Assembly (NCBI GenBank): GCA_023228245.1 | Contig: JALOBN010000024.1 | Span: 1 to 37,816, forward strand | Direction of reading: 5' to 3' | DNA from: Candidatus Pacearchaeota archaeon | GTDB lineage: Archaea > Nanoarchaeota > Nanoarchaeia > Pacearchaeales > GW2011-AR1 | DNA length: 37,816 bases | Shown: one piece after another, positions 1 through 37,816 of the stretch | How the letters are laid out: every line of letters starts with the position of its first letter | How positions within the stretch are numbered: the stretch's first letter is position 1 | Notes under the pieces: model-generated | Databases searched by the model: none | What the model was told of the DNA's origin: nothing | Seen by the model: only the letters and a program-made list of their open reading frames with translations | Translations under genes and position numbers: made by a program

Positions 1-156
1 TACGGCTCCGGCACGCCGGCAGTGGGCGAGGTGTGGGGTCCGACGGCTTCGGCATGGACGCTCTCCAAGAACTCAGGCGTCGGCTGCGGTTGGGGCATTC
101 TCGTTGCTGGCATCTACGACGCCGGTAGCAAGATCCTAATGGGAACGCTGGTATGA
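1..156 (+). CDS. 3' end of a phage structural-type protein (partial)
   Basis: The reading frame is open from base 1 and ends at TGA 154-156, leaving the last 51 residues of a gene that begins outside the window. The fragment is rich in Gly, Ser, Thr and Val (for example GVGCGWGILVAGIYDAG), as in beta-rich tail or fibre proteins. Its stop overlaps the start of the next gene (ATGA), so the two are translationally coupled. No family is recognised; a structural role is inferred from composition and from the late-gene neighbours. Confidence 0.6.
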   Translation, partial: YGSGTPAVGEVWGPTASAWTLSKNSGVGCGWGILVAGIYDAGSKILMGTLV

Positions 157-380
157 GTAACACGATCATCGGCAAGCTAGACGGTGCGCTATCGCAAGGC
201 GGCTCGGCCACGGTGAGCGTCTGGGGTGGGGCTGGTGGCTCTGAGGCTGACGCCAACGTCAATATCACTGCTCAAGACTGGCTGATGAAAACAGGGGCCA
301 CGGCAATAGCCTCCGGTAAGAAGGTCGTCTGCCGGTTCGTCAATGGCGTATGGTACGTAACCGAGGCCGAGTGCCCATGA
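153..380 (+). CDS. Small structural-type protein, unknown function
   Basis: A 75-aa protein starting at the ATG that overlaps the upstream stop and ending in an ATGA overlap with the next gene. It is Gly/Ala/Ser-rich at the N-terminus and has a beta-type C-terminus (KKVVCRFVNGVWYV). This resembles the short proteins that sit between tail genes in cos phages and are often followed by an adhesin gene. No catalytic motif is visible. The function is unknown; the tight coupling on both sides supports it being real. Confidence 0.65.
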   Translation: MSNTIIGKLDGALSQGGSATVSVWGGAGGSEADANVNITAQDWLMKTGATAIASGKKVVCRFVNGVWYVTEAECP

Positions 381-1579
381 AAAAGCCACGGTACGACCAA
401 CTCGACAGCGGCTTGATGGTTCCTGATTGGATGCCCGGTCGGCGACGCGGGGAACTGCATCGCAACAGGCAATTCATGTTCACACCGGGCGGTGGATGTG
501 CCGGCGCGGATTGTCATTGCAGCCAGTCTTGCACAATCTTTTTCGACGACTTTGCAACTGATGACCTAGCCGCCAACTGGACAGAACAGAGCGGTGACTG
601 GTCTATCGCGGATGGCGTTCTATCAACATCTAGCAGCAACGCAATTCTCACCTGCAATACGACCTATCCAGGCGGCGGGTTTCATAACCACGTCATTCAG
701 GTTTCGCTGAAGGCTTCGACCGGCAAACGATCGCGGATCATCTTTTCCTACGTCGATTCGTCCAACTATAACTTTATTGAGGTATACTGGAATGGAACGA
801 GCAGCTACGTTTACATCAAAAAGAACGTGGCGGGAACAATCAGCACGGTCGCAACATCGCAGGTGCAAAACTTTACAAACGACGCGCAATTTACATTCAA
901 GGTATGTGTTTCTAGCACTGCCGCTGTCGTAAATGTTGTAGGTGAAACGCTAGTTATGACGGAAGTGGTGTCGTCAACAACCACGACGTTTGGAACTGGA
1001 ACTGGATCAATTTCGGCCGCTCTGTACTTCGACTCGGTATTATTCAGTAAAGACGTATCCGAGACGGTCGGATGTCCAAGCTGTTTGCTTCCATGTTCGC
1101 AATGCGACGACGGTTTGGTAGCGGCGTATTATCAGGTGTCCCTTTCTGGCATATCAACCGGCCTAGGACTGGTGGCTGGTGATTTCAACAAAACATTTAT
1201 TCTTGCAACAGTACCAAAGACCCCTGGTATTTGCGGAACAACTTGGAACTATTTTCCCACGAGCAGCGATCCGGAGTCCCCGTATCGCTGCTACGGAGCG
1301 GGTTACGGAATCCCTGTCCCAAATACTGGCACGTTTCATGTTGAGGTCATTTTTATGTTGGGTGTTACGGCTAGGTGGGAAGTAACGATTGGTTTGGCGT
1401 GGAATACCTATCTGGTGTGTAGTTGCACCTCGCCTAACCCTATTATATCAACAGCGTTTCAAAGTCCTTCGCATACAAATTGCCGCGATGCCTCACCTGT
1501 TGATCTTGCTTTCGGTTACGATCGTAGCCCATTGGCCCTGAGCGGCTCGTCGGCGACATGCTCAGTAGTGGCACTGTAA
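377..1579 (+). CDS. Cys-rich adhesin-like protein with a lectin/LamG-type domain
   Basis: A 400-aa protein. I chose the ATG at 377 because it overlaps the preceding stop (ATGA); an upstream start at 350 would lie inside the previous gene. Residues about 50-75 hold a Cys-rich stretch (CAGADCHCSQSC). It is followed by a pattern typical of concanavalin-A-like/LamG folds: FFDDFATDDLAANW, then GDWSIADGVLSTSS, then alternating beta segments to about residue 220. A second Cys cluster (CPSCLLPCSQCDDG) separates it from a Ser/Thr-rich C-terminal region. Lectin-like domains in phage late genes usually bind host surface glycans, so receptor binding is the likely role. The domain call comes from pattern only. 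Confidence 0.6.
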   Translation: MKKPRYDQLDSGLMVPDWMPGRRRGELHRNRQFMFTPGGGCAGADCHCSQSCTIFFDDFATDDLAANWTEQSGDWSIADGVLSTSSSNAILTCNTTYPGGGFHNHVIQVSLKASTGKRSRIIFSYVDSSNYNFIEVYWNGTSSYVYIKKNVAGTISTVATSQVQNFTNDAQFTFKVCVSSTAAVVNVVGETLVMTEVVSSTTTTFGTGTGSISAALYFDSVLFSKDVSETVGCPSCLLPCSQCDDGLVAAYYQVSLSGISTGLGLVAGDFNKTFILATVPKTPGICGTTWNYFPTSSDPESPYRCYGAGYGIPVPNTGTFHVEVIFMLGVTARWEVTIGLAWNTYLVCSCTSPNPIISTAFQSPSHTNCRDASPVDLAFGYDRSPLALSGSSATCSVVAL

Positions 1580-1625
1580 AATGACGTTTTCGTGGTGTAA
1601 TTTTGTTGAGAAGCAAGGAGTATTG

Positions 1626-2006
1626 GTGTGCTCATATAATTGCGGGCAGCCGAGCATAGCAATTCCACCAATGGCAGATGATTTACCCATGCGCATGTGT
1701 GTTACGGGTAATCGAATCTTAACCAAAGGCCCCGGCGACTTTCTCCATGCCGCGATTCTCTTTTGGACGAAAGAGGCACCACAACGCGGCTGCGGATGCG
1801 ATGACCTGATAGCGAAGATGAACCAATGGGGGTCGGCTTGCCGTGGCCATCTTGACGAGATCGCCGACCACATGATCGAACAAGCGAAAGAGCGGGGATG
1901 GAAGCTGGCGGGAATGCCGGGAGCGGCGACCGTGTGCCGGCTGATGGTGTTGCGAGCAGTTAGGCAGGCCGAGCGAGCTATCGCGTCTCAATCACGTGGC
2001 TTGTGA
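1626..2006 (+). CDS. Cys-rich phage protein of a conserved unknown family
   Basis: I place the start at GTG 1626 (126 aa) because AGGAG lies 5 nt upstream; the in-frame ATG at 1581 would add 15 residues but has no ribosome site. The core reads GPGDFLHAA, then CGCDDLIAKMNQWG, ACRGHLDEIADHM, and a basic helical C-terminus. This order (GPG, Cys-rich segment, Met-Asn-x-x-Gly, Cys, His, helix) is seen in small proteins of many environmental phages of unknown function; Cys/His content suggests metal binding. It ends the plus-strand late block and overlaps the convergent pilin gene by 29 bp at the tails. Confidence 0.65.
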   Translation: MCSYNCGQPSIAIPPMADDLPMRMCVTGNRILTKGPGDFLHAAILFWTKEAPQRGCGCDDLIAKMNQWGSACRGHLDEIADHMIEQAKERGWKLAGMPGAATVCRLMVLRAVRQAERAIASQSRGL

Positions 2007-2823
2007 TGTTGTCGAGATGCGAGTCTGGCTTCGTCACTTGCGGTTGGCCTAGGTCTGTGTTGCTGTACGGGTTGCCATTGAACGCTCCGGTTCCTAGTTC
2101 GATGCCATAAACACCATCTGGCCCCGCCGAGTAGATGAGCGGCACAAGGTGAAACGCAAAGCCGTCCATTCCGCGAGTGTCGAACGGATCATGGTCGGCG
2201 TTCACGTCGCCTGACTGAATCGGCGACCGATAACCCGGTGCCCACCGCAAGAACATGATGGGGCGGCCCCAGCCATCGACGAAGCAAGGCTTGCCATCCA
2301 CCGTTCCGATTTCGTTCTGCGAGAATTGTTCCATCGCCTCGGGACAAGCACGCGAAACGAACAGATATAGGCATTGGGCGCTATCGTGGTCGGCAGTCGG
2401 AGGGTTACTTGCGTAGAGCTTGCGAATGGGCGGCTCGGGAACCGACCACTGGTAGCTGTTGTTTGTGAATGAAAATGGCCCGTTCACAATGTCGCTCTTG
2501 GCGTCCGGCATTTCCATACGCATCAGGTCACGGATCGCGTTGAGTATCCTTCGCTGTTCATCCAACGCCCACGCCTTTGCGTCAATGCCGCATGATGGGC
2601 CAGGCCAAGGCGTCGTTGCGATGGGCACACGCCGCGTGAGATAGCTCTCATACTTGTGCATCACAATCGAATTGAGCTTGGCGATGGTGGCCTTGGTCGC
2701 AGCTTGTGCCGACGCCTCCCGTGCCGCCCGCATCACGCCCAGCCCCAGCGCCGCCATAATGCCGATGATGGCAATAACCACCAGAAGTTCGACTAGAGAG
2801 AATCCGTGTTGTCGTCGTCGCAT
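1978..2823 (-). CDS. GspG-like pseudopilin (type IV pilin-like protein)
   Basis: A 281-aa protein from ATG 2823, which has AGGAAAG about 6 nt upstream. The N-terminus MRRRQHGFSLVELLVV is a prepilin peptidase site: basic leader, cleavage after Gly7, Phe8 at +1 and the conserved Glu at +5 (Glu12), then a hydrophobic helix to about residue 30. The C-terminal half has the GspG pattern DGWGRPIMFLRWAPG followed by YSAGPDGVYGI (family form: DPWG...SxGxDG). GspG is the major pseudopilin of type II secretion. In this phage it lies last in the minus-strand operon, so it was probably taken from a host. Possible roles are hijacking or blocking the host pilus or secretion machine; this is inference. Confidence 0.85.
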   Translation of the reverse strand: MRRRQHGFSLVELLVVIAIIGIMAALGLGVMRAAREASAQAATKATIAKLNSIVMHKYESYLTRRVPIATTPWPGPSCGIDAKAWALDEQRRILNAIRDLMRMEMPDAKSDIVNGPFSFTNNSYQWSVPEPPIRKLYASNPPTADHDSAQCLYLFVSRACPEAMEQFSQNEIGTVDGKPCFVDGWGRPIMFLRWAPGYRSPIQSGDVNADHDPFDTRGMDGFAFHLVPLIYSAGPDGVYGIELGTGAFNGNPYSNTDLGQPQVTKPDSHLDNITSHVIETR

Positions 2824-2999
2824 GACAGCTTTCCTTTCACGTACCGAATGATGGCCACGCTGATACCCGTGGCCGCGATTGCGATGGTAATGGCCTGAGG
2901 GACGCCGCTGTTCAACTCGTCGAGCGACATCCCCGGCAAGAACATAACGGCCCCGAGGAACAGCAGCGAACCGCAAATGCAAAGCTCGGGCAGCTTCAT
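2793..2999 (-). CDS. Small membrane protein, two predicted TM segments
   Basis: A 68-aa protein. Hydrophobic stretches at about residues 7-24 (CGSLLFLGAVMFLPG) and 33-52 (VPQAITIAIAATGISVAII) suggest two membrane helices, followed by a polar acidic tail. It overlaps the pseudopilin gene by 31 bp and its start overlaps the upstream gene's stop by 4 bp, so the three are coupled. The length and topology resemble a holin or a pilin-assembly partner, but nothing in the sequence decides between these. Confidence 0.6.
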   Translation of the reverse strand: MKLPELCICGSLLFLGAVMFLPGMSLDELNSGVPQAITIAIAATGISVAIIRYVKGKLSCDDDNTDSL

Positions 3000-3229
3000 G
3001 GGGTGACTCCTGTTGGAAAAAGGGTATCAATTGGTTCGCCTGATGATGTTTGCAGGCTGTCGCGTTCCGCTTCCATCGAAGCCAGCGATTCCCGCAACCC
3101 GGCGTTCTCTTCACCCAAATTGTGAAGTGCCTTTGCCTGTCGCATCGTCCGTGCAACCAGGTCGTCGATTGCGCCTTGCGGGTCGTCTTGGCGTCTCCGG
3201 TCGAATTGATGAAAGTCGTCGGTAGGCAT
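2996..3229 (-). CDS. Small coiled-coil protein, unknown function
   Basis: A 77-aa hydrophilic protein. A heptad-like stretch runs from about residue 20 to 60 (LHNLGEENAGLRESLASMEAERDSL), typical of a short coiled coil. There is no recognisable domain and no good ribosome site before the ATG. It sits upstream of the two-TM protein with a 4-bp overlap. It may be a scaffold or partner of the membrane proteins downstream. Confidence 0.5.
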   Translation of the reverse strand: MPTDDFHQFDRRRQDDPQGAIDDLVARTMRQAKALHNLGEENAGLRESLASMEAERDSLQTSSGEPIDTLFPTGVTP

Positions 3230-3515
3230 CGGACTATACCGGTTTTCCTTTCGGTCTTAGGCTAGGCTGGCTCCCGCGCGTGCGAGAGTCAACCTAATAC
3301 CGTTTCCCTTTTCGGGAGCTTGAGTATAGGAGAGTCCGCTTTTTGATAACGCGATCGGTGCTTGCCGCGCCGGGTTGTCTTTCGTTCTGGAGCCAGTGAG
3401 CATGAACGAAGTATGCCCCATATTGGGGTTTCCACCAGAATACCGCCACCCGTTTGGCCTCGGCCCTTCAGGCTGGATGGCACACCTGATTGTAGAATCC
3501 AGGTGGTTCCGTGAA

Positions 3516-3549
3516 TTGATCTTGCAAAAGCGTCCGCTTATGTTACAAT
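3516..3549 (+). promoter_or_regulatory. Sigma70-like promoter for a candidate small RNA
   Basis: Two overlapping fits: TTGATC, 17 nt, TATGTT (3516-3544), or TTGCAA, 16 nt, TACAAT (3522-3549). It faces against the surrounding minus-strand genes and sits directly before a two-hairpin structure. No plus-strand gene follows. Confidence 0.4.
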
Positions 3550-3622
3550 GCGTTCGCCGCGGTGATCTTTTACACGGAACCGCGAGGGCCGACGGGGTTG
3601 CACCCGGTTCGGCCCTTCTATT
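3550..3622 (+). ncRNA. Candidate antisense-oriented small RNA, two hairpins
   Basis: After the promoter come two perfect stems. CGCGGT at 3558-3563 pairs with ACCGCG at 3579-3584. AGGGCCGA at 3585-3592 pairs with TCGGCCCT at 3609-3616, with a nested CGGG/CCCG, followed by a T-rich stretch (TTCTATTT). The second hairpin could be the terminator. No coding potential is seen. It matches no RNA family I can name; the promoter, structure and terminator order is the evidence. Confidence 0.4.
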
Positions 3623-3699
3623 TGACCAGATTACCAGAGGCATTGCAATACCCCCATCGTGCTTTTGCCGAGGGAAGTCGGTCTGCGCCGTTGCAATCA

Positions 3700-3975
3700 T
3701 CACGCCCTCCTGATCATTCGCATCGCGTCGATGTGACATGCCGCCGCTTCAAGGCTCTGCGTATCGAAGATCGGAGTCTGTCCCTCGGTGACAACATACT
3801 GCAAAGTTCCGTCTCCGGCTTGTACAACCCAGCCTCGCACGTCGGGTAACTTCGGTAGATCGAGCGAGTCCCGCACGGCCCAGCCGGTCAGAATGCGCTC
3901 GTGCCACCACTTGACAGTTCGGCCGTCCGCGTCTTGTGTCGTGAACTCGGGAGCGCCACGTTCATCAAACGCCAT
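3700..3975 (-). CDS. Small phage protein, unknown function
   Basis: A 91-aa protein from ATG 3975, which overlaps the upstream stop (ATGA); GTG at 3978 is an alternative. AGGAG precedes the start. The sequence is mixed alpha/beta with Trp-rich parts (TVKWWHERILTGWAV) and the C-terminus AACHIDAMRMIRRA. I do not recognise a family. It belongs to the chain of coupled minus-strand genes. Confidence 0.6.
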   Translation of the reverse strand: MAFDERGAPEFTTQDADGRTVKWWHERILTGWAVRDSLDLPKLPDVRGWVVQAGDGTLQYVVTEGQTPIFDTQSLEAAACHIDAMRMIRRA

Positions 3976-4205
3976 CACGCTCTCCTAATCGTCTCGGCCA
4001 GTTGGTCGCACTGGGCAGCAGTGTGGCCGCTGGCTGTGAGTGGAGTTCTCCACATCGCGTAAATGGTTTTGTTGTAGTCCACCAGCGCATCGCGCATCAT
4101 CTCGGCACGTGCCGTCATGGTAAACACGCTGGCGTTCAAGACCAACTCAACGGCCGTCGCTAACTTGCCGGCGGCAAATAATGCTTCGCGTTCATCAACG
4201 GTCAT
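3975..4205 (-). CDS. Small helical protein, unknown function
   Basis: A 76-aa mostly alpha-helical protein (LFAAGKLATAVELVLNASV; MMRDALVDYNKTIYAMW). It overlaps by 4 bp both the gene before it and the gene after it, which argues for a real operon member. No motif is recognised. Confidence 0.6.
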   Translation of the reverse strand: MTVDEREALFAAGKLATAVELVLNASVFTMTARAEMMRDALVDYNKTIYAMWRTPLTASGHTAAQCDQLAETIRRA

Positions 4206-4384
4206 AAGTCGGCTCCTTTCAGATAGACAAACGTCTGTTTCGGATCAAACGATCTCGACACCTTGTCGTCCATCGTTGGTTTCACGCCAGACGCGACCTT
4301 GGCGTTGCACGCCTTACACTCGGATACGTGCGGGGCGTAGCAGCGGCCGCAACCAGGGCATTTCCAACCGTTGTTTATGGGCAT
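4202..4384 (-). CDS. Small zinc-ribbon protein
   Basis: A 60-aa protein from ATG 4384. Four Cys in two CxxC pairs (CPGCGRC at the N-terminus and CKAC at about residue 22) form a classic zinc ribbon; the rest is basic and polar. The frame stays open upstream, but that part lies over the previous gene and is low-quality coding. Overlaps on both sides support it. Such proteins often bind nucleic acid or partner proteins. Confidence 0.6.
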   Translation of the reverse strand: MPINNGWKCPGCGRCYAPHVSECKACNAKVASGVKPTMDDKVSRSFDPKQTFVYLKGADL

Positions 4385-4644
4385 GGCGTCGGCTCCGCAA
4401 GGGCAAGGGCAACGCTGCCGTGCTCCCACGCCTCGCCGATAGGCTGGCCCGTCGCTCGCCATGCTGCCCGCGTCTCGTTCAAGGCTGCTACCAGGGCATC
4501 GTGAGCGTTGACGGCGGAGACGAGCAAGTCTTGCTTCTCGGCCCAATTCTTTTGGTTTGGAGCCATCGTGGCAACCAGCGTGCCATCGCGTGCTACGATG
4601 GTCTTGCCAACCTGCTGTAGGGGTAGGTATGGTCGTTCGCTCAT
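4375..4644 (-). CDS. Small phage protein, unknown function
   Basis: An 89-aa protein from ATG 4644, with GGAGGG about 6 nt upstream. The core reads ATMAPNQKNWAEKQDLLVSAVNAHDALVAALNETRAAW. The N-D-L-L-V-A-A-L pattern resembles small phage proteins of the A-N-A-R/K-D-L-L-x-A-L type. Function unknown. It overlaps the HTH gene by 4 bp, so the two are translationally coupled. Confidence 0.6.
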   Translation of the reverse strand: MSERPYLPLQQVGKTIVARDGTLVATMAPNQKNWAEKQDLLVSAVNAHDALVAALNETRAAWRATGQPIGEAWEHGSVALALAEPTPCP

Positions 4645-4865
4645 TTCGTCCCTCCGCAGCACTGCTGGACCAGCGATTCGGCCGTTACGCCAAGGGCCTT
4701 GGCGATCTTGTCGAGCCGATCCACGCCTGGCGACTTGATGCCGCACTCCCAGCGGCTCCACGTAATCATGTGGCACTGCGCACGTTTAGCCGCCTGGCGC
4801 TGCGTAAGGCCGGCAGCAGTACGGGCCGCTCGGAGCCGTTCGGGGAATGTTAATCCTTTAGGCAT
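4641..4865 (-). CDS. XRE-family HTH regulator (Cro/CI-like)
   Basis: A 74-aa single-domain HTH protein. RLRAARTAAGLTQRQAAKRAQCHMITWSRWECGIKSPGVDRLDKIAKALGV is the five-helix fold of Cro/CI-type repressors, with the recognition helix at about residues 31-41. It lacks a dimerisation or protease domain. I chose ATG 4865 because the upstream part of the frame is not protein-like. A promoter-like pair (TTGCAA, 17 nt, TAGGAT) sits at 4874-4902. As the only clear regulator in the window, it is the best candidate for controlling the lysis/lysogeny or operon switch. Confidence 0.8.
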   Translation of the reverse strand: MPKGLTFPERLRAARTAAGLTQRQAAKRAQCHMITWSRWECGIKSPGVDRLDKIAKALGVTAESLVQQCCGGTK

Positions 4866-4873
4866 AATCGTGC

Positions 4874-4902
4874 ATCCTATATCGGGGCTATTTGATTTGC
4901 AA
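4874..4902 (-). promoter_or_regulatory. Possible promoter of the HTH gene
   Basis: On the minus strand TTGCAA (4902-4897) is separated by 17 nt from TAGGAT (4879-4874), with TATAGG as an overlapping alternative. It lies 9-37 bp before the HTH start. The -10 match is only fair. Confidence 0.3.
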
Positions 4903-4965
4903 GGCTCTTTTTTGTTCAGCACCAGCCTCCGCGTCGTCTCACACCCGGCGCGGTGGCGGTGGCTG

Positions 4966-5220
4966 CTAGATGTTCGATTTGCGTTGACCTTGGACGTGGG
5001 CCACCAGGGCAAATGTCGTAGGGATCGGCTGATCTATGGGGATAGGTTTGTCGCCGCGCTCCTTTGTGCCGTCCTCGTAAATCAGCGTGACATGGCCGGT
5101 TGATTCAATCCGGGCGTGACTGATGCCGGCTGCTTTTCCCATAAACAGCGGCGGGTTGTGGATGATGCACATGCCGGCGGTAATCTCGGCAGGAGTCGTG
5201 TTGTCGTCGCAGTCGCTCAT
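4966..5220 (-). CDS. Small phage protein, unknown function
   Basis: An 84-aa protein with GAGGGG about 4 nt before the ATG at 5220. It looks like a small beta-rich protein (HNPPLFMGKAAGISHARIESTGHVTLIYEDGTKERG). I do not recognise a family. Its leader contains two inverted repeats (5245-5292), so it may be separately controlled. Confidence 0.6.
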   Translation of the reverse strand: MSDCDDNTTPAEITAGMCIIHNPPLFMGKAAGISHARIESTGHVTLIYEDGTKERGDKPIPIDQPIPTTFALVAHVQGQRKSNI

Positions 5221-5244
5221 AATCCCCTCACTGGTTAGATGTTC

Positions 5245-5292
5245 ACGAAATTGGTTTCGTCGAGATGAACTGTTCGATATTATCGAACAGTT
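5245..5292 (-). promoter_or_regulatory. Twin palindromes, operator candidate
   Basis: AACTGTTCGATA at 5268-5279 and TATCGAACAGTT at 5281-5292 form a perfect 12-bp dyad around one base. Next to it ACGAAA-TTGG-TTTCGT at 5245-5260 is a 6-bp dyad. Neither is followed by a T-run in either direction, so a terminator is unlikely. The perfect symmetry and the position in a gene leader suit a repressor site, perhaps for the HTH protein. Confidence 0.45.
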
Positions 5293-5293
5293 G

Positions 5294-5626
5294 CTAGGGC
5301 TTCTCGGCTCGGGCGATGGCGTCGCGGGCGTGATCGAGTAATTTCTGCCGTTTCGACTCCGTGAATTGACTTGGCATACAGGCTAGCGCGAATAGTTCCT
5401 TGCACGCTGCCAGCAGGTCGGGAGCCGCCGCGATTAGCCGGGCATTGGCTTCCAACTCGAATGTGGTGCGTCCGCGACTCGTTACGCTTCCGGCTGGTTC
5501 TCCGGGGCCGCTGTACGCTTCAACGTCCTGGTAGCACAGGTCTTGCCCTTTGCTGTCCACAATCGCGTGACAACCGTATCGGCGATCGGTATGCCACGGT
5601 CCAGCAGTGTGTTTCGCTTCACTCAT
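5294..5626 (-). CDS. HTAGPW-type phage protein, unknown function
   Basis: A 110-aa protein from ATG 5626, with GAGG upstream. It has the hallmark order of a widespread phage/prophage family: AKHTAGPWHT near the N-terminus, TTFELEANARLIAAAPDLLAACKEL in the middle, and a helical C-terminus LLDHARDAIARAEKP. The family has no known function. The match in all three blocks makes the family call strong. Confidence 0.8.
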   Translation of the reverse strand: MSEAKHTAGPWHTDRRYGCHAIVDSKGQDLCYQDVEAYSGPGEPAGSVTSRGRTTFELEANARLIAAAPDLLAACKELFALACMPSQFTESKRQKLLDHARDAIARAEKP

Positions 5627-5703
5627 GTCAACCTCGATTCTGTGTGATGGGGTAAACGGTCGCCGGACCTGCCACACGGTAGGCGGCGCGGGGATCGTCT
5701 ACG

Positions 5704-5991
5704 CTACTTGATCGCGTCCAATTCCAGATCGGCTCCGCCGTCGGCAGTTGGAACAATCGTAATTCTCGCCGCGTGATCGCTCGTGTACTGCACGCCGCGT
5801 TCGCCGCAATGTCCGCCGCAGGTGCAATCAGCAATGCCGCAAAGCGCCTTGCGAGCCTTAGCGACTTGCCCAGGGCTCAAGCGGTGCCCGTGGCTGGTTT
5901 TCAAGCCGATCTTCGTGTTGTGAAAATCGTTGGTCAGCGTGATCGTTTTGCTGGTTGTGCTTTTCAGTTTTCGGTCGTCGGTTTTCATCAT
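5704..5991 (-). CDS. Small Cys-rich phage protein
   Basis: A 95-aa protein (start at 5991 or the second ATG at 5988; GAGGTG precedes). The N-terminal half is polar and Thr/Lys-rich. The middle has CGIADCTCGGHCGERG, a Cys/Gly-rich segment that could bind a metal. LSPGQVAKARKALCG just before resembles a helix. No family is recognised. Confidence 0.6.
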   Translation of the reverse strand: MMKTDDRKLKSTTSKTITLTNDFHNTKIGLKTSHGHRLSPGQVAKARKALCGIADCTCGGHCGERGVQYTSDHAARITIVPTADGGADLELDAIK

Positions 5992-6071
5992 TCACCTCGG
6001 TTAGGGATTGGGGTCAAGGCCGGGCCACCGGCCGCCAGCTACAGGCCAGCGACCGGCGACCACGGGGAAAT

Positions 6072-6611
6072 TTACTCGGCAGGGAACGAGTCGATGTCGA
6101 TATCCTCTACGGCCTCCGCGGACGACCGAATGCTCTCGATCAGCTTTCTCCACGCGGAGCAATCACTCTCCGCGTGGTGGCTGTCGATGATGGCCTTTGC
6201 CATTTTGGCCACCATATCCGGGTGTTCGATTGCGTCGTCGATGTCGGGGCACTCAACACATACTACGCTTTTGTTGGTCCACTCGCCCTCACGGTAGTGG
6301 CCGCCGCCGATGTCCGTCAGGATTTCGTCGTCGTCATCATCATCGGCCTCGGCCGATTCGCTGGACAGCATCCTACCATCGCTCTCATCCACGTAGTACA
6401 TCGCACCTTCGCGCAGCGCTCGGCTGGCATAATCCGAGGCGTCAAAGTTTCGGGTCCAGCCCGATCCTGGGCCGGATGTCGCAAATGTCGATCCGACGAC
6501 GCCACAGGAGGTGTCGTCGCTCCGCTCGCACCACTTGGCAATGGCAGCCTCTACGCTGCCAGCCGCTACTACGTCGTCCAGGTCAATCGTGATGTGTGCC
6601 GTGTTGGCCAT
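6072..6611 (-). CDS. Acidic phage protein, unknown function
   Basis: A 179-aa protein from ATG 6611 (start chosen for GGGAAAAAAG upstream; an in-frame upstream start adds 9 basic residues). It is strongly acidic, with ADDDDDDEI at about residue 90 and Asp/Glu throughout. It starts with ITIDLDDVVAAGSVEAAIAKW. First gene of the minus-strand operon, directly after the promoter at 6686-6713. Strong acidity can mark DNA mimics, but there is no direct evidence of that here. Confidence 0.6.
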   Translation of the reverse strand: MANTAHITIDLDDVVAAGSVEAAIAKWCERSDDTSCGVVGSTFATSGPGSGWTRNFDASDYASRALREGAMYYVDESDGRMLSSESAEADDDDDDEILTDIGGGHYREGEWTNKSVVCVECPDIDDAIEHPDMVAKMAKAIIDSHHAESDCSAWRKLIESIRSSAEAVEDIDIDSFPAE

Positions 6612-6685
6612 GCTTTTTTCCCTTTGCCTCCGACTCACTCAGTCGGCGAGTGCGGCAATGCCGCGTTGTTTTTCTTTCTCCCATC

Positions 6686-6713
6686 ATTATACTCATCGGC
6701 TAAATCAACACAA
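6686..6713 (-). promoter_or_regulatory. Promoter of the minus-strand operon
   Basis: On the minus strand TTGTGT (6713-6708), 16 nt, TATAAT (6691-6686). The -10 is a perfect consensus. It lies 75 bp before the first gene and drives the operon down to the pseudopilin. Confidence 0.6.
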
Positions 6714-7021
6714 GGGCTAAATCGAAAGATTTACAAAATAGTTACCAGCGGGGGGGTATCGGAAACGCCAGGCTATCAGTTTGAGCGCAATTGATAGCAA
6801 ATTGAGCGCCGCGTCTTTTAGCGAAGGTGCCTTTCTTTTGCGCCTATCGGTAATACGAAACGCCGAATCGTAATACGCAAGCCGCAAGTCCCGTTCACAC
6901 CAAAACATGCGGCGACTATCGGCAACGCGGCTTTCCGTCTTTACGCCTAATCCGCCTGACATTTATCCTCCCCGCGCCGGATTCTGCGGATATTACGACA
7001 AAGTTTTTCGTAATACCGGAG
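6714..7021. other. Non-coding region with GTAATAC repeats, possible integrase arm sites
   Basis: No gene is supported here. GTAATACG occurs at 6850-6857 and again exactly 20 bp later at 6870-6877. An inverted copy (TATTACG) is at 6991-6997 and a further direct copy GTAATAC at 7010-7016. The last two form an 8-bp stem, TATTACGA/TCGTAATA. Short repeats beside the core of an attachment site are typical of integrase arm-binding sites. Confidence 0.4.
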
Positions 7022-7078
7022 TAGGTTCAGGACCTAGTTCCCGTCAAGGGAGTGCAGGTTCAAGTCCTGTCTTCGGCA
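7022..7078 (+). other. tRNA-Leu(CAG) 3' half: phage attachment core (attP or att)
   Basis: Reads as the 3' half of a leucine tRNA: anticodon loop TTCAGGA (anticodon CAG) with stem TAGG/CCTA, a long variable arm (TTCCC-GTCA-AGGGA), T-arm GCAGG-TTCAAGT-CCTGT, and acceptor strand CTTCGGC plus A. The 5' half is missing, and the base before the stem (G7021) cannot pair, so homology starts at about 7022. CCA is not encoded. A half-tRNA beside the integrase is the classic attP arrangement: on integration it rebuilds the host tRNA gene. Confidence 0.85.
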
Positions 7079-7105
7079 CTCGCAAAAACCTCTATAAAAT
7101 AAGGG

Positions 7106-7219
7106 GTTTTGACGGCGTGGAGTCTCGGCGTCGCAAGGCGTCGAGGGGTCGGATTCGGGGCATTCTCAAAGTGTGATGCTCGCCCTATTCCGGCCGTTTC
7201 AACCTCCACGCCGTTTTTT
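7106..7219 (+). ncRNA. Candidate structured RNA with closing stem and T-run terminator
   Basis: ACGGCGTGGAG at 7112-7122 pairs perfectly (11 bp) with CTCCACGCCGT at 7204-7214, enclosing about 81 nt, and a run of six T follows. A TATAAA at 7093-7098 would put a start near 7105. The -35 is poor, so the promoter is uncertain. No coding frame is convincing. It may be a terminator with a long loop or a small structured RNA. Confidence 0.4.
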
Positions 7220-7224
7220 CTTCG

Positions 7225-7252
7225 TTGACAAAAAAACGCTCTGCGATAGATT
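7225..7252 (+). promoter_or_regulatory. Promoter before hairpin array and integrase
   Basis: TTGACA (perfect -35) at 7225-7230, 16 nt, TAGATT at 7247-7252. It follows the T-run of the previous structure and would start an RNA near 7259 leading through the hairpins to the integrase. Confidence 0.55.
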
Positions 7253-7262
7253 TATTATCAGT

Positions 7263-7472
7263 GCTCGGCGAAGCGACCTTGAAACGTCGCCACCCGAGCG
7301 AAACGCCCTCCGATTCTGATCGTGAGGGAGACATCACATCCGCGGGTTGTGCGGATTTCACCTCTAGTATGAACTAGAGCGGGCTGGGACGCATTTCTGA
7401 TGGATCGCCTTTGCAAAAATGCGTGGTTTCTACTGGCTGACCGTAGAAACGCTGTCTACCATCGGGGTAGAC
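7263..7472 (+). ncRNA. Seven consecutive hairpins in the integrase leader
   Basis: Seven stems in 210 nt, perfect apart from one bulged base in (2): (1) GCTCGG 7263-7268/CCGAGC 7294-7299 with inner GCGAC/GTCGC; (2) CCCTCCGAT 7306-7314 pairing to 7319-7328 with one bulge; (3) ATCCGC 7338-7343/GCGGAT 7351-7356; (4) CTCTAGT 7362-7368/ACTAGAG 7373-7379; (5) ACGCATTT 7389-7396/AAATGCGT 7417-7424; (6) GTTTCTAC 7426-7433/GTAGAAAC 7443-7450; (7) GTCTACC 7454-7460/GGTAGAC 7466-7472. Such a run is not expected by chance. It could be a regulatory leader or a free RNA. Confidence 0.6.
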
Positions 7473-7493
7473 GTTCCCACTTGAGCCACAACC

Positions 7494-8372
7494 TTGATCT
7501 GTGCAACTCCAACTCTCATTCAGCTAGTCGATCTGTACTCGCGGCATCATCCCTCACTGGACAGTGCTTCACTCAAGCTGTACGGATACGCAGTTGGATC
7601 CCTCGAAAAGCACTACGGCTATTCTCTGCGGGCGTGCGACTTCTCGGAAGACTTGATTCTTCCCTGGCTGTCGGCTCGCCTCGCCCAGCGCTCTGCCAAG
7701 ACGGTGAAGCGAGAGCGCGGCGACCTGTTGACGCTCTGGCGCTTCGCATTCAAGCGTGGCCTATGTCGAGAGTCGCCATTCGATATTCCCGCAGTCAAGG
7801 TTCCCATGCGGACGCCCAACAGTTGGACGCCAGGCGAGTATGCGATGATCGTCGATTCGTGCCGCAAGCTGACCGGAACGGTGAAGGGGACGGCGATCCC
7901 ACGTTCCCTCTGGTGGCACACGATTACCACGTTTCTCTACTGGGTCGGCTGTCGTATCGGAGCGGCCGTGGCAATCGAGCCATCCGACGTGAATCTATCG
8001 CGGCGAACAGTGCGGTTACGATCCGACGCGGCGAAGACGGACTTCGAGCAGGTATTGGCTCTGCATCCAATGGCGTGTCAGTCCATCGAGGAAATGATGG
8101 CATTTCGGCAACCGCACGTGTGGCCAACCGGCGTATCTCATCGAAGGCTGTGGGAGCAATACAAGGTGATCTTGACATCCGCCGGCCTACCCCACGATCG
8201 CTCTTGCATGTTTCAACGGACACGGCGAACCACGTATACCCTATGCGTGAAGTTCGGGTCAAAAGAACTGGCATCGAAGCAACTGGGCCACAAGACGGAC
8301 ATGAGCCGGTTTTACCTCGACACAACGCAGCTTGGCCAACAATCAGCCGCCGACGTGATGCCCTCCTTTTGA
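7494..8372 (+). CDS. int: Tyrosine recombinase/integrase
   Basis: A 292-aa phage-type integrase. It opens with a SAM-like N-terminal domain (LYSRHHPSLDSASLKLYGYAVGSLEKHYG). The catalytic set is visible: Arg154 in GCRIGAAVAI, Lys181 (AKTDF), Arg244 in QRTRRTTY, His266 in LGH, and the nucleophile Tyr274 (RFYLD). The usual His of the HxxR box is Gln241 here, a substitution seen in some family members. The start is a TTG at 7494 without a clear ribosome site. Next to the tRNA-Leu half-site, its role in integration into tRNA-Leu is well supported. The 560-aa open frame over this gene is a shadow. Confidence 0.9.
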   Translation: MICATPTLIQLVDLYSRHHPSLDSASLKLYGYAVGSLEKHYGYSLRACDFSEDLILPWLSARLAQRSAKTVKRERGDLLTLWRFAFKRGLCRESPFDIPAVKVPMRTPNSWTPGEYAMIVDSCRKLTGTVKGTAIPRSLWWHTITTFLYWVGCRIGAAVAIEPSDVNLSRRTVRLRSDAAKTDFEQVLALHPMACQSIEEMMAFRQPHVWPTGVSHRRLWEQYKVILTSAGLPHDRSCMFQRTRRTTYTLCVKFGSKELASKQLGHKTDMSRFYLDTTQLGQQSAADVMPSF

Positions 8373-8376
8373 TCTT

Positions 8377-8455
8377 CGCCCACGGCGGTCCTCTATTGGG
8401 TGTGATGTCCCAGCAGGCGCCTCCAGCGCCGTCTGCGATCGCCGTGGGCGTTTTT
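8377..8455 (+). terminator. Terminator of the integrase gene
   Basis: CGCCCACGGCG at 8377-8387 pairs with CGCCGTGGGCG at 8440-8450 (11 bp, perfect), followed directly by TTTTT. Inside, GGCGC-CTCCA-GCGCC forms a second hairpin. The loop is long (52 nt), so it might be a small structured RNA as well. Confidence 0.6.
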
Positions 8456-8720
8456 CTGATTCACTTTACCCCCATGCCAAGCCGGGTGACACTGACGTTG
8501 GGCGTGGCGGTTTTCCCTACGCTGATACCGGACCTAACGCCGGAAACCGTTGGTGGTCATGTCGTGCGAGCCCATAAATTCGGGCGGAGACATCGGCAGT
8601 TCGCAAACGCGGATCTAGCTGCTGTGCGCACAACCAGTAGAAAGCGTGCGCAAATCAGCCAATCCCTGATGGTATCGCAACAGGGGGTATCAGCGTTTTC
8701 ACATTTCCAAGGAGACGGGG
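8456..8720. other. Non-coding region before the zinc-ribbon gene
   Basis: No gene seen. It has weak inverted repeats (CGGTTTTCC/GGAAACCG; GCCC-ATAAATTC-GGGC) and the pair GGTATC/GGTATC near 8670-8695. It probably carries the promoter of the downstream block, but I see no clear consensus. Confidence 0.4.
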
Positions 8721-8876
8721 ATGATTCTTCACTGTGTATGCCAACACTCGTATCAGGACAGGACATACGGTTCTGGACGGCGCGTCCACAATTACGTTCC
8801 TCCGAAATCAAAGGACGATCCTGGAGCATATCGCTGCTCGGTCTGCAAGCGAGAACGCGACAAGAAGGACCGATAG
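8721..8876 (+). CDS. Small zinc-ribbon phage protein
   Basis: A 51-aa protein with a strong ribosome site (AAGGAGACGGGG) before the ATG. It begins with MILHCVCQHSYQDRTYG and then has GRRVHN and, at the end, CSVCKRERDKKDR. The order CxCxHxYQDxxYG, RVHN, CxVC is a common short phage zinc-ribbon family of unknown function. It lies just upstream of the Cas12-like gene and its structured leader, so the two may be transcribed together. Confidence 0.75.
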   Translation: MILHCVCQHSYQDRTYGSGRRVHNYVPPKSKDDPGAYRCSVCKRERDKKDR

Positions 8877-8878
8877 TT

Positions 8879-9153
8879 CTCCCTAACGGGAGCTTGGACG
8901 GCCCAGTGCCGTCAGTGCGGCGGCGACAAGAGACAATCTTGCACCACGTTGCATACGGGCTTGTGGTCAGCCTCTTCAAAAGCACCGTCATGGAGGTCAA
9001 TGGCCGTGAGAGACGGCCCGCCGCATTTTCTTCCCTGCGTTCCACGTCTTCACAACGAGGTGTGCATGCGCAACGTAACTGAAACACCGAAAGGTGACGG
9101 CCGACTGCACGGCCGAACGGCGAGAAGTACCGCGAAGTACGGCAACGCTCGCC
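8879..9153 (+). ncRNA. Candidate structured RNA ahead of the Cas12-like gene
   Basis: Perfect hairpins are scattered over 275 nt: CTCCC-TAAC-GGGAG (8879-8892), GACGGC/GCCGTC (8897-8913), GGCCGT/ACGGCC (9002-9018), CACC-GAAA-GGTG (9085-9096, a GNRA loop), GGCCG/CGGCC (9099-9114), and GGCGAG/CTCGCC (9119-9153). The frame of the next gene is open here but looks non-coding. Cas12 systems can use tracrRNA-like or scoutRNA molecules near the cas gene; I saw no convincing anti-repeat, so that role is only a candidate. Confidence 0.45.
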
Positions 9154-9179
9154 GACACCCCGAGGGAGTCCCCGTCAGC

Positions 9180-10469
9180 ATGGATCAAACTGTGCTGGCG
9201 GGGAAACCCGCTAAGAAATTGCTGACGGTCTGCCGATGTCAAATCATCGACATGCCGAAGGAATTGCGGTGCAAGTTCTTTGAGATCGGGCGGATGGTGC
9301 AGGAAGCGACTAATCTGTTTTGGATGAGATGGATCGCCGATGCGATGTCAAGGAACAAACATACTGACTTGCGAATATTTTTGGAGTTGTATGCGCGATG
9401 GAAGACCGGCTGCAAGCAAGGCGACAAACCAAAACTTGAGTTTAACGCGATTGACGCCGAGTTTGTGCGCAACGCATCGCAGTGGTGCGCTGAAGCATAT
9501 CCATATTTGCATTCGCGTTGTCGCGCTTTACTGCTGAATAGCGCTGCAAAACGCCTCATGCAACTACCAAGCCATACGAGGTCGTCTCTGAAACTCTGGC
9601 AGGCCGTGCTGCTAGGCGCGGAACGCCCGTGCTGCTCGGACGAAAGTTTGCCGATCCCGTTCGACGGACAGAACGGAACCCTGACCGGAGACGAATCGTC
9701 GATCACGTTGACGGTTCGCGTAGATCGCTTTGAGGTAACTGGCAAGATCAACGGCGCGTCAACTCCTGATTCGATGCGCCTTGAGCTACCGTGTAACGAT
9801 AAGTTCCGTCGGCTCTTACTTGAGGCCGTGCGCGAACAACGAAAATGGGCGGGTAGTCAAATCGTATACCAAACTTCGCGGCGGCGCTGGTACGCGATGA
9901 TCGCCGTGGAGTTAGATGCGAACCCAGCCCTACCAACAAGTCCGACCAAATCCGCTATGCTCTCCGCTCCGAAGGAGAAATGTTGTTGGCGGCTTCGCTT
10001 TAATGACGGAAGCACAGTGGAAATAGGTTCCGGGAGGCGAATTGAACACTTGCGTCGTCGTCTGGCGACGGAAAAGGCGGTTCGTCGTGCCGATCCATTT
10101 CAAGCGCCAAGTTGTTGCGGGCACGGGCGCAAACGCCTATTGCGCGGAATGAGACGTCTGACGGGTCGCTGGGGTCGCGTGACGAAGACGCTGAATCAGC
10201 AGGCGGTCGCGCGGATCGTGAAAGAATTGGTGAGCCATAAGTGCGATGCCCTCGACTACGTGTTAGCCGGCAGCGATTGCCTACTAAACAGCGTTGGTAA
10301 GGAATTTGGTCCGACATGGCCTCTGTATCAGATTCGAGAAAATCTGACGCGAAAGTGTGCAGAACAGGGGATCGTATTGCGAATTTTTGAGAATGAAAGC
10401 GATGTAAGCGTTGCTACCGATTGCAGTTCGGATGTTTGCGATGTATCGATTGGCGAAATCGCGGGGTGA
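9180..10469 (+). CDS. Compact Cas12/TnpB-like protein with degraded RuvC domain
   Basis: A 429-aa protein, like TnpB and Cas12f/m in length. Residues 15-52 (LLTVCRCQIIDMPKELR...EATNLFW) match the N-terminal segment of OrfB/TnpB. SSITLTVRVDRFEVTGKI and RKWAGSQIVYQTSRRRWYAMIAVEL (173-244) match the WED part, ending in the usual RRWY signature. Where RuvC-I should have GxDxG (about 262-277) it has KEKCCWRLRFNDG, with no Asp at the expected place. The RuvC-II Glu is Ala363 (YVLAGSD), and the protein stops after a Cys pair (CSSDVC), before RuvC-III. The stop codon lies in the first CRISPR repeat. Start 9180 has GAGGGAG upstream; ATG 9066 and 8949 are alternatives. It probably binds DNA through an RNA guide without cutting it. 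Confidence 0.7.
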   Translation: MDQTVLAGKPAKKLLTVCRCQIIDMPKELRCKFFEIGRMVQEATNLFWMRWIADAMSRNKHTDLRIFLELYARWKTGCKQGDKPKLEFNAIDAEFVRNASQWCAEAYPYLHSRCRALLLNSAAKRLMQLPSHTRSSLKLWQAVLLGAERPCCSDESLPIPFDGQNGTLTGDESSITLTVRVDRFEVTGKINGASTPDSMRLELPCNDKFRRLLLEAVREQRKWAGSQIVYQTSRRRWYAMIAVELDANPALPTSPTKSAMLSAPKEKCCWRLRFNDGSTVEIGSGRRIEHLRRRLATEKAVRRADPFQAPSCCGHGRKRLLRGMRRLTGRWGRVTKTLNQQAVARIVKELVSHKCDALDYVLAGSDCLLNSVGKEFGPTWPLYQIRENLTRKCAEQGIVLRIFENESDVSVATDCSSDVCDVSIGEIAG

Positions 10470-10731
10470 TGCAGGGGTAACCGATGCCGTGCCACACGCT
10501 TACCGGATGTATCGATTGGCGAAATCGCGGGGTGATGCAGGTAGCATGTCCCCACTCATCGCTCACAGACTCGATGTATCGATTGGCGAAATCGCGGGGT
10601 GATGCAGGTGTTGCCGTTACCGGCGACATCGACACTACGATGTATCGATTGGCGAAATCGCGGGGTGATGCAGGTTCCAGCGTGATGCCGATGCAATCGG
10701 TGTCGATGTATCGATTGGCAAAATCGCGGGG
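10440..10731 (+). CRISPR. Mini CRISPR array, 4 spacers
   Basis: Four identical 36-nt repeats start at 10440, 10506, 10573 and 10639. A fifth at 10705 keeps 27 nt with one change (G to A) and then degenerates. The repeat begins GATGTATCGATTGGCG and ends GGGGTGATGCAGG. Inside, CGATT-GGCGA-AATCG is a perfect 5-bp hairpin. Spacers: 10476-10505 (30), 10542-10572 (31), 10609-10638 (30), 10675-10704 (30), all different. The terminal degenerate repeat marks the distal end, so the array reads in the same direction as the cas-like gene. Repeat and spacer sizes suit type V. No Cas1/Cas2 is present. Confidence 0.88.
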
Positions 10732-10847
10732 ACAGTACGGCCGAAAGGCTGGATCGCCGGAACGGCAGGGCAGCGGACCTTGGCCTAGTACGGCGACCCT
10801 GTTGCGAGCAATGCGCACCCGCTCCACCAAACGATTATGAGGTTGTC
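10732..10847. other. Non-coding segment after the array
   Basis: No gene is supported. It has GGCC-GAAA-GGCT at 10738-10749 (GNRA loop), and AGTACGGC occurs twice (about 10733 and 10790); the same word occurs at 9136 in the structured leader. It may carry array terminator or scaffold RNA elements. Confidence 0.35.
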
Positions 10848-10925
10848 ATGGTGCGAATTGTGATTGGACTGATCCTAGCCGTCGCGTGCTTCGCGGTGGC
10901 GGCGTACACATTATGGCCGAGGTGA
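10848..10925 (+). CDS. Small membrane peptide
   Basis: A 25-aa peptide (MVRIVIGLILAVACFAVAAYTLWPR), one predicted membrane helix, with GAGG upstream of the ATG. Its stop is close to the next gene. Such tiny membrane peptides are common at the start of phage early blocks; the function is unknown. Confidence 0.45.
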   Translation: MVRIVIGLILAVACFAVAAYTLWPR

Positions 10926-10929
10926 CGTG

Positions 10930-11217
10930 ATGAGCGACGTGAAACGAGACTATGGTGGACCTGCGTTTCCTCTGAGTGCCCATCCTTCCCACTGGAATGG
11001 TGCCGCCGAGTGCGTAAATGTAGGTATGTCGCTTCGTGACTACTTTGCAGCCACAGCATTACCTAGTGCGATTCAGCAGGCGACCACCCTGGTTGCGTCT
11101 GACCCTATATTGTCGAAGGCGGCTGACAGCGACCAGGGCAGAGCGGTATTGCTTCGGCAAATATCAATGATGGCCTATTCACTCGCCGATGCCATGCTAG
11201 ACGAAAGGGCCAAGTGA
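10930..11217 (+). CDS. Conserved phage protein, unknown function
   Basis: A 95-aa protein from ATG 10930. It has the marks of a common phage family: YGGPAFPLSAH near the N-terminus, then GMSLRDYFAATALPSAI and the C-terminal SLADAMLDERAK. The family is widespread in siphophages but its role is unknown. GAGGTGAC precedes the start. An upstream GTG at 10927 is an alternative. Confidence 0.75.
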   Translation: MSDVKRDYGGPAFPLSAHPSHWNGAAECVNVGMSLRDYFAATALPSAIQQATTLVASDPILSKAADSDQGRAVLLRQISMMAYSLADAMLDERAK

Positions 11218-11297
11218 TGGCCACAAAGGAAGAGCGCGAAGCTGCAGAGAAGAGGCAGAGAAGAGGCTTGCTGCCGACGTGGGCATTGAAGAAGTAG
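11217..11297 (+). CDS. Tiny basic peptide
   Basis: A 26-aa frame (MATKEEREAAEKRQRRGLLP...), whose ATG overlaps the preceding stop (TGATG). Basic, helical. It may be a real small gene or chance coding; the coupling is the only support. Confidence 0.3.
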   Translation: MATKEEREAAEKRQRRGLLPTWALKK

Positions 11298-11332
11298 GAC
11301 GCCGACGCAAGACGCCGAGGCGAAGGAGCGGC

Positions 11333-11392
11333 ATGAGCCGCATAACCAGGACGTATAACAACACGCCGCTGCGGTGGAACCAACGCGGCTAA
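11333..11392 (+). CDS. Tiny peptide
   Basis: A 19-aa frame (MSRITRTYNNTPLRWNQRG) with GGAG before the ATG. Too short to judge; offered because it fills an otherwise empty gap and has a ribosome site. Confidence 0.3.
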   Translation: MSRITRTYNNTPLRWNQRG

Positions 11393-11404
11393 CAAGGAGT
11401 AAAC

Positions 11405-11923
11405 ATGAGCCTAAAAGAGCGAATGCGGGAAGTAGCGGCAGTATCGGACGCCATCGCGGCCATGCCAGAGCTACAGAGGCCAGAGTCCGACGAAGAGGTC
11501 GAGAAGATGGCGAGGAAACTACTTGATGACGCCTACCACAAAAAGCACTTCATGGGCATTCTAACCATCATTGATGCCACAATCACCGCCCTTCTTCCCA
11601 TGCTCCGCGTTCCGGCGGAAGATCGACTGACGAAGCTACAGCGGCTTGTCGGCGAGGTCGAGCGTTCCGTCGATCCGGCGTGCTTTCTTGAGGTGTGTAG
11701 CGATCACGTCTGCCTATGGAACGACGATACAAATTCGCAGCTTACGGTTTGGGATTGCAGTAGTGATCCTATCGCCTACGTCGAATCCTACCTTGCCAGC
11801 ATCAAGCCCATCACGGCGACAGAAGCACGCGATGCGTTCGACAGGATTAACGTACCCAGCAGTGAGCATGAGACGCTTCTGAGGCGATACCTGCAACAGC
11901 AAGCGGCCCAGGAAACCAAGTAA
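11405..11923 (+). CDS. Hypothetical phage protein
   Basis: A 172-aa protein with a good ribosome site (AAGGAGTAAAC) before the ATG. It is mostly helical at the N-terminus (SDEEVEKMARKLLDDAYHKKHFMGILTIIDATITALLPMLR), then has a Cys/Trp-containing beta segment (ACFLEVCSDHVCLWNDDTNSQLTVWDCSSD) and a helical C-terminus. No family is recognised. Confidence 0.6.
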   Translation: MSLKERMREVAAVSDAIAAMPELQRPESDEEVEKMARKLLDDAYHKKHFMGILTIIDATITALLPMLRVPAEDRLTKLQRLVGEVERSVDPACFLEVCSDHVCLWNDDTNSQLTVWDCSSDPIAYVESYLASIKPITATEARDAFDRINVPSSEHETLLRRYLQQQAAQETK

Positions 11924-11949
11924 CACTAACCATTCACGGAGGATATGCA

Positions 11950-12183
11950 ATGCTTTGCTTATCGAGACGCGAGGGAGAGAAGGTAGTTATCGATGGCCCA
12001 TGTACGATCACGGTCTGCGAGATTCGCGGCGGCAAGGCCGTTAGGCTTGGGATCGATGCTGGCAAATCTGTCAGAATCATCCGCCCGGACGCCAAGGATA
12101 AGTCGCCACGCTACATCGGCGACGCTTCACATTACGCCGAGGCGGAACTAATGCAATACGAGCGTGGCAGAGTAGGAATCTAA
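11950..12183 (+). CDS. csrA: CsrA-like RNA-binding regulator
   Basis: A 77-aa protein. MLCLSRREGEKVVIDGPCTITVCEIRGGKAVRLGIDAGKSVRIIRPDA matches the CsrA/RsmA beta-fold: MLVLSRKxGE at the start, I-x-I-x-V-x-E-I-x-G, then VRLGIxAxKxVxIxR. The residue Arg44 of E. coli CsrA corresponds to R in IIRP. CsrA binds GGA motifs in mRNA leaders and controls translation. Phage copies are known in some groups. Here it may change host or phage mRNA use. A C-terminal extension of about 25 residues is unusual. Confidence 0.85.
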   Translation: MLCLSRREGEKVVIDGPCTITVCEIRGGKAVRLGIDAGKSVRIIRPDAKDKSPRYIGDASHYAEAELMQYERGRVGI

Positions 12184-12198
12184 CGCTAGGAGGGTGCT

Positions 12199-12846
12199 AT
12201 GGGAACTGAACTATCTCCGCTGTCGAACGTCGAGGCCAGCGACTTGGCGCGATGCGAGAAGACGATTGAAAAGGGAATCGGAACGTTTCAAGCCACTGGA
12301 CACGCATTGATCGAGGTGCGGGACAAAAAGCTCTTCCGCCGCGACTATGCGACATTTCCAGAATACCTCGCTCAGCGCTGGCCTCTCATCAGCGGAGGAC
12401 GTGCGCGGCAACTGATAGCTTCGGTCAAAAACACGGAAAGTGTTACAAATGTAACAATTCCAAACGAGGCGGTAGCCCGCGAACTGGGAAAAGTGCCAAA
12501 AGACCGACAACAGGCCGTGGCTGATTGGGCCACAGAGAAGGCTGATGGGAAGCCGCTGACGGCTGCTGCGATCAAGCAAGCCACCGTCGAGGTATTGGAG
12601 GCCGAGCCAGAAGACGAGCCAGAAGACTCCCCCATAGACGCCGACGCCTACGATGGCGATACCGACGTACCGCCGCCGGTAGAGCACGTCAACCGCCCTC
12701 CTAATCCCGTAGCTGACAACAGCACGTCGGCCCTTACGGAGCTTCTTGCCTTTCTCCGCACGCTGGCCAAGCGACATGGCCTGAGCGACATTGGCGTGAT
12801 TTCCCTACTCGACAACGCGATAGCAGCCAAACGAGGTGACACATGA
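12199..12846 (+). CDS. Phage early protein of the 'gestation/plating' helical type, possible DNA-binding
   Basis: A 215-aa protein with TAGGAGGGTGC before the ATG. LARCEKTIEKGIGTFQATGHALIEVRDKKLFRRDYATFPEYLAQRWPLISGGRARQLI is a block known from many phage and plasmid proteins, in which a helical unit precedes a DNA-binding-like part. The middle is acidic (EAEPEDEPEDSPIDADAYDGDTD) and linker-like; the C-terminus is helical. DNA binding or replication/partition support is inferred. Confidence 0.65.
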   Translation: MGTELSPLSNVEASDLARCEKTIEKGIGTFQATGHALIEVRDKKLFRRDYATFPEYLAQRWPLISGGRARQLIASVKNTESVTNVTIPNEAVARELGKVPKDRQQAVADWATEKADGKPLTAAAIKQATVEVLEAEPEDEPEDSPIDADAYDGDTDVPPPVEHVNRPPNPVADNSTSALTELLAFLRTLAKRHGLSDIGVISLLDNAIAAKRGDT

Positions 12847-13091
12847 TCCCAACAGCCCGCCAGTCAACTTGTGAGCCTAGCAGACGGATACCGGTGGTCG
12901 ATGACGTTCCGACAATTGGAATGACTCCGCTGGAACAGGTTCGACTTCTTATCGTCGACGTGCAACTAAACAACGACCGGCTGGAAGATGGCATTCCGCA
13001 ACAGAATCCTGGGCGGTGGCTATTGCGAACTAATCAGGAAAAGCTGACTCAGGCTCTTGCTATCCTGCGGTGGCAGAAGGTGAAGGCGTAG
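12843..13091 (+). CDS. Small helical protein, unknown function
   Basis: An 82-aa protein starting with an ATGA overlap to the previous gene. The C-terminal helix (EQVRLLIVDVQLNNDRLEDGI...EKLTQALAILRWQKVKA) looks amphipathic. No family is recognised; the coupling supports it. Confidence 0.55.
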   Translation: MIPTARQSTCEPSRRIPVVDDVPTIGMTPLEQVRLLIVDVQLNNDRLEDGIPQQNPGRWLLRTNQEKLTQALAILRWQKVKA

Positions 13092-13093
13092 GT

Positions 13094-13204
13094 ATGTCAG
13101 GCATCGTCGGAATCAGTGCATACGACTACTGGAAGCTCTCCTCGCCGCCTGACGACGAGCCTGACGACGACGAAGAACCAGACGAAATGGAAGATGATGA
13201 TTGA
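13094..13204 (+). CDS. Small acidic protein
   Basis: A 36-aa peptide (MSGIVGISAYDYWKLSS...) whose C-terminus is a run of Asp/Glu (PDDEPDDDEEPDEMEDDD). It overlaps the next gene out of frame by 11 bp. Small acidic tails of this sort occur in phage accessory peptides. Real or not, the frame is open and near two coupled genes. Confidence 0.4.
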   Translation: MSGIVGISAYDYWKLSSPPDDEPDDDEEPDEMEDDD

Positions 13205-13421
13205 CTGTAAAACTCAACTGGAAGGCGGGTTCATCCTTCGCCACGAGCGCGGGGCCATTCGCATCTTCCGGCACACATTCTACTGCGGCTGCATTCGATT
13301 GATCGACGGAGACCCGGCCGTGGATGTGCTTGTTCCGGTTCACGCACAAATTGTCCAAGAAGCAATCCGGCAATTTATGCTGGATGAGATAGCGAAGCTG
13401 AAAGAGCTTACGTCAGAGTAG
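13194..13421 (+). CDS. Hypothetical phage protein
   Basis: A 75-aa protein (start at 13194 or the next ATG 13197). It reads DCKTQLEGGFILRHERGAIRIFRHTFYCGCIRLIDG and a helical C-terminus. The upstream extension of the frame runs back over the previous gene and looks artificial. No family is recognised. Confidence 0.5.
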   Translation: MMIDCKTQLEGGFILRHERGAIRIFRHTFYCGCIRLIDGDPAVDVLVPVHAQIVQEAIRQFMLDEIAKLKELTSE

Positions 13422-13463
13422 CGTTGGAACGGTTACGAGTAAAACCATAAATAGGAGTTAGCC

Positions 13464-13796
13464 ATGCGTCTTCTGGTCACGTTTGAGTATTCTACGATTC
13501 TGTTCGGAACCGACTGCGATTACGCTAAGATCATAGGGGCCGTCGAGGGTGCAACAGTTGTGGAAGAGGAAGGGCCATACGACGCCCGGTTCTACAAGGC
13601 TAAAGCCAAACACGACATCACGATCAAGCTATTGGCTGACGGTGACGTTCGCTTGCCGGACGTGGCGAGGCCCGAGTCCGTCGACCGACTGCTGTCGCTA
13701 GCTAAAGAAAAAGACGCGCTGACGACAAAAGTGCGCCTACTTGAGCAGGAGTTAAAAAAGATCAAGGAGGCTGTCACGCCTCCAGCAGCGGCGTAG
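13464..13796 (+). CDS. Hypothetical phage protein with C-terminal coiled coil
   Basis: A 110-aa protein with TAGGAGTTAGCC before the ATG. N-terminal half is beta-rich (MRLLVTFEYSTILFGTDCDYAKIIGAVEGATVVEE), the C-terminal part is a coiled coil (LAKEKDALTTKVRLLEQELKKIKEAV). No family is recognised; it probably self-associates. Confidence 0.6.
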   Translation: MRLLVTFEYSTILFGTDCDYAKIIGAVEGATVVEEEGPYDARFYKAKAKHDITIKLLADGDVRLPDVARPESVDRLLSLAKEKDALTTKVRLLEQELKKIKEAVTPPAAA

Positions 13797-13841
13797 GCGA
13801 ATCTGCTGAAACGATTTTCACAAGCGAAAGGGAAACGTGCG

Positions 13842-14114
13842 ATGCTAACCGGAAAAGTCTGGACGTTGGAACTGGCGTCGAAGGAACTAGCCGAGATTGA
13901 AACCACGTGGAAGGCAACACGCAAGGCGCATCTAAAGCGTCAGCAAGGCCACCGGCTTCTAGGCCACGAAAAGCTAGAAGACGCCACAATTGAGCGTGAC
14001 ATCTTTGCTGCTGCGGAAGCGGATCATAAGGCGCACGTGAAGGCGCTGACGGCCGTGATTACGCTGCTGGGAATCGAGAAGGCCAAGGAAGGTGGTGCCG
14101 ACAAATGCGAATGA
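13842..14114 (+). CDS. Helical small protein
   Basis: A 90-aa helical protein (WTLELASKELAEIETTWKATRKAHLKRQQGHRLLG...AEADHKAHVKALTAVITLLGIEKAKEGG), basic and acidic residues alternating. It overlaps the next gene by 10 bp. Function unknown. Confidence 0.6.
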   Translation: MLTGKVWTLELASKELAEIETTWKATRKAHLKRQQGHRLLGHEKLEDATIERDIFAAAEADHKAHVKALTAVITLLGIEKAKEGGADKCE

Positions 14115-14320
14115 CAATCTACAAAACTGCGAACGGCTGCATTGTCGCAGAGCCGTGCATTGACTTTGGCACAATGAACCAAGAACGAGGACAAAGACAA
14201 CTGATAGAGGTGAAATCGTTCAATTCTATCGACAAGGCAATGTCGCGCGTCCGTAGCGTGCTGACCACATGGCGTGACTCCAAGAGTAATACGGAAGGTG
14301 GTGCCAGCGATGGGAAGTGA
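14105..14320 (+). CDS. Small hypothetical protein
   Basis: A 71-aa protein (MRMTIYKTANGCIVAEPCIDFGTMNQERGQRQLIEVKSFNSIDKAMSRVRSVLTTW). It overlaps the RecE-like gene by 11 bp. The beta-beta-alpha pattern is protein-like. Function unknown; it belongs to the recombination operon by position. Confidence 0.55.
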   Translation: MRMTIYKTANGCIVAEPCIDFGTMNQERGQRQLIEVKSFNSIDKAMSRVRSVLTTWRDSKSNTEGGASDGK

Positions 14321-15338
14321 GCGCTCGCCACTCGACGAAGCGATTCACGATGCCGAGACGGCTGACCCGCTGACCGTCTTCGCTGAGGCTGCGCCAGAGC
14401 ATCCCGTGGCGGCGTGGCCGGATGGCTTGCCTGCCCCTGGCATCTACAACGGCGTGTCGTATGAGGTCTACCGGGCGTGGCCAGCGGTCAACGCGAGCGC
14501 CTTAAAGATACTCGCACACGTCACGCCAAAACACTGCAAGTCGTACATCGACGGCAAGCTAGACACGGATTCGCCTGACCGACTGAAGGGGCGGGCCTTC
14601 CACGCTGCCCTCTTGGAGCCCGATACGTTTACTGAGAGGTTCCCGGTCGGCGGGATATGTGCGGAACCTCTGGCGTCTGGCAAGCGTAAGGGTGAGCCGT
14701 GCGGAAACCAGGGGACACACGTGGAGACTGATACCGGGCTATGGTTTTGCGGCGTCCACGGCAAAGCCCACCCGACGGCGAAAGAACTGCCGGAAATGCT
14801 GACGGCAGACCAGCACGCGGCGATCCTGGACATGCGAAATGGCGTCTTCTCCCATCGGGTTGTGGCTTTATTGCGGAGGTTCGGCGGCTGTGAAGTATCG
14901 GCTGTCTGGGAGCGTGACGGCATTCCGTGCAAGGCGAGATTTGATAAGCTGATTATCGACCAGCCATGCCCAACCACAATTTGTGACCTGAAAAAGATTC
15001 AGCCGATGGCTGGAACTGTCGAGGCGTTAGTGAGGGCGATTCGCAGTTACGGCTACGATCTGGCCGCATGGTGGTATCGTGACGGGCTCGCTCGGCTGCG
15101 GCCAGACAAGAAGCCGCCTCTGTTCGCGTGGATATTCGCTGAGGATTCCGAGCCGTTCGACGTATCACCGAAATGGGCTTCGGCCAAGATGCTGGAAATC
15201 GGCAGAATCAAGGCCGAAAAGGCGTTCGCCATATACAAGTGGTGCGCCGAAAGCTGCCAGTGGCCCGGATACTGTACCGATATCGAGGAGATTGACCCAG
15301 ACGATTACGAACTCAAACGTTATGGGCTAGCACAATAG
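14310..15338 (+). CDS. recE: RecE-like exonuclease (PD-(D/E)XK, exonuclease VIII type)
   Basis: A 342-aa protein. Start ATG 14310 has GGAAGGTGG upstream; a longer frame from 14274 overlaps the previous gene. GIYNGVSYEVYRAWPAVNASALK and DRLKGRAFHAALLEP form the usual N-terminal part of the exonuclease VIII PDDEXK domain. The catalytic core is AVWERDGIPCKARFDKLI, then TTICDLKKIQ (the D-x-K pair). Between them is an insertion with Cys (CAEPLASGKRKGEPCGNQG...FCGVHGK) that looks like a zinc motif. It resects double-stranded ends to 3' single strands for RecT, the next gene. Phage recombination or replication is the likely use. Confidence 0.8.
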   Translation: MGSERSPLDEAIHDAETADPLTVFAEAAPEHPVAAWPDGLPAPGIYNGVSYEVYRAWPAVNASALKILAHVTPKHCKSYIDGKLDTDSPDRLKGRAFHAALLEPDTFTERFPVGGICAEPLASGKRKGEPCGNQGTHVETDTGLWFCGVHGKAHPTAKELPEMLTADQHAAILDMRNGVFSHRVVALLRRFGGCEVSAVWERDGIPCKARFDKLIIDQPCPTTICDLKKIQPMAGTVEALVRAIRSYGYDLAAWWYRDGLARLRPDKKPPLFAWIFAEDSEPFDVSPKWASAKMLEIGRIKAEKAFAIYKWCAESCQWPGYCTDIEEIDPDDYELKRYGLAQ

Positions 15339-15345
15339 GACCAAC

Positions 15346-16188
15346 ATGTCAAACGACTTGATTGTCTCTGACCAGAGAATAGCAATTCCACCTCCGCAGC
15401 ATCAGGGTTTTACGGCGCTGGTCCGCGTGGTCGAACGTCTTCCGCAGTATTTTCCACCGGGAGCGGCGGGAGCACAATTAGCCGCTGGCATCCTATCTGA
15501 GGCGAACAAAAAGAGTCTATCGGAATGCACGTCGGTAAGCGTCGTCAAGACCGCTTTCAATGCTGCGGTTCTCGGCCTGATTCCCGGCGACTTCCTAGGA
15601 ATGTGTCATTTCGTTCCGTTCAAAAAAGAGTGTCAACTGATTGTTGGGTACAAGGGCTGGCTGGAACTTGCCTACGACGGCGACTTTCTGGCGGACATGC
15701 ACTCGGAAGTCGTTCTCAAGGGCGAAGAGTTCACTCGCTGGAACGATGAGAACGGCCCTCATATTCGGCACGCTATGAGCCTTGACCGTGATGGCGATTT
15801 AGCATGGCCCAACGTGGTAGCCTCCTATTGTGTCTGGCATTCCCGCTCCGGCGGCAAGGGGCTCGAAGTCGTCGGGAGAAAGGCTCTCGAAACACTCAAG
15901 AGGCGCGGCAACGTATGGGACAGCAATCCTGTAGCAATGTGCTTGAAGACTCCGATTCTTCGGGCATCAAAGACATGGAAGAGAACGCGACGGATGGCCG
16001 TGGCTTCGGCCTTGGACGACGCCATTGAAAGCAATGCTCCGCAGCCGCCAATGTTTGACGGTCCTGCCGAGCCAATAGCGCTGGCACCGCCACTGTCGGC
16101 ATTTGAGGAAGGTGAGAATCCCGAGCGCCAACCCAGCGAAGACAACGCCGACGAGAGCGATATGGAGTTTTTCTCGAACGCAAAGTGA
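15346..16188 (+). CDS. recT: RecT-type single-strand annealing protein
   Basis: A 280-aa protein, 7 bp after the RecE-like gene. FNAAVLGLIPGDFLGMCHFVPFKKECQLIVGYKGWLELAYDGDFLADMHSEVVLKGEEF is the RecT signature (LGLxPG, H-x-VPFK, Q-x-I-x-GYKG). VASYCVWHSRSGGKGLEVV and WKRTRRMAVASALDDA follow, as in the family. The C-terminus is acidic and low-complexity. RecT anneals single-stranded DNA made by RecE, giving phage homologous recombination. Confidence 0.9.
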   Translation: MSNDLIVSDQRIAIPPPQHQGFTALVRVVERLPQYFPPGAAGAQLAAGILSEANKKSLSECTSVSVVKTAFNAAVLGLIPGDFLGMCHFVPFKKECQLIVGYKGWLELAYDGDFLADMHSEVVLKGEEFTRWNDENGPHIRHAMSLDRDGDLAWPNVVASYCVWHSRSGGKGLEVVGRKALETLKRRGNVWDSNPVAMCLKTPILRASKTWKRTRRMAVASALDDAIESNAPQPPMFDGPAEPIALAPPLSAFEEGENPERQPSEDNADESDMEFFSNAK

Positions 16189-16197
16189 GAACCAACA

Positions 16198-16344
16198 GTG
16201 GCCACACCATCAGTCCGTCGCTTTAACACGCCGCCGCCAAGTCCGTCCAGGCCAACGGTACTGGAGAAGATGAGGTCACGACTATTTGTGCTACGGTCGA
16301 CTGGTCAACGCGACAGCGACGAGTACAAGAGTCTTGAGGGCTAG
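16198..16344 (+). CDS. Small basic protein, GTG start
   Basis: A 48-aa frame from GTG 16198 (MATPSVRRFNTPPPSPSRP... then a basic C-terminus RSRLFVLRSTGQRDSDEY). GAGA lies upstream. Pro/Ser/Arg-rich N-terminus. No family; moderate support. Confidence 0.35.
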   Translation: MATPSVRRFNTPPPSPSRPTVLEKMRSRLFVLRSTGQRDSDEYKSLEG

Positions 16345-16391
16345 GTGAAGGCGATGGACACTGGCTACAAACCGAAACCGGAGGGCGGGGG

Positions 16392-16595
16392 ATGACAGCC
16401 CTAGCCAAATACCTCCGACGATCGCCTACGGCCCGTGTGGCCATGTCGATTCGTCGGCAGTGTTTGGAGTCGCATGTTGGCCTGCTGACGCGACATGGCT
16501 TGCAGGGAGTACTTGAGAGGCGTTTTAAGACTTCCACAGTCAGTAGGGTGCTGACGGAGTTACCAAGAGTTGCCCAGGTGAGGTGTTACCTATGA
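16392..16595 (+). CDS. Small basic hypothetical protein
   Basis: A 67-aa protein with a strong G-rich ribosome site (GGCGGGGG) immediately before ATG 16392. It is Arg-rich and helical (RRSPTARVAMSIRRQCLESHVGLLTRHGLQGVLERRFKTSTVSRVLTEL), suggesting nucleic-acid contact. It overlaps the next gene by 4 bp. Confidence 0.45.
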   Translation: MTALAKYLRRSPTARVAMSIRRQCLESHVGLLTRHGLQGVLERRFKTSTVSRVLTELPRVAQVRCYL

Positions 16596-16744
16596 ATCCC
16601 GTATGTCGAAACTGCGGAACAAGCAAGCACGTCAAGCTGGACGGCATACACGTCTATCGGTGCGACTTGTGTCACTTCCGGTTCACCTGCATACCGGGGA
16701 CGAAGAGGTTCGCGGAGTGGAAGAAACAAGGAAATACCAAGTAA
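16592..16744 (+). CDS. Small zinc-ribbon protein
   Basis: A 50-aa protein (MNPVCRNCGTSKHVKLDGIHVYRCDLCHFRFTCIPGTKRF). Two CxxC pairs, CRNC and CDLC, form a zinc ribbon of the transcription-factor-like type. GAGGTG precedes the ATG. It lies just before the primosome-type gene and overlaps the gene before it, so it belongs to this operon. Confidence 0.55.
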   Translation: MNPVCRNCGTSKHVKLDGIHVYRCDLCHFRFTCIPGTKRFAEWKKQGNTK

Positions 16745-16745
16745 G

Positions 16746-17597
16746 ATGGCCGGCGACTGGGTAAAGTGGTGCATCGGATTGGCAAAAAAGCCAGAGATAA
16801 TCCGCGCAGCCCATGATGCTGGAATGACCCGGCATGAAGTTGCCAGCCGCTTTATGGTATTTTGTGAGTGGGCAGACGAGAACATTCCCGAGGAGAGTAT
16901 TTCTGCTGATGGACCGACTTACGTGAGTTTGTCACCGGACGACGGTGACAACCGCGCGTTTGTGAGTGAACTTTTGGGCTCCGACAAGCTAGCCGATTCC
17001 TTCGCCGCCAACTGGATTAAGTACAGAAATGGCCGCTTAGAATTGCCGAACTTTTCGCGGCACAACGGTGAGACTTCCAAAACCCGCGCACGTAACTCCA
17101 AGAACCAAAAGAAGAAACGTCGTCGGGAGAAGAGTGACGTAGATGGAGACCAATCAAAACCTGTCACCGATTTGTCACCGCCACGTGGTGACATTTTAGT
17201 GACCAGAGGAGAGGAGAGTAGAGATAAGAAGAAAGAAAGAAAGAAAGACGCGGCTGCGCCGCTTTCTATTTCGTCTTTTGATGTTTGGTGGAAAGCCTAC
17301 CCCAAGAAGTCCGGCAAAGAAGCCGCGCGCAAAGCCTACGCCGCCGCACTGAAGCGGCTAGGCATGTCCGGCAACAAACGGGCCGACGCTGAGGCGATGC
17401 TCCTAGAAGCCGTGCGGGCCTACGCCGCGAGTCCCAAGGCCAACTCGGCCTTCTGTTGGAACCCGGCCACATGGCTCAACCAGGGCCACTGGGAAGACGA
17501 TCCGGCCGTCTGGCAGCGCGGAGACGATGCGCCGAAAGAATCGCCGTCGGCCTATCAGCAAAGCACCATACCCCTCGCAACGGAGCTTGATCCATGA
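16746..17597 (+). CDS. Primosome/replication initiation protein
   Basis: A 283-aa protein. N-terminus WVKWCIGLAKKPEIIRAAHDAGMTRHEVASRFMVFCEWADENI resembles phage replisome organizers. A basic linker (SKNQKKKRRREKSD, then KKKERKKDAAAP) leads to a C-terminal domain FDVWWKAYPKKSGKEAARKAYAAALKRLG...FCWNPATWLNQGHWEDDP. This WWxAYPxKxGKxxAxKA...NPATWLNQxxWxDD block is typical of phage DnaA/O-like helicase loaders. It probably recruits the DnaB-like helicase encoded downstream to the phage origin. Confidence 0.75.
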   Translation: MAGDWVKWCIGLAKKPEIIRAAHDAGMTRHEVASRFMVFCEWADENIPEESISADGPTYVSLSPDDGDNRAFVSELLGSDKLADSFAANWIKYRNGRLELPNFSRHNGETSKTRARNSKNQKKKRRREKSDVDGDQSKPVTDLSPPRGDILVTRGEESRDKKKERKKDAAAPLSISSFDVWWKAYPKKSGKEAARKAYAAALKRLGMSGNKRADAEAMLLEAVRAYAASPKANSAFCWNPATWLNQGHWEDDPAVWQRGDDAPKESPSAYQQSTIPLATELDP

Positions 17598-17830
17598 CAC
17601 GCGCGGACTGGGACTTGATTCTGAAGCAGCGACGGGAGGTTGACGCCTTCCGCGTGCAACAACAGCAACGCGACTGGCGAATCTACGACCCATTGTTGTC
17701 GGCCTGGGTCCACTCAGATGGCCGCGTTGTGTCGGCACACAAAAGTGTTCGCGTTTTTCAGCCGTTTCTCGACGCGAGCAAGCCACAAACCGATCTGACG
17801 CGGTTGACCTATCGGGAGGTCGTAGCGTGA
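17594..17830 (+). CDS. Small phage protein between primosome and methyltransferase
   Basis: A 78-aa protein, overlapping its left neighbour by 4 bp and sharing one base with the next start. It reads MTRADWDLILKQRREVDAFRVQQQQRDWRIYDPLLSAWVHSDGRVVSAHKSVRVFQPFL. Helical then beta. No family is recognised; the coupling is strong support. Confidence 0.6.
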   Translation: MTRADWDLILKQRREVDAFRVQQQQRDWRIYDPLLSAWVHSDGRVVSAHKSVRVFQPFLDASKPQTDLTRLTYREVVA

Positions 17831-18666
17831 TGCAACCAACGTGGCAAACCGACGACGGGAGCGTGCAATTGTACCTCGGGGATTGCCTCGATGTGCTGAA
17901 GGAGTTGGAAGCTGGGAGCGTGGATTGCATTATCACCGATCCGCCCTACGGTCACAACAACAACAACGGCGACTTGATTCATCGCAGGGAGGCCGCCCTG
18001 GGTCGCCCTCCCTGCGATTCTGATTTATCTCTGGCTCGCCCAATAGCCAACGATGGCGCGGAAGCAAACGAGTTCTTTCGGTTGGCGTTGCCAGAGTGGT
18101 ATCGACTTCTCAAGCCTGGCTGCTGCTGCTGCTGCTGCTGCGGCGGCGGCGGCCCCGACCCGCAGTTTGCCCGGTGGTCGTTGTGGATGGACGAGGTGTT
18201 CTCGTTCAAGCAAATGGTGGTGTGGGATAAGGGGCCGATGGGCATGGGCTGGCACTACCGGCGGTCCTACGAAACGGTTCTTGTCGGTGAGAAACCCGGC
18301 GCGGCTTGCCATTGGTGCAGTGGGACGAACGACATCGAAAACATTATCAGGCCGGGACAATACGGCATCCGTAAGATAATCCCATCGGCGGACGATCACC
18401 CGACTCCGAAGCCGGTAGCCCTCGCCGCCCACTTCGTTCGATTGCACACCACGGAAGGCGATACGATCCTGGATAGCTTTTGTGGTCACGGATGGGTAGG
18501 CGTTGCTGCAATACGGGCCGGACGCCGTTTCATCGGCATTGAGATTTCCGAAGAGTACTTCTTGATAGCAAAGAAGAGAATACAGGACGAGCTAGACCGA
18601 TTTCCGCTTTTTGAGCACGGAGCGAAGCTCAATGCTTCCGAACCCACGCTGTTCCCAGGTGTGTAA
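17830..18666 (+). CDS. DNA methyltransferase (DPPY, N4/N6 type)
   Basis: A 278-aa protein (ATG 17830; GTG 17827 is an alternative). The catalytic motif IV DPPYG is at about residue 39, and the SAM motif is at the C-terminal end (LDSFCGHGWVGVAAIRAGRRFIGIEIS), so it is a beta-class enzyme (motif IV before motif I). The site HPTPKPVAL precedes it. An unusual Cys7-Gly4 run (TGC x7, GGC x4) at about residues 98-108 lies where this phage family often carries a short Cys/Gly run. Probably protects phage DNA against host restriction or marks it for replication. Confidence 0.8.
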   Translation: MQPTWQTDDGSVQLYLGDCLDVLKELEAGSVDCIITDPPYGHNNNNGDLIHRREAALGRPPCDSDLSLARPIANDGAEANEFFRLALPEWYRLLKPGCCCCCCCGGGGPDPQFARWSLWMDEVFSFKQMVVWDKGPMGMGWHYRRSYETVLVGEKPGAACHWCSGTNDIENIIRPGQYGIRKIIPSADDHPTPKPVALAAHFVRLHTTEGDTILDSFCGHGWVGVAAIRAGRRFIGIEISEEYFLIAKKRIQDELDRFPLFEHGAKLNASEPTLFPGV

Positions 18667-18669
18667 CCG

Positions 18670-20148
18670 ATGACAACTCGCCGCCACGGAAGACCCACAG
18701 ACGCAACGGAACCTTACGATATGAACTCTGAAATTCTCGACCGTCTGCCACCGCACGATCTGAGCGCCGAAAAGGGCGTGCTCGGAAGCGTGATGCTCGA
18801 CCCATCGCGTCTCGGCCGAGTATCTGACATCGTGTCGGCCGCCGACTTTTACGCCGCGGCAAACGCTACGCTGTTTCAAACGCTACTCGACCTAGACGCG
18901 GCTCGTCTTCCGATTGACGGTACGATTCTGCTGAGCCGTCTGCGGGCCGATAACAACGTCGACTTGGTCGGCGGCGCGGCCTACCTCGCCGAAGTGATCC
19001 ACGCCGTGCCCTACGCTGAAAACGCCGAGTACCACGCGAGGATCGTCAAAGACACGTCGCTGTTGCGCGGCATAATCCAGGCTAGCACCGAAAGCCTGCG
19101 CGAGGCATACGAGCTTTCCGAATCGCCGCGCGATGTTCTTGGGCGTGCTGAACAGCGGTTGCAGGCGCTCGATAAGCGGCGAGGATCGGAGCTTGCGACG
19201 GCCTCGCAGTTAGCTACGGAGGTCGGCGACCATATTGATGCCGTTGCCGAGCGTGGAAAGCATCTTGGCCTTTCAATTGGGTTGCATGAGTTTGACGAGA
19301 TTGTCGGAGGACTGTTTGGCGGGGAACTGATAATCTTGGCGGCGCGCCCAAGCGTAGGAAAGTCGGCGATGGCATCGCAGATCGCAGACCACGTCGCAAG
19401 CAGCGGTCACTTGGTCTATTTTGCCAGCCTGGAAATGTCGGGACGCGAGTTGGCAATGCGAAGCATCTGCGCGATCGCACAGGTTGACAGTCGGCGCATC
19501 AGGACCAACCGGATGGACGCCGACGACCGCAGTCGTCTTGCTGACGGAATGGCCGACTTCGCTGGTCGCAAGTTGCTGGTCGATTCTCGGCCAGACCTGA
19601 CGGTCGAATCGTTTGGCCGCACTGTTCGCCGTCTGGCGGGCGACGGGTTGGCTATCGCCGTTGTGGACTATCTTGGCCTACTCACGCCGAGCGATGCAAA
19701 GGTTAAGCGCTACGAGCAGGTATCGCATGAAACGCGAATGCTAAAGCTCTTGGCGCGCGAGGTGCAAATACCTCTCGTTGTACTCTGCCAATTGAATCGC
19801 CAGCCGGCCGAAGAGAAGGGGCATCCCCAGTTGCATCACCTACGCGAGAGTGGGAGCATCGAACAGGACGCGGATGTAGTGCTGTTCCTCCATCGGCCCG
19901 AGGAAGGCGTGATGGTTCCAAATAAAGATAAGGCGAATGGATCGCCGAAGTTTGTCCGCGCCGACTGGCCGGCGGAATTGATCGTCGCCAAAAATCGCAG
20001 CGGCCCGACGTGTCGAATCTCGCTCGACTGGGAACCAAAATACACGCGATTTGCGTGTTGGAACTCGCCGCGCGAACATGCCAAAGACGCGCCGGGATTC
20101 GAGCCGGCGTTTTCGGATTTCGGTGGACAAACGGAAATGGGGTTCTGA
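18670..20148 (+). CDS. dnaB: Replicative DNA helicase, DnaB-like
   Basis: A 492-aa protein. N-terminal domain LPPHDLSAEKGVLGSVMLDPSRL and HARIVKDTSLLRGIIQAS are DnaB-typical. The RecA-like C-terminal half has Walker A (ARPSVGKSAMA, residues about 225-234), then YFASLEMSGREL, Walker B region AIAVVDYLGLL, LLAREVQIPLVVLCQLNRQPA and a DVVLFLHR strand. Unwinds DNA at the phage fork. ATG 18670 gives the full length; ATG 18721 (18 residues later) is an alternative. Start of the helicase follows the methyltransferase by 3 bp. Confidence 0.92.
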   Translation: MTTRRHGRPTDATEPYDMNSEILDRLPPHDLSAEKGVLGSVMLDPSRLGRVSDIVSAADFYAAANATLFQTLLDLDAARLPIDGTILLSRLRADNNVDLVGGAAYLAEVIHAVPYAENAEYHARIVKDTSLLRGIIQASTESLREAYELSESPRDVLGRAEQRLQALDKRRGSELATASQLATEVGDHIDAVAERGKHLGLSIGLHEFDEIVGGLFGGELIILAARPSVGKSAMASQIADHVASSGHLVYFASLEMSGRELAMRSICAIAQVDSRRIRTNRMDADDRSRLADGMADFAGRKLLVDSRPDLTVESFGRTVRRLAGDGLAIAVVDYLGLLTPSDAKVKRYEQVSHETRMLKLLAREVQIPLVVLCQLNRQPAEEKGHPQLHHLRESGSIEQDADVVLFLHRPEEGVMVPNKDKANGSPKFVRADWPAELIVAKNRSGPTCRISLDWEPKYTRFACWNSPREHAKDAPGFEPAFSDFGGQTEMGF

Positions 20149-20150
20149 GT

Positions 20151-20363
20151 ATGACCTGTTCATCCTGCAACAAACCGAAGCGATTCAAGTCTGGCGTGCG
20201 CATCGGCCAGCAATGGAGGCATAAGCAGCGTGGTTCGCTCGTTGAGATAGTCCGTCTGAACTGTGGGTGGCAGGTGTGTTGGGCGAATCTGGCAAGCGCG
20301 ACGTGCGACCGACACTGGCAGAGAGTGAACAGATTCCTCGACAGCTACACGAGGGTGAAATGA
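20151..20363 (+). CDS. Small Cys-rich basic protein
   Basis: A 70-aa protein from ATG 20151, right after the helicase. It begins with MTCSSCNKPKRFKSG (CxxC) and ends NCGWQVCWANLASATCDRHWQRVNRFLDSYTRVK. Cys-rich, may bind metal. It overlaps the next gene by 4 bp. The open frame upstream runs through the helicase and is not part of it. Confidence 0.55.
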   Translation: MTCSSCNKPKRFKSGVRIGQQWRHKQRGSLVEIVRLNCGWQVCWANLASATCDRHWQRVNRFLDSYTRVK

Positions 20364-20575
20364 ACAATTGTCCATCCTGCAAGAAGCCCTGGCCCCACCA
20401 CGATGGCTGCGAAACTCTTTGCCGCAAGCTGGAGAAGCTACGGGCGTGGGCCAGGGAGCGGAGAGCCATTGAACGGCTTATCGAGGTAGAGCAAAAGCGT
20501 AATTGGAACAAGGCAGCGAGTGAGCGATTCTTTGCTGAGTATGACGCGGAAACTAGAAAGATCCTAGGGGAATAA
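20360..20575 (+). CDS. Small zinc-binding-type helical protein
   Basis: A 71-aa protein. MNNCPSCKKPWPHHDGCETLCRKLEK has a CxxC with further Cys/His, followed by a helical, charged C-terminus. ATGA overlap with its neighbour. Its end (AETRKILGE) resembles the ends of the next two proteins (TTRILGE, TKRIMVE), hinting at a shared tail. Confidence 0.55.
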   Translation: MNNCPSCKKPWPHHDGCETLCRKLEKLRAWARERRAIERLIEVEQKRNWNKAASERFFAEYDAETRKILGE

Positions 20576-20577
20576 TT

Positions 20578-20952
20578 ATGCAAGTTGGAGAGATGGTTAC
20601 ATGGACCAGTCAGTCGCAGGGCTGTACCAAGACGAAGCGCGGAGAAGTCGTTGCCATCGTTCCTGCCGGAGAATCCCCAAACAGACCTCCGTACATCGGA
20701 TACAAGCCTCTGGTGAATCCAGGCATGGCCCGCAACCATGAATCGTATATAGTCGTTTGTAAGGGAAAGACCTACTGGCCGCGCGTGTCTGTTTTGGAAC
20801 CGGTCGGGCGCAGTGAAGTAACCGACCTGCGCGACAAGCTAGAGCGTGCGCGCCGGCTGTTGTCGCTGTTGGTTATTGACTCGCCCGAAGACCTTGCGGA
20901 CTTAGAGATCGTAATGAAAGACGCGGACACCACACGGATACTGGGAGAATAA
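20578..20952 (+). CDS. Conserved phage protein, paralogue 1
   Basis: A 124-aa protein. VGEMVTWTSQSQGCTKTKRGEVVAIVPAG, then PLVNPGMARNHESYIVVCKGKTYWPRVSVL, then a helical C-terminus. This WTSQSxG...K-T-x-x-G-x-VVAIV...HESYxVxxxGKxYWPR pattern belongs to a widespread phage family of unknown function. The next gene is a close paralogue, so this is a tandem duplication. Confidence 0.75.
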   Translation: MQVGEMVTWTSQSQGCTKTKRGEVVAIVPAGESPNRPPYIGYKPLVNPGMARNHESYIVVCKGKTYWPRVSVLEPVGRSEVTDLRDKLERARRLLSLLVIDSPEDLADLEIVMKDADTTRILGE

Positions 20953-20954
20953 CA

Positions 20955-21332
20955 ATGAAAGTCGGCGATGCTGTTGAGTGGACAAGTCAGAGCGGAGGAT
21001 ACCAAACAACAAAGCGTGGCGTGGTGGTGGCAATTGTCCATCCTGGCGTTGACCCAAACAACATCGTCAGCAATAAGTTCGCGCCGTTGGTGAATCCAGG
21101 GATGAGCAGAAGACACGAATCGTATCTCGTTGTCGTTGACGGAAAGACCTACTGGCCGCGAGTGTCAAACCTACGACGCAATAAGGTGAAGAACGAGATT
21201 GTGGTGCTACGACACAAGCTGTCGCTGGCGCGTCGCCTGCTGTCTGTGTGCGTGTTCGATGCGCCGGAAGACGTCGCCGACCTGGCTGTTGTTATGGAAG
21301 ACGCGAAAACTAAACGGATCATGGTGGAGTGA
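20955..21332 (+). CDS. Conserved phage protein, paralogue 2
   Basis: A 125-aa protein that follows paralogue 1 by 2 bp. It shares WTSQSGGYQTTKRGVVVAIVHPG, LVNPGMSRRHESYLVVVDGKTYWPRVSNL, KLSLARRLLS and the final DAKTKRI. Alignment by eye shows well over half of positions alike. Duplication followed by change. Confidence 0.75.
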   Translation: MKVGDAVEWTSQSGGYQTTKRGVVVAIVHPGVDPNNIVSNKFAPLVNPGMSRRHESYLVVVDGKTYWPRVSNLRRNKVKNEIVVLRHKLSLARRLLSVCVFDAPEDVADLAVVMEDAKTKRIMVE

Positions 21333-21334
21333 CG

Positions 21335-21772
21335 ATGGGACTGCCGCAAGGATTGGTAACTGGTCACGTCGCTAGACTGCCTGGTGTGACCGGCGACCTC
21401 AAAAAACAAACAGCCACCACCACCTCGCGTAGTCAGAGCGGACTTGAGGAGGGCTTTTGGCGACTGTGGGTATCGCTAAAACCGGACCTACCAAGGCCGA
21501 TCCACGATTACCAATTCGCATGGCCGGATAGAAAATGGGAGATTGACTTCTATTGGTGGAACGAAAAGGTCGCCGTGGAAATTGACGGAGGCGCACCGGG
21601 CGGCGGCAGGCATCAGCGACGGAAGGGCTTTGCTGCTGACGCCGAGAAAAAACGAGAGGCCGAGAAGCGTGGCTATACCGTGCTCTGTTATCCGAGCGAC
21701 GAGTGGAAAGAGCGACCAGTACAGATCATTGAAGAGATAGCGGCGATACTGATACGAAAGGCCCAACCGTGA
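21335..21772 (+). CDS. PD-(D/E)XK-type phage endonuclease (DUF559/VSR-like)
   Basis: A 145-aa protein from ATG 21335 (GTG 21329 is an alternative). YQFAWPDRKWEIDFYWWNEKVAVEIDGGAPGGGRHQRRKGFAADAEKKREAEKRGYTVLCYPSDEWKE has the core RKWxxDFxWxxxKxAVEIDGG, GRH, DxEKxxxAxxxGWxVLR. The D and E-x-D residues fit a metal-binding nuclease, like small Holliday-junction or mismatch-type nucleases in phages. Works in recombination or repair. Confidence 0.75.
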   Translation: MGLPQGLVTGHVARLPGVTGDLKKQTATTTSRSQSGLEEGFWRLWVSLKPDLPRPIHDYQFAWPDRKWEIDFYWWNEKVAVEIDGGAPGGGRHQRRKGFAADAEKKREAEKRGYTVLCYPSDEWKERPVQIIEEIAAILIRKAQP

Positions 21773-22476
21773 ACAACACGACGCCGAAAAAATATCCGAT
21801 TTTGTTTTCGTCGGCAATGGTTCGCGCGATTCTCGACAATCAAAAGTCGCAGACGCGGCGATTAGTGAAGCCGCAGCCGCCGGAAGATTGGAGTCCGATT
21901 GGATGCGAACGATACGAGCAGATGGTGGTCGGACGCGATGGCATGGAAAAGCCCGGTAAGGAAATCTTTGGGGCATACGATGAGGATTGGGGAGTCGCGT
22001 GTCCGTATGGAGGGCCGGGCGACGTGCTAGTTCCATTGACAACGTGGGCAACGGAAGCACGCTTTGATAGCGTGAAACCGACAATGGTTCCGACAATCAG
22101 TCACAGAAAGATTTGGACATTGTGGGACGGACTACAAAAACCCGAATGGTGTGGACGTTTGCGCCCAGGTCGCTTTATGCCGCTGTGGATGCGGGAGGTA
22201 TTGCCGCGAATGTCGTCCATCTCCATTCGCGTACAGCGGCTACAAGACATCAGCGAAGAGGACGCGATTGCGGAAGGCGCGTTGCTTCCGATAAACTGGA
22301 AACACTGTCCTAGTGACTACATTCCGAAAGGACTTTCGACGCAACGGGCAATGGAAGCGACCTATTCCCACCGCATGTTTTTTGCAGCAATATGGGACTC
22401 TATCAACGCCAAGCGTGCGCCGTGGTTTGTCAATCCGTGGGTATGGGTCATAACTTTCTATAGGATCGGGAAATGA
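21769..22476 (+). CDS. ASCH-like phage protein
   Basis: A 235-aa protein. PILFSSAMVRAILDNQKSQTRRLVKPQ, CPYGGPGDVLVPLTTWATEA, CGRLRPGRFMPLWMREVLPRMSSISIRVQRLQDISEEDAIAEGA and FFAAIWDSINAKRAPWFVNPWVWVITF are the blocks of a large phage family with an ASCH/PUA-type fold (RNA-binding-like). The usual LWVRE after GD is LVPLTTW here. Function unknown; nucleic-acid binding is likely. Confidence 0.75.
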   Translation: MNNTTPKKYPILFSSAMVRAILDNQKSQTRRLVKPQPPEDWSPIGCERYEQMVVGRDGMEKPGKEIFGAYDEDWGVACPYGGPGDVLVPLTTWATEARFDSVKPTMVPTISHRKIWTLWDGLQKPEWCGRLRPGRFMPLWMREVLPRMSSISIRVQRLQDISEEDAIAEGALLPINWKHCPSDYIPKGLSTQRAMEATYSHRMFFAAIWDSINAKRAPWFVNPWVWVITFYRIGK

Positions 22477-22709
22477 GCGACATGAAGATACAAGACTGGC
22501 GAGAGCGGCGCGAACTGATACCGACGTTCTCCGTTCATCCCGAGGCGGCGCGTATCTCCGACATTGTCAACATGGCTGCCGATTTGATGGAATGTCGGCA
22601 CATTTTGTACCACCTTGGGTACATCGACCAAGCGACAAACGACATCTTATACAAGTCGTTGGCCCACGTTGGCAAGAGTGAGACTGCAACTGAAAGGCCA
22701 CCCCAATGA
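22473..22709 (+). CDS. Small helical hypothetical protein
   Basis: A 78-aa protein with 4-bp overlaps on both sides. VHPEAARISDIVNMAADLMECRHILYHLGYIDQATNDILYKSLAHVG is helical. No family is recognised. Confidence 0.55.
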   Translation: MSDMKIQDWRERRELIPTFSVHPEAARISDIVNMAADLMECRHILYHLGYIDQATNDILYKSLAHVGKSETATERPPQ

Positions 22710-23122
22710 CGCCCCACATACCTACTGTTGACCTGCAAGCGTTGGCCGCAGAAGCCCGCCAAGAAGAGGCCGACACTAAGCTGAACGAAAAAGCGGCGAT
22801 CATGCTCGGTCTCCATAAGGCGTGGGTGCAAGAATATCGCCACGCAGTAAATGGGCCGCATGGAGGGTGGGGCTGGTTCGATGCGACCGGTGAGCTTTTG
22901 TGGTTTATGGATGGCGCGTTCAACCCCTGCGACTCATACGACGACGTTCACCTGCTGCTGAAGGAATGCGTTCGGCGTGGACCGTGGGACAGATTTGAGC
23001 TAGAACTCGCCGAGGTGCTAGGCTACGCCCCCGGTATACCGACGGTGAATGCGGCACTGCTTGCCTCGCCACGCGACCTCTGTTTGGCGTGCGTCAAAAC
23101 ACTTGAAAGGAACGAAGCATGA
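22706..23122 (+). CDS. Hypothetical phage protein
   Basis: A 138-aa protein, overlapping by 4 bp on both sides. AAIMLGLHKAWVQEYRHAVNGPHGGWGWFDATGELLWFMDGAFNPCDSYDDV is beta and aromatic-rich; the C-terminus is helical with two Cys. Unknown function. Confidence 0.6.
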   Translation: MTPHIPTVDLQALAAEARQEEADTKLNEKAAIMLGLHKAWVQEYRHAVNGPHGGWGWFDATGELLWFMDGAFNPCDSYDDVHLLLKECVRRGPWDRFELELAEVLGYAPGIPTVNAALLASPRDLCLACVKTLERNEA

Positions 23123-23565
23123 AGCCGTGTCCATTTTGCGGCCATAACGTCACGTCAGTCGGAAGCGATCCCATCACCACGGATCACTACTGGATCTGGT
23201 GTTGTAACTGCGGCGCGCGTGGCCCAAGAGTCAATAGTGCCTGGCTTGCAACAAAAACATGGGACCAACGCCACGTACCCGTGGCCGAGCGTGACCTGGA
23301 CGCGGAGATGAAGCGGCTACTTTCGGTTATACCCGAGTCATGCGTCGGACAGCAATGGGAAATCCGACTGAATGGACGGCATCGCTGCTATTGCGCGACA
23401 CAAGAGGCGGTTCTGGCGACGCTCAGTAAACTGGTCCCGCCAGAGCCGACGCCAAAAGACAACTCTCGCATCGTTGCACAGTGGGTATTGGATATGGCGT
23501 TTTGCCCGCCGGAAGTGAAGGCGGCAGCAAAAGCGTTGCTGGAACGAGGAGAGAAGACGACATGA
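23119..23565 (+). CDS. Lar-like zinc-ribbon protein (restriction alleviation type)
   Basis: A 148-aa protein. MKPCPFCGHNVTSVGSDPITTDHYWIWCCNCGARGPRVNSAWLATKTWDQR has the CPFCG...C..CGA...W.N pattern of the Lar family, which in lambdoid phages modulates type I restriction. The C-terminal part (LSVIPESCVGQQWEIRLNGRHRCYC...) is extra. Anti-restriction would suit the two methyltransferases in the window. Confidence 0.65.
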   Translation: MKPCPFCGHNVTSVGSDPITTDHYWIWCCNCGARGPRVNSAWLATKTWDQRHVPVAERDLDAEMKRLLSVIPESCVGQQWEIRLNGRHRCYCATQEAVLATLSKLVPPEPTPKDNSRIVAQWVLDMAFCPPEVKAAAKALLERGEKTT

Positions 23566-23720
23566 GCACCACGGCACTTATTGTGCTTGCTAGTGTTGGT
23601 TGGGGCAGCGCCATCTATCTGGCGATGGCAGCGAGGGAGTCGCACCGCGAATGGCTAAAAATATGCGACGGTTACGAGAAGATCATCGCCGATCTTGAGC
23701 GCGAGAAGCCAACGACATGA
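23562..23720 (+). CDS. Small single-TM protein
   Basis: A 52-aa protein (MSTTALIVLASVGWGSAIYLAMAARESHREWLKICDGYEKIIADLEREKP). One N-terminal membrane helix, then a polar coiled-coil-like tail. ATGA overlaps on both sides. Could be a spanin-like or holin-like part, but this is only a guess. Confidence 0.55.
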   Translation: MSTTALIVLASVGWGSAIYLAMAARESHREWLKICDGYEKIIADLEREKPTT

Positions 23721-23842
23721 GCATTGACCCATATACAGGACGGCACGTATCCGACAAGCCCGAGGAAAACCATGAGCGAAGCACCAAGCGTGAAGCGATA
23801 CTTGGGCATGAAAAAAGACTGGGGCTTGGCTGGCGGCAGTAG
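23717..23842 (+). CDS. Short frame overlapping the next gene
   Basis: A 41-aa frame (MSIDPYTGRHVSDKPEENHERSTKREAI...) whose ATG overlaps the previous stop by 4 bp. It is overlapped out of frame by the next gene, so only one of the two starts may be used. Coupling favours it; the overlap counts against it. Confidence 0.3.
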   Translation: MSIDPYTGRHVSDKPEENHERSTKREAILGHEKRLGLGWRQ

Positions 23843-24179
23843 CTATGTCGCCTCGGAAGACTACGATGCTCTTGCCGCCGAATTTGAGAAACTAAAAGAG
23901 AGGATCGAGACACAGCAGAAGCGGATCACAAAGCTAGAAAACGCTCTGACGCTGTCGTATCAATCCCGATGGCAAGTGGAACGCCGACTTGGTGACCTTG
24001 TTTGCGCTGCAGAGGCGCGTGTGAGCAGAACGCATAAGCGTTGGGTCAAGTTGCGTGATGAACACAAACTGTCAAACAAGAAAATCGCTGAGTTGGAGCG
24101 GCAGGTGACAACCGCAAGGGTGGCGATTCGTGCGCACAACATTCCAGAGTCCGAAATAGATCAAGGAGAAGCGAAATGA
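23772..24179 (+). CDS. Coiled-coil phage protein
   Basis: A 135-aa protein from ATG 23772 (GAGGAAA upstream). AAEFEKLKERIETQQKRITKLENALTLSYQSRWQVERRLGDLVCAAEAR and later EHKLSNKKIAELERQVTTARVAIRAHN form long coiled coils. Function unknown. It is followed by the pentapeptide-repeat gene. Confidence 0.6.
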   Translation: MSEAPSVKRYLGMKKDWGLAGGSSYVASEDYDALAAEFEKLKERIETQQKRITKLENALTLSYQSRWQVERRLGDLVCAAEARVSRTHKRWVKLRDEHKLSNKKIAELERQVTTARVAIRAHNIPESEIDQGEAK

Positions 24180-24787
24180 AAATCCTATCGCGATTTGACG
24201 GCAGAACATGTTACGAAGACGATGCCGATTCGATGCTGAAAACGCTACAGGCTGGCGTGAAGGCCAGAGCCGATCTGACCGAAGCCGATCTGACCGAAGC
24301 CAATCTGACCGAAGCCGATCTGACCAGAGCCGATCTGACCAGAGCCAATCTGACCGGAGCCGATCTGACCGGAGCCTATCTGACCGGAGCCAATCTGACC
24401 GGAGCCGATCTGACCGGAGCCTATCTGACCGGAGCCTATCTGACCGGAGCCTATCTGACCAGAGCCTATCTGACCAGAGCCGATCTGACCAGAGCCCATC
24501 TGACCAGAGCCTATCTGACCGAAGCCGATCTGACCGAAGCCAATCTGAATTGGAATAGCCATTGGCTAATCGGTCATATTCTTAAAGTGGCAGCGGGTGA
24601 CGACGTTGCTAGGCGATGCCTGGCTGGAGGAATTATCATTAGCGCAGATTGGTGCTGGGACAAGATGCTTTCATTTGACCATCCAGAGAAAGCGTGGGCG
24701 CTGTCTGTTCTACTGCCTCTAATTATGGTGGGAGACAACGCACCGGAAGCACTGCGAGCACTAAAATCAAAAGGAGAAACAAAATGA
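24176..24787 (+). CDS. Pentapeptide-repeat protein
   Basis: A 203-aa protein. After MKILSRFDGRTCYEDDADSMLKTL come 19 consecutive pentapeptides of the form A(D/N/Y/H)LT(E/R/G) at residues 31-125, then a helical C-terminal domain (HWLIGHILKVAAGDDVARRCLAGG...). Pentapeptide repeats fold into a right-handed quadrilateral beta-helix that can mimic B-form DNA and, in Qnr/MfpA-type proteins, protects gyrase. Here a DNA-mimic or anti-host role is inferred; no specific target is visible. Confidence 0.85.
   Translation: MKILSRFDGRTCYEDDADSMLKTLQAGVKARADLTEADLTEANLTEADLTRADLTRANLTGADLTGAYLTGANLTGADLTGAYLTGAYLTGAYLTRAYLTRADLTRAHLTRAYLTEADLTEANLNWNSHWLIGHILKVAAGDDVARRCLAGGIIISADWCWDKMLSFDHPEKAWALSVLLPLIMVGDNAPEALRALKSKGETK
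24266..24550 (+). repeat. 15-bp tandem array encoding pentapeptides
   Basis: Nineteen 15-bp units, each a variant of GCCGATCTGACC plus GAA/AGA/GGA. The fifth-residue pattern runs R E E E R R, seven G, R R R R, E E, so blocks of units are arranged almost symmetrically, as expected after stepwise expansion. Other frames stay open because of the repeats, including a minus-strand frame of 105 aa. Confidence 0.9.
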
Positions 24788-25944
24788 GCGACCTGAGAAA
24801 AGCGGCGGAAAAACTGGCGTTGCACGTGATTCAGCTTAACGGAATGAGTGGGACTTATGCTGCTATCCTCGCGGACGATGTGGTGAAGATTCTAGGCCAG
24901 CCCTGCCAGCTGCCCGTGAACAAAGACAAGTTGCTCGACATCCTTGCTGAGACGTGGGAGACGAGCGCTAAGGGCACGCGAACACTGGCCGCGTTGTACA
25001 CCGACATTTCTGTACGGAACGAGAAGTGGCTCGGCGACGTGGCGGACAAGATACTCACCATGATGCAAACCGACCAAATCGAGGTCGAGGCAGCAGAGCA
25101 AGAGGCGGCGGGAATCGAGTATCGTTATGAACCGCACTCGCAAATGTTGATTCGGCGACGTGGTCCAGACGACAACTGGGAGGTGCATCGCGGGGGACAA
25201 TGGGAGCCTTCTGACTGGACTATCTCACACGGAAAGGTGTCTTGTCTCGAAGCACTGCGACTTGCAGCCCAGGGAGAGGCCGCAGAGTCACGAGCCGTGG
25301 TGATGCAACTCAAGGCCGAGAACGATGCGCTTCGTACTACGGTTGATGGTTTTCGTAATTGGAAGTTGGCTCACTGCGGCAATTGCCACCAAGACATTCC
25401 GCGGTCGGAATGCACAACGCACTGGAAAACGTGTAGCAATCATCAGGCGAGAGCACTCATTGAAACGCTGCGCTCGCAACTTCCGACGGCCGAGGACCGA
25501 GAATACCTAGCTGCCTGCGAGTGGGCGCTAGAGAAGCGTCACAAGTGCGTCAAGACGGCCGCTGGCTGGCAAGTCTTCCATCGCGGTGACATGCCGATCT
25601 GCCGGCCACAAGAGACAATGCGGCTTGCTGTCCTTGCCGCATGGGGGAGCAAGGCAAAGGAGCCGGAGAAACCAACCGAGCAGCAATTTGCTGTGGACGA
25701 GCCATCGACCATCGGAAAAACCATCGTAAATAGCTTGCGAGAGCTTACAGACGAGCTAGCGGAGGAATCGGAGCGAGAGTTGCGTTCTGCCCGCGCCATC
25801 ACCTACGCGGCAAAGAAGGCAGCGGTGGACTCGCAAGCCAAGCAGCCCAGGACTACTGGCGATCTTGCCGATTGTGTGTGCCAAGCGATTAGGGATGCTG
25901 CCGACAAGTTTCTACGTGAGTTGGAAAGCAAGAAACCCAATTAG
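24784..25944 (+). CDS. Large hypothetical phage protein
   Basis: A 386-aa protein from ATG 24784 (AAAAGGAG upstream). It starts with MSDLRKAAEKLALHVIQLNGMSGTYAAILADDVVKILGQ, has a beta-rich centre (YRYEPHSQMLIRRRGPDDNWEVHRGGQWEPSDW), a Cys pair CGNCHQDIPRSEC, and a helical C-terminus. It is acidic and mostly helical. I recognise no family. It lies next to the pentapeptide gene. Confidence 0.6.
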   Translation: MSDLRKAAEKLALHVIQLNGMSGTYAAILADDVVKILGQPCQLPVNKDKLLDILAETWETSAKGTRTLAALYTDISVRNEKWLGDVADKILTMMQTDQIEVEAAEQEAAGIEYRYEPHSQMLIRRRGPDDNWEVHRGGQWEPSDWTISHGKVSCLEALRLAAQGEAAESRAVVMQLKAENDALRTTVDGFRNWKLAHCGNCHQDIPRSECTTHWKTCSNHQARALIETLRSQLPTAEDREYLAACEWALEKRHKCVKTAAGWQVFHRGDMPICRPQETMRLAVLAAWGSKAKEPEKPTEQQFAVDEPSTIGKTIVNSLRELTDELAEESERELRSARAITYAAKKAAVDSQAKQPRTTGDLADCVCQAIRDAADKFLRELESKKPN

Positions 25945-25960
25945 GACAAGGAGATCGATT

Positions 25961-26227
25961 ATGAAGAAGCTAGTACAAGTTACTGAAGTCGAGGGCGAAG
26001 GATTGATGGGCCTGATGGGGCAGCGTATTACGCTGTTCGGTCAGAATTACATTTGGACTGGTTTGTTGGTTGGTATCAATGATACCTTCGTCAAGCTCGA
26101 CAATCCGTCTATTGTGTATGAGACTGGCCCGTTTGGAGACTCCGAATGGACTGATGCGCAGGCTCTTCCAAAGAGCATTTATGTCATGTTGGCGGCTGTT
26201 GAGGCGTTTGGCTTGGTGAAGGGGTAA
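25961..26227 (+). CDS. Small conserved phage protein
   Basis: An 88-aa protein with GGAGATCGATT before the ATG. VTEVEGEGLMGLMGQRITLFGQNYIWTGLLVGINDTFVKLDNPSIVYETGPFGDSEWTDAQALPKSIYVMLAAVEAFGLVKG resembles a small phage family seen in many genomes, with the LPKSIYVMLAAVEAF end. Function unknown. Confidence 0.65.
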   Translation: MKKLVQVTEVEGEGLMGLMGQRITLFGQNYIWTGLLVGINDTFVKLDNPSIVYETGPFGDSEWTDAQALPKSIYVMLAAVEAFGLVKG

Positions 26228-26229
26228 TC

Positions 26230-26304
26230 ATGCGACTTTCTGCAAAAAACAAATACAGGTCTGGGTCTGGGTCTCGGTCTGGGTCTGGGTCTGGGTCTGG
26301 GTAA
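26230..26304 (+). CDS. Tiny Gly-Ser repeat peptide
   Basis: A 24-aa frame, MRLSAKNKYRSGSGSRSGSGSGSG, ending at TAA. It resembles short phage peptides with GSGSG-type repeats near this position in other phages. The GGGTCT hexamer is repeated about seven times, so length may vary. Confidence 0.4.
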   Translation: MRLSAKNKYRSGSGSRSGSGSGSG

Positions 26305-26354
26305 TTCAATTCCGCACCGGCGATTTAAGTGATCCAAACCGAAAGGAGCCAGTT

Positions 26355-26741
26355 GTGGATAAAAAACAAAAAGTAGTGGCTAAGGAGTCAGCAGAAGACC
26401 GCAAATGCCCGGTGTGCGGCATTTTCAGTCCAGGCGGCACCCTCTGCCAAGAGTGTCGTCACCATAAACGCATCATCGATGAGAGGCGAGCGATAAGCCG
26501 ACCCATAGCCGAGATCATCGCCGACGTGCATGAGTTTCACGGCGCAACTACGACGCCGGAAGAAATCCGCCAGCTAGCCAAGGAGGTCGAGCGGTTGACC
26601 GGCGAACTGACCGCCGCATGGCAACTTGGCTTCCATTCACGGGATGAAGAGGTGTCGCAGTTGCGGGCGATTTCGGCGTGCAAAGGGCACATCGGCCGCG
26701 ATCTGCCGTTCGGTGAGGTCACACGATGCCCGCTGATATGA
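26355..26741 (+). CDS. Small zinc-ribbon phage protein, GTG start
   Basis: A 128-aa protein starting at GTG 26355, with AAAGGAGCC upstream. CPVCGIFSPGGTLCQECRHHKRIIDE is a zinc ribbon (CxxC...CxxC). The C-terminus is helical (TPEEIRQLAKEVERLTGELTAAW). It overlaps the next gene by 16 bp. Confidence 0.6.
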   Translation: MDKKQKVVAKESAEDRKCPVCGIFSPGGTLCQECRHHKRIIDERRAISRPIAEIIADVHEFHGATTTPEEIRQLAKEVERLTGELTAAWQLGFHSRDEEVSQLRAISACKGHIGRDLPFGEVTRCPLI

Positions 26742-27625
26742 AGATCACCGCGATCAGCCCTTGGTATGGCAGTAAACGCACGCTTGCCCCGCGCATCGTC
26801 GCCGAGCTTGGAAAGCACGAAAGCTACTTCGATCCATTCTGTGGTAGCCTAGCCGTGGTGCTGGCCAAGGTGGCGAGCAGACAAGAGACCGTCTGCGACC
26901 TACACGGGGAATTGACGAACTTGGCGTGGATTCTCCAGGATGCGGCAACGGCCGGCGAGTTGTACGACCGCTTGGTGCGGACGCTGTTTTGTGAATCGTT
27001 GCTTCAGAAGTCGAGAGAAATCCTACAACGTGGCGATGCTTCTCCGGCCGATCGGGCCTACTGGTTCTTCATCCATTCGTGGTGCGGACGCAATGGCACG
27101 GCTGGATCAGCGAGAATGAATTTCCAGGTTGCCGTTCGATGGACAGCCGGCGGCGGCTCGCCAACCGTGCGATTCCGCAACGCGATCGACAGCATTCCCG
27201 CATGGCACGAGCGAATCCGCAACGTCGTGATCTTGAACCGGGACGCCTTTGACGTGATTCCCCGGATTCCCGACGATGCAGGCGTTGCAATCTACTGCGA
27301 CCCGCCATACTTGCACTCGACCCGGAACGGCGATGGGGATGGCGGCTACCGTCACGATTTTGAGGAATACGACGGCCTCTTCTCTGATCACGATGACCAC
27401 GCGAAACTCGCCGGCGAACTAAGCAGGTTCGCCCTTGCTAGGGTTGTGGTCAGCTACTACGCTCATCCACGGCTGCTGTCGTTGTATCCATCTGGCCGCT
27501 GGACGCATCTCGATTGCACGATGAATAAGAACCTCCACGTTCAGAATCGACGTGGGGCAGCGAAGGCCGACGCGCCCGAAGTTCTGATCGTGAACGGACC
27601 GAGTTACGGAAACCACGAGGCGTGA
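26726..27625 (+). CDS. dam: Dam-like N6-adenine DNA methyltransferase (D12 class)
   Basis: A 299-aa protein. ISPWYGSKRTLAPRIVAELGKHESYFDPFCGSLAVVLAKVAS is motif X/I of the D12 family (WxGxK, DPFxGxG). DLHGELTNLAWILQD is motif II-like. IYCDPPYLHSTRNGDG contains motif IV DPPY. It ends in the usual EVLIVNGP. The enzyme methylates adenine, probably in a short palindrome such as GATC, giving protection or a timing signal. Start 26726 has GGTGAGG upstream. Confidence 0.88.
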   Translation: MPADMKITAISPWYGSKRTLAPRIVAELGKHESYFDPFCGSLAVVLAKVASRQETVCDLHGELTNLAWILQDAATAGELYDRLVRTLFCESLLQKSREILQRGDASPADRAYWFFIHSWCGRNGTAGSARMNFQVAVRWTAGGGSPTVRFRNAIDSIPAWHERIRNVVILNRDAFDVIPRIPDDAGVAIYCDPPYLHSTRNGDGDGGYRHDFEEYDGLFSDHDDHAKLAGELSRFALARVVVSYYAHPRLLSLYPSGRWTHLDCTMNKNLHVQNRRGAAKADAPEVLIVNGPSYGNHEA

Positions 27626-27655
27626 GCCTCATAACCAACCCTAAGGAAACCTATC

Positions 27656-27994
27656 ATGTCAGGTTGTATTGGAAGGAGCGGGCCTCGGCCCGCGAAGAAA
27701 GCGACTGCGAAGAAACCAGCCGACAAGAAGCCGGCAAAACCGAAGGCCAAGAAGCCGTCGAAGACTGCGCTCGATGATTCCTGGAGGAAGTACCGCCTCG
27801 GAGCCGCCGGCTTCAACGATCAGCAAATCGACGCCCTGGAAACTGCGGGCATCCACACGCTCGGCGATGTGCAGGACGCAATGAAGGTTGGCATTCAGTG
27901 GCACAAGAAGGCCGGCGTCAACGGGCGATACCGCCAGTCGATCGAAGATGTCTTAGCCGCCTATCTGACGGAGGTATTCAGCAAGGCGGAGTGA
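27656..27994 (+). CDS. Lys/Ala/Pro-rich (H1-like) nucleoid-type protein
   Basis: A 112-aa protein with AAGGAAACC before the ATG. Residues 8-38 are basic and low-complexity (PRPAKKATAKKPADKKPAKPKAKKPSK), like bacterial H1-type histone tails. A helical domain follows (WRKYRLGAAGFNDQQIDALETAGIHTLGDVQDAM). Similar tails occur in nucleoid proteins and could help package or silence DNA. The helical domain's pattern (FNDQQIDALETAGIHTLGDV) is HhH-like. Role inferred. Confidence 0.6.
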   Translation: MSGCIGRSGPRPAKKATAKKPADKKPAKPKAKKPSKTALDDSWRKYRLGAAGFNDQQIDALETAGIHTLGDVQDAMKVGIQWHKKAGVNGRYRQSIEDVLAAYLTEVFSKAE

Positions 27995-28128
27995 AAAGGA
28001 AAGTGCGATGCGAGGACGCCAGAGAGACCGGCGTCCGCGCTTTAAACGCGACGAAGATGCGCTGCCGGGCCGATTCCAGGCTGGAGATGCTGCTGGCGAT
28101 GGTTAGTGATTTTGCGGCCGAGGCGTAG
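27991..28128 (+). CDS. Small basic protein, GTG start
   Basis: A 45-aa frame from GTG 27991 (GTGA overlap with the previous stop): VKRKVRCEDARETGVRALNATKMRCRADSRLEMLLAMVSDF... Cys and Arg rich. A second frame in the same place (ATG 28008, 32 aa) is Arg/Asp rich. I favour 27991 because of the overlap and the helix at its end. Confidence 0.4.
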   Translation: MKRKVRCEDARETGVRALNATKMRCRADSRLEMLLAMVSDFAAEA

Positions 28129-28148
28129 GAAGACGCAAGGAGGTGAAA

Positions 28149-28412
28149 ATGCTAGCAGAAAACGAGTCGGCCATACGTGTGCTCATAGTAAAAGGCTGGT
28201 CCGATTCCTCTATAGCAACCAAACTCCATGTTGGGCGAGACACCGTTCGGCGTGTACGAACCGGTGGCAAGAACCGTGAATTGCCATCTCCAGTCGGCGA
28301 GTTTGCGCCAGATCGCGTCAAGCCGTATTGGTGCGATGTGTGCCGAGCATGGGTAATCTATAAGCCTTGCCCGGCGTGTTACGTTCGCTATGTTAAGTTG
28401 GGTAAAAACTGA
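28149..28412 (+). CDS. Small HTH-like protein with C-terminal zinc motif
   Basis: An 87-aa protein from ATG 28149 (GGAGGTGAAA upstream). RVLIVKGWSDSSIATKLHVGRDTVRRVRTGGK is a short HTH (turn at about 20, recognition helix VGRDTVRRVR), followed by CDVCRAW...CPACYVRYVKLGKN, a zinc-ribbon-like tail. Regulator or DNA-structure protein. Overlaps are absent here. Confidence 0.6.
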   Translation: MLAENESAIRVLIVKGWSDSSIATKLHVGRDTVRRVRTGGKNRELPSPVGEFAPDRVKPYWCDVCRAWVIYKPCPACYVRYVKLGKN

Positions 28413-28461
28413 CTTGACTTTCTCTTGCAATTTTTTTTGGCGATGTTCTACTGGCGCAATC

Positions 28462-28650
28462 ATGGAGGCGGACGATCTGACGCTCGACCCGTGGGTTCAA
28501 GAAAAAATGGCCGAATTGAACATCAAGCCACCGACTCCCTATGACTTTCTGGGGCCGAGGCGTGGCCATCCGCACGAATGGAGCCGCCGCGAAATGCCAC
28601 CGTGGGCCGCGAATATCGTTGACGGCATAGATCAGGATTCGGAGAGGTAG
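28462..28650 (+). CDS. Small hypothetical protein
   Basis: A 62-aa protein (MEADDLTLDPWVQEKMAELNIKPPTPYDFLGPRRGHPHEWSRREMPPWAAN). A -35-like TTGACT lies upstream at about 28412. It precedes the membrane-anchored nuclease-like gene by 2 bp. No family is recognised. Confidence 0.5.
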   Translation: MEADDLTLDPWVQEKMAELNIKPPTPYDFLGPRRGHPHEWSRREMPPWAANIVDGIDQDSER

Positions 28651-28652
28651 CC

Positions 28653-29684
28653 ATGAAACGTCACGGATTCATAAACCTGTACGTCCTAGCCGCCGTTGCG
28701 GTTATCTGCCTAATATGTCTTGCTATCATCGCACGCAATTGGTCCTGCCGCTCTCAGCGTGACCGTGGCCGCAAGCCTCGCCCACCCGCCCAGAAGGAGT
28801 ATGTAGTCGAATCGGCGTCCACTGGTGGCTCCCTCGTTATCAAAGACGGTCGCAAGGGCAAGCGGGTTATCGCCATCAGCCTGTCTGGTATCGCCGCACC
28901 TGCTGCCGGTGAGCCACTTGAGGAAGAGAGCCGAGTATCGCTGGAGAAGTTGGCTGGGGCCAAGGTGCGGCTTGAGAGTGGCCGTAAAATCCTTGGTGCG
29001 ACTGAGGATGGCGACGAAGACGCGAAAGCCATGTTTGCCGCACCTGAGAAGCTTGGTCCAGGTGTAGAGGTGCGGTGTTCCGCGTGTGGTGGTAAGGGGG
29101 AAAACACTTATCCCGACGGAGGTGTTGCAGTAGCGGCCCAAGCCGCGTTTGCGATTTGGATGGATAGCCATATCCCGACTTGCAAAAAGTGCAAGGATGC
29201 AATCTTGAACTCAGAGAAGTCACCACCCGCCAGCAGTTATTGCACGGTGGCTCAAGCAAAATGGAAAGAGATTTGCGACAAAGCAAAGTTGATCAAGAGG
29301 GCACCCCTGACTGACGAGTGTTGGGCGTGTGGTGGTAGCGGCTTGCTAATCGAACACAAGCGAGTGGCCCGCCGGCCGCTGGTGGGCGTCGTTTATGGTC
29401 AGTCTGGAAACTGTCTAAATGAGGCGCAACTACGGGTTGGCTTGGCCAGGACGGTTGGCACGGTCTGTCAAGAATGGGCCGATGCCGAGAAGGAAGCACA
29501 GACCGGCAAGGTTGGAATCTGGGTCGGGTACGTTTCGAAGCCCGTTGCCTCGTCACAATCCTGGAGATGGTGGACGATCATTGGTGGCGTCTGGGGACTG
29601 ATTGGCCTAGTCGCCGGCTACTGCGCGGGGCTTTCGAGGCAGTCGCAAACAAGGGGTGGATTGCCATTGTCTTTATGGCCATAG
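28653..29684 (+). CDS. Membrane-anchored TNase-like protein with DnaJ-type zinc motifs
   Basis: A 343-aa protein. Residues 9-27 (YVLAAVAVICLICLAIIA) are an N-terminal membrane helix, and 308-326 a second one. A thermonuclease-type domain is split: IKDGRKGKRVIAISLSGIAAPAAGEPLEEESRVSLEKLAGAKVRLE at 63-108, and PLVGVVYGQSGNCLNEAQLRVGLART ... EKEAQTGKVGIWVG at 242-292. Between them are CSACGGKG (142-149), CKKC (177-180) and CWACGGSG (223-230), CxxCxGxG motifs like the DnaJ zinc centre. Nuclease activity is not certain, since catalytic Arg/Asp/Glu need alignment. Possibly acts at the cell surface on incoming DNA. Confidence 0.65.
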   Translation: MKRHGFINLYVLAAVAVICLICLAIIARNWSCRSQRDRGRKPRPPAQKEYVVESASTGGSLVIKDGRKGKRVIAISLSGIAAPAAGEPLEEESRVSLEKLAGAKVRLESGRKILGATEDGDEDAKAMFAAPEKLGPGVEVRCSACGGKGENTYPDGGVAVAAQAAFAIWMDSHIPTCKKCKDAILNSEKSPPASSYCTVAQAKWKEICDKAKLIKRAPLTDECWACGGSGLLIEHKRVARRPLVGVVYGQSGNCLNEAQLRVGLARTVGTVCQEWADAEKEAQTGKVGIWVGYVSKPVASSQSWRWWTIIGGVWGLIGLVAGYCAGLSRQSQTRGGLPLSLWP

Positions 29685-30619
29685 CCTGCTGCATTATGGG
29701 TCCGTTCATCTTTTTCGCTCTACGGCAGAAGGTGGCCGTTGTCGCCATAGCCTTGTGTCTCGTTGCCCCTTCTGCCTTTGCCGCCCCGTGTTGCCCCGGT
29801 GGAAATTGCGACAAGCCAACTTGGCAACAGACCGAGCTACCGAAGGCGGCGGTGCCGGACATTCCCATCCCGGAAACTCCTAAGACTGTTGGCCCCGTCT
29901 ACTGGCTCTGGGCATCGAACATTGATGCGATGCTCTGCGCCGAGGCTCAGAAGCACGCCGAATACATGGCCAGCGTTAGAGTTCAGGAACACCAAAATTG
30001 GTCGAGTCGAAAGTCACGTTGCGAGGCTGCCGTTGGGTTGCGATGCGAAGAGATTGTAGCCGAGTCATGGCCCAACCGCTCGTATGCTGGTGACGACGAC
30101 CAGTGGAAACGCGAAGCGTTTGGATCGTGGAAGTTTTCCTCTGGTCATTGGGAAGTGGCCCGCAAGGCTCATACCCGCGTAGGTTGGGGTCGTGCGCGTG
30201 GAGGGAACGGGGTGTGGTACTTTTGTGTGATAGCTGCCGATGGCCAAGAGCGTGGAAAAGTCACCTCTCCACCCGCTGCTCAACAGCCTGCCATCAGTCC
30301 GACCGAGGCTTACATCGTCGCCCGCGTCAATGCCGAACGCCGTGCCCGTGGTCTGCGGGAACTGGTAGTGGATTCCAAGCTGATGGACTTCGCCCGCAAT
30401 CATACACGATGGATGTTCAGGGGCGGAATGGTTCATAGTCGAGGCCCCTACGCAGAAAATATCGCTATGGGTCAGTCGGACGGTGAAGACGTGATGCACA
30501 GTTGGATGAACAGCAGTGGCCATAGGTCGAACATTCTCAATCCAAACCACCGATACATCGGCGCGGCTGGAATGCAGGACGCAAATGGCAGAACGTACTA
30601 CACACAGAACTTTCGGTGA
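29675..30619 (+). CDS. Secreted protein with two CAP (SCP/PR1) domains
   Basis: About 314 aa from ATG 29675 (29567 and 29696 are alternatives; none has an ideal ribosome site). A signal peptide is visible: RQKVAVVAIALCLVAPSAFA, cleaved before APCCPG. A first, divergent CAP-like part (AEAQKHAEYMASVRVQEHQNW...AESW...GHWEVARKAHTRVGWGRA) is followed by a clear CAP domain: VNAERRARGLRELVVDSKLMDFARNHTRWMFRGGMVHSRGPYAENIAMG, then MHSWMNSSGHRSNILNPNHRYIGAA. CAP proteins occur in bacterial and phage secretomes; their bacterial roles are mostly unknown. Confidence 0.7.
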   Translation: MAIACCIMGPFIFFALRQKVAVVAIALCLVAPSAFAAPCCPGGNCDKPTWQQTELPKAAVPDIPIPETPKTVGPVYWLWASNIDAMLCAEAQKHAEYMASVRVQEHQNWSSRKSRCEAAVGLRCEEIVAESWPNRSYAGDDDQWKREAFGSWKFSSGHWEVARKAHTRVGWGRARGGNGVWYFCVIAADGQERGKVTSPPAAQQPAISPTEAYIVARVNAERRARGLRELVVDSKLMDFARNHTRWMFRGGMVHSRGPYAENIAMGQSDGEDVMHSWMNSSGHRSNILNPNHRYIGAAGMQDANGRTYYTQNFR

Positions 30620-30671
30620 TACCACGCGGTGGCTATACAACCTTGTGGCCACGCTGAAAGAGAGATTCACG

Positions 30672-30914
30672 ATGAAACGCAAAGTCTTCGTCGTTGAGCC
30701 CACCGACAACAAACAACTTCCGTGGCGAACCAAGCTGCAAGGCGGCAAGGTACTGCGATGGCACAAGAGCCGAGCGACGGCAATTCGCTTTGCCATCCGC
30801 TGTGCAAAGCGGCGAGGGACGATCAGCCAAGTGCTAGTGCGCGGCAAGGATGGTCGGTACAAGACGGAATTCACGTATCCTCGGCAATCAGACGATCCAC
30901 ACAAAAAGGGATAA
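30672..30914 (+). CDS. DUF2188-type small protein
   Basis: An 80-aa protein from ATG 30672. MKRKVFVVEPTDNKQLPWRTKLQGGKVLRWHKSRATAIRFAIRCAKRRGTISQVLVRGKDGRYKTEFTYPRQSDDP follows the DUF2188 layout: V-x-V...W-x-x-x-x-x-G-G...H-x-x-x-x-x-A-x-x-x-x-x-x-A...DGxxxxExTY. The family is small, conserved and of unknown function. Confidence 0.7.
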   Translation: MKRKVFVVEPTDNKQLPWRTKLQGGKVLRWHKSRATAIRFAIRCAKRRGTISQVLVRGKDGRYKTEFTYPRQSDDPHKKG

Positions 30915-30916
30915 AC

Positions 30917-31246
30917 ATGATAGTGAACGTAGTGATGATTGTGTCGGTGCTGGCCTTGCTGGCTGTCGGGTTTTCGCTGGTCTGGCCGAAGATTCGAGCC
31001 AAGGTTCCGGCGTCCGTAGTCTCGACAGGCGACAAGGTTGACTTGAAAGTAGATCAGGCCGAGACATACATTGCCATCAACACGGCGATTTGGAACTTCG
31101 CGGAACACGGAAGTCTCGACACTACTGCCAAGTTGCGTGCTGCCAGAGACGAAATAGCTGGTTGGCCAATTCCTCCGCCTATTGTAGTGGAGACTGCCAA
31201 TACATCCGCAACTGTCATTGCCCCGCCGCCGGGAGGTGCCACATGA
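30917..31246 (+). CDS. Membrane-anchored small protein
   Basis: A 109-aa protein. N-terminal helix (VVMIVSVLALLAVGFSLVW) anchors it; the rest (AKVPASVVSTGDKVDLKVDQAETYIAINTAIWNFAEHGSLDTTAKLRAARDEIAG) is helical and the end Pro-rich. AAAAGGGATAAAC precedes the ATG. It overlaps the thioredoxin-fold gene (ATGA). Confidence 0.6.
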   Translation: MIVNVVMIVSVLALLAVGFSLVWPKIRAKVPASVVSTGDKVDLKVDQAETYIAINTAIWNFAEHGSLDTTAKLRAARDEIAGWPIPPPIVVETANTSATVIAPPPGGAT

Positions 31247-32556
31247 GATTCCTCTGTGCGATGCTGCTGTCGGTAACTCTTGTTGGCGCGGCCCGTGCTG
31301 ATAGCGTGCTGGTCATGTTTACCAGCGACAATTGCCCGGCGTGTGAGGCTGCCATGCCGGATGTAGAGAAGGTGCAAGTCGCCCATGCCGTTACCGTGCT
31401 CAAGGGCACACAGTACGAAGCCAAGTACAAGATCACTGCCTACCCGACATTCGTCGCCTTTGCGAACAATCAGGAGGTAGATCGAGCCGTGGGCAACGTC
31501 GGGATCGACCGACTCTTGGAAATGTGCGATATTGCCGAGCGGGTAAGTCATGCCGCACCGCCGAAGCTAGGGGGCCTGCTGCGTCCAAACATGACGCGGA
31601 CTGTTACAACTGTAACACCACCGTCTGCCCCATCGCCGCAAACGATGCTCGTTGAGCCGGGGCCGAAGCTGGCTGCGATGCTCAAGCGACTTGAAATGTT
31701 GCAAGTGCCGCCCCCGTCTATTGCAGCAAAAGACCAAGTGATTGCCCTGCCGCCCGGATGGGACAAGGCCCTTGGTGACCGCCTGACATCTGCTCTGGAT
31801 GCCTCGGCTGCGAAGGAACTGACGGCCCGGAAGCAGGCAGCCGAAGCCATGCAAGCTACCGTGGCGACGCTAGGGAAAAAGCAAGAGGAGACTACCAAGC
31901 AACTCATGCAGGCACGTGGACCACAGACAGTTACGGTTGAACTTGGACCCATCAGCATGGCGGAGCTAAAGGCGATCCGGGCATTGCTGGAAAAACCACC
32001 GGTCCCGCCCGCACCGCCAGAGCCACCAAAGCCTGAGCCGAGCAAGATTCTGACGACAACCAATCTCCAATACGGCGGTGGGATTGTCGGCATCATCGTT
32101 GTACTCTTGCTCTGGCTCTTCGCGTATCGCAAGTGGGGCAACTCAGTGATCTACGCCGGGGTCGCCGTAATTGCCCTAGTGTGCGTTGTAGGCGGAGGAG
32201 CGGTCAAATACTACGGGGACGGCGGCGGAATCTCCGTCAATACTAAGCCGGTCAAGGTGTTTGTGGTGCGAGAATCCGAAGACGACATTACCCTGACGGT
32301 CGCACAACTCGCCTGGATCAAGTCGCCGAAGTTTGCCGCCGACTGCAAGGCGGCGGGAATCGAGTTTCACGCCATCGACCAACATCTCAAGGGGCTGGAC
32401 AGCAAGACTCCAAAGGAATTGGTGCCCATCATTGACCGTGCAAAAGCAAAGGGCATCCCCCGAATCGTGTTGGTGGGTAGCGGAGGTGGCCTGAGCGATT
32501 ATCCAGTGCCGGCAACCGAGGCAGACGCAAAAACCATTTTGGGGATAGGACAATAG
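31243..32556 (+). CDS. Membrane protein with N-terminal thioredoxin-fold domain
   Basis: A 437-aa protein starting with an ATGA overlap. A signal sequence (LCAMLLSVTLVGAARA) leads to FTSDNCPACEAAMPDV, a thioredoxin-like CPAC site at 31-34, then KITAYPTFVAF with the cis-Pro. A Pro/Thr-rich linker and long helical part follow. Two membrane helices (GIVGIIVVLLLWLFAY; IYAGVAVIALVCVVGG) split off a C-terminal domain of about 120 residues (PVKVFVVRESEDDITLTVAQLAWIKSPKF). Probably an exported redox-type protein; the C-terminal domain looks Rossmann- or thioredoxin-like. Confidence 0.6.
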   Translation: MRFLCAMLLSVTLVGAARADSVLVMFTSDNCPACEAAMPDVEKVQVAHAVTVLKGTQYEAKYKITAYPTFVAFANNQEVDRAVGNVGIDRLLEMCDIAERVSHAAPPKLGGLLRPNMTRTVTTVTPPSAPSPQTMLVEPGPKLAAMLKRLEMLQVPPPSIAAKDQVIALPPGWDKALGDRLTSALDASAAKELTARKQAAEAMQATVATLGKKQEETTKQLMQARGPQTVTVELGPISMAELKAIRALLEKPPVPPAPPEPPKPEPSKILTTTNLQYGGGIVGIIVVLLLWLFAYRKWGNSVIYAGVAVIALVCVVGGGAVKYYGDGGGISVNTKPVKVFVVRESEDDITLTVAQLAWIKSPKFAADCKAAGIEFHAIDQHLKGLDSKTPKELVPIIDRAKAKGIPRIVLVGSGGGLSDYPVPATEADAKTILGIGQ

Positions 32557-32558
32557 CC

Positions 32559-33329
32559 ATGTACTTTGTTGACGACGAAAACTTTCAGCAAGTTCTCGAC
32601 ATTCACGCCGGGATAACCGAAGGGCAGTTTGGCCTTGTGCCACGTGATTACGACGCGCAGCCGCTTTGCAGCATCCCGCATACGACGCCGTTTTGCGAAT
32701 CATTTAAGTTGATCGACAAAAAGGAATGGGAGGACCGAGCGAAGGCAATGCAAGGGCGGTTTATCCGCAACGCCTATACGGGCACGCCCGAGGAAGACTC
32801 GCAAGGTCGGATGCCCTATTGCTGGGCGTTCTCTTTGTCGCAGGCCGTCAAGGGTGCTCGTGACCGTGCCAATCTTCCTCACGTCGATCTTCTGGCCGAA
32901 TCACTTGGCGGGTCTGTCAATTGGCGCAATGCCGGCAACTACTGCTCGGCGGCAATTCAGTACGCCGCAGAACACGGCTTCTGTGACCGCTCGTTCTCTC
33001 CGCAACGCTACAACCTAAACCCGCGCCAATGGAAAGAGGGCTGGGAACAAGAGGCATTGAATCATCGTGTGGATGAGTTTTGGGAACTAGGCCACATCGA
33101 TATGGTGAAAGAAGTTTCGACGGCCCTGTTGCTCGGCTTCGGCGTATACGTCGGTCTCAATTGGCTTCGGCACGCAATGTGGTTTGATGAACTCCAATTC
33201 ATCAATGGCAAGCTGACGATCCACACTCCAAACACGTGGGACGTCGGCCAGGACATGATGCTGCAAGGACAGAAGGCGCGGCCAGATGAAGCGTATGCAA
33301 TCAGGACCGCTACTTGGAGCAACGCATAA
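32559..33329 (+). CDS. Papain-like cysteine protease (C1-type fold)
   Basis: A 256-aa protein. RMPYCWAFSLSQAVKGARDRANL has the CWAFS motif of papain enzymes (Cys88 nucleophile), and LAESLGGSVNWRNAGNYCSAAIQYAAEHGF the next conserved part. HAMWFDE supplies the His (His205) and PNTWDVGQD the Asn (Asn225). All three catalytic residues are in the right order. No signal peptide is seen. The enzyme could process phage proteins, act at injection or attack host proteins. Confidence 0.7.
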   Translation: MYFVDDENFQQVLDIHAGITEGQFGLVPRDYDAQPLCSIPHTTPFCESFKLIDKKEWEDRAKAMQGRFIRNAYTGTPEEDSQGRMPYCWAFSLSQAVKGARDRANLPHVDLLAESLGGSVNWRNAGNYCSAAIQYAAEHGFCDRSFSPQRYNLNPRQWKEGWEQEALNHRVDEFWELGHIDMVKEVSTALLLGFGVYVGLNWLRHAMWFDELQFINGKLTIHTPNTWDVGQDMMLQGQKARPDEAYAIRTATWSNA

Positions 33330-33520
33330 TGTCCCGAGTCGAGAAGTTTGCGAAGACTGTTCTTGAGCCCGCTTTCGAGGCGTGGGAAGAAGAGATTGTC
33401 GCTCCGTTCCGTCAAGAGGCAATCGACCTACGCAAGACGGTGACTGAATTGCGACAAGAGAACGCGAGCCTGCAATTCCAACTTGAAAACGCGAGTCGAT
33501 GGCTTACACAAGGAAACTGA
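33329..33520 (+). CDS. Small coiled-coil protein
   Basis: A 63-aa protein from ATG 33329, which shares one base with the previous stop. EAWEEEIVAPFRQEAIDLRKTVTELRQENASLQFQLENASRW is a coiled coil. Function unknown. Confidence 0.55.
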   Translation: MSRVEKFAKTVLEPAFEAWEEEIVAPFRQEAIDLRKTVTELRQENASLQFQLENASRWLTQGN

Positions 33521-33522
33521 CA

Positions 33523-33615
33523 ATGCGGTGTAAGACAAGGGAAGACTACCGAAGAAAACAGAACAAACGCGGATTTCCTCGACCGCAGATTGACTATGTT
33601 AAGAGGCTGTTTTGA
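33523..33615 (+). CDS. Tiny basic peptide
   Basis: A 30-aa basic frame (MRCKTREDYRRKQNKRGFPRPQIDYVKRLF) with AAGGAAACTGAC upstream, so it is probably translated. Confidence 0.4.
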   Translation: MRCKTREDYRRKQNKRGFPRPQIDYVKRLF

Positions 33616-33749
33616 TCCTTCATCGCTTGTGATAAAGAAGATGCAGGCAAGTTCAATTGTCGTGGATGGCCGATTGTTCCCCAGCACGAAAAGAGTTCGT
33701 TTGATGAGTTGCGATCAGTGTTTCACCTTGACCCCATTGGAGAAAGAAA

Positions 33750-34151
33750 ATGAAGAGTGCTACCATCCTGTGTGTGATTCTGTGTTGTGCAACGCTTGCC
33801 GTCGCCGGCAATCCGTGTGCGCCTGTCAATCCATGCGCCCCCGTTACGGCCGCTCCGCCGCCAGTGCTGACCGTGCCCGGTTGCTGTGATGCCGTGCCCG
33901 GCACGCTCAACGCGACTAGCACCGGCGTGCGACGGTCAGTGCAACGCTCCCGATCCGTGGAGAAGATCGGCGTGGCGACCGTTGGTATTTTCAGCGGCAC
34001 GCGAAACCTCATTGCGAAGGCTCGTGTGTCGCGGTCCAAGGCCGTTGACGCTAGGTTGACGGCGAAGTCTCAAGCGAAGGCGTGTGCCGTGAAGTCCGAG
34101 CGACACCGGCAGCGTGATACTTCGCGCAGTGTCCAGAGAAGCGTGCGTTAG
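33750..34151 (+). CDS. Secreted basic Cys-containing protein
   Basis: A 133-aa protein with a clear signal peptide (KSATILCVILCCATLAVAG) and a GGAGAAAG ribosome site. The mature part begins NPCAPVNPCAPVTAAPPP, then CCDAV, then a basic Arg/Ser/Lys-rich tail (RRSVQRSRSVEK...RHRQRDTSRSVQRSVR). Cys/Pro-rich starts and basic tails are seen in planctomycete secreted proteins. It precedes a strong terminator, so it ends the module. Confidence 0.65.
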   Translation: MKSATILCVILCCATLAVAGNPCAPVNPCAPVTAAPPPVLTVPGCCDAVPGTLNATSTGVRRSVQRSRSVEKIGVATVGIFSGTRNLIAKARVSRSKAVDARLTAKSQAKACAVKSERHRQRDTSRSVQRSVR

Positions 34152-34166
34152 TAACCCCCAGAGAGA

Positions 34167-34219
34167 CACCCTGCCGGCTGGCGAGTTGCATCCTTGCTCT
34201 GGCCGGCAGGGTGGTTTTT
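34167..34219 (+). terminator. Rho-independent terminator
   Basis: CACCCTGCCGGC at 34167-34178 pairs perfectly (12 bp) with GCCGGCAGGGTG at 34202-34213, followed by GTTTTTG. It closes the secreted-protein block. Confidence 0.85.
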
Positions 34220-34234
34220 GTTAGGAGTCTTTCA

Positions 34235-34351
34235 ATGGCATTTTTGATCCTCAGAGCCGCAGGCGTGCTGTTCGTCTCCGTTGGGCTTGCCGTCATAACG
34301 TGGGCGGTTTTCCAGTGTGTAGAGGGGCTATTTGTATCGAGGAAGGGCTGA
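34235..34351 (+). CDS. Small single-TM protein
   Basis: A 38-aa protein (MAFLILRAAGVLFVSVGLAVITWAVFQCVEGLFVSRKG). One membrane helix. GTTAGGAGT precedes it, and its stop overlaps the next start. Possibly a small holin-like protein. Confidence 0.5.
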   Translation: MAFLILRAAGVLFVSVGLAVITWAVFQCVEGLFVSRKG

Positions 34352-34728
34352 TGCCGAAGTTGCAAAAACATTCCGCCGCGTATTTTGACGGCATCCTTGG
34401 ATTCCGCACTCGGCAGGTGTGCCGCTACACAGAACAGGGAGACAAGGATGATTGGGCAGACGGATTTGCGTCAGCACTGGCCGAAGAGGGAGCCAGCAAG
34501 GTCTGGTATCGCTCCAAGACCTTTCAGGCAGCATTGATATGCTTGGGGGTCGGACTGCTCATAGTGGCGTTTGGCAGGATTGGTGGGTTTGCAAACGGCA
34601 CTGGCAACATGATGATGAGCGCGGGCGGTGGGATGACTCTAGGTTCGGTGCTGAGCATGTTCCTTCGCGTGGCGTTGCAGGGCAATAGCCCACTAACCTT
34701 CGGCAATTACCCTTCATACCCACAATAG
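34351..34728 (+). CDS. Membrane protein, unknown function
   Basis: A 125-aa protein. N-terminus polar (HSAAYFDGILGFRTRQVCRYTEQGD), then a hydrophobic part (ALICLGVGLLIVAFGRIGGF), and GTGNMMMSAGGGMTLGSVLSMFLRVAL. Two membrane helices. Position before the tail gene suggests a late membrane function. Confidence 0.55.
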   Translation: MPKLQKHSAAYFDGILGFRTRQVCRYTEQGDKDDWADGFASALAEEGASKVWYRSKTFQAALICLGVGLLIVAFGRIGGFANGTGNMMMSAGGGMTLGSVLSMFLRVALQGNSPLTFGNYPSYPQ

Positions 34729-34737
34729 GACAGCAGT

Positions 34738-35142
34738 ATGAATAGGCCCCGTACTCATTTGGAATGGTCCCCGCAAGTGTGTACGGAGAATCACTGGTCG
34801 ATGAAGCTTGGTATTGGAATCATCATCGGACTGTTGACGGCTGTTTTAGCAGTTGGAACCTATCAGGTTTCGGCACAATACAACATTGGAACTCGGGCAG
34901 ATACTGTTGCCAAGGATGCAGAAGCCGCCTCTGGAAAGGCGGAAAAGACGGCAGCCGATGCCGAGAAACTTGTGTTGACGGCGCTTGGTGAACTGAAAGA
35001 GCAACAGCGATCACGCACGTATATCGAGAAGTCAATGGACCGCATTGATGCACGCCTGACGAAGCTTGATAAGATTGCTGAAGACGTGGCTCGACTCAAG
35101 GGTCTGCACGAGAAGTCTAGCGGCAAGGAACCGAGGGAATAA
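34738..35142 (+). CDS. Membrane-anchored coiled-coil protein
   Basis: A 134-aa protein. KLGIGIIIGLLTAVLAVGTYQVSA is a membrane helix (residues 23-46). The rest is a coiled coil (ADTVAKDAEAASGKAEKTAADAEKLVLTALGELKEQQRS...LTKLDKIAEDVARLK). The layout (one N-terminal helix then a long coiled coil) is like i-spanins, but that remains a guess. Confidence 0.6.
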   Translation: MNRPRTHLEWSPQVCTENHWSMKLGIGIIIGLLTAVLAVGTYQVSAQYNIGTRADTVAKDAEAASGKAEKTAADAEKLVLTALGELKEQQRSRTYIEKSMDRIDARLTKLDKIAEDVARLKGLHEKSSGKEPRE

Positions 35143-35144
35143 TC

Positions 35145-37085
35145 ATGGCCAGAACGCTCTATGTAAACCCCGCTTCTACCCTGTGGTCTACGGCTCAACT
35201 CGGCACTGCCTCCGAAGGTCCGTACACTCTCGACAAGGACGATGTCCTGACGGACGACATTATCGACCTCAATGGGGTTGTATCCCCATTCGAGTTTGAC
35301 GCAAACATTACGGCCGGCAAGATTATCGACACGCCTGAAGGTACATTTTGCCAAATCAAAATCGACAACGGAGTAGTTGTCACGAGCGACTACGGCGACT
35401 ACAGCGTTTCTGGGGCGATATTCGGAGTATTAGTGCCCGCTGGATATGGCACCACTTCTAGGCTGGTGGGCGATTGGGATGCTGGCCCAACTGATGTTGA
35501 CAATGCCGCCTACGTTCTTGAGACGCTCGAAACAGACCCCGACACGCTAGTAGTAATTGAGCACTGCGGTGGCTTTAACGGTGTGGAGAACAGCACGCTA
35601 ATTGCCGGCGGCATGACAGTGCGGCTGTTTGGCAACGTGACCCAACCTGCCGGTTGGGTTGCTCAGTATATTTGGAGCAATCTTGGTCACGGTGGAACTC
35701 TGTCCGGTTCACCGTGGATCGTCAGTAACTATGGGTCCATCAGCTTCACTATGACGGACTCAATGAGTAGCACTTGGCCCGCTCCTGGCAGCGCTACTTC
35801 ACCACACATCTACAACATGTCCGCTGCGGCCCAGGTGTGCTTGTCGCTGACGGACTATAACACAACAAACAAGCCGTGGGTTCATCCATTTGCCCTTCCC
35901 GCCACACAAGTGCTATACGGCATCAATCGCTACGACGGCACGGTGGCAAGTAGTGGGGAGGGAACGCTTGGAACTGTGACGCTTCCCAATACGGACGGAT
36001 CTACGCCCGACGCTTCGCTCGTAAAGAGCACTGCCAACTTCGGGGCGGGGAACGCCACGGCCGGCACGCTCGATATGGGTCTGTACGAGCTAGTGACTGC
36101 CGGTGATACCAGAGTGGCCAACCAGCTTACTACTGATCAAGGCGTTGTCAGTGCCGCCAAGGCGTCCATCATCGCGAATGCGAACATCCTCGGCCAGAAC
36201 GACGGCACGTATCCGACAACGGCCGCCACGCAAGCCGCCGACGCCGCGACGCTCACAGCCGCTATGCTGAATGCAGACGGCACTGATACCACGATATCCT
36301 TTGGAGCATCGAACGGGACGGCAAAGAGCGGAGCGGTGTTTACGGCAGGGCGGGCGGCGCAACTCGTAACCGACCAGGGTGCAGTGGATGGACAAAAGGC
36401 GTTTTTGCAGCGCCCGGCCGATGGCGGACCGGCGTCGTTGCTGTCGGTTGTTGGTACGCTTAATACGGCAGCGTTGCAATCCGCTGCTGCTGCTGCTCAA
36501 TTGGTCACAGATACGGCTGCTGCCACTGCCGATGTTGCCAAGATTCTTTCAACGGCAACGAACATCGCATCGGCGTTTGGCGTAACAGGAACCTACCACG
36601 CGCCGTCCCTAGGTGAGGTTATCGACACCGCCGTATTTGGTGCGGCATCCGCAGAGCACGGAACATACCACTGCCCGACAACCAGCGAAGTGCTTGCTGG
36701 TGTCATGTTTGGGGCTGGGAGCGTACAGCAGGGGACGGCGGTGGCAGTATCAGCGGACGCAACAGCCGGGAGCATCACTCAGTATCGTTACTCAACGTTT
36801 GTCGCCACGGCGTTGACGGTCGCTACAGCACAGACGGGTGACTCCCATGCCTTGTTAGTATATGCACCCGGCAACAAGTCTACGGTTCTGTGGTCGCTTA
36901 CAACCGCTGGCGGCGAGATAAGTGTGGGGGGAACTGGCGACAAGACGATTACATTGAGCGACACGGATGCTCACACCGGCACGCCAGGTAAGTTCGCTTG
37001 CGTGCTGAAAAACACAACGGACGACGTAATTGTCTGGACTGGTTACTTGACCATCGTCGATTGTCCACAGGTGCCGAGTGTGTAG
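35145..37085 (+). CDS. Large tail/structural protein, beta-helix-like
   Basis: A 646-aa protein, two bases after the previous stop. Its N-terminus MARTLYVNPASTLWSTAQLGTASEGPYTLDKDDVLTDD is beta-rich, as in adhesin-type tail proteins. The middle is Thr/Gly/Ala-rich (TAATQAADAATL; NADGTDTTISFGASNGTAKSG). Related segments follow at the C-terminus: DTAVFGAASAEHGTYHCPTTSEVLAGVMFGAGSVQQGT. Low-complexity, repeated structure suits a fibre or tail surface protein. A Ser/Thr/Ala bias and repeats make function assignment uncertain. Confidence 0.6.
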   Translation: MARTLYVNPASTLWSTAQLGTASEGPYTLDKDDVLTDDIIDLNGVVSPFEFDANITAGKIIDTPEGTFCQIKIDNGVVVTSDYGDYSVSGAIFGVLVPAGYGTTSRLVGDWDAGPTDVDNAAYVLETLETDPDTLVVIEHCGGFNGVENSTLIAGGMTVRLFGNVTQPAGWVAQYIWSNLGHGGTLSGSPWIVSNYGSISFTMTDSMSSTWPAPGSATSPHIYNMSAAAQVCLSLTDYNTTNKPWVHPFALPATQVLYGINRYDGTVASSGEGTLGTVTLPNTDGSTPDASLVKSTANFGAGNATAGTLDMGLYELVTAGDTRVANQLTTDQGVVSAAKASIIANANILGQNDGTYPTTAATQAADAATLTAAMLNADGTDTTISFGASNGTAKSGAVFTAGRAAQLVTDQGAVDGQKAFLQRPADGGPASLLSVVGTLNTAALQSAAAAAQLVTDTAAATADVAKILSTATNIASAFGVTGTYHAPSLGEVIDTAVFGAASAEHGTYHCPTTSEVLAGVMFGAGSVQQGTAVAVSADATAGSITQYRYSTFVATALTVATAQTGDSHALLVYAPGNKSTVLWSLTTAGGEISVGGTGDKTITLSDTDAHTGTPGKFACVLKNTTDDVIVWTGYLTIVDCPQVPSV

Positions 37086-37116
37086 TGTTTCAACCATTTA
37101 GGAGGAGTACGAAGCC

Positions 37117-37359
37117 ATGCAGCGTCAACGTGCCGTGTTTCTCAATAGACAAATGAATTCTGTCAGTACAAAACTCAGCAGGCTATGCCTGGAAAAACGT
37201 TTGGCTGAGCGTAGGGTCTGTAAACTAGCGTGGGCGATTAGCGATGCACAATCTCAGTTGGAACGAGTAAGAGTGGCAGGCGGAATAGGTAGTCGTAAAG
37301 TGTGGTACGAAACAAAGCGTGGTCAGTCAGTTCTAAAAATGGCATCCGAACAAGCGTAA
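37117..37359 (+). CDS. Small basic helical protein
   Basis: An 80-aa protein with GGAGGAG before the ATG. RQRAVFLNRQMNSVSTKLSRLCLEKRLAERRVCKLAWAISDAQSQLERVR is helical and basic. Located just before HNH, like terminase-region small proteins. Confidence 0.55.
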   Translation: MQRQRAVFLNRQMNSVSTKLSRLCLEKRLAERRVCKLAWAISDAQSQLERVRVAGGIGSRKVWYETKRGQSVLKMASEQA

Positions 37360-37372
37360 GGCGGACGATCCA

Positions 37373-37714
37373 ATGCCAACAGCGCCGAGAAGGCCATGCA
37401 GCAGACCAGGATGCAAAGGGCTCACGCTGGGCGGCGTATGCAGCGTATGTGGGCCAAGAGTGAATCAGTATGAACAGAGTAGAGCAAAGACAACAGCACG
37501 CGGCTACGATGGACTGTGGCAACGTAAGAGCAAGGCGTACTTGAGACGGCATCCATTGTGTGCTGAATGCGAGAGACAAGGCATAGTACGGCCAGCGACG
37601 TGCGTAGATCACATTGTGCCACATAGGGGCAATGAGGCGTTGAGGGTGAGCGAATCGAACTGGCAAGGATTGTGTGAGCCGTGCCACGGACAGAAGACGA
37701 GGCGAGGAGAGTAA
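37373..37714 (+). CDS. HNH endonuclease
   Basis: A 113-aa protein. CSRPGCKGLTLGGVCSVCGPR is a zinc part; RHPLCAECERQGIVRPATCVDHIVPHRGNEALRVSESNWQGLCEPCHGQKTRRGE is the HNH core (CxxC, DHIVPH, SNWQGLCxxCHxxKT). In cos phages this small HNH enzyme lies just before the terminase small-subunit gene and helps cut DNA at cos for packaging. Next genes would be terminase, outside the window. Confidence 0.9.
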   Translation: MPTAPRRPCSRPGCKGLTLGGVCSVCGPRVNQYEQSRAKTTARGYDGLWQRKSKAYLRRHPLCAECERQGIVRPATCVDHIVPHRGNEALRVSESNWQGLCEPCHGQKTRRGE

Positions 37715-37816
37715 ATTGCCCATCTTACGTTATGGTACTTACGTCAATTGTAACCCAATTGGGGGTGTAGTATGGGTAGGGGGGTTCTAACCCTTGAGAG
37801 GGGAAGCCTCCTTGAC
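37715..37816. other. Region after HNH, possible cos site
   Basis: Non-coding to the window's end. It holds GGGTAGGGGGGTTCTAACCC and GAGAGGGG, a G-rich patch followed by a pyrimidine/AACC element that is often found between HNH and terminase genes in cos phages. A short dyad GGGTT-CT-AACCC is at 37785-37793. Site of DNA cutting for packaging is plausible; not certain. Confidence 0.35.

Follow-up and report, generated by a model that had tools for sequence, protein, structure and literature searches.

Background

Among type V CRISPR systems, Cas12f (V-F) functions as an effector dimer, and Cas12m makes use of crRNA only, without tracrRNA, its solved complexes being crRNA-bound. A nuclease-deactivated Cas12f of 365 aa is present in the PDB (9n9c/9n9m); we take this protein (9n9c) to be natural and to work together with a sigma factor, and a paper describing it was not found in the literature. 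That a dead type V effector can act by silencing is already known in principle, and a recent classification contains several dead type V subtypes (PMC12669027; this and the other articles cited here are drawn on from part of their text). Cas12m, a dead effector found on mobile elements, interferes by binding only (PMC11656645; PMC11013384), and TldR proteins, which are prophage-borne and have an inactivated RuvC, act in RNA-guided repression, with a reported seed of 6 nt and with flagellin as a target of regulation by phage TldR (PMC13418256). In huge phages, a Cas14 missing a single catalytic residue is accompanied by a spacer against the host glycyl-tRNA synthetase (PMC7162821). CasMu-V, finally, is a type V effector in which RuvC-III has been lost and which acts together with a Mu transposase (PMC10910872); it has been classed as V-F (PMC11656645).

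To this background we compare a locus in a DNA stretch of 37,816 nucleotides, which is called the window throughout, together with its relatives in viral records. On balance we favour the reading that this locus encodes a phage-borne dead effector from the Cas12f lineage, which a tracrRNA-crRNA duplex is predicted to direct to genes of related phages and which would block their expression instead of cutting them. The literature searched, in which subscription papers and preprints are sparsely covered, yielded no description of a truncated phage family that combines an upstream tracrRNA with a partner gene and with guides directed at sister phages.

Results and discussion

A phage-like setting

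The features of the locus and the arrays of its viral relatives are collected in Table 1. Next to the tyrosine recombinase, of which a homologue is present in viral record G004, the window contains genes for exonuclease VIII, RecT, a replication initiator, DnaB and two methyltransferases. Together, the integrase, exonuclease VIII, RecT, replication and methyltransferase genes indicate that the window is a phage or an integrative phage-like element, in line with the phage setting of the original prediction. The integrase marks the element as integrative and is to be regarded as context, not as a part of the effector system. No match to cas1 or cas2 was obtained by PADLOC among 10 further window ORFs scanned.

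Table 1. Coordinates of the features in the window, and repeat numbers of the arrays in viral relatives
Feature	Position	Strand	Description
Tyrosine recombinase (phage integrase)	7494..8372	+	PHROG phrog_1 integrase, E 6.9e-19
tracrRNA-like RNA	9086..9170	+	hairpin, long stem GGCGAGAA...CUCGCC, anti-repeat; from covariance models and folding
Anti-repeat CACCCCG	9156..9162	+	complementary to repeat positions 23-29
Effector, Cas12f-like, nuclease-dead by sequence, C-terminally truncated	9180..10469	+	429 aa; from homology, predicted structure and family alignment
CRISPR array	10440..10740	+	36-nt repeats at 10440, 10506, 10573, 10639 (identical) and 10705 (degenerate)
Spacer 1	10476..10505	+	30 nt, no target found
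Spacer 2	10542..10572	+	31 nt, no target found
Spacer 3	10609..10638	+	30 nt, chance-level matches only, best E 0.2
Spacer 4	10675..10704	+	30 nt, chance-level matches only, best E 0.6
Larger arrays of relatives			L007: 25 repeats; L025: 15-16; L009: 13; L010: at least 11
L002 array			16 repeats, flanking the gene on two sides
Smaller arrays of relatives			L001: 6 repeats; L006: 4; L008: 3-4; L004: only 2 full

An inactivated derivative of the Cas12f lineage

The ORF of about 429 aa around which the original prediction was built is present in the window. For its product, the predicted single-chain structure (pLDDT 91) has Cas12f proteins as top PDB matches, with 11-16% identity in the structural alignment to Cas12f (e.g. 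AsCas12f, 7wju/8dzj), and Cas12f models were matched by the window protein as well as by 63/63 relatives scanned, these 63 being drawn from the 100 that lie outside the clade of the window protein. An unrelated protein family is ruled out by homology and by the PDB matches. Given the Cas12f model matches, the best PDB matches and the tracrRNA described below, the effector is assigned, from sequence and a structural model, to the Cas12f (V-F) lineage and not to Cas12m, Cas12k or TldR. The proposed membership of the Cas12/TnpB superfamily is thereby upheld, and the comparison with Cas12m, Cas12k and TldR that had been drawn along with it is refined to Cas12f, on the grounds of profiles, PDB matches and tracrRNA.

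The RuvC residues were scored by alignment to a TnpB-like protein with a full triad (P0009), in a family set of 106 members that excludes P0002, in which the window protein starts earlier, as well as the fragments P0092, P0098 and P0100. The RuvC-I Asp is retained in 0/106 aligned members, the RuvC-II Glu in 7/106 and the RuvC-III Asp in 0/106, the last position being a gap in 65 members and a different residue in 41. In the window effector, the RuvC-I Asp column is occupied by S262, in keeping with the predicted loss of this motif; a pairwise match, read by eye, would put the neighbouring Ala at the position of the Asp. The RuvC-II Glu had also been predicted to be lost, as it is, with Ala363 in its place, whereas the family alignment puts V361, two residues away, in this column. 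None of this leaves the RuvC residues of the window protein intact after alignment. Following the last conserved Gly (G397), the window effector has 32 residues compared to 64 in P0009 and, as foreseen, ends before RuvC-III; in the family alignment it stops short of both the zinc finger and RuvC-III. The same holds for the tails of the family: past the conserved Gly their median length is 27 residues (≤60 aa in 98/106 members, >60 in 8/106), and 105/106 are devoid of CxxC, one tail having this motif.

As the losses are common to family members with 20-48% identity to the window protein, loss of the catalytic site is not a matter of chance. A pseudogene or frameshifted nuclease is likewise ruled out, since the losses recur over 106 members and the matched stretch is free of stops in 9/9 viral records (one of them partial). 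Judged by its sequence, the effector is nuclease-dead, and the description of it as a compact, dead protein of the Cas12/TnpB superfamily is borne out by the near absence of the triad from the family. With Cas12f, the window family has in common the effector fold, the family profile and a tracrRNA with anti-repeat; it differs by the absence of both catalytic Asp residues, the zinc finger and RuvC-III, and furthermore by being phage-borne, by a tracrRNA located upstream of the gene and by the presence of a partner in most viral relatives. Because two defining features are lacking (the RuvC triad and the zinc finger/RuvC-III), we class the effector with the V-F lineage as a derivative that has been inactivated, and not as Cas12f. 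The nuclease-deactivated protein of PDB entries 9n9c/9n9m, a distant match to the family profile (E 8.8e-17), is similarly dead and seems to lack the C-terminal part as well, since its profile match ends at residue 364/365.

A covarying RNA upstream of the effector gene

Seven loci have a shared layout upstream of the gene, consisting of a hairpin, a long stem GGYGAGAA...CUCRCC and a stretch complementary to the repeat of the locus itself. Covariance model R1, which has the window in its training set, matches the window RNA with 53.8 bits (E 7.7e-14), while model R2, trained without the window, has its sole window match at 9087-9169 (E 9.3e-5, E-values being rough); in L002, outside the building set, the RNA is recovered by the covariance model with an E-value of 4e-18. 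This brings the tracrRNA to 8/10 loci (window and seven viral), and for L001 and L010, where the model has no match, both contigs end before the region upstream of the array or gene.

Compensatory changes are present in 8/16 predicted pairs over the seven loci. Pairing was found for 93.5% of the alignment cells, which was reached by 0/500 shuffles and falls to 33-43% when the structure is slid along the alignment; one of five covariation measures, the one for further pair types, was matched by 44/500 shuffles. The fold of window positions 9078-9182 has a z-score of -2.93, the 230-nt upstream regions have mostly unremarkable fold z-scores, and Rfam at its thresholds has no match for the tracrRNA of the window, L006, L008 or L025. 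The tracrRNA core presumably resembles the published tracrRNA of Un1Cas12f1.

Evidence for the anti-repeat comes from the loci taken together. When the pairing of each RNA with its own repeat is summed over eight loci, only the true assignment, out of 40320 repeat-to-locus assignments, reaches this sum, and the paired part is located within repeat positions 19-31 in 7/8 loci (13-19 in L004). The window anti-repeat has a score of 20, inside the range for foreign repeats (maximum 21), and an automatic scan of the window alone (700 nt upstream and 1200 nt downstream) gave 20/60 shuffled repeats that were as good and favoured a different place than 9156-9162, so the signal derives only from the position conserved across loci, not from the window alone. 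Neither can pairing energy alone serve as evidence, as RNAduplex, applied to the repeat along the window, ranks other places above the anti-repeat. On these comparative grounds, the upstream covarying RNA is a tracrRNA with an anti-repeat for the repeat of its own array, by which the window family differs from Cas12m.

Arrays and a partner gene in viral relatives

The array said to follow directly after the gene is indeed found there, its first repeat (10440) overlapping the final 30 nt of the effector ORF; of the perfect repeats that had been claimed four are identical, and the fifth (10705) has 7 mismatches to the others. In IMG/VR, 11 loci and, on a second scan, one more were obtained, which are nine distinct loci after deduplication (all locus counts omit the duplicates L003, L005, L011-L024 and L026), and a repeat array adjoins the gene of the relative in 9/9 of these. 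The repeat analysis in the window and viral loci rules out chance repeats. TldR use a guide-RNA cassette (PMC13418256), in contrast to the arrays of the window and 9/9 viral loci and the tracrRNA in 8/10. By eye, the window, L001, L002, L009 and L025 have their degenerate repeat at the 3' end of the array. The window repeat folds with -12.5 kcal/mol (z -2.70), yet hairpin folding of the repeat is no general property of the family, since the repeats at most other loci fold weakly and that of L004 does not fold. Scans by chosen peptide patterns revealed no relatives in GTDB genome contigs, INPHARED phages or PLSDB plasmids, and a scan with the peptide patterns of the window's own clade revealed no viral relative carrying them.

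The only further gene common to most loci adjoins the array in 8/9 viral loci and encodes a predicted coiled-coil protein of 162-205 aa; in L007 it is situated between the effector gene and the array. Its model (pLDDT 85.8) has a confident N-terminal helical domain and a 55-residue helix. Comparison with Pfam and PHROGs gave coiled-coil-like matches only and no enzyme-like family, and comparison with the PDB gave no fold match at E below 0.001. As this partner gene was found neither in the window nor in L001, of which the contig begins inside the array, the window and its relatives may differ. No sigma gene and no transposase are among the genes common to the loci.

Some arrays have peculiarities of their own. 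In L004, directly after the partner gene (12045-12223), seven 12-nt copies of the 3' end of the repeat (~AGGGAATGCGGG) alternate with unique stretches of about 16 nt at a period of 26-29 nt, and extra single copies are located near 7277, 8923, 8960 and 11264; perhaps this series is an array trimmed to crRNA handle and short guide. Spacers 2 and 3 of L025 (11284-12237) are the same as spacers 5 and 6 of that array, and spacers 2 and 3 of L006 (11275-11508) are identical, which suggests array duplication, not fresh acquisition. In L002, 142 identical bases occur in two copies (9581-9722 and 11235-11376), the second comprising the last 104 nt of the gene and the start of the downstream array and the first preceding the upstream array, as if the 3' end of the gene acts as an array leader and was duplicated along with the array.

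Spacers of one phage match its own tape-measure gene

We compared 89 spacers (86 distinct) with 371 kb of viral and window DNA; the irregular 107-nt interval at the 5' side of the L007 array was left out of this spacer count and L008_3 and L004_1 were added by hand. A target was identified for 3/86 distinct spacers, all three in the L007 array, and the four window spacers have no match above chance at DNA or peptide level. The original prediction had listed both rival phages and host genes as possible targets: for rival phages there is now evidence, coming from one relative and not from the window, and for host genes there is none in the viral and window DNA compared here.

In L007, which belongs to phage record G005, 3/23 spacers match in frame the tail tape-measure gene of the same phage (L033:11175-12209; PHROG tape measure, E 7e-35). 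For spacers 7, 9 and 6, the encoded peptides are identical to those of the phage's own gene across 11, 11 and 9 residues respectively, and all DNA differences (19/19) are synonymous. At DNA level, spacers 7 (30/35) and 9 (28/35) are clear of three shuffles (maximum 0.75), spacer 6 (22/29, 0.759) is barely above these, and L009_10 (0.774) and L001_5 (0.767) are also slightly above, without a coding match. At peptide level, spacers 7 (58) and 9 (52) exceed five shuffles (maxima 45-51), and spacer 6 scores 44, below these maxima, though 9/9 residues are identical. The figure of 5e-12 obtained for the match takes overlapping sites as independent and was calculated after the match had been seen.

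Spacers 6 and 9 represent different alleles of one set of codons. The array is common to three contigs of this phage type, which also agree in their self sequence at both sites read, and two degenerate IMG/VR scans for the matched tape-measure peptides yielded these three contigs only, all with the L007 array; an exact protospacer in an external phage was not found in these scans and no PAM was derived. The simplest reading of these sequences is that related phages were the source of the tape-measure spacers of L007. Compared with self, spacers 7, 9 and 6 first differ at positions 3, 8 and 3, respectively. Because the first difference of spacer 9 lies beyond the 6-nt seed reported for TldR (PMC13418256), sparing of the carrier itself is uncertain.

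Proposed mode of action

The dead effector, the tracrRNA and the array make a guide-directed binder with its own array, as originally predicted, the best explanation of the locus. In our model, tracrRNA and crRNA would be transcribed and processed, and the effector would bind the tracrRNA-crRNA duplex and find the protospacer, where it may form a transcription roadblock on a late gene of the rival; alternatively it may sit on the transcript, which is considered because the three identified guides are 3/3 antisense to the tape-measure mRNA. The outcome would be that competing related phages are excluded and that the carrier is spared by synonymous differences.

We put forward more tentatively, leaning slightly against it, that this is an undescribed phage weapon present in many phages, in which a tracrRNA-guided dead Cas12f and its coiled-coil partner would use a guide library against structural genes of sister phages for shut-off at co-infection, with synonymous changes providing self-escape.

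Repression of host genes, either as TldR-like lysogenic control or as host shut-off, with phage-directed spacers as a side line, is an unlikely but not far-fetched account, given the precedent of the dead relatives TldR (PMC13418256) and huge-phage Cas14 (PMC7162821) and given that 83/86 distinct spacers are without target and so leave room for host targets. The sole targets identified, however, are phage tape-measure homologues, and multi-spacer arrays that differ by locus resemble a record of varied targets and not of one host gene. The huge-phage 'dCas14' is alike in being a phage effector of the Cas14/Cas12f type proposed to repress and not to cut; it has lost a single catalytic residue and its noted spacer is against a host gene (PMC7162821), whereas in our case the truncation extends to an entire family and the matches known for its guides are to phage genes.

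We rate as rather improbable that the dead complex serves as a targeting module which brings a partner enzyme (the coiled-coil protein, a transposase, a polymerase or a nuclease subunit) to the target. CasMu-V is a close precedent (PMC10910872; V-F in PMC11656645), being likewise a RuvC-III-less type V effector with an array on a phage-like mobile element, and a conserved partner does adjoin the array in most viral loci. Against this, the partner, missing from the window, matches neither an enzyme-like family nor a PDB fold, the spacers that match tape-measure genes are unlike homing guides, and the loci have no transposase in common. CasMu-V, compared here by description only, differs in having a Mu transposase, which was not detected in our loci: the families PF09299 and PF02914 were found in 0/9 viral records, with control genomes equally silent so that absence is unproven, and among the window ORFs scanned (24 by PHROG and 21 by Pfam, the effector counted) there was no transposase.

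That the RNP acts on RNA, its antisense guides binding late phage transcripts to block translation or to recruit a host RNase, fits with the antisense orientation of all three identified guides and with an effector in which no DNA-cutting site is left, yet we deem it very unlikely, since three guides are few, a common strand arises by chance in 1 in 4 cases, and the closest solved relatives include DNA-bound complexes.

If blocking of related phages' genes by the dead effector is true, it amounts to native CRISPR interference by phages against phages without cutting, carried out by a silencing system in whose vicinity no genes for spacer acquisition were seen. It would open to experiment how phages acquire guides and how the carrier avoids itself, and would make it testable whether silencing of a single late gene suffices for superinfection exclusion. 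Moreover, an effector of ~420 aa without its nuclease part would be a ready-made small guided binder, and it is accompanied by a partner family without a known fold match.

Other features of the window

A possible attachment site is the tRNA-like stretch at 7015-7078, which lies 0.4 kb upstream of the integrase gene, scores 25 bits in Rfam (below gathering) and is not called as a tRNA by ARAGORN. The protein encoded on the minus strand at 1978-3156 carries an N-methylation motif like that of type IV pilins (PF07963, E 1.9e-9), and its gene may be host DNA left of an attachment site. A CsrA-like regulator is encoded at 11950-12183, 1.5 kb downstream of the effector gene, and in G004 the CsrA-like and integrase homologues are several kb away from its Cas gene; csrA-associated TldR loci have been described (PMC13418256). 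The protein encoded at 29474-30619 has a C-terminal CAP (cysteine-rich secretory protein) domain (Pfam, E 2e-20), which is unusual for a phage-like segment.
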